Below, in pieces: positions 1-64,000 of a stretch of 64,000 bases of DNA (positions are counted from its first letter, which is position 1; each line of letters opens with the position of its first letter). The stretch comes from Henckelia pumila (Eukaryota > Streptophyta > Magnoliopsida > Lamiales > Gesneriaceae). Under the pieces are notes generated by a model that was not told the DNA's origin, did no database searches, and worked only from the letters and a program-made list of their open reading frames with translations. A program made the position numbers and the translations under genes. The DNA lies in assembly GCF_033568475.1 (NCBI RefSeq), contig NW_027331831.1:11718001-11782000 (forward strand). Direction: 5' to 3'.

Positions 1-142
1 CAACACAGGTTTACTGGTTTGGAGAATCACCTACAGCCATCATCATCGCCCCACAACAGATAATACAAAGTTAGTCCTTACACCAAAACATACAGCAAAC
101 ACAAAGTAAGCTACAACACAACATAGAGACAGAACATATCAG

Positions 143-479
143 TCAGAAAATATCAATGTTTAAAATTTTCAAACACGATCTAAACTTTTCAACAGATAAA
201 CACTTAGTTCCTATATCAGCAGGATTAAATTCAGAATTAATCTTTTCAAGATAAACTATACCTTTAGCAACCACATCACGAATGTAGTGGAATCTAACAT
301 CAATATTTTTACTTCTATCATGAAAAACAGGATTCTTACACAAGTGGATGCCGGATTGACTATCAGAAAATTCAACAACTTCACCTTCAAGAAAACCAAT
401 TTCAGAAATGAGTCCTTTCAACCAAATTGCTTCTTTTAACGCTTCAGTGATAGCTACATACTCAGATTCGATGGTTGAA
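143..479 (-). pseudogene. Ty1/copia RNase H C-terminal remnant
   Basis: The minus strand encodes the end of a copia RNase H domain. The fragment starts at the STIESEYVAITEA stretch (about 479-440), runs through an IDVRFHYIRD motif and the FNPADIGTKCL motif typical of the end of copia pol, and stops at 143. Reading is open over about 112 codons, but the upstream RT and integrase are absent. The coding similarity breaks at about 480, where a repeat shared with 6.07 kb begins. Bases 1-142 are the downstream non-coding part of the same element; no LTR end or polypurine tract was recognised there. This is a truncated fossil, not a working gene. Confidence 0.75.
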
Positions 480-1342
480 TATAAAAGTTATTTGCAAAGT
501 GAAAGTTAAGTTCAAATAATAATAAGGGAGACGTAAATAATGACATCTGATGCGTTTAAAAATTTATCTCGGTTTCGATCTGATAGAGCGGATCTTCAAA
601 TCATTCAAAAATCGGGTCGGGTCGGGTTCCACGTAGTTCTGCACAAACATAAACAAGGTTAGGGGGCGCCGAAAGTGTTTTCGGCGTGACCCCTCCGATG
701 CCTAAGTCAGTGCTCAAAAGATAAAGAGCGTGACAAAAGTAAGAGCAAGAGAATATACGTGCGTGAATGGGTGAGCAAGAAGTGAATGTGTACAACCATA
801 AGAAATAACTGTATTATGGCTGGAGAGGTAAGTTACCTTGTTGAAGTAGAATTTGTGTTAGAGTATGACTCAATTAAGATGGCGGTTAAAGCTCTTGAAC
901 CGCCTTGTGAACTTTATCAAATCCCGAATTTGTTGGAGCTTATATTTATCTATTAGATCCTCAAGTGTTTCCGATAGGAAAATTTCCCTTATTGAGCCCG
1001 AGTCGGGCTTCTATTCTATCCAGTCAGGGCTACGTCCAATGGACTCAGCAGTTAGGGTTTGGACCATAAATATTATCTTTATGCGTTTGATTGGGCTCTT
1101 ATTAAGCTTGAGTCTTGACACCTAATAGAACTTGTGGATTTTGGGGTATCTTTTCCGGACGCGGGTTATCGGGTTCGGGTCGGACCAGACCCATATATTT
1201 TTAGGGACATCAACATCCATAAAAAATATTATTGTAATTAATTTTAAAGTTAATAATTTATTAAGTAAGAAATAATAGCACCACTAATAATTATACTATA
1301 TAAGTATAAGCTTTTATATGAAAATAATTAGCAAATGTAGCA
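480..1342 (+). repeat. Dispersed repeat, copy 1 (split by an insertion)
   Basis: Bases 480-547 and 1206-1342 align with 6068-6300. The shared order is a motif around GTAAATAATGACATC, then an ATTGTAATT-rich stretch, AAGAAATAATA, TATAAGTATAA and TTTTATATGAAAATAATTAGCAAAT. The two halves are separated here by a 658-bp insertion. No coding capacity is seen in the shared parts. Confidence 0.55.
548..1205. mobile_element. 658-bp insertion flanked by 6-bp direct repeat, class unknown
   Basis: The insertion is flanked by GACATC at 542-547 and 1206-1211 and is absent from the related repeat at 6.1 kb. It is GC-richer than its surroundings, with a CGGGTCGGGTCGGG run near 615 and a GGTTCGGGTCGG run near 1167. 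No terminal inverted repeats, LTR pair or transposase was recognised. It could be a solo short LTR, a TRIM fragment or another non-autonomous element. Confidence 0.4.
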
Positions 1343-1372
1343 CTAGGTGCTACACACGCGTTGTGTGCGCGA
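1343..1372 (-). mobile_element. Possible Helitron 3' terminus (minus strand)
   Basis: Homology with the repeat at 6.3 kb stops at about 1342. Read on the minus strand, the next bases give a short CACAC/GTGTG hairpin and then CTAG followed by T, the layout of a Helitron 3' end. The stem is short and lies only about six bases from CTAG, and the matching 5' end was not located. Confidence 0.28.
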
Positions 1373-1779
1373 TTAAAATGTGAATATTATTTATTGTATA
1401 TATATATTATATTTTTGTTTCAAATAAATTTAAATTTGAAAATAAAATAAAAAGCACAAAAATGAGAAAATCATAAACTAATGAAGTTTAAAATAGAGAT
1501 AGATATTTTATTTTATTTTTTTAAAAAAAGTATTTTAGATATTTCGTGGCCGTATTTCTTTATTTTCTCTTATCATTCCGCTCAACAATAAATTAGACAT
1601 CATCTGGTTAGTTTGTTTGTGTTGATATTCTGGAAAAATTTTATTTATTTATTTTAACTACTTCTTTTACATTCATGATCCTAATACATTTTTAGTTATT
1701 TTATTTTTAATCTAATGTACCATATTTTGTTTTTTATGTTTATATATATAATTAATACTGAAATACATTTTTTCCAATC

Positions 1780-2310
1780 AAATTAAGAATTTCCTGATTT
1801 CGTCCCTGATTGTGATTTGTGAGGGAGTGTTTTGGCGTATAAACCATATATCAAACTCAAAACACTTTGTAATCATCGTACACATATTGTTGTCCCTAAA
1901 AAATCTATATATATATAATAACTGAGTTTTTGCCATTTTTAGCAAATTCCCGCCAAAACTATATTGCCAAAAACGGAAATAAAAAATTTCATACTTAAAT
2001 TGCAATATTAAGTTAATTAAAAATTGCATAATCTTTGCATATTTATATATACATATATATAAATTAAAACTTTCATAATCTTTGCATCTTTTATATACAT
2101 ATACATATACATATATTTACAATATTTTTTTTCCAAACAATATTTATGTATATTTACGCAATCTTTGTCTTTATATATAATTTGTAAATAAAATAAAAAC
2201 TATAAAAAAATAACTAATTATTTCTAAACCCGTAAAAAATAGAAAAAATTTCAGATTTTAATTACTAAATTAAATCATAATATTAATATAACAAAACATT
2301 CCATAATATT

Positions 2311-2361
<51 letters not shown>

Positions 2362-4300
2362 AATTAAAATTACACAACATTATTTACATTATTCCCTAAT
2401 TTCAGCATTCTTTTTTATAATATTTGCTTTTAAAAAAAATTAAAAATAAAAAATAAATATTTAAAATAAAATCCAACAGAAGATTCGAAAATAAAAATTT
2501 TCAGAACAAAAATGGGAAAAAATAGTTTTAAAAAATCATACTTTTTAAAATTATATTAAATCAATTATTCTATATTTGGCATATTTTGATTATGGAGGAT
2601 TTTCAAAAATTTAAATTTCAGGCTTAATCAAAATATTACGTAATGAAAAATTGCATAATATTTTAATTTTTAATTTTGTATAAAAAAACTATACAAAATC
2701 ATAACTATAATTAAAACTATAAAAAATCACTATCTATAATTGCGAATTAGAAGCATACAAAATCATTACCTTAATTAAAATTATAAAAAATCACTACTAA
2801 CTTCTCGATCATTCTTAAATACAACAAAATCTAAAAATTAAGAAAAATATAGAATAACTTAGGTTTAACAAAAATATAAAGCATTTCATATCTTGATTAC
2901 GAAATTAAATCAAAATATTCATATAATTAAACATACATAAATATAAGTAGAATTTTTGTCATTTTGGCAAAATTATGAAAAAAATATGTTGCTAAAAACG
3001 AAAATAAAAAATTCCATAATTAAATTGCAATATTCACGTAATTAAAAATTTCATAACATTTGCAACTATTTATATACATATATATATACATGTAAAATTA
3101 CACATGATTATTTTTATTATTCTTTGATTTCAGCATTCCCTTTCTAATATTTATTTAATTTTCTTTTTGTCATTTTTAGTAAAATCCCGCCAAAACTTGG
3201 TTTCTAAACAAAAATTTTGTAAAAATCGGAAAATAAATTGTTTTAAAAAATTATATCTTTTCAAATTATAATTCTTCATATTTGGCATATTTGGATTACG
3301 GAAAAATATTTACAAACTATTATATTTCTAAATTGAATCGTATTATTCATGTAATTAAAAATTTTATAATATTTACATATATTTATATACATATATATTC
3401 ATTTAAATTACACAAAAATATTTAAAATATTTCATTATTTCAACATTTTCATTCATAATATTTGCTTTCGAAAATATATAAAATTCATCAATTAAATTTT
3501 TTAAAAAATCCAACATAAGATTCGAAAAATATTTAATATAAATTTATACATAGACATATATATAGATATATATATACACACACACACAGAATTCGGTAAT
3601 ATAATTTATATACATACATCTTTAAGATCTATAAATGTTATTATTAAATATAAATGTAATTTCTTAATATTTGCATAAATTAATATACATAAATATCATC
3701 CCGTTATATTTGCTTTCTAAAACATCAACAATTCTTCATCTAATCACAATATTCATGTACAAAATTAAAAATTTGTAATATTGACATTTATTTATATACA
3801 TATATATTCATTTTAAATACGAAAAATATTTACAAACAATTACAATTCCACATTTCTAATAAATATACAATATTTCAATTTGAAAACACTTATAATTACA
3901 ATTAAAGTGCACTTTTAAAATATATATTACATAATATTGCTAATTTACCATGTATGTGTGAATATATTTATAAACATATGTATCATAATATCAATAAACA
4001 TTTAAAATATCAGATAAATGTTAAATATACATGGATATATGGATTAGATAGATAATGGTTCTAATGTGAAAAAACAATACTAAAAAATACAGAATGTTTC
4101 ATATTTACCATATATGTATAAATATATTTATATATAAAATATATATCATAATATCAATAAAACATTTAAAATACCCGATAAATATTAAATATACATGTAT
4201 ATATAGATTACACAATGTTGTTAATTTATCATATATGTATACATCTTAACCAAGATTTCAGCATTCCATATACGATAATTGATTTCTTTTTTAAAAAAAT
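1780..4300. repeat. Degenerate AT-rich repeat block
   Basis: Diverged units recur here: an ATTAAATTGCAATATT-like stretch, then GTAATTAAAAATT, ATAATATTTGCAT and ATTTATATACATATATAT. They are seen near 1985, 2270, 2620, 2895, 3007, 3320 and 3750. The reverse complement of the same series fills 23.5-25.3 kb. Both blocks lie on the inner side of a Helitron 3' end, so they may be the interior of related Helitrons. No credible gene lies inside. Confidence 0.5.
2314..2359. repeat. (AT)n microsatellite
   Basis: An uninterrupted AT dinucleotide run of about 23 units. Confidence 0.9.
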
Positions 4301-4440
4301 TAAAATCATATTTTAAGATTCCAAAAAAAATCACATTTAATACATTCATATATTTATATGCACATACAATATTTTCTTTCCAAAAAATTGAAAATTCCAC
4401 CTCTAATTTTTTTTAAAAAAAAAAACAATCATGATTTTCC

Positions 4441-4661
4441 TAGGGGTGGAGTTTCGGTATATCGTATAAAAATATTTGTATAAAAAAATTCATACCGGTA
4501 CAGATATCGAAATTCTAAAATTTTGGTATGAAAAAAATCCATACTAATACCGTAGAGATAACGAAAAAAATTTGATATATCAAAAAAAATGTTTATATAT
4601 CGAAAAAATTTTGGTGCGGTATCTCGAAAAGTCGATATTTTGGTTCGATATCGCATCCCTA
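4441..4661. mobile_element. hAT-like MITE, 221 bp
   Basis: The element begins TAGGGGTG and ends CATCCCTA (imperfect terminal inverted repeats). It is flanked by 8-bp near-identical repeats, GATTTTCC at 4433-4440 and GATTTTTC at 4662-4669, the target duplication length of hAT elements. The interior is rich in CGGTAT and CGATAT motifs and has no transposase. Confidence 0.6.
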
Positions 4662-5039
4662 GATTTTTCTGCACACAATTAAAAATTTTAAAATTTAACA
4701 AAACTGACCGAGCATTTCCAATATTGGTTTGAATAAACTTAATGTATAAATATATTTATGTGAAAAAAATATTATTTAACATGATCAACTACTTCAATAA
4801 AACAGTCACCAATCAATTGCAAACCAAATGACACATTTGCTTAATGTTATTCGTGAACTATACCCTTCAGACTAGCATTGATCGTTGAAACACAGTTAGT
4901 ATGTTGTTAAGATCTACTAGATCTCACACGATAAAACCATATTTTAAGTTGTTGATGTATACATAAATTTTTTTGATTTATTTTTATGTTCTATCTATGT
5001 TCGTTCAAATGTTTAATCTTACTATTTTTTATCATTAAT

Positions 5040-5249
5040 TGTATAAAATAACATCATGTGCATCGCACGACACATTTTTTAAAGATTTTTTTTAAAGTTT
5101 TTAAAAGTATTTTTTAACATTATTATTATTACTTATTGTAGAATTAAATTTTTTTATATTTTAATTTCATATTCAAAATTTTTATATTATCCAATTTAAC
5201 CATATTATACATAATATATAGTCCGTGCATCGCACGGGTGAAATACTAG
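5040..5249 (+). mobile_element. Helitron 3' end, plus strand
   Basis: A perfect 6-bp stem (CCGTGC, loop ATC, GCACGG) at 5223-5237 is followed nine bases later by CTAG at 5246-5249 and then T. This is the standard Helitron 3' end. A second GTGCATCGCAC palindrome lies at about 5058. The 200 bp upstream match, in inverted orientation, the 3' end at 22515-22745. The 5' TC end was not identified; the element may extend back through the AT-rich block. Confidence 0.7.
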
Positions 5250-5284
5250 TAAACATAATTGCTTTGATTTAATTTTTTATATAT

Positions 5285-5370
5285 ATACAAAGGTTAGGGA
5301 AAGACTCGAACTCAAGTCTACGCCAATTGGCGGATATGTAAGACCAATTAAGCTAACGTTGCGGGCAGAG
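5285..5370 (-). mobile_element. tRNA-like SINE head (A and B boxes)
   Basis: On the minus strand, TAGCTTAATTG (5345-5355) fits the Pol III A-box consensus and GAGTTCGAGTCT (5302-5313) fits the B box, about 31 bases apart. No full cloverleaf was drawn, so this is more likely a short tRNA-derived SINE or a decayed tRNA than a working tRNA gene. Confidence 0.4.
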
Positions 5371-5511
5371 CTACCAATAAAATCAAGTGTCTGGTTATTT
5401 TTGGCAATAACAATTTATGTAACATTTCCTATCATAATAATCATTAATCCATTAAGAGTATTAAATTACATATTTAAAAAATTATCATATTCAAAAATCT
5501 AACATACGATA

Positions 5512-5646
5512 GGACCAGTCCATGCTACTCCAAGGGCAAATGGATGGACCAGATTTTTTTTCAGATCAATTGATTTGATTTGCTTATATGATTTGGTCCA
5601 TCCAAATGCCCTTGGGGCAGCTACCCAAAACAGCATCGACATTTCC
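5512..5646. mobile_element. Mutator-like MITE, 135 bp
   Basis: It is flanked by a perfect 9-bp direct repeat CATACGATA (5503-5511 and 5647-5655), the target-duplication length of Mutator-like elements. The ends are related inverted repeats (GGACCAGTCCATGCT against GGAAATGTCGATGCT). An inner inverted repeat (about 5527-5553 and 5589-5620) gives a strong foldback. Confidence 0.72.
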
Positions 5647-5862
5647 CATACGATAATTAGTTGATAAAGTTAAATTACATCTTTAAAAAACTATTCACTA
5701 GTAATAAAAGCTTAACATGTGACGACAATCAACTAGTAATGAAACAGAAAATATTATATGAAATGTTACAAAAGACTTAGTAGACTTTTTCTTTTTTTAA
5801 AAAAAATATTTGTAGACTTTTCAAATCATCATTCAGAATCAAAATTCAAGAATCAAAATTCA

Positions 5863-5988
5863 ATGAAATTTAAGTAGTGTTTGCGACCTTTAAAAATAAG
5901 TTATTATGGACTTTTTTCTTAATAAATTATTAAGAAAAAAATCCATAATCACTTATTTTTAAAGGTTGCAAACACCACCTTAATTTCA
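5863..5988. mobile_element. Near-perfect foldback (MITE-like), 126 bp
   Basis: The whole segment is one palindrome centred near 5926. The left arm starts ATGAAATTTAAGTAGTGTT and the right arm ends with its near complement. There are only scattered mismatches over about 60-bp arms and almost no loop. The GTGTTTGC ends resemble hAT-type MITEs, but no target duplication was established. Confidence 0.6.
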
Positions 5989-6067
5989 TTAGCTAATTAT
6001 CTGGTCACAGTCTGTGGAATTTAGCTCTTGGTATTCCTCAAAATAGTGGCGCTTTCTATATTTCACC

Positions 6068-6300
6068 TAAATATATAAAATTTATTTACAACATGAAAGT
6101 AGAGTTCAAACAATAATAAATGGAGCGTAAATAATGACATCCACACAAAATATTGTTGTAATTTTAATAATTGTTAATCATTTATAACATAAGAAATAAT
6201 AATATTACTAATAAATATTGTAAAAATAATTATATATAAGTATAACTGCATAAGCCTTTATATGAAAATAATGATGATAATAATAATTAGCAAATATAGC
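6068..6300 (+). repeat. Dispersed repeat, copy 2
   Basis: Uninterrupted counterpart of the repeat at 480-1342. Bases 5989-6067 and 6301-6700 are AT-rich spacer in which nothing was recognised. Confidence 0.5.
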
Positions 6301-6816
6301 AGTATATTTATATTTACTAGTAGTAGGCTAGTAGCATAAGTAATATTGAAAAAATATTTATAAGCTAATAAGTAATAACACTAGAACCAAATAGCAATGT
6401 CATTAGTATTTATATTCAAATATTATAATTAATTATGTAATAAAATTTCCACAATATTTATATTAAGTTATAGCTTTGATTAATGTTATTTTAATATTAT
6501 TATTATTACGATAATTTCTTAAGGAGACCAATATTTTAATATAAATAAATATAATAATTTAATCGGTATAAAAAAATTAAATTAAACTAGAATCCCAGGA
6601 ACTCGAATCGTTATATTAAATTAAAATTTTGTTTATATTAATTAATTTAACAAAAACCTAGAGGCTAGAGCAATAGAAATTCTAGAACTTTTAGACTAGT
6701 TATCTTGCAAGTTTTCCTCTGGTTCACATTTTGACTTTTCAAAGTTATCGTCTTTAATTTCTCCATCCTCTCCTCTCTCCCATCGTTTCTTGAATCTTGC
6801 TTCACTTGCTGCAATC

Positions 6817-7809
6817 ATGTCGGCTCCCAGCCTCAGCCTCTGCGTGGTATTGTCCGATGCAAAGCGCATAATCAAGGCCAACCGCGGCCATTTCTTGGCC
6901 CTCGGACTCCTCTTTGCCCTCCCTCTGTCCTTCTCCACCGTCGTGTACCCTTCTCTTTCGCAGCCCACCTCGATTGTTTCCATCTATAATCGACTTCTGG
7001 CATCCTCCTCCCCGCCTGCGCCCGAAGACGAAAACCCCCCTGTCGACGGATCATCCGATGCTGTTTTCACCCTTCTTTACTCCCTTTTGGTACTGCTCTT
7101 CTCCCTTTTCACAACCGCATCGATCACCCACAGCACCTGGAATGGGTTCTTCGGTCGCCCCCTGAAGGTCACTTCCTCTCTTAAGTCCATCCTGGTTTCG
7201 TTTTTCCCTCTCGCTGCCACTTATATTGTGTTCCAGCTGATTCTTGGGTTGATTATGTTTGCTGTTGGAGGTCTCTCCATGTTGATGTATGGTGGTATCT
7301 TGTTATTGGGACCTAGAATCGATTACGACAGCTTGTATTTTCTGGGTCTCATTGTCGTGATCACGGTTTTGCTAGTGGGGACGATGATTTACATTCAAGT
7401 TGAGTGGTTTTTGGCCTCTGTGGTAGTTGTTCTTGAATCAAAGTGGGGCTTTGAGCCACTTAAAAGGAGTTCTTATTTGGTTAAGGGGATGAAGTGGATT
7501 GCATTCTCGATTCTTGTCTATTTTGCGGTGTCCATTGGCGTTATGTCGGCTTTCTATTCAAGTTCAGTGCCTGGTTTAATTAGTAGTGGATGGATCAGTT
7601 GGGAGTTCGGCCTTCTAACTGTTATTTTCACAGCCATTTCAACTGCCTTGATGCTTTACAGTGTTGCCGCGACTACTGTGTTGTTTATACATTGCAAAGC
7701 ATTACGTGGGGAGTTGGCGTTGGAGACAGTGGACGAGTTTGCTCCGCTGTATGTTCAATTGCCATTCGATGCTGATGAGAAGGCTCCTAAAGTTGTTTAT
7801 GTTGTCTAG
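6817..7809 (+). CDS. Multi-pass integral membrane protein, plant family of unknown function
   Basis: The coding region is intronless and gives 330 residues. The ATG at 6817 is chosen because the open frame upstream has no earlier ATG. About six hydrophobic segments are visible (near residues 26-44, 83-105, 122-165, 173-206, 228-248 and 262-291). A Pro/Glu/Asp-rich loop lies around 65-80, and conserved-looking WGFEPLKRSSYLVKGM and CKALRGE stretches lie near 210-225 and 293-299. From memory this resembles the plant family loosely annotated as polyadenylate-binding protein 1-B-binding protein, whose real role is unclear; no enzymatic motif is seen. A GC-rich start contrasts with the AT-rich flanks. 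Decayed pieces of a second copy lie at 9311-9520 and 11870-12052. The gene converges on the BUB3.3 remnant next door. Confidence 0.85.
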   Translation: MSAPSLSLCVVLSDAKRIIKANRGHFLALGLLFALPLSFSTVVYPSLSQPTSIVSIYNRLLASSSPPAPEDENPPVDGSSDAVFTLLYSLLVLLFSLFTTASITHSTWNGFFGRPLKVTSSLKSILVSFFPLAATYIVFQLILGLIMFAVGGLSMLMYGGILLLGPRIDYDSLYFLGLIVVITVLLVGTMIYIQVEWFLASVVVVLESKWGFEPLKRSSYLVKGMKWIAFSILVYFAVSIGVMSAFYSSSVPGLISSGWISWEFGLLTVIFTAISTALMLYSVAATTVLFIHCKALRGELALETVDEFAPLYVQLPFDADEKAPKVVYVV

Positions 7810-8360
7810 AGCCCTGAGTCGAGGTTAGCAGCTTTCGGCTTGTGATATAACTGTTTGGTGCTTTGTTATGTTGCTTTTGTATTACACCTGGTGTGGTTAA
7901 TAATGTCTGTATATTAAGCTAAACCTGTCTGAACCATGTAGTATTTTGAAGATTTATATATGGTTGCATAAACTTTGGCATGTTTCTTAAGGGTTGATTG
8001 TATTGTACTTTAGCTTCGACTGTGTTTCATTTCAAAAGTGATGCTGATGAATTAGTTTTGTATCCTATGGCGAGTATTATGCAGGTTGCAGTAATTTCAA
8101 TTCTTGTTGCTAACAACCTTGGGCAGTAAAAGAAAACATTGTCCTAGTTTTAGTGAAATAGAAACCAACCTAAATTCTACTTTTCGCGCATATCATTTCT
8201 CATGTCATTCCACCAAGGGAGATCGAGGAAATGAGCAGTTCTCGAAACAATTGATTAACGTTAGTGAAAAGGAGAGAGCACTTGGACTTGAAAACTTGAG
8301 GTTGAATCGATGAGATTACTAGGGATGTTATTGTACGCATTGTATTGTTCTTGTATGCTG
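7810..8360. other. 3' UTR of the membrane gene and convergent spacer
   Basis: The stretch after the stop (about 7830-7910) resembles the stretch after the decayed copy at about 12100-12145, so the duplication includes the 3' UTR. From about 8190 the sequence aligns with the BUB3.3 downstream region at about 13722. Confidence 0.5.
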
Positions 8361-9310
8361 TCATCTCTTTGAGCTAATGGGCACAAACAGATTTGCCATT
8401 TGATGAACAAATATTTGAGGTGGCTCTTCTCTGTCACGATGAAACATGATTTCACGAAAACATGTGTTTCGATGGTGTGGGGGCCAAGGGATAAATATCT
8501 AGAAGTTTAATCCTCATGGGAAGAACTCGGGAACCTCACCCCCTGTATTCAACCTCTCGTTAATTCTGAAAGAGTATTTCAGTAAATTCATGGATCTAGT
8601 TAGGATTATCTATCAATCACAAGTCATTCCTTGTCATCGTCTATATTACGATATTAAACAAGGGCATGGTAAATAAGGAAAGCGATAAAACATGTGATAA
8701 AACAAGACAATTTCCAGTCCAATTAGACAAACCTCCATGTAGCTATACAAAAATTTACTCATTGGATCAAGAAACAAGTGAAAAAGAGCTAACGAAACCG
8801 GCATGGGGAGGTAAATCTGCTAACTTTTCATTATTCTCATGGTAAGTAAAATGTGATCATGGTTGTATGCCAGAGAAGCAACACTGTTTAAATACCTGGG
8901 TAACTGAAAATCAGGTACATAATAAAAAATATGCTGAACTAGAACAAATAACAAGTCATATATGATGGTGAAATGAACACATTGGCAGATGAAATTTACC
9001 TCCATGAGCAGTCTCTAGCTCAAAACATCCATACCGTAGCATGACCTTTCGTTGTCACCAGAAATTAGCACCATATATGATCATATTCTGAAACGGAAAA
9101 GGTTCTTCTGAGATTTTTTGAAGTTTTATGACAGAAAACTGTAAATGCGACAGAAGCATATGCTGGATTAAAAGCGATAACATTTATGGCTTCGTGATGA
9201 TGTGATCCCTTTTTGTCCATTGGATGACATCTGAAAAGTATATCTACTAACAGATGCTCAAGAAACAAGTGAAATGTATCTCAAAACACACACCAAGCAG
9301 GACAGAGTGA
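8361..9310 (-). pseudogene. BUB3.3 duplicate, 3' half only
   Basis: This minus-strand segment aligns with exons 9 to 6 of the intact BUB3.3 gene and the introns between them. The exon 9 equivalent (8431-8361) still reads EEPPQIFVH. The exon 8 equivalent (about 8905-8825) has lost roughly 25 bases inside the last WD repeat and one base at the splice donor. Exon 7 and 6 equivalents lie near 9075-8995 and 9240-9155. Exons 1-5 are missing: similarity ends near 9310, where a fragment of the membrane gene begins. It cannot encode a full propeller. Confidence 0.85.
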
Positions 9311-9520
9311 ACCCCTCGTAGTATTATCCAATACCAAGAGCATAATGAATGCCAACTGCTGTCACTTCTTAGCCCTCTCGCTTCTCTTTGTTCTCCCTCT
9401 ATCCTTCTCCGTAATCATGCGCACGCCTTTCTTGCAGCCCCTGTCAATTATTTTCGGATAGTGGTTTTTGTCCTCCTATACCATGCTTGTATCCGAAGGT
9501 GAAAGTCCCCGTTTTGTCAA
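9311..9520 (+). pseudogene. Membrane-protein duplicate, N-terminal fragment
   Basis: The translation VLSNTKSIMNAN then HFLALSLLFVLPLSFS parallels residues 11-40 of the intact protein, and the frame stops at 9459-9461. DNA similarity continues to about 9520 across the Pro/Glu-rich loop region. There is no start codon equivalent. Its junction with the BUB3.3 remnant marks the boundary of a tandem duplication. Confidence 0.8.
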
Positions 9521-10129
9521 TTGCGATTTGATATATCATGATATGACGTCGGATGAACCATCGTGATAACCGATTCTTTTTATTTATTATTATGAAATGG
9601 AAAAGAATCTATTTCAGTTTCTAGCTAGGAGACCCATCGATGTATAATTTTCTCATGTTATTAATGGATCAATTTTCAACTCTTTTTCTATTCAAATTAT
9701 TTGAGTGGTAAAGAACAAAAACTTCACATTTGGCAACAATTGAGTACGTAGCCTGTAAGTATAAAAATTGGTCATTTGTCTTCAGCAATCTAACACTATC
9801 CAATATATATTCAAAACATCAAAATCATCATATTTCATAACAATGTATCATTCATTTACAAAGATTGATCCTTCTTCAACAATGTATACTTTTAGAACAT
9901 ATTTAAGAACAAAACCCTACAAATTGGGGATAAAATATTTAAACCGAGGAACTGTAAAAAAAAAAAAAATACGAAACTTAAGAAGAATGATTCTAAATAT
10001 TTCGACAAATATATAAATAAAAAAATAACTAATTATGCAAACAAGAACGGTAGCAACACATTTGAGCTACAAAACCCTAAAAAATTGGACACACGAAAAT
10101 ATTAAAGATTCATAGAATGAGGACCAAAA
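9521..10129. other. AT-rich spacer within the decayed copy
   Basis: No gene or clear transposon was recognised. It forms part of the roughly 2.35 kb that separates the two surviving pieces of the decayed membrane gene. Confidence 0.4.
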
Positions 10130-10333
10130 TTATTCATCAAAACGATAAATTCTCTCAGTTACTCGCGACAAATCATATATAGTGGTCGATTTCAAAAATG
10201 GAAAACAAATTTCACATGTCTTCGATTTCTTCGTCTTCTTCACAGTGGCCGATTTTTTTTCCTTCTTCACTTTACAAGAGCATGCAACTGACTTCTCTTT
10301 TAAATGTTTGCTTCGTCCCGTCGCCGGAGCCAT
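10130..10333 (-). CDS. Small basic hypothetical ORF, 67 aa
   Basis: ATG at 10333-10331, stop at 10130. The product is Lys-rich in the middle (KVKKEKKSATVKKTKKSK) with a CEIC pair and a C-terminal LSRVTERIYRFDE stretch. The family is not recognised. A more GC-balanced, UTR-like sequence precedes the ATG. It could be a young orphan gene, a first exon, or chance. Confidence 0.25.
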   Translation of the reverse strand: MAPATGRSKHLKEKSVACSCKVKKEKKSATVKKTKKSKTCEICFPFLKSTTIYDLSRVTERIYRFDE

Positions 10334-10888
10334 TTTCTGGACTGTAAACCTTGTCGCCAAAGATCACTGATTTCCTGCAAGAACAATCTGTAGAGCGAGG
10401 GAGAGAAACTCTGATCGTTCTTAATTTTTTGTTTTTTCTTTATTTGAAAATTTCTTGTTTAAAGGGTATTGTTTGGGTATCAAATGAGTTTAGGGACATT
10501 TTTGTAAACTCGAGTTGAAACAAAGAGCAGGCTTTTGTCAGGGAGTTAGAACAAAGAAAATGTATGAACGAAGGACTGAGGAAGGATTTTAGTTTTTTTT
10601 TTTTTAGGGATTTATCACAAATTTTCCCATTATATATATAATATGAATTATATTTAAAATAATCAGAATTTTCATTTAAATAAACTTCTTTTTTTTTTTG
10701 AAACCTTTAAATAAAATTCTTCGAAAATGTAGTTTGATCTTATTATAAATAAGTTATAGTTTGGTTTAGTTCATTTTTCAAAAAAAAAAAAAAAAAAAAC
10801 CAATAAATGTGATTTGATTTCAATTTTTGGTCGAACTAAACCACACTTGAACATCGAGAACTTGTATTTTGAAAAGGTTTTGAAGTAA

Positions 10889-10990
10889 GTGGCATGGTAG
10901 TCTCAATTCCATTCTGTGCATAAACTTTTTCCAATAAGAGATTGTTCGAGTTCGATTCAGACGGCAAAAAATTCCAACCATGTATTTAAT
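10889..10990 (+). mobile_element. Possible SINE head
   Basis: TGGCATGGTAG (10890-10900) is one base off the A-box consensus and GAGTTCGATTC (10948-10958) fits a B box. A T-rich then A-rich tail follows to about 11020. No target duplication was identified. Confidence 0.28.
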
Positions 10991-11092
10991 TTTTTTTTTA
11001 TAAAAAAAAAAAAATCAATGGCACGATCATTATAGAGAGCTATTAGCCTAATATATAGTATATATAGAGTATTTTTGTTAGCGTAATTAATA

Positions 11093-11620
11093 CTTCCTTT
11101 GTCCCATATATATATATATATATTGTCCTCTTTTCTTTTTCACACGGATTAAAAAAAAATTATTGGAAAAGTAAATTTTATATAGACTTCCTATTTTATC
11201 TCTATTTAATGTATTAAAAATGATTGCACAATTTTCAAGGTGTAGTTAATAGGGATATATTAGTAAAGAAGTGTAAAAAATATTACTCCATCCGTCTCAA
11301 TTATATAGTTCACGTTTCCTTTTTGTTTGTCCCAAATATATAGTCATATAAGATATTTAGTAATATTTTATTACACTTCTTTACTAATATACTCCTATTA
11401 ACTACACCTTGAAAATTGTGTAATTATTTTTAATACATTAAATAGAGATAAAATATGAAGTTTGTATAAAATTTATTTTCTCAATAATTTTTTCTTAATC
11501 TGTATAAAAAAAAGTATGACTATGTATTTGAGACTGAGGGAGTACTAAATATGGTATATGACTATATACTTAGGACAAACAAAAAAAAACGTGAACAATA
11601 TAATTGGGAAATAGGAGAGA
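11093..11620. mobile_element. Stowaway-like MITE, outer copy, split
   Basis: It begins after TA with CTTCCTTTGTCCC and ends near GGAGAG at about 11620. Its body (11093-11285 plus 11543-11620, about 270 bp) matches the reverse complement of the inner element. Removing the inner element at a TA restores a continuous match, so the inner one jumped into it. Confidence 0.7.
11286..11542. mobile_element. Stowaway-like MITE, inner copy, 257 bp
   Basis: Terminal inverted repeats CTCCATCCGTCTCAA and TTGAGACTGAGGGAG, flanked by TA on both sides (11284-11285 and 11543-11544). It has no coding capacity. It is inserted in the opposite orientation to the outer element, giving arms of about 145 bp (11140-11285 and 11365-11512) able to form a long hairpin. 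Confidence 0.75.
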
Positions 11621-11869
11621 ATATTAATTATCATGATCACCGTATACTTAACGCAACAATATAGTCGTTTACTTAATTGCATGCCTACATGCATATATTC
11701 AATTACTATAATCTAATTTGCCTCAGTTAATTCTTCACTCGCCTTCAAAGTCAGCAATTTTAATTTGCGAAAATGTTGGTACTGTTTCTTCCGTCAGAAA
11801 TCGAAGAAGAATCCCTATTTATTGCCTCACCTGATCTCCCATTAAAATCCACACATTCTTCGGAGTGCT

Positions 11870-12052
11870 GCTTTCATAGTAATCGCAACTATCTTGAAGC
11901 TTTACAGCGTTGCTGCTACTGCTGTTTTGTTTATACATTGTAAAGGATTACGCGGGGAGATCGCCGATGAGGACGTTGAACTGTTGTCGAATGTTCGATC
12001 GATATTAATGTACGATGGTTATAATGAGAAGGCTCATAAAGTTGCTGTGTAG
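11870..12052 (+). pseudogene. Membrane-protein duplicate, C-terminal fragment
   Basis: It is open for 61 codons to a TAG at 12050-12052. LYSVAATAVLFIHCKGLRGE parallels residues 280-299 of the intact protein, and the tail NEKAHKVAV parallels DEKAPKVVYVV. The middle of the protein (about residues 60-270) is missing between this piece and the N-terminal piece. The downstream bases also resemble the intact gene's 3' UTR. Confidence 0.85.
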
Positions 12053-13035
12053 TAGAAATGTAGAATGGCATGGCTTCATGCATGCATCTTGTTTTGTTAT
12101 ATATTTGTTTAATTGGTGCTTGTTTTGTTGTTTTTGTATCACATGCATGCAAGAAGAGTCAACAATATTATAACTTATATATCTACGCGCGTAATGAAGG
12201 TTTATGTGTCACCTTGTATTATATATCTGATACATGGCGCTATATATATTGTGTTGGGGCTGATTCTGGTATATATTCATGATCTTCTTCTCATTTAGTT
12301 TTGTTTATACATTGTAAAGGATTATCCCCAAAAATTAAAATTTTTTTAATACTATATGTTTAATATTTTTAGGAATCTTAGTATATATAATAACGGCCCC
12401 TTTGAAGTTAACCAAAGTTCCTGCAGGGTTAGTGGCGAAAGCCCCTCTATGTACCTTTTATTATCAAGCTTCGATTCCTACTCCTACGGCCTACCTGCTC
12501 TCATCTTAATTTTAGTTTTTCCCCTCCCATTCTCTCTTTTGTTTTCTTTTTTCCTCCTCTCTCAACAACAGACATAATCTGTTCTTATTATTTGCCCCCG
12601 TATTTTTTAACTAAATTATTATTATTATTTTTTATTAATGATAAATTATTTATTTTCTGAAAATTTTAAAATTTATTCTCTAAAATTATATAAAATAAAA
12701 TGACATTATAATAACAAATAAAATGGAAGAAAATCATATCATATTAATTGAAATTTATCATCTAAAATTATGCACACTTTCCTTGTTTCATATATAATCA
12801 CTTTTTCATTTTTTTTCTCTAAAATATATAGACTTTTACGATAACTAATACTATTTTTTCCAATTTTTTTAATTAATATGCTCATATTTAATTGAGATTT
12901 TCATTAAATATATAGATTACTTTCGATAACTTTTTTTATACCATATAAGCATTCATTAAATAAGGATAATATTGAAAAGTTATTTACCAATTGACATTTC
13001 CAAAAAAAAAAATTGTTAATATATGTGAAAAAGAA

Positions 13036-13079
<44 letters not shown>

Positions 13080-13884
13080 TGAATTGAATATAAAATAAAA
13101 TGATATATTCATATATATATGTGTGTGTGTGTGCGTGAGATGGACATATATATATTTTTAAAATAATAAAATAACATATTTGAAATAAATAAAAGAAAAT
13201 GAGATACAATAGAGATATACAATTGATGTTTAATTATTTGAATATAACTGATACTTTAATTTTTCTTTTTCCTTTGAATCTTGTGTTTAGCTTGTAGGCG
13301 GCCCCCTCAAAATCTTCTTCCTTGGAATCATTTCCCCTGCTTCTCCTTGGTACATACTCTCTTTCTCAACCAAACTCTAGATTTCTACAAGTTAAACACT
13401 ACACTTCCACCATCTTTTCGATCATCTAGGACGATTGAACCATTATAAACATACACGCGCATCTCAGTTTATGCAATTATCAGTGAAAATACTCATGGAA
13501 CAACGAAAAATTATTATACTGGAAAATTAAGAAAAAAGGGGTGGCACAGGCACATTAATCATTATCATGAATCCATGATAATCCATGTATTTCCATAAAA
13601 TACTACCAGTACAAAGCATTTGGTGACTCTGTGCGATTCATAATCATGAGAATCATTACACAAATAAACTTGAATCATCGTTTCTACATGATGAGAACTC
13701 CGAACTTATAATTTCCACTCAATCATCTCACGTCATTTCAAAAGGCGAGATCAAGAAAATTAGCTGTTACCAAACAATGGATTACGGTTGTCGTGAGGAA
13801 GAGAGAGCACTTGGACTTGAAAACTAGAGGTTGAATCAATGAGATCACAAGGGATGTTACTAACACACATTGTTTTGTCTGCTG
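12053..13884. other. AT-rich convergent spacer
   Basis: No gene was recognised. It holds a 27-bp exact second copy of the decayed gene's sequence (11924-11950 repeated at 12298-12324), a (TA)n run at 13039-13075, and short GT repeats near 13120. From about 13722 it aligns with the region beside the BUB3.3 remnant. Confidence 0.5.
13039..13075. repeat. (TA)n microsatellite
   Basis: An uninterrupted TA dinucleotide run of about 18 units. Confidence 0.9.
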
Positions 13885-16800
13885 TCATCTCTTTGAGTGG
13901 GTACCATCCATTTTATGCACAAATATTTGAGGTGGCTCCTCTCTGTAATAATGAAACAAGATTTCATGAAATTATGTTGCAGTTTGATTGTTTAATGGGC
14001 GACAGACGAAAATCAAGAATTTTAATATTCCTATGAAGAACTTCAACACTTCAGCACTCAAATTGTAAAGATAATCAGTAAAATTTTTCAGTAAATTCAT
14101 GTCAATCACAAATCAATTCTCATTATCGTCTATACTACCATGTTAAGAATGGGTATGCTATATAGTGATGTAATAAAAAAGGGACGATGAGGTTTCAAGG
14201 GTGCATTTGTAAAAGTCACTCAACATGCCCCTTAATCATGATTCACACTATAATAGTTACTCAGCTTAAAGATACAACGAATAATCAGGAATCCAAGTGC
14301 TAGAAGGAATATAGTTTTAACAATGTTCTGGTAAAAGATGCTGGAATTCTTTAAATGTACCGTGAACCTAGCATAGCCATACAAATAATTTACTCAAATA
14401 ACTCCTGCTAACCTTTCCTTAGCCTCGTGGTAAGTAAAACTCGATGCGACGGCTAAAATTTGTCCATCACGGTTGTATGCCAAAGAAGCAACGCTGTTGG
14501 GATATCTGGGCAACTGAAATCCAGGCACTCTTCATGAGAATATAATTAAAATTTGATGAATTAAAGAATATAATAAACCATTTATGATGCTGAAATGAAA
14601 ATAATTGATAAATGACACGGATGAAATTTACCTCCATTAGCAGTTTCTTGCTCAAAACATCCCATACTATAGCATGACCTTCACTGTCCCCAGTTATGAA
14701 TGCACCATATATGCTGAAATAGGAAAAGGTTGTTCTTGTGAGAATCGAGATTCCGAAGGTTTATGACAAAAAACTGTATAAATGAAAGAGAAACATACGC
14801 CGGATTAAATGCGATATCATTTACCGATACATGATGACGTGATCCCTTTTTGGCCTTTGGATGACATCTGAAGGTGTATCTGCAAATGCAAAATGCAATT
14901 GAAATGAATCTTAAAACACGCCAGGCAGGACAGTGAATGGTCAAAAAACGTAAGCCACAACAACTACACGTGCTTTCGTTGATTCTAGGAAGAGTAGTTA
15001 GGAGATAAAACCTTTCTAGTTTTGGAGCAGAAGGTAGGTTCAAAATTTTTTAAGTAAGATAAATATTTGGCAAACGGAATATAGTCAGCACTCAGCCGCT
15101 CAGGTGGCATCAACTTGCTGGAGACACTAAAATAATCTTATCATTCCACCTCTTTCTCAAGAAGGCATATTGAGAAGATTTAAATGCCACCATAAATGGT
15201 TGCATTTATTATATTTACAGTCTAAGACTCCAAATGATTCTAGCTTAGGTTAAACTGTTGAGAACTCAAGGATAATTTCATCGTGTATCCTTGGAACTTA
15301 TGAAGAAAGAAACAAAGGTAACAGAATAGCAGGTAACAAGTTAGAGATATGAAACATTGACATAGCTAGCAATAAAAGCATACGTAAACAACCTTTTGCA
15401 ATCTAGAATTCTGATGGTAGTGGTTGTGGCTCTCACCAGTTTAACTATACGGAATCCAATATACACAGTAAATACATCATTAGCACACCGTAAAAATATA
15501 CTGACCCCTCATTCTTTGAGTTGGATTTACACAGATATTCCAAATCAACCCGTCCATCAATTGACCCAACAGCAAATCCTGCAGGAATAACCATGATAAG
15601 ATGGTTGATTCAGAGGCTCGGTCACAAGAACATTAAGAATGGATTTGTAACGGATTTAAATATTAGGAATGTGGAAGAGAACACCTCCTAAAAAGTAAAG
15701 CAAAATTTTAAAATATTAAGTGTGTTAACTTTTGAGTTCTTGGACAGCTAAAGGTAATTTCATGCATTTCAAATAAATGTCCAGGGACAACTAAAATCCA
15801 ATACCTTCCAGCTCTGCATTTGAGCGGACACATTTTACATTAATGTCCCGGGATAACTCCTTCGCTTGGAGTGATCGATCAAAGTAGCGCAAGTCATATT
15901 TGTGAACTGACGATTTGAGAGCAACAACAAGATGAAAGCCAAAGAGTGATATAGACTCGACTTCTGCATGCAGATTTCTCAAGAGGCCAACAGAACTTGT
16001 AGAGCGTGCATCCCAAAACATAACTTTTTTATCCAAACCACCAGTAATAATCTGACCTACACACACATCCAAGTGAGTTTATGATGATACTGTCAGGATT
16101 GAATAAACGCAACTGTCGAATAAGCGCTTTGGAATTTTGGTTGGCTAGGCATTTGAAAAATAAATTTGCGTTTTCCTCAAATATAATTGCCACCCCAGGC
16201 TTGCGAGTTGCAAGAATTAAAACATTTCCATAAACAATTACAAAAAATTTATTACCACTCTTTATAGTAAATGACACTTCACATCCTTCTAGCTTAAAAA
16301 ATAAGTTTCTCGATGAAAGAAATACCACAAAGAAATAGCAATATGCAGAAGATAAACAAAATTCATGTTACAATCTCTTACATGTTTCCTCAGAATATTC
16401 AATACAAGTTGCTAAATCATCATGATGTCCTAATCTCTGGCTGGTTCCCGAACACATGTCATACCTAGGAAATTTTAAGTCAAAGGTTTCACGATACGGA
16501 GCATGCTCAAGATGCAAACAAATTATCATGAGACATGAATAGATAAAAACGAGAGAATCAGATTGCTCTGCAGGAAACACAATGTTATGAAATGCTTGAG
16601 GATCTAGCTGCTGCTGTACCAAGTTACAATCTTTTTAAGTTTTTATCCTAGACGACATTGAAGTTGGCATATAAAACAGTAATCCTTATCAAAAGCAGAC
16701 AACAGGAACACAAACTACCAGTTTATATGACAGAACGCATCCAAAAAGGCCATCGAAGGGCAGCCACAAGTAAACCAAAAAGTTAATTTAACACGGAAGG

Positions 16801-17399
16801 TACAGATTTTTTTCAGAAAATATTGAAATGATGCCCACCTTGTTTTAGTGTTACATTCCTGCAATTTGTTTAGTGTCTCGTGAAACATTGGTTCAAGAAA
16901 TAAAACACTAAAACCAAACGTTAACGTTATCTAATGGTTGTCAAAAATTAGTATTTTCTCTGAGAAAAGATGGGGGGGAAAATCATTGTTTTGGGCATGG
17001 GCATAACTAGCATTGGTGCAAACACACTGCCACGAAGGTAACTATAAATTATCAATGCACAAACCTGAGAATGGAACCATCAGAATTAGCAGACACAGCC
17101 CTCGTCTCACTCTCAAAACAACAATCAAGAAGAGCTTCCCCATCCGTCTGAGCTTCTAATCTTAGCTCACGTTTATCCACATCGTATAGACGAAGATTCT
17201 GTTCAAAACACATGATGCATGCCACTCTTAAACAAATACGGAATATTTCAGAACCAGTATTAACAGAGGAATAACCATTGGCAAAAACACTAACAGAATC
17301 CCATGAAGAAACCAGGAGATTGTTCGAGGATGGCGAAAATCGAATCCTGGAAATGGCGTCTTGGATCTGGTTCTTGGGATTCAAACAATATCCGTTCAT
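13885..17399 (-). CDS. BUB3.3: BUB3.3-like WD40 mitotic checkpoint protein
   Basis: Nine exons were built by hand: 17399-17295, 17198-17065, 16464-16382, 16056-15805, 15578-15506, 14879-14799, 14713-14632, 14513-14413 and 13942-13885. All introns are GT-AG, all junctions keep frame, and the total is 969 nt for 322 residues. The start is the first ATG in frame before a DAISRIRFSP stretch. WD-type landmarks follow in order: LLVSSWDS, LRLYDVD, LLDCCFE, GLDKKVMFWDAR, KYDLR, AVGSIDGRVDLEY, YTFRCHPK, ITGDSEGHAIVWD and ASLAYNRDGQILAVASS, ending with EEPPQIFVH. BUB3 proteins are seven-bladed propellers that work with BUB1/BUBR1-type partners at kinetochores. This sequence is closer to the diverged plant BUB3.3 than to BUB3.1/3.2. 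Exon 8 uses a weak donor (GTTAGC) but is supported by the last exon's fit. A broken duplicate of the 3' half lies at 8361-9310. Confidence 0.9.
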
Positions 17400-18458
17400 G
17401 CTCTGGAAATGCAAGAGAAGCTATTGAATAGGACAGAGGGACAGAATTTGGGGGAAAATTGTGATTCTTGTGAAGAACCCTAAACTGGAATTTTTTTAAA
17501 AAACGAAACACCGAAAACAAAAATTGCATGCAATACAAAGTTCCCGCTTAAATTGAATATATTTGCTAAAATTATCCACCAGGTAGCCCAATTTCAACAT
17601 GGGCCTTACTTTATATATCACAAAATACACACGTATAATAAATGCTAGAATTATAGACAAGCAATGCATTCATACAAAATAAAATAAAATAAAAAAGTTC
17701 GAATTAGTTATGATAAAAATTTTAAAAAAAACATTAAATATGTGATTTAATTTTTTTATAACAGCGATAATGATTTTTTTTTTTCTCGTTGAATAAAATG
17801 TCGAACAAATGTTGAACGATTTAAGTTATACTCATACGATGTTATAAAACTTATTCATGCATTATTGTTAAACTTTAATGTTTTTAAAATTATATATTTT
17901 GTTAAAGAATTTGTTATAATGTATACTAGCAAATCAATTGAAATAATGACAAAAGAAAACAAATTAAGCAAGATTTTACAATATGAACTTTTACTATATG
18001 CATGTGTAGTATATGTTATAAAAGTAATTGCTATAATCTTCATTTTTAACATATTGCAGTAGCCAGTAGCATCCTGCATCCATCTATTTGTTGACATTAC
18101 AATTTAATAATCCAAAACATTTTTGTTTAATATGCAACATAATATTATCCCTCTAAAATATAAACAATTGCCCTAGATCAAAATTTTTATCACTGCACCA
18201 TATTTAAAACAATTGCGCATTAAAACTCAGGCATTAGGGGAAGAATTCTCAAAAGTGCCAGTCTCATTTGGATCATGAAACAGAAATTTGTCAACTATAT
18301 ATACAGAATATGCTATATTTTCCCAAACAAAAGAGAGAAGATTCCATAGCAAGAAGAAAGAAAGAAGAAAAACTCAAGAAAACAGACAACTATTTCTGCG
18401 ACTCTCCATTAAAGTGACAACTCCAGGGCTGGCTCAGACATCACATGTTTTCACCCAC
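17400..18458. other. BUB3.3 upstream / MINE1 downstream spacer
   Basis: This should hold the BUB3.3 promoter and the MINE1 3' UTR, since both genes run leftward. It is AT-rich, with no transposon or extra gene recognised and no specific promoter box assigned. Confidence 0.5.
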
Positions 18459-20270
18459 TCAATCGTTGAACTTGTCACCAGGCACATAGAAGTCGAACGT
18501 GACATCGACAGAACCAGAACTTTCACCATTATCTCTGTATTCGATGTTCGTTATCGAACCTGTTTCATCATCGATCTGATATTCTGATCTCACACGCCGA
18601 ACAGGCACGGTGACAGAATAAATGGTGCCAACATCAGCATCTGTTGAGACGCTAAGTTGAACTTTGTCCTGAGATTCAATCTCAACGAAATCAGATAGCA
18701 CAGTTACAATGCTGCTCACAATCTTCTGTTTAGCCTCATCACTGACAGCGCATCTGTCGGAGAAAAGAATCATCTTCAACCGTTGCTTGGCAATTCTGGC
18801 GTTGGAATTCTTTCTTGATGAAGGTGATGGAAAAATTATCTTCCAGGCCAAGTTTAATCGCTCTAAAAAGTTCAACTTAATGGCGTTGAGGAGGAAGCTC
18901 TCCACCTCTTGGTTTATGGGGTTTTGGGAGAGTTTGTGATCTCCAAAAATTCCAAGTTGTCGTTTAGCATTGCAACAAATGGTAGTGTGGCCATCAAGTG
19001 CTGATGAGCGAGAAATGCCAGGTGTCCCACTAATGAAAGCATTGAAATCCACCTGCCATGAAGTGCGGAAAAGAAAAATGGGATCAATACGAGTATTCAG
19101 TGCAATGTTCATGGTATAATGTCGAGTCAAAACAGTACAACTCCAAGTAAAAACAGATAAATGCACCTTCAGAGCAAGGTTTAAAAAACAATTCACAAGA
19201 TAGAGAGTCACAGAAGGAAGTTATTGCGAGCCTCCAGTTAATTTAGCTAGAGCTTTTCGTTCTTGAGAAACATGCGGTCCTCACCTTGGAACATTAGAAC
19301 TCTCTGCTTTAACCAGCGTGAATGGGCAGAAAATATTTGACGATTATGGACATATTAATATCAAACATAGGGTTCACTGTAACTTACCTGAACTGTAATA
19401 TTATGTAAGACTCCCATAACTTGTTATAGAAGGGGATTATTCCCCGCCCAACATTTCAAAAACAGCATAGTTCAGGATCAACAAAGTAACCACAGAGAAT
19501 AAATTATAGTCATGCAAACATACAAATGCAAGATCAACCAGAAGACAGCAAACTAGGCATGGTCGCATGGACACATAAGTCTCCAGAGAAAAATGCAATA
19601 TATCAACAACAGATAAGCTAGTTTCATCAGGTCAGCCTAAAAGATGCATCATCGATAACTATCAACATATAATGTATTCCAGTATAGTTGAAATCGCTGT
19701 AAAATGTAAAATTCAAACACTTGCACTCACAAGAATCATGGGACAAGGAGAAAAACATTATATGAGAAAATTTCAGCGAATACAAACAACTACAGCTTGA
19801 AACGCTAGCAATCCTCCACCGGGACACATGCCAAATCACCAATCTTATCACAGCAATCGGAAAGTCAATTTGTATAAATAAAACTAAAATTTAACATTTC
19901 TTTCATGGCGGACTAAGCTGGGTCTCCCTCGAATAAAACTTTTCCAACTCTATGCATGTTATTCCTTAAAATACAAGTCTTGCTCCAAAATGCATACTAA
20001 ATCAGCTCTCATTTTACATCGTCGATGCGCCCCCTGATTACTATGTTTCTTGAAAATGGTACCATTACCGCGAAAAAATCCCTCTAATATCTACCCAAAA
20101 AGCATCGAAATTTTTTTGATTCGATTACAGATCACGCATTGCACGAAGTTGAAAAATGGGAAAGTGCTGAAACAAACCTTGTTAGGAGGAAAATGCGTTG
20201 AGGTTCGAAGGGGGTTAAATTTGTAGGGATTCAGAGCTGCGGAAACCCTAAAATCTCCTGAAATCGCCAT
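18459..20270 (-). CDS. MINE1: MinE, plastid division-site topological specificity factor
   Basis: Two exons, 20270-20178 (31 codons) and 19052-18459, with a 1125-nt GT-AG intron, give 228 residues, close to the Arabidopsis protein. The N-terminus (MAISGDFRVSAALN, Ser/Thr/Arg-rich, few acids) looks like a chloroplast transit peptide. The anti-MinCD helix region is visible near residues 93-106 (FLERLNLAWKIIFP), followed by ARIAKQRLKMILFSDR near 116-131. The dimerising beta region with VQLSVSTDADVGTIYSVTVPV and a plant-type C-terminal extension (SGSVDVTFDFYVPGD) follow. MinE controls MinD (and in plastids ARC3) so that the FtsZ ring forms only at mid-plastid. In Arabidopsis it lies between RRG and BUB3.3 (recalled), as here. 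Confidence 0.95.
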
Positions 20271-22202
20271 TGGCAAGTCAATTTTTTTACTTCAATTTCT
20301 CTCCACTGTAAGAAAGTTACGTCGAAATTGGTCCCCGATTCAGTAGGGTTTGTTGAGTAATTTCAGGTGCGTTTCATGGATACTACGTCGTTTCAGTTGA
20401 ACTGACAGTATTTCGCCTCAGCTCCCTTGACTGAGTAACGCGTGTCCACTCACCCCCAGCGCTAACGAAAACACAGCTATTTCATCTTGTGGAAATAATT
20501 TTTAAAAAAATATATGAACATTTTTTGGTTTTTTTTTTTGAAAGTGAATTTAATTTTGTAAGATAAATGGAAGTTAACTTTCATTTGAACTAGAGTAAAA
20601 TAAAAATGAGCAATGCTACATGTACAACAAATTTTGTACAACAAATCTTACATCATAATATAAAAATGATATATATCAAAATCTCACGATAAATTGAATA
20701 CAAAATCTCACGATAAAATAATAAATCTCACGATATAATTGTTGTAAATATCGTTGTACCCGATATTTGTTGTACTTTTAGCAATATCCATAAATAGAGT
20801 AAAATTCATTTTGTTACATTAATTATTGATAAAATGTCAAAGTAATATATGAATTATTGAAAATTACTTAATTGGTACATGATCCAACTAAAAAGTTTTT
20901 TTTATCCTTTATAAAATGATTTTAAGTCTAATTATTTTTAAAAACTCAACTAAGTGCACATTTTATTTTTCAAACTAATTTTAATTGATTAAAAGTGCAA
21001 AAATAAATTTATATTAATTTAAAAATTATAAGAAATAAAAATCTTAATATTTTTATTATATATTTATGTTTTACTCGTTAATAAATTATTTAATCAAATA
21101 CAATATTTTTTAAAATATTAATAAATATATAATAAAATGGTATTTTTCTATCTAACTTAAATAATTTTCCATTCTTTTTTAAAAAATTTGATATAAAAAT
21201 TATATATTAATAAAACTACACTCAATAAATAAATCATATACACGACTAAATATATTTAATACCGATAAAATATAATAAAATAAATATTTATTTATTTATA
21301 TTTAAATTCAAACACGAGTAAAAAAAATATAAACTTACAAGTTCTTAAATCAAGTAATGAAATTTCAAGTCATTAGAATCACTTAAATCGAAACAAATAG
21401 TGAGATTTTTTTCGATAAGATTTGTTTTTCATGATCTAAATCTTTAACGTTGAACAATTTTTTTAATTCCTAACAAAACAATATCAGATTTTGAAAAACT
21501 AAAATCGTGATTATGTTTGCTTCAATAGTTTAATTTAAAAATAAGATCAACGGGCTCCGGTGACATATATTTATTTTATTATATTTTCATCAATATATTA
21601 CAACTTTTTTGTTGTATAATTTGAGTTGACATAATTTTCATGATATAATTTTAAATAAATATGATATTTTTAAAATTAATCAACAAATAACCTTGAAAAT
21701 AAAATCATGTACCCGATCAAATTTTAATATTAGTAATTGAACTTAATAACAATTTAGATTAAGGGTAAACATGATTTTTTTTATTTTATCATGTACCAAT
21801 TGAACCATTTACAATAGTTCATGTAATAATTTGACATTTTATCAATAGTTCGTGTACTAAAATGAATATTACTCCTAAAAATATCAAATTAGTTTTTATA
21901 TGTCCCTCTGAATTTATAATAGGGGATAATTACATACACTACACTGTGAAAATTATGAGATTGCTGGAAACTCTATATGACTATTAACCCTTCGTGGTTT
22001 CAAATTTTGAACACGCATACCCCTGAAAAATGAAAACACGTACGGACAAAGGGATTGTGTGCTTGACATTTGAACAAATTGGGATGTATGTGCTTACGAT
22101 TAAAACACACGGAGAGCTAATAGATCATTTTTTTTCATATGCGGTTTTTAGCAATTTCGATATTTTCACAATGATAGTGTATGCAATTACCATTTATATT
22201 AA
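20271..22202. other. MINE1 upstream region and AT-rich spacer
   Basis: Bases 20271-20480 are more GC-rich and probably carry the MINE1 promoter and leader. Beyond 20.5 kb the sequence is AT-rich and non-coding, apart from the MITE at 20614-20783. Nothing else was recognised. Confidence 0.5.
20614..20783. mobile_element. MITE-like element, about 170 bp
   Basis: The ends are inverted repeats: TGCTACATGTACAACAAAT on the left and the complement TGCTAAAAGTACAACAAAT on the right, 17 of 19 positions matching. The interior carries repeated AAATCTCACGATA motifs. The superfamily and target duplication were not determined. Confidence 0.5.
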
Positions 22203-22454
22203 CTAGTGTTTTGACGCATGTGTCGTTTGCTTGTATATTTTTTTGTAACTATTAATTAATTTATTGTATATTAAAATAAAGGTAATATTACAATTGCCAC
22301 ATGCTTCTAGCCTATGTGGCACCCAACTCCCACAAATGTGAGAGGTATTGGGTGGAGTTCAAGACTTAAAAAAACCCATCCCCATAGATTTTTCACTTGG
22401 GCTAAACTTTAAAGCCTGTTCCACTATATATATTATATAATATATAGAGAGGGA
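22203..22454 (-). mobile_element. Small non-autonomous Helitron, 252 bp
   Basis: Read on the minus strand it starts TCCCTCTCTATATATTATAT and ends with a weak hairpin region and CTAG. It sits between A and T, as Helitrons do, with no target duplication and no terminal inverted repeats. It has no coding capacity. Confidence 0.6.
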
Positions 22455-22514
22455 TTTAATATTGAGTATTATTTTGTTTTATGTCGATGTTAAACTTTAT
22501 TTTAATTATATAAA

Positions 22515-22745
22515 CTAGTATTTTACCTTTGCGGTGTACGGATTGTATCTCGTTTGTAATATGATTAAATTGGTGGATCTTATGAAAATTTTTGACTATG
22601 AAATTAAAATGTAAAAAAAATTTAATTTTACAATAACTAATAAGAATAACGTGAAAAAATACTTTTAAAAAATTAAAAATATTAAAAAAACTCTTTAAAT
22701 AAAACATATGGCGTGCGATGTACGTGATGTTATTTTATATAAATA
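22515..22745 (-). mobile_element. Helitron 3' end, minus strand
   Basis: On the minus strand CTAG ends at 22515 and is followed by T, preceded by a decayed CCGTAC...-type palindrome. The next 200 bp align in inverted orientation with 5040-5249, including a GTGCGATGTAC palindrome near 22712. The 5' end lies somewhere to the right and was not found. An RPA-like remnant lies behind it. Confidence 0.6.
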
Positions 22746-22984
22746 ATTATAAAAAATAGTAAGAATGAGCATTTGAACGAATAATTGAAATACAAATTAG
22801 TTAATTAATGGATTATATATCATACAATTAGAAAACAAATAAATTATCTTATAAATTTTGAAAAACTTCCTTAAATACAACGTTTGTTGTTGAATTTTTT
22901 TTGTTGCTCTTTCCATCACATACAACATGAAATCTGTTTATGTTAAAATTACTAATCACCAAAAAAATGAGAAATATTAAAAAT

Positions 22985-23500
22985 ATAATTTTTTTACTCT
23001 AAATCTTCAATAACAAAATCAATTAGCTTCGTAGGACGTCCATTAATTTCTCTGTTTTTTGGACATTCTCTTGAAAACATTGCGCCAATCACATCTAGAA
23101 AAAAAAGCAAAAATAGTAGTTGTCAAATTATCAGTTTGATCAATAAACAAAAATTAAAATATAATAATAAAACGCTGACATTATTTAAATTCACGGCACT
23201 TAAAAAATATAACGTACCAAAAAGTTTTGTTTCATCGATGACACCATATTTTATGGTTGCATGTATGCGTATTCCCTGAAAAATTGAGAAAAAATCATAA
23301 CAAATCGATGTTAAATAGAAGATAAAAATATATCACAAAACATTTGTGTGTACCTAAACATCTTGAAAAATGCATTCCATTGTAGATTCTTTATTGTTTG
23401 ATATGAAGGTGGATCGTAACAACGTATTAACCATAGTTTTAGCGTCCAATTCCAATGTGAAAGATCTAGTTCACGAATAACTTTAAACAAAGGTATCAAT
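22985..23500 (-). pseudogene. RPA70-like (replication protein A large subunit) remnant
   Basis: Three exon-like pieces on the minus strand match the first OB-fold region of plant RPA1-like proteins. They are an IRELDLSHWNWTLKLWLIR stretch (about 23490-23345), GIRIHATIKYGVIDETKLFG (about 23280-23215) and DVIGAMFSRECPKNREINGR followed by PTKLIDFVIEDL (about 23100-22995). There is no start in frame, the 5' part is frame-broken, and the later OB folds and zinc finger are absent. Plant Helitrons often carry RPA-like genes, and a Helitron 3' end lies 470 bp downstream in the same orientation, so Helitron origin is likely. An ordinary RPA pseudogene is the alternative. Confidence 0.55.
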
Positions 23501-24081
23501 TGATGCGTACTGAGTGGTGACTATTTGATTGAAGTTGAAATGTTATCTATATTTATACATTAAAAAATTTGCTCAAATCAAGATTGAAAAATGTTCCATT
23601 TTTTGTTATTCTTCTGAATTTTTAATTATGGGCCGAAAAATCACGATTGTTTTTTTAGATGTGTAATTGTTAATGTTTCGGAAAACAAATATTATGGAAT
23701 GACATTTATAATTTATGTATATAAATATATGCAAAGATTACAGAATTACATAATTTTATATTCATGTACATTTCTAGCATCTTAAGCGTGATATATATGT
23801 ATATAAATATATGCAAATGTTAGGGAATTTTTAATTATGTACAGGAATATTGCGATTGTTTTTTGAATTTTAAGGTTGGAATTGTTAATTTTTTAAAGCA
23901 AATATCATGGATGGAATGCTGAAATCATGGAATTGTTTGGAAATTCCTTCGTAATTTAAAATGTATGTATATGTAAATAAATATGTGAAGATATTACAGA
24001 ATTTTTAATTATGTACAGGAATAGTAAGATTACATGTGGAATTGGAATTGTTGGTAAATATTCCTTCATAATTTAAAATGG

Positions 24082-24112
<31 letters not shown>

Positions 24113-25310
24113 AATATATGCAGATATTACAGAATTTTAATTATGTACATGAATATTACGATTACCTGTGGAGTTTGCATCGTAATTTAAAATGAATATA
24201 TATATATATTATATATGTATATAAATATATGGCAGTGTTACATAATTTTTAATTTTGTACAGGAATATTGCGATTAGATGTGAAATTGTTAATATTTTGG
24301 AAAGCATTAAGGAATGATATTTATGTATATAAATATATGCAAAGATTGGGAATTGCATACATTTATATTTAGTAACATTTCTAGAATCTTAAACGTGATA
24401 TGTATACAAAGGTGTCAATTGATGTGTACCGAGTGATGACTATTTGATTGAAGTTAAAATGTTAACTACATCTATACATTAAATGTGCTCAAATCAAGAT
24501 TGGGAGTGTTCCGTGTTTTTGTTATTCTTTATAATTTTTAATTATGGGCCGAAAAATCACGCTTGTGTTTTTTTTAGATGTGAAATTGTTAATGTTTTGG
24601 AAAACAAATATTATAAAATGATATATTTATGTATATAAATATATGGAAAGATTACAGGATTACATACCTTTATATTCCTGTATATTTCTAGCATCTTAAG
24701 CGTGATATATATGTATATAAATATATGCAAATATTACGGAATTTTTAATTATGTACAGGAATATTGCGATTGTTTTTTTTTTAAATTTTAGAGTTGAAAA
24801 TGTCAAATTTTTGGAAAGCAAATATCATGGATGAAATGCTGAAATCATGGAATTGTTTGGAAATATTCCTCCGTAATTTAAAATGTATATATATGTAAAT
24901 AAGTATATGCAGATATTACATAATTTTTAATTATGTACATGAATATATAGATTACATGTGGAATTGGAATTGTTTGTAAATATTCCTCCGTAATTTAAAA
25001 TGGATATATATGTATATAAATATATGCAAATATTATAGAGTTTTAATTATGTACATGAATATTACGATTACCTGTGGAGTTTGCACCGTAATTTAAATTG
25101 AATGTATATTATATATGTATATAAATATATGGAAATATTACAAAAATTTTAATTTTGTACAGGAATATTTCGATTAGATGTGGAATTTTTAATGTTTTGG
25201 AAAGAAAATATTAATGATATTTATGTATATAAATATATTCAAAGATTACAGAATTACATACATTTATATTTAGTAACATTTCTAGAATCTTAAATGTGAT
25301 ATGTATATAT
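23488..25310. repeat. Tandem duplication, about 0.92-kb unit, two copies
   Basis: Unit 1 (about 23488-24409) and unit 2 (about 24410-25310) run in parallel. Both start CAAAGGT.TCAATTGATG, pass GACTATTTGATTGAAGTT and ATTATGGGCCGAAAAATCACG, then several GTATATAAATATATGCA units and TTCTAGCATCTTAAGCGTGA. They differ by many substitutions, so the duplication is old. The small units match the reverse complement of 1780-4300. Confidence 0.65.
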
Positions 25311-25529
25311 ATTATATTACGGAATTATGTATATATATCTATATTTATCTATCTATATATATATATGTATACATTTATATTAAACATTTTTTGAATCTTA
25401 GGTATGATTTGTTTTTATAAATCGTGAAGGATGATTTTTAAATTTTTGGAAAGCAAATATCATGAATGAAATGCTGAAATTATGGAATATTGTAAATATT
25501 CCCGCATAATTTTAAATGGATATATTATT
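25311..25529. other. AT-rich spacer between two repeat arrays
   Basis: TATA-rich sequence with a partial extra copy of the ATGAAATGCTGAAAT motif of the neighbouring duplication. No gene. Confidence 0.4.
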
Positions 25530-25713
25530 TCAAAATGAATCAAATTTTGATTGAATGATATCGTTACTTTTTATTTCATTTATTGTTTGTGTCCATATAA
25601 ATATGTGAAAGTTTTTATAAATGTTATATATTATGATATATCAATTGTTGGTTCAAAATTTAAAATTTGATAGGATATTATCACTTCTTTTTACTTTCAA
25701 TTATATATATATA
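25530..25713. repeat. Minisatellite (unit about 112-120 bp), left part
   Basis: Units contain AAAATTTGATnGnATGnTATC, then TTTCATTTATT, TGTGTCCATAT and GTGAAAnTTTTnATAAATGTTATAT. Unit starts lie near 25541 and 25653. The second unit is cut by the copia insertion and resumes at 32709. Confidence 0.6.
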
Positions 25714-26518
25714 TGTTAGGATCGAAAAATGCCTTTCTTAGTTATATGGAGTTCAGATGGGTTAGTAAATAAACTCTTGTCTTTCTCGTGTGTCTATGTT
25801 AATCAATCAGTGCGGAAGAAATTGACTAACAGATCGAACACAGATCAAATGGATTGGTTGAATTCGTGAGGTGAGTGAATGTGTTTGACAGATAAGAAAT
25901 AACACAAAGACTTGTTTCTGGATGTTTGGAGCTCAATCTCCTACGTCACCCCTTCTTTCACCTCAGAATGATTCACTCTCTTCTAGAAGACTTTGATCTT
26001 ATACAAGCAATTTGCACAGATCCGATCCAAGATTGGACTTACACTGCTGCCTAATCTCAGAACTCCTAGACACTCAAGAACACAACACTTGTCTGTTTTT
26101 TGTTACAAAGGTAGTGTTTTACAGAACACTCAACTAATCTGATATAATCTTACAACTCGATATTTCTGATCGTGTATTCCCTTCTCTTTCTGTAGCTCTG
26201 TCTTTCTTTCCTTACTTGTCTCTTGTATTTATAGCCTCCAGAAAGTATCCGTTAAGGTGTCCAACAAGTATCCTTAAATTGCTCTCAGATCTTGACTTTC
26301 TGGTTCTTTGTTGGCAACGTTCAAATCTTCATTTAATGTCTTTTGTCTTTTAGCACAAAAGCTCCTTGATTGTTGAGATCTTCAATTGATCTGATCCTTG
26401 CTTCTTCTGTTTCTGCTTCTTCAATTGATCTGCCTTTTGCTTCTTCTGCCTCCGCTTCTTCAATTTATGACTTAGGTAAGTTTTCAAACACCGAAACTTA
26501 GATCTTGAATTCCTAACA
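25714..26518 (-). repeat. Copia 3' LTR
   Basis: 805 bp, near-identical to 31904-32708. Both begin TGTTAGGATC and end CCTAACA on the plus strand. Scattered substitutions are visible (for example AAATAAACTC against AAATGATCTC early in the LTR), so the insertion is not brand new. Confidence 0.92.
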
Positions 26519-26639
26519 ATTTCCCCCTTTTTGGTGTTTGATAAAACTAAGAATTTTATCTGTCATTTTTCCTCTTTTTGACAATGGCATCAACTGATGA
26601 TCTTTTCCTTTTTAGTCGTTCTTTGATCTGCTCTTACTT

Positions 26640-27350
26640 TCTTTGAATTTGTCCCCCCTTAAAAGGTGATTCCAAATGAAGTGTTCATTTGGATGAATTG
26701 ATTGATCTGGTTGATTGATCTTTTCTGGTGATATTGAACTGGTCCTTTGTTTCTGGAGATCAGCTGATTTGTTCTGATCAAATTTTGATCTTGTCTGGTT
26801 GATCTTTGATTTGGTCTGGTTTAATTCGTCTGATCTGATCTGCTCCAACTTATCTGGATTGATCTTATCTCTTGCTTTGTATCTTCGAGTTGATATGTTA
26901 CTGCCAAGTTGATCTGGTTCGTTTATGATTCGATCTGATCTTTTCACTTGCTTATAGCTCTTGATTCACTGATTTCTGGGCAAAATGATAAACATAAAAG
27001 TTGTAGCTCTTTCTCTTGGATTTCCACAGAATCAAGAATCGCTCGATTTCGAGTTCGTATGTGAGAGATATACTCGACATACTAAGCTGTGTCAGAAATT
27101 CTGTTCTGCAGAATTTCTGTGCAGATCTTGAAACTTCATCATGCTTTATCTGCTTCTTACACTCCGATTCAGATTTAACTTCTTGAAGATGATTTGTAGA
27201 TCATTGTCTTAGATTCGTAACTCATACTGAATCATCCCGTTTGGATAAGCGAGCTGTAATTTATGGCCAAAATACCAGAGCTGGTCTGTTTGATCTGGTT
27301 GTTGTAACCTTGATCTGGTTTGCATCCAGATCGATGTTGCGACCAACTTT
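26640..27350. repeat. GATCTG-rich tract in the copia interior
   Basis: The hexamer GATCTG and near variants such as TGATCT and GATCAG recur dozens of times, densest at 26690-26945. On the minus strand this gives an open but low-complexity frame that is not regarded as a gene. Confidence 0.5.
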
Positions 27351-28100
27351 TCGTCTTGATAACGTCCGAATTAACTCATCTAGCCTGAGATATGACTTCT
27401 ATATATTTGAGTAATATTTCCAACCGTTTTGGCCTCAAGTCATTTGGATCACCGAGCTATGAGATATGATCAATTTACTGAACTGCGCCAGTTTGAGAAA
27501 CTTGATTTTCAGCTCAAACATTTCCAACTTTGATCTACTCTCGAGTTTTCTTGATGGTGTATGGCTGTGTTTTGAGATAATAAGTCCCTTTTATTGATGA
27601 GTGCAACGTCCTTGAACTTTTTGACAAAAACCCCAACTTTTTGTCCATGTCCAGTTTTTGCCGCAGCGCACATGGTCTGTCTTCAAAGAATAAACTGCAT
27701 TTTTTGGCGCATGACCAGGCTGCAAATTTTATACCGCTGCGATCCTCTGTGAGTCTAGTTTGCAACCCAAAAAGCGGTTTGTCGTTTAGACACTCGAGCA
27801 AGGAGTTATGTCATTTTTCCCAAAGTCGCTGCAAGCTGTCAAAAATTATCAATTGATCTGTTTTGCTCAGTTCTTCTATTCTTCTTCTCGATTGATCTAC
27901 TTTCTTCTTCAATTAAGATTCCAGAAAGAATATTCATTCCCCCTCAATTTGTTGCGTTTCTCTCCATATTTTGTGTTGTGTGGTGTGTTCTTGTGATCTT
28001 TAAAATCTCTTTTATATGTAGATATCGAGCTTTTATTTTTCACAATTCTTCATCTAGTCTCCAAGATTGGTGCGGGCTCGCATGCTCTTCATAGAAACAG

Positions 28101-28216
28101 TGCTATCGCGCTTTGGAGGAGCGCTACTGAAGCGCTATCGCGCTTTGGAGGAGCGCTATCGCTCTTCCAAGGAGTGCTAGGAGCGCTATCGCGCTATTGA
28201 GGGGCGCTATCGCGCT
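28101..28216. repeat. GCGCTATCGCGC palindrome cluster
   Basis: At least four copies of GCTATCGCGCT plus variants (28101-28112, 28131-28144, 28151-28164, 28181-28195, 28203-28216) alternate with TTGGAGGAGCGCTA-type spacers. They form short GC-rich stems in an otherwise AT-rich interior. Confidence 0.7.
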
Positions 28217-28466
28217 ACTTTCTTGTTTTACTGAGCGACAATTTTCAAAAAATCATATCTCACAATCTAGCCGTCGGATCAAGCTAAAATTTGGACAGCA
28301 ACTTAAAAACATCTTAAACTTCATTATGAACGATGAAGATTGGATATAGTTTCCCTAACGTCCTCTGTAATTTTCTGAAGCTTGCTGTACTGTAATTCCT
28401 TTATCAATTCTTCTCAGTACTTGTCACCTGCAAATACAAATAAAAATATGCTATGGTACCCATATC

Positions 28467-29419
28467 TTATGTGGGTCCTCGATGGATTAGTCCTTTAGGA
28501 ACCCAAACTTTGATTAATCTAACAGGTCGATCATTGAAAGTGTCCCATAAAGTTTGTATATTGTGCCGTGTGTGCTGGTGATGTGTATGTGAATGATAAA
28601 TATGATATGCATTGTGTCGTTTGTGCATTGGATATGTATGTCTAGATTGATTGTACAAGTTAGGCCTCCAACATCTCTTTTGAACGGATCTATTTTTGAA
28701 ATAAGGTGGTCTATGTTGTATCTTCATAGAGTCTTGTCTTGTTTGACCATATCTAGACCGAACTAGTCTTTTCTTGATCCAGCTTGAGTTAGAACTCTCT
28801 GGTTCCACATATCCCAATCCTCGATTGTAAAGAGTTTTTGGTTGAGATATAGGTGAACTGACCTGATTATCAGGTTCTATATTTTCATATATCGTGCTGG
28901 ACTTGACAAATTTCATATAATTTGAAGTGTTCTTGTCCAGACAGGATTGAGTACTTTTCTCAGTTGATCTGCAGTCCTTGTCATCAAAGCCGAGACCTGT
29001 CTTGTCTCCAAAAGACTTTTGTGACTCTTGCATCTCAGTCAACAAAACAGATGACTTATTCCACGTGGTTATCAGTTCAGTAAGTTTTAAGTTTTCTGAC
29101 TTTAACTGCTGACTTTCCACTAGTAGCTTATCATTTTCAATCTTAAGCTTGACAATCTCTGCTTCTAGAATAATTTTCTCAACTGATGTTTCCCAATTGG
29201 GTTCAGTTGAGCAGTCCGACAGATCATTTTGCTTGGCCTTAACTTCCTCAAATGCTAAGCACAGTCGTTGATACTCATTACTCATGTCATGTAATGCATT
29301 TGCTAAATATTCTCGTGTAAATTCATCTGAGTTGAAATCAAATACCTGTTCACTGGAGAAGAGTTGATCTGATGATTGATTGCTGATAGATGGTTGGTCA
29401 CTTTTGGCCATGAGGCAGC
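28467..29419 (-). pseudogene. Copia gag-like ORF, C-terminal part
   Basis: It continues the reading frame of the gag piece at 31514-31858 after removal of the solo LTR: CC(L)MAKSDQ spans the junction. The visible part has an acidic region, a long coiled coil (about residues 80-115 from the local Met, with repeated KLxxEN and LKSENLKLTEL) and a KTGLGF motif typical of copia gag-pol proteins. A His/Arg/Tyr-rich low-complexity tail ends in RLIKVWVPKGL and a stop, just where pol would normally start. No zinc knuckle was identified. Nothing downstream resembles integrase. Confidence 0.65.
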
Positions 29420-31513
29420 TGTGGGGACCCGGGTTGCTAATCTTATCTTAGGGCAATGTCTTATAATTAACAATTAATCAAGTACTTAAAAGAATTAAAG
29501 AACCAAGAGCAAAAAAAAAAAAAAAAAATTTTTAAAGGCTATAGTACCTCGCTCGATCGGGTAAACTTGCCCGATCGAGCGAGCTCAAATTAAAAACTCT
29601 CGGGTCCAAAATATTCTTGGCCTCGCTCGATCGGTAAACTTCAGCCGATCGAGCGACCAAGAAAATCAACTCCTCTGTTTAGCAAAATACATGGCTCGCT
29701 CGATCGGTGAATTTCACCCGATCGAGCGGGCTTCAATTCTTGAAAAATCTGCTGCTAACAAAGTGTTGTCAATGGTAGAAACAATAACCATAATCTCTTG
29801 TACAATCTACCAAATAAGATACATGCTATCTCATAACATCTTATAAGCTTCCATACACAAGATACACAAACTATCATGTATTCAACCAAAATATACAATG
29901 TTCTTGTATCATTTCTAGCATGGTTCATCAACTCAAAGTACATGTCGTGCTGCTAAAACCCGTGTCCTCACATGCTAAGACTCTATCTCGAGCTATCCCT
30001 GTCTTTTCTGACCAGCTCCTGCCCCACCTATTGCCATGCACACATACAAAACAAAGCAATAGCCGGATACCTCCGGTGAGAATAAAATCCCAGTATAAAC
30101 AACATAAAGCGCGATATAATAAACGTGAATGCAATGCATATGACCAAAAGAGTCTATCAAGCTGATATCAATCAAATATAAGTTCTTGGGATCCCGAGGA
30201 AATAAAATCTTTAACGAACACCAACTCACCCAATCGAGGTGAAGTTAAATACTTTATTTCCTCTGACTTTGGTGCAACTATAGTGAGTCTTCTGGCTCTG
30301 GAAGTAATTCTACATTCCGTGCCACTCAACTACAATCCGCCAAACGTCATATGCACTCTAGGCTTTTAATCCTCTGTGCTTATTAGGCTGGAGTTCAAGA
30401 TAAATGCAACATGTTCTGTATGCATTAAATGCTATAAAACATCTTGAACAATTAATCACATAAGCAAGTAAAGCAACACAATCATGTAATCACATAAGGT
30501 ACATAAGCAAATAAGTATGTGATTGACAAGGGAATACTCGAAACAATAACTATTTCGAGTGTTCTATCCCATCTGGATTAGCTGTCATTTATACCTTTCG
30601 ATAGCACGTCTGAAAGTACTTTAAATCTGCAATGACATCAATGATAAATCATATCAAAAGGTTGCTCAATTTCTCAACTCAATCTCAAGTGCAATGCTAG
30701 CAAACCTTGCTTCAACTTTGTCACGGTTCGAAGACTACTTCTCGAGTCTTCAATATTGTGCTAAGATCTGAAATGATATGTATACAATCTCACAAGATCA
30801 GATTTCAACTCCACTTCATGTTTCATTCAATCAACAATATCAAAGTCTTGATATTTTTCGAATCGACGACATAACGGCTAAAAATCGGCAATCCAAACAA
30901 TATCCAAATCAATCCAACAATCAAGATAACTTATAATATCATCTCAATACCATCAAAATCATCATAATTAGATAAGGTAGGGTTCGAATTTTGCTTGCTA
31001 AAATCATATAAAATCCGAACGATAGTCTTTTTCCGAACCGTCTGCGAATACGTAATCGGTATAGCTCATAAATGCTTATATCTTAAAATCATAAATTTCC
31101 ATCTTCAACATACAAATAAAGTCTGAGAAAGATGAATGAAACTTGTACCAAAACGAAGGTCTCGGAGCGGTGATCGCAGATATATATTTATTCGGAATTT
31201 CTGACAACCGGATCACGCAAAATCGAAGCTTTTAAGAGACAAAAATGGCGTGAGGTTTAGAACTGATCTTCTCCCTTTTCTTTCTGCTCTTCACGTGAAA
31301 AATGGCTGAATATAAGTATAATTTTAGATAAATATTAGCCAAATTGCAGTTTAGTCCCTGAACTTTTGGCTATTTGCAAGTCAGTCCCCGAAAAAGTGAT
31401 TTAATTCAATTTCAATCCTTATTCATTTAAGAATATTAGAATTTAATTCTAAACTCTAAATATTCCCAAATTAAATATTCTCGGATTAAAATTAAATAAT
31501 TCCGGCCCTTACA
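29420..31513 (-). mobile_element. Solo gypsy LTR inside the copia gag, 2094 bp
   Basis: TG...CA ends are flanked by a perfect 5-bp duplication GCAGC (29415-29419 and 31514-31518). No internal region is present, so this is a solo LTR left by recombination. The sequence order matches the split LTR at 46020-58860: TGTGGGGACC...CGGGTTGCTAATCT, three palindromes, a CAGCTCCTGCCCCA motif, an ACACATACAAAACAAA motif, and an end in GGCC(C)TTACA. It splits the copia gag. Confidence 0.88.
29548..29731. repeat. Three CTCGCTCGATCGG hairpins in the solo LTR
   Basis: Hairpin 1: 29548-29561 pairs perfectly with 29570-29583 (14-bp stem, 8-nt loop). Hairpin 2: 29623-29634 with 29645-29656. Hairpin 3: 29694-29707 with 29718-29731 (one mismatch). 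The arms are conserved and the loops vary. Confidence 0.85.
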
Positions 31514-31858
31514 GCAGCTATCTTCAACTTTGTCATCAGAACTTGATGTGCTCACTGAACAACAAGATTCTTCAATAAAAGCGATTGGTTCAGTTGAGCA
31601 ACGTTCGAGAAAGTCAGATGAATGAATTGGTTGACTTGTGCTCTCTTCATCATTTGATCTGGAACTATCTGAGCAGCAGAGTTCTTTAAGATCTTCAATC
31701 ATTGGACTCCTGATCTGCTCAGCCTCCTCATCTGTTCCAAGCTTGATTAACTTCTGCCAAAGATCCTTAGCAGTGGAGCATGTCTCAATAGTTTTGGCAG
31801 TGCAGTTGTCCATAGTGGTGTACCAGAAGCTTTTAGCAATATCACTGAATGCGGCCAT
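31514..31858 (-). pseudogene. Copia gag-like ORF, N-terminal part
   Basis: It begins at the ATG at 31858-31856, 31 bases downstream of the primer-binding site. MAAFSDIAKSFWYTTMDN and CSTAKDLWQKLIKL are typical of the UBN2-type copia gag. The usual opening region of copia gag is absent, so the gene is internally shortened as well as interrupted by the solo LTR. The frame then continues at 29414. Confidence 0.7.
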
Positions 31859-31889
31859 TTGAATATGTTCAGAGACGAGAAAGAACCTC

Positions 31890-31901
31890 GCTCTGATACC
31901 A
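31890..31901 (-). other. Copia primer-binding site (initiator tRNA-Met)
   Basis: The minus strand reads TGGTATCAGAGC two bases inside the 5' LTR. Confidence 0.85.
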
Positions 31902-31903
31902 CT

Positions 31904-32708
31904 TGTTAGGATCCAAAAATGCCTTTCTTAGTTATATGGAGTTCAGATGGGTTAGTAAATGATCTCTTGTCTTTCTTGTGTGTCTATGTTAATCAATCAG
32001 CGCGGAAGAGATTGACTAATAGATCGAACACAGATCAAATGGCTTGGTTGAATTCGTGAGGTGAGTGAATGTGTTTGACAGATAAGAAATAATACAAAGA
32101 CTTGTTTTTGGATGTTCGGAGCTCAATCTCCTACGTCACCCCTTCTTCCACCTCGGAAGGATTCACTCTCTTCTAGAAGACTTTGATCTTATACAAGCAA
32201 TTTGCACAGATCCGATCCAAGATTGGACTTACACTGCTGCCTAATCTCAGAACTCCTAGACACTCAAGAATACAGCCCTTGTCTGTTTCTTGTTACAAAG
32301 GTAGTGTTTTACAGAACACTCAACTGATCTGATATAATCTTACAACTCGATATTTCTGATCGTGTATTCTCTTCTCTTTCTGTAGCTCTGTCTTTCTTTT
32401 CTTGCTTGTCTCTTGTATTTATAGCCTCCAGAAAGTATCCGTTAAGGTGTCCAACAAGTATCCTTAAATTGCTCTCAGATCTTGACTTTCTGGTTTTTTG
32501 TTGGCAACGTTCAAATCTTCATTTAATACCTTTTATCTTTTAGCACAAAAGCTCCTTGACTGTTGAGATCTTCAATTGATCTGATCCTTGCTTCTTCTGC
32601 TTCTGCTTCTTCAATTGATCTGCCTTTTGCTTCTTCTGCCTCTGCTTCTTCAATTGATGACTTAGGTAAGTTTTTAAACACCGAAACTTAGATCTTTAAT
32701 TCCTAACA
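31904..32708 (-). repeat. Copia 5' LTR
   Basis: 805 bp, paired with 25714-26518. It should carry the element's promoter; no TATA box was assigned. Confidence 0.92.
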
Positions 32709-33215
32709 ATATATGTGAAAATTTTCATAAATTATATATATATATAATGTGACAATTTTTTTTTTAAAATTTTGAAATTTGATCGGACGTTAACTAATTT
32801 TTTTTATTTCAGTTAATTTTTTTGTATCCATATGATATGTAAAAAGTTTGATAAAAGTTATACATGATATATCATTTTTTTGGTTCAAATTTAAAATTTC
32901 ATATGGTGTTATCATTATTTTTTAGTTTCAGTTACTTTTTTTGTATTCATGTATATATATCTAAAAATTTTCATAAATGCTATATATATATATATATGAT
33001 TTTTTGTTCAAAATTTGAAATTTGATTGGATGTTATCATTACTTTTTTTAATTTCATTTTTTTGTTCATATTAATGTGACTATAAATCTATACATGATAT
33101 TGTATCAATTTTTAGTTTCAAAATTTGATTCGATCGAATATTATCACTATTTTTTAATTTCATTTAATTTTTGTGTGTACATATATATGTATATGATTAT
33201 ATAAGTTCTACCTTA
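32709..33215. repeat. Minisatellite (unit about 106-122 bp), right part
   Basis: It continues the array at 25530-25713. Unit landmarks TTCAAAATTTnAAATTTGAT lie near 32765, 32884, 33006 and 33112, each followed by GTTATCATTAnTTTTT and a GTATnCATATATAT stretch. The array was cut by the copia element. Confidence 0.65.
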
Positions 33216-34204
33216 TATAACCGATGTTATGATTCGACCAACCTAAAAATATAAAATACTTTTAAATATCTACATTCATTATATTATTTCATTTAAATTC
33301 GGTCATGGTTTTGAGTTTTTGTATTGATTTTATATATTTATTTACTTCTTACTACTCTTTGATACCAGACAAATAAGTTTTTAAAAAATCACATTAAATA
33401 AATATAATTTTTTATATAATAATACATTTTCAAAAATTTGAAAAGAACTTTGTCCTGAATATTTGGTGTACTGACTTTCCATAAATCAACATTATATGTA
33501 TCTTAATTAGAACCTTTACACAAATTTACTTAACATATTATAAAAAAATAATTAAAATTTTTAATTAAATTTATTCATCGACAAAAAATTGAATTTTTTG
33601 AATTTTTTTTTTAAAGTGTTGATCGAAAAATAATATATAATGTTGTTTAGATATCTTTTTGTATTATTTTTATTAGTAAGATTTATCTCAACCAAGATAA
33701 AGAAAGTAATGTAACAACAAAAGATTATTATGTCTCATTTAAAGATGATTTCAAATGATATAAATATTTCTCATAAATATGATAAAATATTTCAAAATGA
33801 ATCAAGATTTTGAGACCCTTAAATCACAGCATGCAGTGTAAATAAAATTGTGACGACATGTTCAAATGATTTGAATCAAATAAGGTATGCATAACTACAA
33901 AAATCAATCCCAAAAGTTATTAAATATTAAGAATGAGTTAAAGATTACCTTGTGTTTGATTGGTACTTTTCTGTCGCTTCATTGTAGTTTGGAGCCTTTA
34001 AATTCGGCAATATTTCTCTCTTTGAAGTCTTATAATCTTTGTTTTCTCATTGTTGCCGCAGACTTGGTTTGATGATATGTGAGATTAGATTTGAGATTTG
34101 AATAGTTTTGGAATTCATCATATTATAATTCATCAATGCTTCAAACTCCGAACATGACATATAATATAATTAAAATTAAACACTCACTATAAAAACAAAT
34201 ATGA
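33216..34204. other. AT-rich spacer
   Basis: No gene, repeat unit or element end could be assigned. Confidence 0.4.
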
Positions 34205-34346
34205 TGTAATCCTTTTTTTGTTTGATGAGAACTCGTCCATCAGTTTTCTTTTTGAAGTAGAATACCTCAATCTATCTTGTGAAATCACTGTTTTTCCTGT
34301 TGATTTCAAGGGAGTAGAAACTTCATTTTCCGATGAAAGAACCTGT
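34205..34346 (-). pseudogene. Possible RPA-like C-terminal tail exon
   Basis: After a TTTAAACAG acceptor the minus strand is open for 47 codons: VLSSENEVSTPLKSTGK, then RYSTSKRKLMDEF and SNKKR. Similar Ser/Thr/Lys-rich tails with TPLKS and KRKL motifs occur at the end of the RPA-like proteins carried by plant Helitrons (recalled). The upstream exons were not found. Confidence 0.3.
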
Positions 34347-35374
34347 TTAAAAAATAAATAAAACTTGTAAGCTATGTTTTGTGCAATCCTATAATCCTAT
34401 AATGAGGTGTATATTATTGTCCGATGTAAATTCTTTTTCAGTTTTATCTCGAATTAGTAATTTATTTTGAATTCAGTAATTTTCTGGTGTGTTTTAGTGT
34501 ATTTTAGTGTTTGTATGTCTTCTCTTTTTAGGTTGAATATGAGTAATGTTGTGTGGGGAGTAGTTTCTATTAGTTGCAGCTTTTTCAAATGCACAAGAGA
34601 CTTTGTTTCACTGAGATTTATCAGAGGCCACAAGAATTAACTAGTAAGCATCGAATCCACTAGCATAAAAGAGGTTCCATGAAGAAATGCACCCCTTTTG
34701 TGGATACAAATCCATCTTCTGCTGCAAATGCTTTCAAATAAATTTAGTGTTTATTCCAGTGTTGAACGAGAATCACCACAGGTTTTAGTGTTCAAATCCA
34801 TTTTTCATGTTTTTTTTGTCTCAAATATATTGTTTGACATGGAATAATTAGTTGGCTTTTTGATACCTACAATTTTTGTAAGTTTATAATTATCTTGAGT
34901 TTGTCTTTGATTGATTTAGATGATATATTGATTGTCTGAGGGTAAATTCTTTTTTAGTTTTATACTGAGTTGGTCAAATCCATGAATTCGTTCTTGAGCT
35001 ATAATTTTATCATCAAATCCATGAATTTTTTCTTCAGTAATCAATATTTAACACCACATGAAAAGTGAGAGTCCTCATTTTTTCACTCGATCGACTGAGA
35101 AATTTCATGCATAGTAGTAATTTCCAATACAGAACAACACCTACCGTTGACATATTCAGAATTAATGCACAACTTTCTTATCAGATTCTTCATTCTCATC
35201 ATGCGAACAATAATGTTGCTTAATTTGATCAATTTATTGTTTAATGTGATATGATGAGTTGAGGGTGGTTGTTTTTTTAAAAATAAGATTAATTATGTGG
35301 GCTTTTAATTATCTATTAGTCATGTTTTTTTCCGTCTTGTTTATGATCAAATCCTTCTCTTTTGCACTTTCATG
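34347..35374. other. AT-rich spacer
   Basis: No supported gene. Short open stretches (for example around 34540-34640, plus) have no recognised motif. Confidence 0.4.
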
Positions 35375-35879
35375 CAATGTTTTTGGAATCGGACCGGACC
35401 AACCGGTTCGACCGGGAACCGGTCGCCGGTCCGGTCCGAAACGTTTCCAAGAACCGAAAAACCGGTCCAACCGATCAGAACCGGTCAAGAACGGGATAAA
35501 CCGGTTTTTTGAATTTTTTTATTTTTTTTAAATGTAATTTTTTTATTTTTAAAAAACTACATTATTATTTGAAATTTGTACTTCATTTAAAAATTATTTT
35601 AATAATTATTGATTTTTAAAAAATAAAAAATTTATTATTTAAATAATTTATAACTATAATTGATATTTTGAATATATTTATTTAGCTTTCAAACTATGTT
35701 AAATATATATATTTGTCTATTTATATAATTTGAGTTTTTAAAATTCAAAATATATTATTTATTATATTAAATTATATAAACGGTTTTTCGGTTCAACCGT
35801 TCGGTTAAAACGGTCCGACCGATTGAACAGTTTTTTTAGGTAGACCGGTTCGATAACCGGTCCGATTATAAAAACACTG
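35375..35879. mobile_element. hAT-like MITE family member 1
   Basis: The element starts CAATGTTTTTGGAATCGGAC and ends TCCGATTATAAAAACACTG. The ends are rich in AACCGGTT and GGTCCG motifs and the middle is AT-rich. Flanks are CTTTCATG and CTTTTTCATG, an 8-bp duplication with a 2-base slip. The same family is at 37477-38229. Confidence 0.6.
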
Positions 35880-35951
35880 CTTTTTCATGTAGATGGATGT
35901 TCTGTCTCGATACAAAGTTTATTTGATTCGACAAAAATTGTGAAAAAATGA

Positions 35952-36134
35952 GTGGTTCGTAGCGTGGATCCGAATATTGAAGTAGGAATACAGACGTTGG
36001 GACTAAATTGGTGTGAAATACAAGTTCTAATTGTCATAGAAAAGGAAGAGACTTTGATTAGGTCATATGATCTTTTACAAAAGTTTGGGGATGCGCTTGG
36101 AGGAATAATAGATTGGCCTTGTCATCTGGTATGA
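35952..36134 (+). pseudogene. CACTA transposon protein fragment (DUF8039-like)
   Basis: About 60 open codons end at DALGGIIDWPCHLV, which resembles the end of the DUF8039 domain found in plant CACTA (En/Spm) proteins. No ATG starts it; the first codon of the open frame is GTG. A CACTA terminus lies about 1.1 kb downstream in a consistent orientation. The domain assignment is from memory and uncertain. Confidence 0.35.
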
Positions 36135-36689
36135 TATTCGAATTTTTAATTAACTATTTATAATTGTATATACTCGTCATGTTATTATCTTTTTAAACCA
36201 ATATCAATTATATTTACAGTTGAAAGTTAATGAAGAAGACTTCTATTAGTTGCATTTAAATGATTGACAGTTTGTCAATTTCTCATTTGGTATGATATTC
36301 ATTAATTTTAATTAAATTTTAATCTTTTTATCTTTGTGAATATTTTATTTATTATATTTAAACAAATATATGAATTTTTATTGTAGGTGACAAGAATATT
36401 GAATTTTATTTAAGATGCGATGGTTGAAGATGCACTACAAGTTTGCAGATGTTTTTCTCTATGAGACTTAGTTTTTATTTGTTCTTAAACTAAATACTTA
36501 AGATACAGTGTTGGTGTATGGATATTTTTTGAGGTGACAAATTTGTCATTAGTATTGCACATTATTGATTTCAAGATGAATGTCAATGATTGATTAGCTC
36601 TTTGATTTTTATATTGAAAATTATTTATTTGTATTTATGTTAATTTGTTACATGCGTGAATATTGTAAAATGAAAATATTGAAATTGGA

Positions 36690-37243
36690 TTACATTATGA
36701 TATACGAAAATTCTGTCACAATAGAACATAAAACCACATACATAAAAATGTTATAGTAAAACTCATACGAAGACATTTTAAAATGTCATTATAAATAACT
36801 ATTAATGACAATTTTTAATGTCCATATATGTAAGTATAAAAGACATTTATAAGTGTTACCACAAATTACATAACGAGGCATTTTAAATTGAATTTTATAA
36901 GCTATCATTAGTGACATTTTTTATTGTCACTATACATAAAATACATGACACTTGTACATGTCCTTATAAATTATTTTAAAGGACACATAAATTTGTCATT
37001 ATTACCGTAATAAAGGCATATATAAGTGTCCTTAAAACATGAGTTTTCATGGCATTTCATATTATCATTATATTACTATTTTGTGACACATATGAAGTTG
37101 ACATTAATACCTTATAATGACATTACAAAATGTCAGCAAGCCTAAGACGACATTTATTGGAGATGTCATTAAAGTTTTAATGTTATTGTATGTTGAATAC
37201 AATGACATTTTTTAATGTCACTATAGATTTTTTTCTTGTAGTG
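36690..37243 (+). mobile_element. CACTA transposon terminus with subterminal repeats
   Basis: The right end reads TTTTTTTCTTGTAGTG, the complement of the CACTACAAGAAAAAAA terminal repeat. The preceding 550 bp are filled with ATGACATTTT, AAAATGTCAT and GTGTCCTTA motifs in both orientations, the subterminal array that binds CACTA transposase. The partner left terminus was not found, so this is the end of a decayed or rearranged element. Confidence 0.72.
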
Positions 37244-37476
37244 TCTGCTGGCAGATTCGTAAACGTGTGCGGTGGAAAAACTTTCGTCGAAGAGCGGTGG
37301 TGGCAAGGAGGAACGAGTTTTCCCCTTCCGTGGAGTGTGATGCCTGAGAAATAAAGCTTTTTTAGTTATTTTATGAAGAAAAAACTCAAAAGTCTTCCTA
37401 GAAGCAATCCCAAATACTACCTAAGTTAGGTTGTGGGCTTTTTTGCTATATTTATATATATAAAAGTAATTTTCAT
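37244..37476. other. Short spacer between transposons
   Basis: Slightly more GC-balanced sequence (37244-37360); no motif recognised. Confidence 0.3.
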
Positions 37477-38229
37477 CAATGTTTTTAAAACCGAACCGGC
37501 TGTTTCGACCGCGAACCGAGCACGGGTCCGGTCCGAAGTAATTTCATAAGCCGTTTTTTCCGGTCAACCTACTCGGAATCGGTCAAACTCGATCAAGAAC
37601 TGGTCGGACCGGCCTTAAACCAGTGAACCGATTCAAAACTAGTTCGACCGGTTCATCTAATTTTTTTTTAAATATTTTTTAAAAAATTTAATTATTTCTT
37701 ATTACCATGAAAAAATATTTCTATATTTAAAATTTAAAATTTTTATTTTTTGTTATATATACATGATTATTTGGTTTTAAACTTTTTAAAATTATATTTT
37801 AGTAGTATTTGAGCTTATTTTGATTTATTTTGTGTTTACAAAATATATAAATAATTATATTTTATATTTTGATTATATATATGTTGTTGTTTATATTTTA
37901 AACTTTGATATGGGTGCAGGTTTTTTCGTGTACGACCACTAAAACCCGGTATCGAATTTTAGTGTTTTTTTTTACACTAAAACACGGTACCGAGTTTTAG
38001 TGGTCGCACACGAAAAACCCTGCACCCTAGGGTGTAGGTGATCAAAATTATCGATATATATATATTTAAGTTTTTTAAATTTAAAATATATAAATTACTA
38101 TATTATATTATTATTTTATACAATATTATAATATTTTTGTTCGACCGTCCGGTGGAATCGGTCCGGTTGGTTGAACTTTTTTTTAAAGGATTTATCGATT
38201 CGATTATCGGTTCGATTATAAAAACACTG
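37477..38229. mobile_element. hAT-like MITE family member 2, 753 bp
   Basis: It starts CAATGTTTTTAAAACCGAAC and ends TTCGATTATAAAAACACTG. It is flanked by ATTTTCAT (37469-37476) and ATTTTCAA (38230-38237), 7 of 8 identical. The ends are dense in CCGGTTCGACCGG motifs, as in 35375-35879. It contains a second, smaller foldback element. Confidence 0.7.
37911..38030. mobile_element. Foldback element nested in the hAT MITE
   Basis: Left arm GGGTGCAGGTTTTTTCGTGT (from about 37912) and right arm ACACGAAAAACCCTGCACCC (to about 38028), with inner ACCACTAAAAC / GTTTTAGTGGT arms and a short loop near 37970. It is absent from the sister element at 35.4 kb. Confidence 0.65.
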
Positions 38230-38237
38230 ATTTTCAA

Positions 38238-39214
38238 GAGCTAATTGTAAGTGCTTCTCAACTTCTACATGCAGTTGCTAAATATTTCATTGTCTAAAAG
38301 CTTAAAAACACTTAAAATATGCTCTTATAAACATATTTTAATATTAGACTATTAGTAATAGATAGATATATTATATATCAGTCTCGGGTGTATGATTATA
38401 AGTAGAAAACATTTTTTTACTTTTTAAATTGACAATAGGATAAAAGGTAGATGGTCATCTCTCTATCTTGGAAGAATGATAAATGGAAGTTGTAATATTC
38501 TTCTATATATAAGAAATCCGTCCATTAGATACCATTTTTTTTTAATCAAAATTGTCCTTATATGATGTAGATATTACGCTTTTGTGTTTTTTTATTTTGT
38601 TTTGTTTTTTTTATTTTTTATTTTGATATTTTAAATTGCAGTTTCGTCCCTCGATAATATTTACAACTATTATATTACTTTTATTTGTATAAATCAAATT
38701 AATTACAAAAATATTATACAAACACGCAATATATGCATCAATACACTATTTTAAATTGAAAGTAGAGAAAAGATAGATGATCATCTCTCTATCTTAAAAA
38801 AAAAAAAAAAGGATTAACGAAGGTTATAATTTAAAATTGGTTATTTTAATTCATGAAAAATATTATTTTTTATTGTAAAATGATATGTATAGCTCAGATC
38901 GATTTCAAGTATATAAATCATTGGCATCCATTCACAAAAACCTTATATATCTGATTGACAAAAATAAATGACTTTCCAAAGCAATTACTTAATTTAATAT
39001 CGTATAATTTGGTATAATTCATTATGATTAAGGAAATATGTATAAAAGAAAATAATAATAAACCAGTCATATAAATTCTGCTCTACTCCACAATGAATCT
39101 TAAAAAAAAAATAATAATAAAGAAAGAAAGAAAGAAAACCCCCCCGTAAATTGGCGATGTGAAAATCAACATTTCCCGCAGCTCAAGAAATCAATTCGAA
39201 GGTACACATAGTGA
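38238..39214. other. AT-rich spacer and RRG upstream region
   Basis: It holds a short diverged duplication (GATGGTCATCTCTCTATCTT at about 38451 and GATGATCATCTCTCTATCTT at about 38777) and a GAAA microsatellite just upstream of the gene (about 39120-39138). No promoter box was assigned. Confidence 0.4.
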
Positions 39215-42200
39215 ATGGGGAGATGGAGAGCTTCCCTTGTAATCTCCCGCATCATATATGCATCGAAATCAACCTTTAATCTCAACTACAACAGCAACCC
39301 ACCTCTTAGATCTCCATATTTTTCGTCGATTTCAGAGAACAGGAATCAGTTCTTGAATTTAAGGTTATTTTCAGCACTCCCATTTCCGGCTCCTTATTAT
39401 ACTGAAGACATTGATTTCAACCAGAGCCAGATTGGCGAAGAGGTTTCGAAAAACGAGGACGAGGTGAAAATCCCGGTCAAGGCTTTCTTTCTTTGCACCA
39501 GGTTCTTCTTCACTTTGAATATCCATGAAGCCTTGTTTCACTGTTACGGATGTAAAAGCTTATATTTTTTTAATCGCGGGATGTTGTTTTTGGTTCTTTC
39601 GAGTGCCTCTGGTTGATTTGATGTTGATTTTGGGTACTTTTGGCTTTGTATCCGTTTGCTTCAGTCTTTTTCGTGTCAAAGCTGTTGTTTTTGCCTTGTC
39701 ATTGAACTGAACTGGGGTAACAACACTCGTCGAGGTCACTTGTTTTTGTCATCTCCTACTTGTTGGCACTAAAGTCCTTGTTTTGTTATAAAAGTTTTTT
39801 TGTGTTTTAATTGACATAGTATTCCAGATTCTTTCTTTTTCTTCGGTAGATATGTTGTATTCCCTGTTTTCAAAACGTTAGACCATGAGAAAGATAGCTA
39901 ATTTTAATGCTTTTAAATTGCGATTGGACGGGGGAGAGGGGCTTGGACGAAATGGGATGAGCCTATTCTGTGTCCGTTACAGGAGTGAGGTTTTATTCCA
40001 AATTCAATGTTTGATCTTGGGAAAAGTCATGATCTGTGATAAGGGACATTTGAATTAATTGCATCTAATCACTTTATGGATTAGTTAATTTTTCATATTG
40101 ATTATCAGGTTGGACACCCTTTTTGGCGGCATAATTTTTTTTTTGTTGTCTACACCACATAGGATGCCCAATTATTTCGTAATTTCCATATAACACTATG
40201 GCGTAATTCGTGCTGTTTGTTGTACTGGTTCAAATGCTTATGTGCTGATGTATGTCTGCTGTGGCTGGATTTGTTTGCCTTCACTCATTCCTTTTTCATT
40301 TCAATGCTATTCGGTCTCGATTTTATGGTATCTCAGATTCATGGTTTTGGCAGTGTTGATTTGAAGAATCTTCAAGCTGAGAATTCAAGATATGTTATTC
40401 CTGCAACCTCGCGATCATCAAATAGTATTGCTCTCCGATTTTGGGACTCTCCTTTGCAATCAGTAAGAAATTTTGGGACCCCATGCTTCATTGCTAGAAA
40501 AATATTTAGACAATACACAATTCACATGTCATTCTCAATATTAAGTTCTGTTTTTCATTCAGTGTTTGGTTCAATATGTGTTCTATTGGATACATAGTAT
40601 TTACCTAGTATATTTGGTTTGGCCAAAGCATTTTGTACTGAAACATGAGTAATTCTTTCGTGCTTTGCCATTGACAAAGTAGTATGGAGGGGAATCTACG
40701 CATGAAATGCCGCTTAACTACTTAGTCGTTTACGTAAAAGGTTTCCTTTCCTGAAGGAATTGTCTTCTTAGTGATAGAGCCTTGAAACAACAAATACGCC
40801 ATATTACTGAAGTTCCCAATTATTCTGTTGTCACCCAACAACACTGGTGCTTGGAGATAACAAGCCAATAGTAGCCTTACTGCTTCTGTCTCTACCAAGT
40901 GTTTTCCGATAACAAAGTGATTGCCTTTGTATTGAGCCAGAGCATTCTATCAAAGAAAAACTTTTCTTTGGGTAAAGTCTTCCTTAGTGAGGTAAAACTC
41001 ATGGCAAAACAATTCTTTTATTTCAGGGACGCGCTTCTGAAGAGAATGCGAGTTGCTATCGTTACATGGTCATCTTTCAATATGGTTCGGTAGTCTTGTT
41101 CAATGTAGAGGATCACGAAGTTGATTTCTTCCTGCAAACTGTCAGGCGACGTGCTTCTGGATTGCTTCCTGAGATGAGAAAAGATGGTGAGTTTATTTTT
41201 TTCTCCGTCGACGTGTTGGGGTTTTTATGTTTTGTGATCATTTTGTTACATTAGTGAATTGTTGAGCATGTGTGCAATGGTTAATATCTATTTGGTTCCT
41301 CTTGACTTGTATCAGCTTTGTATATGCTAAGGGTTACTGATACGAAGAGAACTCAACGAAAGAATCATTCATTACCTTGGTCTATAAGGACACAAACTAT
41401 GCATCTATGTGTTATTATTTTTTTGTATAATTTACATTTAAATTAAGGAGCTTATGGTTTTTATTTTCATTTCACCTCATAACATAACTCCAAATTCAAA
41501 CAATTAAACCCAAATCCTAAAGCATTTAGTGCTTTCTGTGCTCCAATTAAGTTGTTCATAGGCATTATTATGATTCTATTGTTGTCCCAGATGACTACTT
41601 CTACATCCGCTGCAAGACTTTGTATTAGATGAACATCATAAACTACTGCATATGAATCTTTAGGCCTATTCACTTTTATCATTTCTTTTTTTGCTACGTC
41701 AGACTATGCTATAAAAGAGAGGCCTTTGTTGGTCGAGGACATGCAGGGAGGTCCAGATTACATTGTTTTGAAAAATCTTGATGTGGATAGCATCCGCATA
41801 ATTGGTAGCGTGCTTGGTCAAAGCATTGCTCTTGATTATTTTGTATCACAGGTAAACAATCAAATATGGAGCCCTTTTTTTGTATTTTTAGTTCCTCTTG
41901 CACTAGACGAGACATAACTCGTAGTTCAATATATTTAGACATTTTGCAATTTTCCTGATAAGCTGAACTAGAAATTTGTAACGTCTCTCTTAGGTTGACG
42001 GTATGGTTGAAGAGTTTGCAAAAATAAATCGTGGGATGGAGAAGACCGGCACTTTTACAATGCACCGGAAGAAGCTATTCCAACTTGTGGGGAAGGCTAA
42101 TTCAAATTTAGCTGATGTAATTCTTAAAGTCGGTCTTTTTGAGAGGTAATTCCTTGGACGACATTTTGTATGGTTATGCATGCATTGTGTGTATAGCTCT

Positions 42201-42845
42201 GCTGTCACTGCGTATTTTTTCAACATTTCAAGTGACACCGTTTAAAGTTAGTACTTTGCATACTGCAGATCAGAAATTGCATGGAGGGATGCAAAATATG
42301 CACAAATACTCGACTATCTTCGTGAGGAATACGAGATCACGCAGAGATTTGGAAACCTCGATTTCAAGTTAAAGTTTGTTGAGGTAAGCACATTCAGTCA
42401 TATATGTTTCTGATACATGTCTTCCGATGGAACTCTCTTGGAAGCTTGGGGCCTCGTGCAGATAATTTCATTGAGACTAAACGAAATGTTATTTGCAATC
42501 CGAAAACGTGTGCCATTGGATCATCGTCAATAATATGACTGGATATGTGCATGCACTGAATATATCAACTCCACTTAAGTTTGAGAGATTCTTCAAATTA
42601 GCTGACTTTTGGGATTGGCTTATATTGCTATTCCTTGAATCCTGACATAAATTTCATCCTTGTCTGTCGACTAATTTGACGTCCTCACATTCACGTCCCT
42701 GCAGCACAACATCCATTTTCTTCAAGAAGTGCTTCAAAACCGGAAGTCGGATTTGCTGGAATGGTGTATCATAGTCTTGCTGAGCATAGAAAATGTGATC
42801 TCAATTTATGAGATTGTTAGAGATTCCATCGGGATGCCTATGTAA
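39215..42845 (+). CDS. RRG: RETARDED ROOT GROWTH-like mitochondrial DUF155 (RMD1/YagE) protein
   Basis: Seven exons were built by hand: 39215-39501, 40354-40462, 41027-41186, 41703-41851, 41994-42145, 42269-42383 and 42705-42845. All introns are GT-AG, frame is kept, and the total is 1113 nt for 370 residues. The N-terminus (MGRWRASLVISRII, Arg/Ser-rich, no acids for about 40 residues) fits a mitochondrial targeting peptide. The DUF155 core runs from about residue 87 (IPVKAFFLCTSVDLKNLQAE) through YMVIFQYGSVVLFNV, GGPDYIVLKNLDVDSIRIIG and KKLFQLVGKANSNLADVIL to EEYEITQRFGNLDFKLKFVE. It closes with a hydrophobic C-terminal segment (LLEWCIIVLLSIENVISIY) typical of the family's membrane anchor. 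In Arabidopsis RRG supports cell proliferation in the root meristem from mitochondria; the molecular activity is not known. In Arabidopsis it neighbours MINE1 (recalled). Confidence 0.93.
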
Positions 42846-45118
42846 TCAAGAAATACACAATTCTTTTTGCAGCACAAGGGTTGCTGCAGCCTACCTTCAC
42901 TGGTATTAGGAGAAATACAATAATTTTGCAACACATTTTACCTGTAACAGTCTATAGCACGGGCACCTCCAATTCTTTCCTTTAATGTGATTCATTAAGT
43001 TATGCCCAAATGTTGAATTGTATGCACCATCCTAAAATTTGAATTTTTTCCTGTATTAGATGATCTAGTATTTTTTTTTTAAAGTAAATAATAAATCACA
43101 CGTATGAAAACATGATACAAATACTTTGGATATACATGAGCAATTATAATATTGTGCCTTGACGGATCTGTCAAAATGGGTTGGGCTCGATGACTCGGCC
43201 CGTTGACTTGTTTCGACAATCCTGGCTAGCAATCCATGTGATCCGCTCAAGTATAATGTGGAAATAGAGAGTAATACTTTTTGTTGTATCTTTGCTAATA
43301 ATCCATCCAGCCACAGCCCACAACAGGTCTTTGCCGACAAATGTAAATTCATCCGATGTAGTGATAGTTTTTGGATTTGTGTGGATTCTCATTAAAACGT
43401 GTGAGCTCTAAACCAATGAACAATGAATTCATTGTGTAGCACATCCGAAGGAGCATATCATTTCCCCTCTTTATCCCACAAAAGGTTTGCTATTATGTTA
43501 TATGTATTGACAATATAAAACAGACAGTCCATTAAATAAACAAAAAAAAACCTAATTTTGGTGATGTGAGGTGCAATTTGATATGCTTTCTTGAACTACT
43601 TTGATGTACTTTTTAACATTTTCATGAAAAAAGTGATAAATAATTTGCTATTTGAGGAATGAGTGAACTAGGAGGCTACCAAATATACACAATATGTATT
43701 GGGATGATCCTTCGAACTCACCAACTTTTGTTTTTAATCGATTCAGTTTATGTTATACGTAGAGTTTTATCTCTCACTCTTGTATGTTTTAATATGAGAT
43801 GTTCATATGATAATCTGGTAGAGTGAGGGTCCCATATATTTTTCTTTCTCTATAAAGTATATGAAAAATAACTCATAAAATGAAAATCTTGAATCAATAA
43901 AATCACCCTAATAAGAGAAGAAATACTTAGCCTTCCTTTTAATATATTAGTCATTTGAGTATCATCCACTTGATGGGCTAAAATCTTTTTACCTTTTTTA
44001 ATTATTATTTTTATATATTGAGGAGAAGATATTATAATTGCACTAAAGAGTTTTGGAAAATTAGTGATGCGATGCTAACTACAAGTTTTAAAGTTAACTC
44101 GAGTTTAAATTGATTGTTTAATGTACCAAACAAAAGTAGTGGAAATAATATTAACTCGAGTTTAAATTGATTGTTTAATGTACCAAACAAAAGTAGTGGA
44201 AATAATATAATATAGTCACGGAAGATCATAAAAGTTAGCACCAAAAAGATCAACACAAAAAAGGACACAACACCCAACCTTTTCTAAAAGAATAATATTG
44301 CACTTTAACAATCCTTTAGTTTTAGCCATTAAAAGAATTTTGTCAACTGTTCGTACGCAAAACCCACCAATCTTTTTTTTTTTTTTTTAATTAAAGCCAC
44401 TTTAGATAACTACCTTCAGAAACTCCATAGTTCTTGAAATAATTCGGAAATATCGTGAGGTTTGTAATTGGATCGATATATTTGAGACGATGGATCTCGA
44501 ATTGTTTACATCCTAATTTAAGTGAAAATAAATCACAACTACTAATTCGATTTCGATATGAAAAATATATAAATCAAACCCCACGAGTTAGGTTTTCGTG
44601 TAAATTTAAACATTTTACTTGAATTGATGCGCACCTTTAGACATAAACACATCGATATTCTAGTTGTGTATTCTACAATTAGTAAATATGTGATAAATGT
44701 CTATCTACAGAAATGTCATTCGATTAGTTCCATCGAGTGAGTCCGTCCGATCTCGTCGTATAAAATCGACGGTTTTTAAATTGACAACTTCTCAATTTAC
44801 CAAAATACGGCTAGGCCCAGAACATCTAAAGGCGGGTTGGATGTCGGCCCGACCTAACCTTAGTACCTTACCCATCAAATTACACATAAAAGTGGCAAAC
44901 CGATTGCACGAACTCATTTTGATATCTCTATCCAGCCAGCGTGTAATTATGTAAAGCATGTGGGGAACATAAATTAAAAAACATGACATAAAATGTAACA
45001 TAAATCCTAATAAAAATTTGGCATAGCGTGTTTAATGTTTTATTATCACATTCCCACCCGCCAACTAACCACAAATATATTACAATACCATTAACATTTT
45101 ATTTTTCATGCTTCCTAT
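42846..45118. other. RRG downstream AT-rich spacer
   Basis: It contains the RRG 3' UTR (about 42846-43070) and otherwise no supported gene. A 57-bp tandem duplication is annotated separately. Confidence 0.45.
44094..44207. repeat. Perfect 57-bp tandem duplication
   Basis: The unit beginning TTAACTCGAGTTTAAATTGA occurs at 44094-44150 and again, identical, at 44151-44207. Perfect identity suggests a recent event. Confidence 0.9.
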
Positions 45119-45792
45119 CAGGGGCGGATCTAGAAATTTTATCAAAAGAAGACATCCAAACATAATAAAAGATCATATATATATATATTATATATATATA
45201 TTATATATATATATATATAATAATAATCACATAACAAAAGTTAAATATGGTACTCTCATTTAAATAATATTTTTCGATTTCAAATTTCACTTGTAATTTA
45301 CCCCTACGACTTGACATTTTTTCAAAATAATTAATAATAACTTAATTCGACAAACTAATATATATATATATATATATCAGTATAATTAATTAATATTCGT
45401 AATAATTTCTCAGCAAAAAATTTTCTCTTCACTGCAGTTGTTGCGACTCGTAAATTAAAATTCAAACTCACAAGCTTGTAAGCTAACAATTCTTGCTTCA
45501 ACAATTTATTTTTAGGTTTAAAAAATTTAAAATCCATTTGTGTTTAGGTTTAAAAAGTGATTAAGCTACAATTTTTTAAAGACTATGAGCCACAAATTTT
45601 CGGGTCACTTTGCACACATTAAACGATGAAAATTAATTTAAAATTTTTTATCCTCTTTTGTATTTCCGTGTTGGGTTCCTAATTTATGTTCATAAATTAT
45701 AATTTTTAAACTATAAGGCTATATTAGTAATTTTATAAAAAAAAATTCAAGGGGAGGCAGCTGCCCCTTGCCCCTATGTGGAGCCGCCCCTG
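45119..45792. mobile_element. hAT-like non-autonomous element, 674 bp
   Basis: It starts CAGGGGCGGATCTAG and ends GTGGAGCCGCCCCTG, and is flanked by a perfect 8-bp duplication CTTCCTAT (45111-45118 and 45793-45800). The interior has AT microsatellites near 45175-45220 and 45358-45378 and no transposase. Confidence 0.85.
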
Positions 45793-46019
45793 CTTCCTAT
45801 ACTAAGATACATCAAATATATTCGACAATATTTTGTTCGGATTCTGAAAAAATTAAAGTTTTGACATATAGCTGTGTATAAAAAAATGATAGAAAATTAA
45901 CTAAGGCAAAAAATAGTTGAAGTGGGCTTGTTCTTTGGGCTTTTTCTGTTTATGGAGCTTGTTTTTTAAATTGAAATTTTTTATCTTCTGAATAATTAAT
46001 AATCATATATGATACAACT

Positions 46020-48114
46020 TGTGGGGACCTCGGGTTGCTAATCTCGTCTTAGGGCAACTAATGATTAATTAAACAATTTATCAAACAATTAAAGAATAAT
46101 AAATCAAGAGCAGATTTTTTTTTTTTTTAAAATCCAAAGCCTCGCTCGATCGGGCAAAATCAGCCGATCGAGCGAGCAAGAAAATCAAGCTCTCGGGTCT
46201 GTACACATTTTGGCCTCGCTCGATCGGGAAAAATCTACCGATCGAGCGGGCAATAAAATCAAATTCTCTGTCCAAGAAAAACAGGCCTCGCTCGATCGGT
46301 AACTTTCACCCGATCGAGCGAGCTAACTTTTGCTCGAAATCTACTGCTGATTTTTGCTGTCAAAACTTGGAACCATCTCAAATAACCTCAATACAAATCG
46401 ATCAAAAGCATGCTACAATATCTAGGAACATGCATATAATCATTTACAACAACTTGAGCATCTAATCATGCGATTCTTACATCAAACAGATAATGTAAAA
46501 GGCATTAAATCATAAGCTACACTAAAGTCATAAGTGAGCTTCAAGTCTCAAGTCTTTTACTAGGTTTGATGTACTCTAATACATATTCGTTCAGCTATAA
46601 ACCCGAGTCATCACGTGCTAAGTCTCGCTCCCAAGCTGTCAATGTCATCTCAGACCAGCTCCTGCCCCATCTGTTGTGATGCACACATACAAAACAAAAC
46701 AACAGCCGGATAAACTTCGGTGAGAAATCATTCTCATTATAATCGACATATAAATGCGTTAAATAAATCATATCGACTCTATTTAAACTCGACTCAACAA
46801 ATAGAGTAAATAACGCATATATCGACTCAAACTTCAAATCAAGACTTCAATTTATATAGCGCGCTTATCTCAAGAATTGATTCTTATCACTTCATTGCCA
46901 TCAAGATTCGTAAACGATCTTGACATGGATATCCATCTAACGAGTTCGTAAACGACTCGCAAATAAGGTTAACTGCAACCATGGCATAGAATCGATTCAA
47001 TATAGCATCATATCAACTCGAATATAAAGATCCACTACCTGAGATGGATCGACAACATCACAATCAAATCAAAAACATAAACAAGTATGTGGTTTTTGTG
47101 GGTCAACTCAAGATTCGTCGTTCTTGAGTTTCAAAGTCCCTACTTCGCGATGTCGTCATTATACCTTTCATTCTCGAGTTTGTCATGTTCCACATCTGGA
47201 TAGGAAGTACAACAACTCCTACAAGAATCTGATCATTCAAACCTCAATCCATCTTCAATCAAATTCACTTCAATCTTGATCACTTCTTCTTCGGTTTCAA
47301 GTTGAGGTTCTTAAGTCAATAGTCTCCTATTAAACTCTGAAACATATCATCAAAACATACATATCAAACTTCATTCTATTCAATCATTTTAGAATTGAAT
47401 CAAAATTATCAATATAGATTCAATCAACGTCATTTCAAACTTCAACTCCTTCTTATTCGATACAACTCGGAGTCGTGAATCGTTAGCCTTCGAAACTCAA
47501 CTGAAATCGAGAAATACAAATGCCATAACATTCATAACATCTAAACAACTATCTCAACTCAGTTATAGGATATCAAAACGAAGTCAAAACATCAACCGGC
47601 GGCGTAGCGATTGAAAATCGGGAACCGACTCGGTATCGAATTTATTTCTAATCAACTCAATCATTCGTATCACTTATATCAGCTAAATTCATCATTCAAT
47701 TCATCATATCAGCAGCTCAATATATCAAATACAAGCTGGACATCATAACAAGTTCGTTCCTTAGTTCATTTTCAATCCAACTGCGATATCGGACGGCATA
47801 CGACTCAAAAACACAAACATCAAGTCATAATCTGATCTCTGCCAAATTTTGTTCTTCAAAACATGCCGAGATAACAAAACACTTACATCAAATCAAAGGC
47901 CTCGTTGCAAAGATTCCAGAACATCTTTCGGAATCGAAATCGGACGATCGGATCAAAAGTTACGGCGATTTGAACAAATCGAATTCAAAGGAAAAGGGAA
48001 AAGCTTCGGCTCCTCTGTTCATTTCTTCACTTTTCTGAATTGTATACAACATAAGCACGTGTACATGTTTATAATCTGATTAAAAATCAGATATGTATTG
48101 CTTAATTGCTATTT
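46020..48114 (-). mobile_element. Old gypsy 3' LTR, left (terminal) segment
   Basis: Same family as the solo LTR at 29420-31513: TGTGGGGACC start, the same three-palindrome cluster, and CAGCTCCTGCCCCATCTG and ACACATACAAAACAAA motifs. The LTR is interrupted at 48114 by a younger gypsy element and resumes at 58368. Without the insertion it is about 2.59 kb. The element runs on the minus strand, so 46020 is its 3' terminus; the partner LTR is beyond the window. Confidence 0.8.
46141..46322. repeat. Three CTCGCTCGATCGG hairpins in the old gypsy LTR
   Basis: Arms 46141-46154/46164-46176, 46215-46227/46238-46250 and 46287-46299/46310-46322, with stems of 13-14 bp and loops of about 9-10 nt. Same arrangement as at 29548-29731. 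Confidence 0.85.
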
Positions 48115-50815
48115 TGTAACACCCGGTATTTTAAATACGTGAATTCGCATGCATAATTATGAAATTTATTTATTTAAAATTTTAGATTTATGGGTTAAAT
48201 AATTATGTGAAATTATTTGTGCATGTTTTAAGTTATTTTTAAGCATTAAACCCATAATTAGTGATTTTCACGATTTATGGAAATTAATTGTTTTTGATCG
48301 TGTAGACGGGACCGTGGACGGACGAGATGACAACTTTCTATCCAAATTATTTTATGAGTCTTTTTAGAGCCCAAAAATATTATTTTGAGTTTTATTTCCT
48401 CAATATTTTTAGTATTTAATTTTATATAATTTTAGGAGTCCATTTTTATTCAAAATAAGCCAAAATATTGACTTTTTAGTATTTTTAAAATTCCCTTTTT
48501 TAATTTCGGGATTTATGTTTGATAGTAGATTATTTTTGTATTTTTTAAGAGTTTAAAATTTTACATTTTATGCATATTACTAATCTAATTAAATTATATT
48601 ATCTATCTAACTAATTTTAATTATTTTAAAAACCAAAACTTAACCTAATCTATCCAACCCCTCACCCGATTACCCTCACTCAGCCGACACACCCATCCTC
48701 CATCACCTTCTTCATCGATCAGCAGGCTCTCGGACCTCCATAGCCATGGTTCTTGAGGTTTTCAAGTTGAATCATAGTCGTTCCGTCGTTTCGGACTCGT
48801 CGCCTACGTATTTTTCTCTTCAATTTTGGTGCAAGGCATGTTTCTTTTCAATTTTAATGAGACATATTAATGTTTATGCGTGTGTGTGCGTGAACAGTAG
48901 GGTTCTTTCAAAGAATTTTCAGAAAAACGATTTGGTTGGATGTTTGAGTCATGTTCATGCGTTTGTTTGATCTTGTTCACACGTTTTCGTTTGGCATGGC
49001 TCGTGCAAACTGCTGGCCAGGGTCCCGAGGATGTGGGAGGGTGGTCTAGACTCGAATGGCTCAAGTGGTTCGAGCCAAACGAGCCTAGGAACAGGTCAAG
49101 GTGCGATCGGCCCTTAGGATGCGCAGGCTAGGGTTCTCGAGTAAGGGGCTTCGGCTTTTAAAGTCCAGGGTGCATGGGGTCAGACCAGGTGCTGGGTTCG
49201 AACCGCCCAGACGTGGGCTACGTTTGGGCGGTGGAGCTCCGGCCAGGGGCGGCCGAAGCAGGGCGGCAGCAGCCCTAGAAGGGCTGCTGCTCGCGGCCGA
49301 GAGGAATGGAGAAGGGGGGGGATCGGGTTTTAGGGTTAGAAAGGATCCGGGTCGGGTGGTTGGGTCCGGGTCGGGTCTGGAAAGTCATGGGTTAAGTTAG
49401 TTGGGTCCGGGTCCGGGTCCGGGTTAAGTTAGTTGGGCTCGGGTATTTTTATTTTTAAGTTTTTAGTTTAATTAAAGGTTTAATGGGCCTAATTAAATCT
49501 CAAAATTTATTTGGGCTCCATTTAAATATTTTGGGATTGAATTTAATTATTTGGGCTTAATTAAATTAATTTAAGTTAGTCCACTAATTTTTATGGGCTT
49601 TAGGGCCCATGAAAGTTATTGGGCCAGTCTTTGGGCTTTTGGGCCCATTGGGCCAGAACAGGTTGTTATTGGGCCAGGAATGTTTTAATGGCTTTAATTA
49701 ATTAATTGGGCTTAGAAATGTAATGTTGGGCTTAAGTATGTTAATGGGTCAGTCTCAGTGTTAATGGGCCAGATTTAAGTAATTGGGCTTGAGTGTTAGG
49801 GCCAGCAGTCAGTACAATCCATGAGAAATTTGCATGTGTCCTGAATATATATATTTAATTATTTTTATGCATGGAAGTTATTTTAATAATTATATGTTAG
49901 TATGAAATTTAAATTAAATATATATGAAGGACACACATTTTATTTAAGTACATGCATTCATGAAATAATTTTTATGCATGATTTAATGTTTAAAGTTGAG
50001 CAAAAGAAAATAATTTTATGTTGGAAGTTGAAGTAGTGTGACAATTTGAGGGGGATTCGTCCCCATATGTGAACTATTGAAGGGCAGTTTACTGTCAATT
50101 TAAGAGGTGATTCGTCACCGTCACGTACGTTGGTTTCCACGCTGATCAGTATTTAATGTATGATTTAAGGTTACACTATGGATACAACCATGCGATGTTA
50201 GAAAATAATTTGCTCAACAATTTTTATGTATTATGTATGATTATGATATTTAAGTTTAATTTAAGTTATGTTATGTCATGATATTTTTAAGCATGCTCAT
50301 TCATGTATATGTTATGTATTAGTATTAAAGTGATTTAAATTATTTTAAACCCTTGTTATGTTAGCATGTTGGGCCTCTAGGCTCACTACACTGGTATGGT
50401 GCAGGTGAGTACGTAGAGGAGGATGTGGTACCCACCGGCGGCGAGGACATATGAGCGGACATGCAGTGACCCCGTGACCGTGATAGACGTCTGAGTCTGT
50501 TTTGCATGTTTTGAATATTTTAGCATGTTATACATTTATTTATTTATTTTCAGTGGTTGACAGTATGGAATATTTTATTTAAATATTTTCAGTCATGCAA
50601 ATTTTATTTATTTTTGCTTATGTCAGTATTTTATTAAATGTTTGACTCAGATATTTAATTTATTAAAGGTTGCATTTTATTTAGTTTATTTATTTTTAAG
50701 TCTATTTATTCTGTGCATATATGTATGGGCATGTATGTACATATCTTTGCTTATTAAGTATATAAAAAAAAAATTTCCGCATATTTATTTATATTAGAGA
50801 GTTAGGGTCGTTTCA
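48115..50815 (+). repeat. Young gypsy 5' LTR
   Basis: 2701 bp. It contains a dense cluster of TGGGCC/TGGGCT motifs (about 49485-49800) and a GGGTCC tandem (49403-49425). GC-rich open frames inside it (for example 49101-49400) also occur in the other LTR and are not counted as genes. Confidence 0.93.
49360..49800 (+). promoter_or_regulatory. TGGGCY (site II-like) motif cluster in the LTR
   Basis: A dozen or more copies of TGGGCC or TGGGCT lie within about 320 bp, preceded by GGGTCCGGGTCCGGGTCCGG. TGGGCY elements are bound by TCP-type factors in plant promoters; a promoter role here is an inference. Confidence 0.35.
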
Positions 50816-50817
50816 GT

Positions 50818-50833
50818 TTGTATCAGAGCACGG
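50818..50833 (+). other. Young gypsy primer-binding site
   Basis: TTGTATCAGAGCACGG starts two bases after the 5' LTR and resembles the initiator tRNA-Met complement, with a T in place of the usual first G. Confidence 0.65.
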
Positions 50834-51001
50834 TACTTGGAGGGGCCATTACTGCTATGCGAGCTCAGAAATCCACGCTACCGGTCTGTAAGTTTTAAGT
50901 GTTTGTAGCATGATTTACTTTTAAGAATTTAAGTTAGCATTAATGTTAAAACACTTAGTTATGCATGGCGATTTACGTAAAGAAATATGTGATGGTGCAG
51001 A

Positions 51002-52034
51002 ATGCCTCCCAGACCGATGAACAGACGTGAGGAATCTACACCTACACCTCCACCTCCACCTCCACCTCCGCAGAACCCACTTGCAGCATTGGAGCAGGCC
51101 AATGCTACTTTGATGGCAGGGGTTACTGCTCTGTTAGAGCAGCAGGCTTCACGTCCTAGAATGTCCCATGAGGAGGACGTAGCTGAGTGGTTCCAGAAGA
51201 AGGGGCCGAAGGAGTTCATTGGTACCACCGATCCTTTGGTGGCTGATGGGTGGATTCGTTCTTTGAAGTCCATCTTTGCATATATGGGGATCACAGATGC
51301 GGACAGGGTGAACTGTGCGACGTATATGTTGAGGGGAGACGCAACTCTTTGGTGGGAGGGTGCTGCCAGGGGAGTACACCTCCCTACACTGTCTTGGACG
51401 GAGTTCAGGCGTATCTTCTACGCCAAGTATTTCACGGAGGATGTGAGGAGTCGCATGATCCAGGAGTTTATGAGTCTCAGGCAGGGGGACAAGTCAGTGG
51501 TTGAGTATGTGAGCCAGTTCGAGAGGGGCTGTCATTTTGTGCCTCTGATTGCAGACAGTCCACCGGAGAAGATGAGGCAGTTTGTGGAGGGACTGAGAGC
51601 GGATATCAAGCACGACGTACGTATGATGGACGTCGCTACATATGAGGCGACCGTTAGTAGAGCACTGAGGTCAGAGGAGGGTAGGAGAGAGATGCAGCGA
51701 GAGCAGCAGGGGAAGATACAGATTCAGTCGGGGTATCAGCGACCATCTTCGCAGCCTCCTGCAAAGAAGCAGTTTACTGGGCCGTCTAAGGGCCCGAATC
51801 CGCAGCAGAGGCCACAACAGTTGAGGGGCGGGGCCCCTAATGCTATAGGTTTTCCTACTTGCCCGAAGTGTCAGAAGATGCATTCGGGATCTTGTCTGTT
51901 GGGAGCAGGAGTTTGTTTCCACTGTAGGGAGCCAGGGCATCAGATAGCTAACTGCCCGAGGAAGAAGAACACCGCTGGTAGAGTGTTCGTCATGCAGGCA
52001 GAGGAGGCAGACCCAGACACCTCCTTGATCACTG
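51002..52034 (+). CDS. Gypsy gag (capsid and nucleocapsid)
   Basis: The ATG at 51002 opens 344 codons up to the probable splice donor; if unspliced, the frame stops at 52051 after 349 residues. A proline run (residues about 13-23) is followed by a Retrotrans_gag domain (about 60-215) with VAEWFQKKGPKEFIG, RGDATLWWEG and DKSVVEYVSQFE. A Gln/Pro-rich basic linker and a CX2CX4HX4C zinc knuckle (CFHCREPGHQIANC, from residue 305) follow. Gag packages element RNA into cytoplasmic particles. The end EEADPDTSLITG continues naturally into the pol frame after removal of 52035-52238. Confidence 0.9.
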
Positions 52035-52238
52035 GTATATCTTACCTCTAGTATTTTATAATTTTTCCTTTGTTTAAGAATTTCGTGTTTCTTGTGGAAT
52101 TGTTGTTATTTGGGTTACCTATCTGCATGTTAGAATAAGAAGCATGTTTTACTTGTGATTAGAATTAAGGGTTATTAGTGTCTCGTTGGGGGAAAGTTTA
52201 GTAGTGGCATGAAGTTGTTGGGAATTTTCTGCGTGCAG
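52035..52238 (+). other. Probable intron between gag and pol, 204 nt
   Basis: Donor ACTG|GTATATCTT and acceptor TTTCTGCGTGCAG|GGAGA. Splicing joins LITG to RILVGG in frame, the usual sequence before the chromovirus protease. The segment is T-rich like plant introns and begins with a short tail ending in TAG, so unspliced RNA would give gag alone and spliced RNA gag-pol. 204 is a multiple of three, so an inserted stop-containing segment is an alternative. Confidence 0.6.
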
Positions 52239-55200
52239 GGAGAATTCTAGTTGGAGGAAACTCCACGTTTGCGTTGCTAGATTATGGGGCTACGCATTTG
52301 TTTATCTCCCTGGAGTTTATCAGGCAGATAGGTATCACACCTGAGATTATTGACAGTGGGTATGATGTTACTATGCCGTCAGGGCAGATTATTTCGACCT
52401 CGAAGGTCATTCGAGAACTGGAGTTGGAGCTTCAGGGACACTCCATTCGAGCAGATGTGGTGGTTTTGCCATTGAGTGGTTTTGATTTGATTTTGGGTAT
52501 GGACTGGTTGGCAGTCAATGGAGCTTCGATTGACTTTCGTCGGAGATCAGTGTCAGTGAAACCATCAGAAGGCGACCCGTTTACTTTCCATGCATCTCAG
52601 AGCAGTGATTTTCCTCAGGTGATATCTCTTATTCAGGCGAGGAAGTTGGTGAGACGGGGTTGCCAGGGGTTTCTAGCAAGTATTGTCACGGCCTCAGAAC
52701 CATCTAGCAGATCATTATCAGAGATAGAGGTGGTTCGTGACTTTTCGGATGTCTTTCCGGAGGATGTTGCAGGAATTCCACCAGTGAGAGATGTGGAGTT
52801 CAGCATCGACTTAGTGTCAGACATCGTGCCTATCTCTAAGGCACCGTACAGACTTGCTCCTACCGAGATGAAAGAGTTGAAGGAGCAGATTCAGGAGTTA
52901 TTAGAGAAAGGCTTTGTTCGTCCTAGCTTTTCTCCATGGGGAGCTCCGGTGTTATTTGTGAAGAAGAAGGATGGCAGTATGAGACTGTGCATCGATTATC
53001 GAGAGCTCAATAGGGTCACAGTGAAGAATAAGTACCCACTGACGAGGATAGAGGACTTATTTGATCAGTTGCAGGGAGCTTCGGTGTTCTCCAAGATCGA
53101 CCTGCGATCTGGTTACCATCAGCTGCGAGTTAGAGAGGCAGATGTGTCCAAGACTGCTTTCAGGACACGTTATGGGCATTACGAGTTCTTAGTGATGTCA
53201 TTTGGGATGACCAATGCTCCAGCGGTTTTCATGGATCTCATGAACCGAGTTTTTCAGCCGTATCTTGATCAGTTCATTATAGTCTTCATTGATAATATCT
53301 TGATCTACTCTAGGAGCATTGAGGAGCATAGACAACATCTGCAGACAGCCTTGCAGACTTTGAGGGAGCATCGTTTGTATGCCAAGTTCAGCAAGTGCGA
53401 GTTTTGGCTCGAGCAGGTGGCGTTTCTTGGCCACTTTATTTCGAGAGATGAGATTGCAGTGGATCAGTCGAAGGTTGAGGTAGTGCAGAATTGGGGTTTT
53501 TCGAAGAATGCTTTAGAGATTCGCAGTTTCTTGGGTTTGGCAGGATATTATAGGAAGTTCATCAAGGGTTTTTCCTCTATTGCAGTACCCTTGACTTCCT
53601 TAACCAAGAAGAAAGCGAAGTTTATCTGGAGTTCAGACTGTCAGAGGAGCTTCGATCAGCTGAAGGAAGCACTCACCACTGCACCGGTGTTAGCGGTGAC
53701 AGCACCACACGAGGAGTTAGTGGTGTACACCGACGCGTCTAAGCTGGGTTTAGGCGCAGTACTTATGCAGTGTGGTAAGGTTATTGCTTATGCGTCCAGG
53801 CAGTTGAAGATTCATGAGCAAAACTATCCGACGCATGACTTGGAGTTAGCAGCAGTGGTCTTCGCTTTGAAAATCTGGAGACACTATCTGTATGGAGAGA
53901 AGTGCAAGATTTTCACTGATCACAAGAGTCTCAAGTACTTCTTCACTCAGAAGGAGTTGAACATGAGACAGCGCCGATGGTTGGAGTTGGTGAAGGACTA
54001 CGACTGTGACATTAGCTACCATCCGGGTAAAGCTAATGTAGTGGCCGATGCTTTGAGTCGGAAGTCGTCAGTGGTATCGTATTTGTCAGTGCAGTTACCA
54101 CTGCAGAGTGAGATTCAGAGGTTTGGTTTGGAGTTTTACTCGAGTGGGCATGCACCGAGCTTGTCAGTGTTGACGGTGCAGCCAGTTCTGCGAGATCGGA
54201 TCAGGGATGGACAGCCTACTGATGAGGAGTTGCAGCGTTGGAGACAGAGAGATGAGGCCAAGGGTAATCTTCTGTATACAGTTGTGGATGGCATTGTTCA
54301 GTACCGTGGTAGGATGTGGGTACCGAACATCGATCAGTTGAGAGCTGAGATCTTAGCAGAGGCTCACACATCTCCGTACTCCATTCACCCCGAAAGTACG
54401 AAGATGTATCGAGATTTGCAGCTACTGTATTGGTGGCCCGGAATGAAGAGAGACATCGGGAGAGTTGTGTCAGAGTGCTTGACTTGTCATCAGGTCAAGG
54501 CTGAGCATCAGCATCCAGCAGGACTTCTTAGACCTCTTCCTATTTCGGAATGGAAATGGGAGAATATTACGATGGACTTTGTAGTTGGATTACCGAGGAG
54601 TGCCAGAGGTTGCACAGCTATTTGGGTGATCGTGGATAGACTCACCAAGTCAGCTCATTTCTTACCGGTGAAGACTACTTACTCGTTGACACAGTATGCA
54701 GAGCTTTACATCAAGGAGATTATTAGACTGCATGGCATACCAGTGTCGATAGTATCAGACAGAGATCCGAGAGTTACGTCTACGTTTTGGAGGAGTTTGC
54801 ACACTGCATTGGGGACTAGACTTTTGTTCAGTACAGCGTTCCATCCCCAGACAGATGGTCAGTCTGAGAGAGTGATCCAGGTTTTCGAGGATCTATTGAG
54901 AGCTTGTGTCATCGATTTTCAGGGCTCGTGGGAGACTAGACTGCCATTAGTGGAGTTTACCTATAACAACAGTTTTCAGTCGTCTATAGGTATGGCTCCT
55001 TATGCAGCATTGTACAGGAGGAGGTGCAGATCTCCTGTGCATTGGGATGAGGTCGGTGAGAGGATTTTACTTGGACCTGAGATTGTGCAGCAGACAACTG
55101 ATATTGTGACACAGATTCGGGATCGCATGAGGACTGCTCAGAGTCGTCAGAAGAGTTATGCAGATACTCGACGACGAGATTTGGAGTTCGCTGTAGGTGA

Positions 55201-55612
55201 TCACGTATTCCTGAAGGTGTCACCTATGAAGGGAGTAGTGCGATTTGGCCGGAGAGGCAAGCTTAATCCGAGATATATAGGGCCATTCGAGATCTTGGAG
55301 AGAGTTGGCACGTTGGCCTACCGTTTAGCTCTACCACCAGGGCTAGCGGCAGTGCACAATGTATTCCATGTATCCATGCTTTGGAGATACATCTCGAACC
55401 CGTCACATATGTTGGATTTTGAGCCTCTTCAGTTGACACCGGAGTTAGCATTTGAGGAGAGGCCTATACGGATCTTGGCTAGGGAGGAGCGGAGGCTTAG
55501 GATGCGTGTCATACCGATGGTCAGAGTCCAGTGGCTGAATCACTCGGAGGAGGAAGCTACTTGGGAGACCGAGGCAGATATGAGGACTCGCTACCCGGAG
55601 TTGTTCGGGTAA
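52239..55612 (+). CDS. Gypsy pol: protease, RT, RNase H, integrase, chromodomain
   Basis: One frame of about 1120 codons. Residue numbers count from the TTG at 52274. Aspartic protease near 1-110: the LDYGATH motif keeps the Asp but has Tyr where Ser or Thr is usual. RT about 200-360, with LCIDYRELN and [11 protein letters not shown]; the YxDD-type motif reads FIDN (Asn at 341), a likely loss of catalysis. RNase H from about 480 ([12 protein letters not shown], Asp 487). Integrase zinc region about 695-760 (ending [11 protein letters not shown]) and DD35E triad Asp 768, Asp 829, Glu 865. A C-terminal chromodomain-like segment ([15 protein letters not shown]) ends in RYPELFG. The frame has no internal stop, so the damage is by missense only. 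It would otherwise copy and integrate the element. Confidence 0.92.
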
Positions 55613-55657
55613 GTACTTTAATTTCGAGGACAAAATCCAATTTAAGGGGGGGAGAAT

Positions 55658-58362
55658 TGTAACACCCGGTATTTTAAATACGTGAATTCTCATGCATAAT
55701 TAGGAAATTTATTTATTTAAAATTTTAGATTTATGGGTTAAATAATTATGTGAAATTATTTGTGCATGTTTTAAGTTATTTTTAAGCATTAAACCCATAA
55801 TTAGTGATTTTCACGATTTATGGAAATTAATTGTTTTTGATCGCGTAGACGGGACCGTGGACGGACGAGATGACAACTTTCTATCAAAATTATTTTATGA
55901 GTCTTTTTAGAGCCCAAAAATATTATTTTGAGTTTTATTTCCTCAATATTTTTAGTATTTAATTTTATATAATTTTAGGAGTCCATTTTTATTCAAAATA
56001 AGCCAAAATATTGACTTTTTAGTATTTTTAAAATTCCCTTAATTTTTAATTTCGGGATTTATGTTTGATATTAGATTATTTTTGTATTTTTTAAGAGTTT
56101 AAAATTTTACATTTTATGTATATTACTAATCTAATTAAATTATATTATCTATCTAACTAATTTTAATTATTTTAAAAACCAAAACTTAACCTAATCTACC
56201 CAACCCCTCACCCGATTACCCTCACTCAGCCGACACACCCATCCTCCATCACCTTCTTCATCGATCAGCAGGCTCTCGGACCTCCATAGCCACGGTTCTT
56301 GAGGTTTTCAAGTTGAATCATAGTCGTTCCGTCGTCCCGGACTCGTCGCCTACGTATTTTTCTCTTCAATTTTGGTGCAAGGCATGTTTCTTTTCAATTT
56401 TAATGTGTCATATTAATGTTTATGCGTGTGTGTGCGTGAACAGTAGGGTTCTTTCAAAGAATTTTCAGAAAAACGATTTGGTTGGATGTTTGAGTCATGT
56501 TCATGCGTTTGTTTGATCTTGTTCACACGTTTTCGTTTGGCATGGCTCGTGCAAACTGCTGGCCAGGGTCCCGAGGATGTGGGAGGGTGGTCTAGACTCG
56601 AATGGCTTAAGTGGTTCGAGCCAAACGAGCCTAGGAACAGGTCAAGGTGCGATCGGCCCTTAGGATGCGCAGGCTAGGGTTCTCGAGTAAGGGGCTTCGG
56701 CTTTTAAAGTCCAGGGTGCATGGGGTCAGACCAGGTACTGGGTTCGAACCGCCCAGACGTGGGCTACGTCTGGGCGGCGGAGCTCCGGCCAGGGGCGGCC
56801 GAAGCAGGGTGGCAGCAGCCCTAGAAGGGCTGCTGCTCGCGGCCGAGAGGAATGGAGAAGGGGGGGGATCGGGTTTTAGGGTTTGAAAGGATCCGGGTCG
56901 GGTGGTTGGGTCCGGGTCGGGTCTGGAAAGTCATGGGTTAAGTTAGTTGGGTCCGGGTCCGGGTCCGGGTTAAGTTAGTTGGGCTCGGGTATTTTTATTT
57001 TTAAGTTTTTAGTTTAATTAAAGGTTTAATGGGCCTAATTAAATCTCAAAATTTATTTGGGCTCCATTTAAATATTTTGGGATTGAATTTAATTATTTGG
57101 GCTTAATTAAATTAATTTAAGTTAATCCACTAATTTTTATGGGCTTTAGGGCCCATGAAAGTTATTGGGCCAGTCTTTGGGCTTTTGGGCCCATTGGGCC
57201 AGAACAGGTTGCTATTGGGCCAGGAATGTTTTAATGGCTTTAATTAATTAATTGGGCTTAGAAATGTAATTTTGGGCTTAAGTATGTTAATGGGCCAGTC
57301 TCAGTGTTAATGAGTCATATTTAAGTAATTGGGCTTGAGTGTTAGGGCCAGCAGTCAGTACAATCCATGAGAAATTTGCATGTGTCCTGAATATATATAT
57401 TTAATTATTTTTATGCATGGAAGTTATTTTAATAATTATATGTTAGTATGAAATTTAAATTAAATATATATGAAGGACACACATTTTATTTAAGTACATG
57501 CATTCATGAAATAATTTTTATGCATGATTTAATGTTTAAAGTTGAGCAAAAGAAAATAATTTTATGTTGGAAGTTGAAGTAGTGTGACAATTTGAGGGGG
57601 ATTCGTCCCCATATGTGAACTATTGAAGGGCAGTTTACTGTCAATTTAAGAGGTGATTCGTCACCGCCACGTACGTTGGTTTCCACGCTGATCAGTATTT
57701 AATGTATGATTTAAGGTTACACTATGGATACAACCATGCGATGTTAGAAAATAATTTGCTCAACAATGTTTATGTATTATGTATGATTATGATATTTAAG
57801 TTTAATTTAAGTTATGTTACGTCATGATATTTTTAAGCATGCTCATTCATGTATATGTTATGTATTAGTATTAAAGTGATTTAAATTATTTTAAACCCTT
57901 GTTATGTTAGCATGTTTGGCCTCTAGGCTCACTACACTGGTATGGTGCAGGTGAGTACGTAGAGAAGGATGTGGTACCCACCGGCGGCGAGGACATATGA
58001 GCGGACATGCAGTGACCCCGTGACCGTGATAGACGTCTGAGTCTGTTTTGCATGTTTTGAATATTTTAGCATGTTATACATTTATTTATTTATTTTCAGT
58101 GGTTGACAGTATGGAATATTTTATTTAAATATTTTCAGTGCATGAAAATTTTATTTATTTTTGCTTATGTCAGTATTTTATTAAATGTTTGACTCAGATA
58201 TTTAATTTATTAAAGGTTGCATTTTATTTAGTTTATTTATTTTTAAGTCTATTTATTCTGTGCATATATGTATGGGCATGTATGTACATATCTTTACTTA
58301 GTAAGTATATATAAAAAAAATTTCCGCATATTTATTTATATTAGAGAGTTAGGGTCGTTTCA
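55658..58362 (+). repeat. Young gypsy 3' LTR
   Basis: 2705 bp, near-identical to 48115-50815. A purine-rich tract (AAGGGGGGGAGAAT) lies directly upstream. Confidence 0.93.
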
Positions 58363-58367
58363 TATTT

Positions 58368-58860
58368 AGTCCCTCAAGTCTTCATTAATTGCAATTCAGT
58401 CCTCGGTCTTCTTTTTAATTCAATTTCAATCCAAAATAATTTAAAAATATTAGAATTAAAATCAAAACTCTAAATATTCCCAAATTAAATAGACTCGAAT
58501 TAAAATTAAATAAATTCGGATTAATTAAATAATCCTGGCCGTTTGCACTTTAGCCCTTCAAACTTCGATATTTGCAAATCAGTCTCTGATCGGGTTTCAT
58601 CTCCAAAATTCATCTTCTTTAATTCCCGAAACATGGAATTTAATCTTAAATCCCATAAATATTCAAATCGAATATTTATTCTTTTAATTTAAGAATTCTT
58701 GGAATTTAATTCTCAAAATCCATAAATTCTCAAATTAAATATTTTCGGCTCGGAAATTAAATCTATCATTTCCATAAATGCTCAAATCAATATTAGCCCG
58801 TAATATGGAATTTAATTTTCAAATCCCATAATTAATAATTTAATATTTTCGGGCCTTACA
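58368..58860 (-). mobile_element. Old gypsy 3' LTR, right segment
   Basis: It continues the LTR from 48114 after the young insertion. It ends GGGCCTTACA at 58860; on the minus strand this is the LTR start TGTAAGGCCC. It is immediately preceded (minus strand) by a polypurine tract TTAGAGGGGAGGAAT and a GAGGACGAAATC motif common before chromovirus LTRs. Confidence 0.8.
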
Positions 58861-61800
58861 ATTCCTCCCCTCTAAGAAATGATTTCGTCCTCGAAATCGT
58901 ATTCATCCGGAATATCAAATCTAATTGACTGAATGATTATCTGAAGTGATTCTCACTTCAATCATCCAACTCTGCATTTCGTATCTCACTTCATCTTTCA
59001 ATCTCTTGTCAGATTATTACTTCGAATCTGCTTCTATTCTCTTGTAATCAGTATCTATTCAGTAGTACTTTAAGTCATTGAAACGACTTTGTTCTGAGCT
59101 GTTTCTTTCTTCAATCAAGGATTTGTCGAATAATAGACTTAACTCAGAATCTCGTCAATATCTATCTCATCTGAATAAAGTACATACGAAGAATCTACTG
59201 ATACTTCTTTCACTTAGATACTGAACTTATCCAGCTGAAAAGAATACATTCGTTCAATGAAATCATCAATTCTGTCTGACATTTCATTCAGTGAAATTCA
59301 TCCTTTGGGACGACTTGATTCTTTCTCTATATCATTCTATACAGAGTATAGAAATAAATCAAGTCTACACTGTTATTCAGTTCATCGCTTCAAGATTAGT
59401 ATTCAGCTTCATATTCTGAATCTGTAAATTAAACTCTGCCCTTTCTCTATTCTGAATTGAATGATGTTTTAAGAATAACTTTTTCACTTAACTAATCAAT
59501 TTCATCTTCAAAAGTTATATCTATCATTCAATTACTAATTCTGGTTCATCTTCTCTGCTTTCATTCCATACAGATTCATATTCATCATCCTTGTGTTCCT
59601 CAAATCACATCTGATCTGCTGACAACAAATCATGTCTGATCTGATATCATATACTTCAGTAGTATCATTCCAACACAAAGAAATCTGATTTCTTTTCATC
59701 ATATCATTATCTCAAAATCGATTCATTAGCTGTTACATGAATTATAATCATCAAGTGGCAACACATCAAGACAAGTAATACCGAATCAGGTATCAAAGTT
59801 CTGAGAATATTCTCAATATCCGGAAAATCAACTCAGATAATCCATCAATCGACAAATGGTATAATTCAATCACATATAACCAACTCTCAGAACATCAATC
59901 AATCAATCGATGCCACATCTGTTGAATAATTCTAAAGTCTTAATCCTGACAATAGATTGTAATCATTCCTGTAATTCATCATATCTCTATCTTCTTCACA
60001 GATCTGAATCGATAGTTGTTATTCACATCTCATACAGTGTATTCCACAAATTTGATTAGTCTATTCGGATTATTTCGTAATCAGAGTTTATGTTGTATTC
60101 ACAAATTTCAACGTATTCAGAACTGTTGATAATCGGTATCATATCAGATAAAATTTCATTCTCGAAATTCAATTCATTTTCTCTGATTATTCTTCCAATT
60201 CAAGGATAACATATTGTACCTTTACCTCAAAAAGTACTCAAAGTCTTCGAATCATCTGTAGTACAATGTAATAGTAAACTCAATGTTTCAATCTGAAACA
60301 TTATTTCTTGGCTTACTGTTCGTCTTACAACGAATCTAATCACAATTCAGTGATTTGATCATACAGACAAATTATCATATACAGTATTTCAAATCAATAA
60401 CTACCACCTGTTTACATCATATAAACGGCTTCATCTTGGTAGTTTCACAAATTACTCTTTCAAATCATGATCTCATTTCAATTTCTGGAGTTTCTAAACT
60501 ATCACTGAACTAATCTGGTCAATGATTTGCAACTTCATCAGAAACTCTTTCTACGTTTAACTTCGAAAACATACTAATTCAGTTCCATCTAGTTGCTATA
60601 TCTTCTGATAAAACAATTATTGGATGAATCCCAAATTCATTGTTGTGCATTTTCTTCAAAATCTGATATTTCTTTTCGAACATATCAAGCACAATCAGAT
60701 AATCAATCATAATAGAATTCATTCATTCTGATCTGAGGCTTCAATTCATATCTTAATCTGGCATTCTGTATTGAATTCTCATCGCTTCAGTTACTTTCTG
60801 TGTTTATTTCATCATCTGAACAGTTCTGGCTTGCTTTCAATCAAAATCATTCTGATTGGTCATATATTCATCTGAATATTCAAACGAGAATACACAAAAT
60901 CTAAAATCAATTGATTGAATGCCTGTTTCGTTCTTCATTTCTATTTCTCAATTGAATTCTAATAACTTGATCTCATCTCAATGTGCTTTAATCCTTCCAA
61001 ATCAATTCTCACTTAATTTGGATTACAGCGATTCTGACTGTTTTAGTATCTCTCTCGATACTCAAGCACATAAATTCAAAAGATCAATTAAGCACACATT
61101 CATCTCTTCTCTTCGTTCTATTTCCCAAATCTCAATTGGAAATTCTATCAGTTACGAGTCAAAAATATTATGATATACTGAATGTATACATCAACCAATC
61201 AGTAACTCTTGAAATTCATAATCAGGGAAACTCACTTAAGTCAAGGTCATCCACAGAACAATAATATGAATGACAATATGCTAAGTGAAAACAACTCACT
61301 AGCATCTCAACTCAAGATAAGTAGATCAAATCAGACTCTATAAAAAAATAAGAGTCAATCAAAATCGATTGAGGTCGGTACCAAAACCTCAAAATCAATA
61401 TCAAGAATTTCAAAAATCATGATTTTATGATGTAATAACTTCAGTAAAATCAAATAAAGACTCATCTGTAATTGATTTTCATATCATCATCTATTTTGTA
61501 AACCTCAAAAGCAGTATTCAATTCATAAACTCATCAATTCTCTGATAAATTCCAGTTCACAACTTAAACTAAAGTCAAGAATCTTACTGAAATATATCTG
61601 TCATCTCTACTCATCGGCATATCTTTCAATTCTGGTTTAGATCATGAACATATCTAGTGCATTGAATATACTTATTTCAGAATATTTTTGTAATCAAACA
61701 TCATATAGCAAACCGAAATCACAGAATCTTAATTTGAGATTCTATATCATCATATTCAATTGCACATTATGTTCTTACTGATCTAATTTAATCGCTTCTT

Positions 61801-62985
61801 ATCATCAATTCTTCTACTCATCTGTATTCGATTATTGCATCATCATCAATCATGCAACATAAACAGATATTTCAATACGAACAAAATCATCTTCAGTTTC
61901 AGTTCATCGAAGCAATAGTTCCATTCTTCAGTTCAATTCACACAGTCTCTTTTCTGATACAGAGGTGATCATATAATAAGCTTTCAGCTATTATGAATCT
62001 ATTGCACCAATAATGAACAGGTCAAAACAAAATAATTCTGTTACCTGAAATTTCAATCTCAGGTGCAATTTCATTCTGATTCTCTGTATACTTCTGGAAT
62101 ATAAATTGTAGCTAAATATGTGTTTTCTCACACACCGTAGCATCTTTACAATTTTAGTCCTTTTGCTTCATCATTCAGCTTCAGTTCTATTAAACAAGAC
62201 TATGTCTTCCATAACATACTTCAGTCGTCAGCATTTATTCAGACCTATTTTTCGAATTCAAGCCATAACTAAACAACTCAATCTTGAGCTTCTGATCATT
62301 TACAATTCAAATAATTATAATAGGCTTGAAATCTAACAAGACATTCTTCAATACTCAAAATATTCAGCTTCTAAAAAATATATTTGTCCTTCTCATCATT
62401 TCTATCTATTGTGGCAAAGAAACATTAATAAAACTCTGTTCTGAGCACTTACCAACAAATAACTATACCTCTATTTTGTCAGAATTTTTTCGTCAAAATC
62501 TATAAGCTGGTTGCTAGGTCTTGAATTTGATAGACAGTCAATCTGATACATCATTCATCAATATCTTCCAGATATCTGAACATCAGTTCTTCAGAACAAC
62601 TTCTACCTGCAATATATCTATTCATTCGCTAATATTCTGTTTTTGTTCAATCAGAGATATTTCATTCAGCTGAGCAATAATACAGTTCTGTTCAATCTGA
62701 CCATACCATTCTGTTCAGTCTGGCCATACAACTCTGTCAGTCTGGGGTGCTTACGTCACCCAAAGAACACTGTTCTCTTCGATTCTGGGTGCTTACATCA
62801 CCCGGGGAAATTCTTATAATAACATCGATAAGAATTCAAAAATTTACAAATCAGTAAATTACTCAATTCAATTTCAAAAGTAGATCAAGAACACATGCAA
62901 TTTATTAAATCATTGAATCAAATACTGCATAATCATGCAATACTATAAATGCATGTGACTCACTCTACCCCGCTCAGCTTCTATC
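58861..62985 (-). mobile_element. Decayed interior of the old gypsy element
   Basis: No protease, RT or integrase motif could be read on either strand; stops are frequent in all frames. The plus strand is strikingly poor in G and rich in TCA/ATC-type triplets, so the minus strand is poor in C. This would fit an old minus-strand gag-pol eroded by C-to-T change. A short duplicated GGGTGCTTACnTCACCC motif lies at about 62744-62803. Identity as interior rests on the polypurine tract at its left edge. Confidence 0.45.
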
Positions 62986-64000
62986 TGTTGGAAAACTGTG
63001 TTCAGATCAATTAAGAATTGATACCCGGTGCAGCGGAAGTTTAAAATTTTATTTTATTATATGGAACGATTCCATATATGGGTATCAAAACTTTTACGAT
63101 TAAATTTGTTCAAGTAAAAATAAAATCACAATTAAATTTTTACCTCTCAAGCAAAGGCTTGATCGTGGACTCCAACAGAATTTAATCTGCTCTTCTTGTA
63201 AATCCCGGGAACCGATGACAGTCACGATCTAAATCCGGAATTAGGTCCACGAATGAAAAACAGAAACCCTCTGATTGACTGCACTAGAAATCAATCAAAA
63301 GTTTTACGTAGAGAATAAACAGATATGATCTGTTAATTTGATTTGTAATTTTTCACAAAAATCACAAGCCGAATTTTCTCCAAAAGGGACAGAGGATTTC
63401 GAAAATCCCCTTGAATAATATAGGCTGAAATTCGAAAATTGCAAGACTGAAATTCTCATGGAATTTTCGAACACTGCAGTATATTTATAGATAATTTCTA
63501 GACTAGATTAAGTTATAACTGTATTTGGACTCTAACTCCTTAGGGCCCACAATCCATAACTTAAGCCCAACAAGCCAAGCCCGTTGTTCTAAAAATTAAT
63601 ATAAAATTCATCGTGACTCCGATTGATAAACTGATTTCACCAATGTGCACAGAAACCATTTCTGCATCTTTTAGAGTCAAGATAATTTTTCTGAATCCGA
63701 ATTCAGTGATTTCCAAAAATGCCCATCCCTATGTCATTTTAGGAAATCCCACTCCCTTTTAATTAAGAAGTCCAAATTCTCTTTCATTAAATTTAACTCT
63801 TTAAATTTAACTATCTCTACGGGATTTTAGTAATCCATTACTTGTGTAACCCTCAATGGTTCAGGAATACAGCTAGCCGTGGGCTCACAACTCCTTGTGA
63901 CTCGGAACAACAATTTTCGACTTACCCATCGAATCATGGTAAGAGCGCCTAGCAACATCGCCCCATGATTCCCTAGGTATTACTGATAGTGCCTGCAAGA
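62986..64000. mobile_element. Copia-type LTR, incomplete at window end
   Basis: It begins TGTTGGAAAACTGTGTTCAG inside the decayed gypsy sequence. It continues with GATACCCGGTGCAGCGGAAG, a CCATATATGG palindrome, and a CGCCTAGCAACATCGCCCCA stretch, all familiar from plant copia LTRs (recalled). No coding sequence and no primer-binding site is visible. The other end, orientation and target duplication lie beyond 64000. Confidence 0.55.

Follow-up and report, generated by a model that had tools for sequence, protein, structure and literature searches.

A probable partial tandem duplication with breakpoints in two convergent genes, a membrane-protein gene and a BUB3.3-like gene, in Henckelia pumila

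Along the stretch of Henckelia pumila DNA analysed here (the window, 64,000 nucleotides), an intact membrane-protein gene (M, plus strand) is followed by a broken BUB3.3 3' part (B', minus strand), a set of membrane-gene fragments (M', plus strand) and an intact BUB3.3-like gene (B, minus strand), so that complete copies of M and B enclose partial copies in the order M, B', M', B. This order, given in a preliminary description made from the sequence alone, is confirmed by the open reading frame of M and by the alignments reported below, as is the finding that the fragments lie between an open copy of the one gene and an open copy of the other. The features of the locus are as follows.

6817..7809, plus strand: M, single-exon membrane-protein gene, intact, 330 amino acids (open frame)
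8169..9305, minus strand: B', pseudogene of the BUB3.3 3' part, with 3' flank, exons 9-6 and 54-58 bases of intron 5 (alignment with B)
9303..9317, no strand: junction, intron 5 of BUB3.3 joined to an M-type gene at its codon 4-9 (alignment ends meet)
9303..9510, plus strand: Ma, M-type 5' coding piece that lacks promoter and start codon (alignment with M)
9582..10660, no strand: dispersed repeat sequence, right edge approximate
10612..11087, plus strand: distal 5' flank of Mb, a second M-type copy (relative of L038:4962-5412)
11088..11609, no strand: insert with an inverted-repeat element inside the Mb 5' flank (missing from L038)
11610..11853, plus strand: Mb proximal 5' flank / 5' UTR (match to L038:5410-5673)
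11856..12255, plus strand: Mb coding-sequence end and 3' UTR (match to L017:4915-5291)
12240..12324, plus strand: M-type scrap (an exact 27-base repeat, and resemblance to L018)
12325..13312, no strand: dispersed repeat, second stretch
13885..17399, minus strand: B, BUB3.3-like gene, intact, nine exons, 322 amino acids (gene model and structure matches)

The model of gene B was made by hand from 17399 down to 13885, and all eight of its introns are GT-AG. The predicted protein matches RAE1 chains over residues 13-307 (E 1e-24) and yeast BUB3 over residues 13-294 (E 6e-13); judged by these matches to solved structures over most of its length, B is a member of the BUB3/RAE1 WD40 family, and its assignment to the BUB3.3 subtype, which follows the preliminary description, is putative. 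A piece of BUB3.3 running from intron 1 to exon 4 also occurs at four other places in the genome, with a common left end; C1:6752294 and C2:53795507 are places with this piece. Gene M has no introns, and a Pfam search for a conserved domain in it gave no match; a full-length paralogue with 53% amino acid identity lies on C1, and the middle of an M-type gene has some 60 dispersed matches in the genome.

The B' stretch from 8169 to 9305/9311 aligns with B from 13700 to 14933/14937, with 856 of 1055 ungapped positions identical, over exons 6-9, introns 5-8 (intron 5 in part) and the 3' flank. The match is far beyond chance (BLAST E 3e-74 and 4e-54), and its left edge is sharp, at 8169/13700. B' is without exons 1-5 and ends within intron 5 of B. 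Its frame carries a +1 lesion in exon 6, -2, +1 and -1 lesions in exon 7, and lesions of -17 and -5 in exon 8; AT replaces GT at the donor of exon 6, and 8 bases are inserted between the exon 7 acceptor and the exon. Because introns and 3' flank align between B' and B, B' is a DNA-level copy, as the preliminary description had concluded in proposing a tandem duplication; retroposition is rejected, since B' retains introns 6, 7 and 8 and a portion of intron 5. The further statement that introns align between the two units holds on the BUB3.3 side but has no counterpart in the intronless M. When the B' stretch was compared with the 884.7-Mb genome it matched only itself and B, and an origin from another paralogue is thus rejected at the sensitivity of this search. 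The divergence between B' and B stands at 568/717 identical positions (JC 0.243). From the geometry alone, in which M points into the opposite-strand B', one could envisage M transcripts reading through B' and yielding RNA antisense to BUB3.3 that damps its expression. This would be compatible with any of the histories considered below, but is extremely improbable, the B' exons being no more than about 85% identical to those of B (253/297) and the remaining parts drifting freely.

The end of B' (9305-9311) and the start of Ma (9303-9317), each varying with aligner and reference, are the same point. Self-comparison of 6000-18000 against the window showed BUB3.3 exons 1-5 in a single copy and turned up no further M 5' flank beside the junction. 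The preliminary description had each unit losing the opposite partner, a reciprocal loss; two independent losses would be expected to leave separate boundaries, whereas a single common boundary, 9303-9317, is found. Since the truncations of B' and Ma meet at one junction, reciprocal loss is unnecessary, and the missing halves of the two fragments were probably never copied rather than lost afterwards.

We therefore favor, as the likely history of the locus, a single partial tandem duplication whose two breakpoints fell one in each gene, where a decaying array of M-type genes ends. A small segment would have been duplicated in tandem at the right end of the local array, where an M-type gene faces B, with one breakpoint at least about 12 bases into the M-type coding sequence and the second within B, in its intron 5. 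The left-hand copy would then close with a BUB3.3 gene that lacks exons 1-5 (B'), and the right-hand one would start with an M-type gene lacking promoter and start codon (Ma), while the outer M and B would stay complete, each continuing into unduplicated flank. B' and Ma would have been broken at birth and have decayed afterwards, presumably without function, and no stage with two working pairs would be required.

Ma matches M over 6828-7039 at 149 of 201 positions. In the columns common to all sequences it is as close to M (76/99) as to the L038 copy (77/99), and resampling gave no stable answer; Ma may nonetheless be derived from M itself. The Ma-M distance (76/99) is somewhat larger than that between the B' and B exons (253/297, P 0.06), and Ma comprises no more than roughly 200 bases. 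Sequence clearly common to both units comprises the 1.14 kb of B' and the roughly 0.2 kb of Ma; in the right unit no copy of the M 3' half from the event that joined B' to Ma was found, which counts against the favored history. So little common sequence, and the sharp left edge of the B'/B homology, would also suit a patch, in which 1.14 kb of B was copied into a break beside an existing M-type remnant, for example by repair from a neighboring template, and no M-BUB3.3 segment was ever duplicated. This is very unlikely, for it requires a separate loss of the Ma start and promoter and leaves the head-to-tail orientation and the order of the pieces unexplained.

At least two copies contributed the membrane-gene pieces: Ma, at 9303-9510, stems from one and Mb, at about 10612-12255, from another; there is also a small scrap. 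The nearest relatives of Mb are not M, but remnants of the M family that lie 14 and 59 kb upstream on the contig, with a pooled identity of 92.5%: the distal 5' flank is identical to L038:4962-5412 at 396 of 436 ungapped positions, the proximal 5' flank to L038:5410-5673 at 215 of 223, and the 3' piece to L017:4915-5291 at 329 of 357. Coding sequence is missing from Mb up to about codon 267, the first matched M residue being 266. M-type pieces on the contig at 11670.7 kb (5' half) and 11715.9 kb (3' half) may be one gene split by insertions. Of the 15 stretches L017-L021 and L037-L046, L017, L018, L037 and L038 were read in part, and L020 and L021 were searched for repeats. In two four-way sets that included the C1 paralogue, 1997-2000 of 2000 resamplings placed Mb with L017 and L018b to the exclusion of M; in the set Mb, M, L017, L018b, Mb grouped with L017 in 1935 of 2000. 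The reading of the membrane pieces as one broken copy, sister of M, accordingly fails, and a single membrane gene split by repeats is likewise rejected, there being two copies with differing affinities. Descent of the fragments from other paralogues, which the preliminary description had named as evidence against itself, thus applies in part, to Mb; Ma may be M-derived. Mb parted from its upstream relatives (940/1016, JC 0.079) more recently than B' from B (P 9e-16), and under the favored single duplication this further M-family copy would have come between Ma and B only afterwards, then losing almost all of its coding sequence as repeats inserted.

The insert in the Mb 5' flank has inverted-repeat arms at 11136-11280 and 11367-11511 and one other place in the genome among the matches listed (C1:73.26 Mb). 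Within the scrap, 12298-12324 is an exact 27-base repeat of 11924-11950; the remainder resembles L018 near 3295, as spotted by eye.

The same map would result if a complete M-BUB3.3 pair had been duplicated and one deletion had then taken out BUB3.3 exons 1-5, the sequence beyond them and the beginning of the second M gene, of which Ma or Mb would be the remainder. The UTRs had also been said to align between units; on the M side, the 3' UTRs of M and Mb are alignable (score 73.6; the highest of 200 shuffles scored 60.6), and in a local alignment their divergence (108/142, JC 0.288) fits the age of the B/B' split, from which it is not separable (P 0.43); on this sequence distance M and Mb may be of equal age. 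MAFFT, however, gives 88/158 (P 6e-7 versus B/B'), and as the two methods disagree, dating by the 3' UTR is unusable. In the 3' coding part M and Mb are more distant (99/141) than the B and B' exons (253/297, P 0.0005), a comparison not leaned on because its ends are hard to align. The 5' flanks of Mb and M, by comparison, show no convincing similarity (alignment score 84.8, with 95% of 200 shuffles at 127.6); BLAST returned matches of 11-29 bases (E 0.003-0.40), against E 4e-77 for the B'/B control. With this unlike flank, the grouping of Mb with other copies and one event more to be supposed, duplication plus deletion is unlikely, although parsimony alone separates it from the single event; it would in any case involve one deletion, not two reciprocal losses.

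A broader conjecture, quite unlikely in our estimation, is that the end of the array, where M and BUB3.3 converge, is a spot where both neighbors are repeatedly cut and the pieces then spread; B' and Ma would be the local instances, and the BUB3.3 pieces at four other places and the some 60 dispersed M-type matches the distant ones. If so, a checkpoint gene would stay intact while its fragments travel, probably via mobile elements. Near two dispersed M-type fragments, a search for inverted repeats gave many short repeats in one region and none in the other.

Reciprocal, or complementary, loss of duplicated genes needs two complete units first. The locus resembles such a loss in its end state, one complete copy per gene on different units, and differs in that the common breakpoint makes the two-complete-units stage unnecessary. 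A map that looks like complementary loss can be obtained from one duplication with both breakpoints in genes; tallies of reciprocal loss that rely on nothing but gene order can therefore come out too high. A simple check is to ask whether the truncations lie at one junction and whether all fragments of a gene come from the same copy.

On the favored reading, the locus records a partial tandem duplication of an ordinary sort. Among partial and chimeric duplicates in C. elegans and Drosophila (PMC3449122, PMC5460883), breakpoints lie inside genes and the copies were never complete, and here too they would be incomplete since breakpoints fell within genes; those duplicates are young or polymorphic, whereas here both partial copies are disabled and other members of the array, as well as repeats, have entered the locus. 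The late-feathering K allele of chicken has PRLR and SPEF2 partly duplicated in tandem, in a block of 176,324 bp (PMC2542384). That allele is recent and holds the 5' parts of both genes, whereas the block proposed here is old and decayed, measures perhaps some 2.5 kb and holds the 3' parts of two convergent genes; there, and by proposal here, a single tandem duplication that breaks within both of two neighboring genes leaves complete genes outside and two partial copies at the junction.

Two intact genes, a single-exon membrane-protein gene (M) and a BUB3.3-like gene (B), flank a broken 3' part of BUB3.3 (B'), followed by membrane-gene fragments. The preliminary description read these fragments as one broken copy; they belong to two, Ma and Mb.

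Features in the window, C77:11718001-11782000, and, last, on its contig C77
6817-7809, +, M: one open exon, 330 amino acids
9303-9510, +, Ma: 5' coding piece of an M-type gene
10612-11087, +, Mb distal 5' flank, similar to L038 (M-family stretch upstream on C77)
about 11088-11609, no strand, insert with an inverted-repeat element, interrupting the Mb 5' flank
to 11853, +, Mb proximal flank and 5' UTR, similar to L038
11856-12255, +, Mb end of coding sequence and 3' UTR, joined straight after the 5' UTR
17399 down to 13885, -, B: nine exons, eight GT-AG introns, 322 amino acids (hand-built model)
C77 11596.2, 11625.3, 11627.8-11630.1, 11670.7 and 11715.9 kb, +, upstream M-family pieces

A Pfam search with M gave no match; a full-length paralogue lies on contig C1 (53% amino acid identity). 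Part of the distal 5' flank of M (6073-6272) recurs near the window start, at 479-547 and 1213-1328 (86% over 70 bases and 69% over 136 bases in self-comparison with the window). Residues 13 to ~300 of B match RAE1 and BUB3 structures; the name BUB3.3 for B, a putative one, follows the preliminary description. BUB3.3 of Arabidopsis (AT1G69400) is reported to be a checkpoint protein associated with kinetochores, whose mutant resembles the wild type (PMC12595034).

Judged by its sequence, B' is a genuine copy of B at the DNA level, as had been proposed: introns, exons and 3' flank all align (8169-9311 with B 13700-14937; 856 of 1055 ungapped positions identical), with mismatch fractions of 0.19 in the 3' flank, 0.16-0.22 in introns 5-8 and 0.10-0.18 in exons 6-9. 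Compared with the genome (884,658,702 bases, 133 contigs), 7810-9311 gave three matches, itself and two pieces of B. Exons 6, 7 and 8 of B' carry frameshifting indels, the exon 6 donor is AT and the exon 7 acceptor is displaced by 8 inserted bases; the frame of exon 9 is preserved. Substitutions by codon position (11/98, 12/98 and 20/100; third versus others, P 0.08) are compatible with drift in one copy. A possible further remnant, at C4:71039260-71039391, shows 50% identity to BUB3.3 residues 269-312 and contains two stops.

The right end of B', 54-58 bases upstream of exon 6, lies at 9305 (B 14933) by BLAST and at 9311 (B 14937) by local alignment, and for the start of M-family similarity, local alignment gives 9303 (M 6828), BLAST against M gives 9317 (M 6843) and BLAST with the C77:11670.7-kb copy gives 9307. 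With alignment ends at 9303-9317, BUB3.3 and M-type sequence therefore meet within ~14 bases, in codons 4-9 of the M-type gene. When 6000-18000 was compared with the whole window, neither a further copy of BUB3.3 exons 1-5 nor a copy of the M 5' flank beside Ma emerged. If Ma derived from M, the segment copied spanned ~2.5 kb (6829-9305). A single tandem duplication of this kind produces exactly a complete M, B' and Ma each cut 5', and a complete B. If the whole pair were duplicated and a single deletion then removed the middle, the map would be identical, at the cost of one event more than the single tandem duplication, and reciprocal loss would likewise be absent. The tandem-duplicate map proposed earlier is real, at the DNA level and in the right place, but the missing gene halves were most likely absent from birth and not lost later, and reciprocal loss of opposite partners is not needed.

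Ma matches M at 76/99 and the L038 copy at 77/99 (L038 to M, 81/99). Four-way resampling for its parent (three sets, 2000 per set) gave answers that changed with the set. In the company of M, L038 and the C1 paralogue, Ma fell with L038 in 1334 resamplings and with the C1 paralogue in 666; with M, L018 (a further upstream stretch) and C1, it joined L018 in 1388, C1 in 355 and M in 257; with M, L038 and L018, it joined M in 1227, L018 in 667 and L038 in 106.

Mb groups with upstream copies, showing ungapped identities of 396/436 and 215/223 to L038 and 329/357 to L017, also upstream; its 3' coding part matches L017 at 129/138, L018b at 118/140, L018a at 94/133 and M at 99/141. The 5' flanks of Mb and M scored 84.8, under shuffled sequence (95% of 200 shuffles, 127.6), and BLAST between them gave only 11-29-base matches (E 0.003-0.40; B'/B control, 4e-77). 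By eye, the final ~60 bases before the start codon look related in M, L018 and L038. Among the matches listed (40 of 157 candidates scored), the L038 5' region has 41: itself, both Mb flank pieces, two short matches to M-family coding sequence (at 11627.8 kb and in Ma), and 36 short ones in which its last ~50 bases hit a dispersed repeat.

Pooled over L038 and L017, Mb is identical at 940/1016 ungapped positions (JC 0.079), against 568/717 for noncoding B' and B (JC 0.243; Fisher P 9e-16). A plant rate of 6.5e-9 per site per year would put the two splits at ~6 and ~19 million years, of which the order alone is usable. The M/Mb 3' UTR distance was 108/142 by local alignment (JC 0.288; P 0.43 versus B/B'), which counts against Mb being distinct from M's twin, and 88/158 by MAFFT (P 6e-7); it was left out of the basis for a separate copy. 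Three features of Mb lead us to regard it as something other than the twin of M produced by the B/B' event: the 5' flank, the grouping and the recent separation from the upstream copies.

No complete M-type gene was found in the stretches inspected upstream on C77, and among the matches listed a complete M-type frame occurs on the C77 stretch only in M. The 11670.7-kb (5') and 11715.9-kb (3') pieces may, at a guess, be halves of one gene, because both are similarly close to Mb. Sixty of the 70 matches listed for M (e.g. L011-L016) cover residues 113-243 only, mostly with stops. Six of these dispersed fragments, when aligned, have several hundred bases of flank in common, and at least 8 pairs, spaced 1.9-5.3 kb, have their two members in opposite orientation, as if riding in the inverted arms of a repeat. 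Two long + frames at 51002-55612 (349 and 1112 amino acids) resemble the gag and pol frames of a Ty3/gypsy-type retroelement. One BUB3.3 piece, running from intron 1 into exon 4 (source, window 15987-17236), recurs at four other places in the genome.

Copies of the BUB3.3 piece
C1:6752294-6753526, 93% identity, aligned
C2:53795507-53796753, 90% identity
C115:383811-384005, 98% identity
C99:38284-38478, 98% identity

All four begin at one base, two ending at 15987 and two at 17042; this looks like one captured fragment, later copied, perhaps by a mobile element.

Partial and chimeric copies make up 56-86% of young duplicates in Caenorhabditis elegans and Drosophila melanogaster, as given in a review (PMC3449122), and for D. 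yakuba 1116 tandem duplications are reported, with 76 chimeric genes versus 66 whole-gene duplications (PMC5460883). The chicken K allele, described as a 176,324-bp tandem duplication in which the complete PRLR and SPEF2 are accompanied by partial copies (PMC2542384), has on that description the same architecture as the Henckelia locus, partial copies of two genes next to complete ones. The Henckelia locus is a decayed plant case of partial or chimeric tandem duplication.
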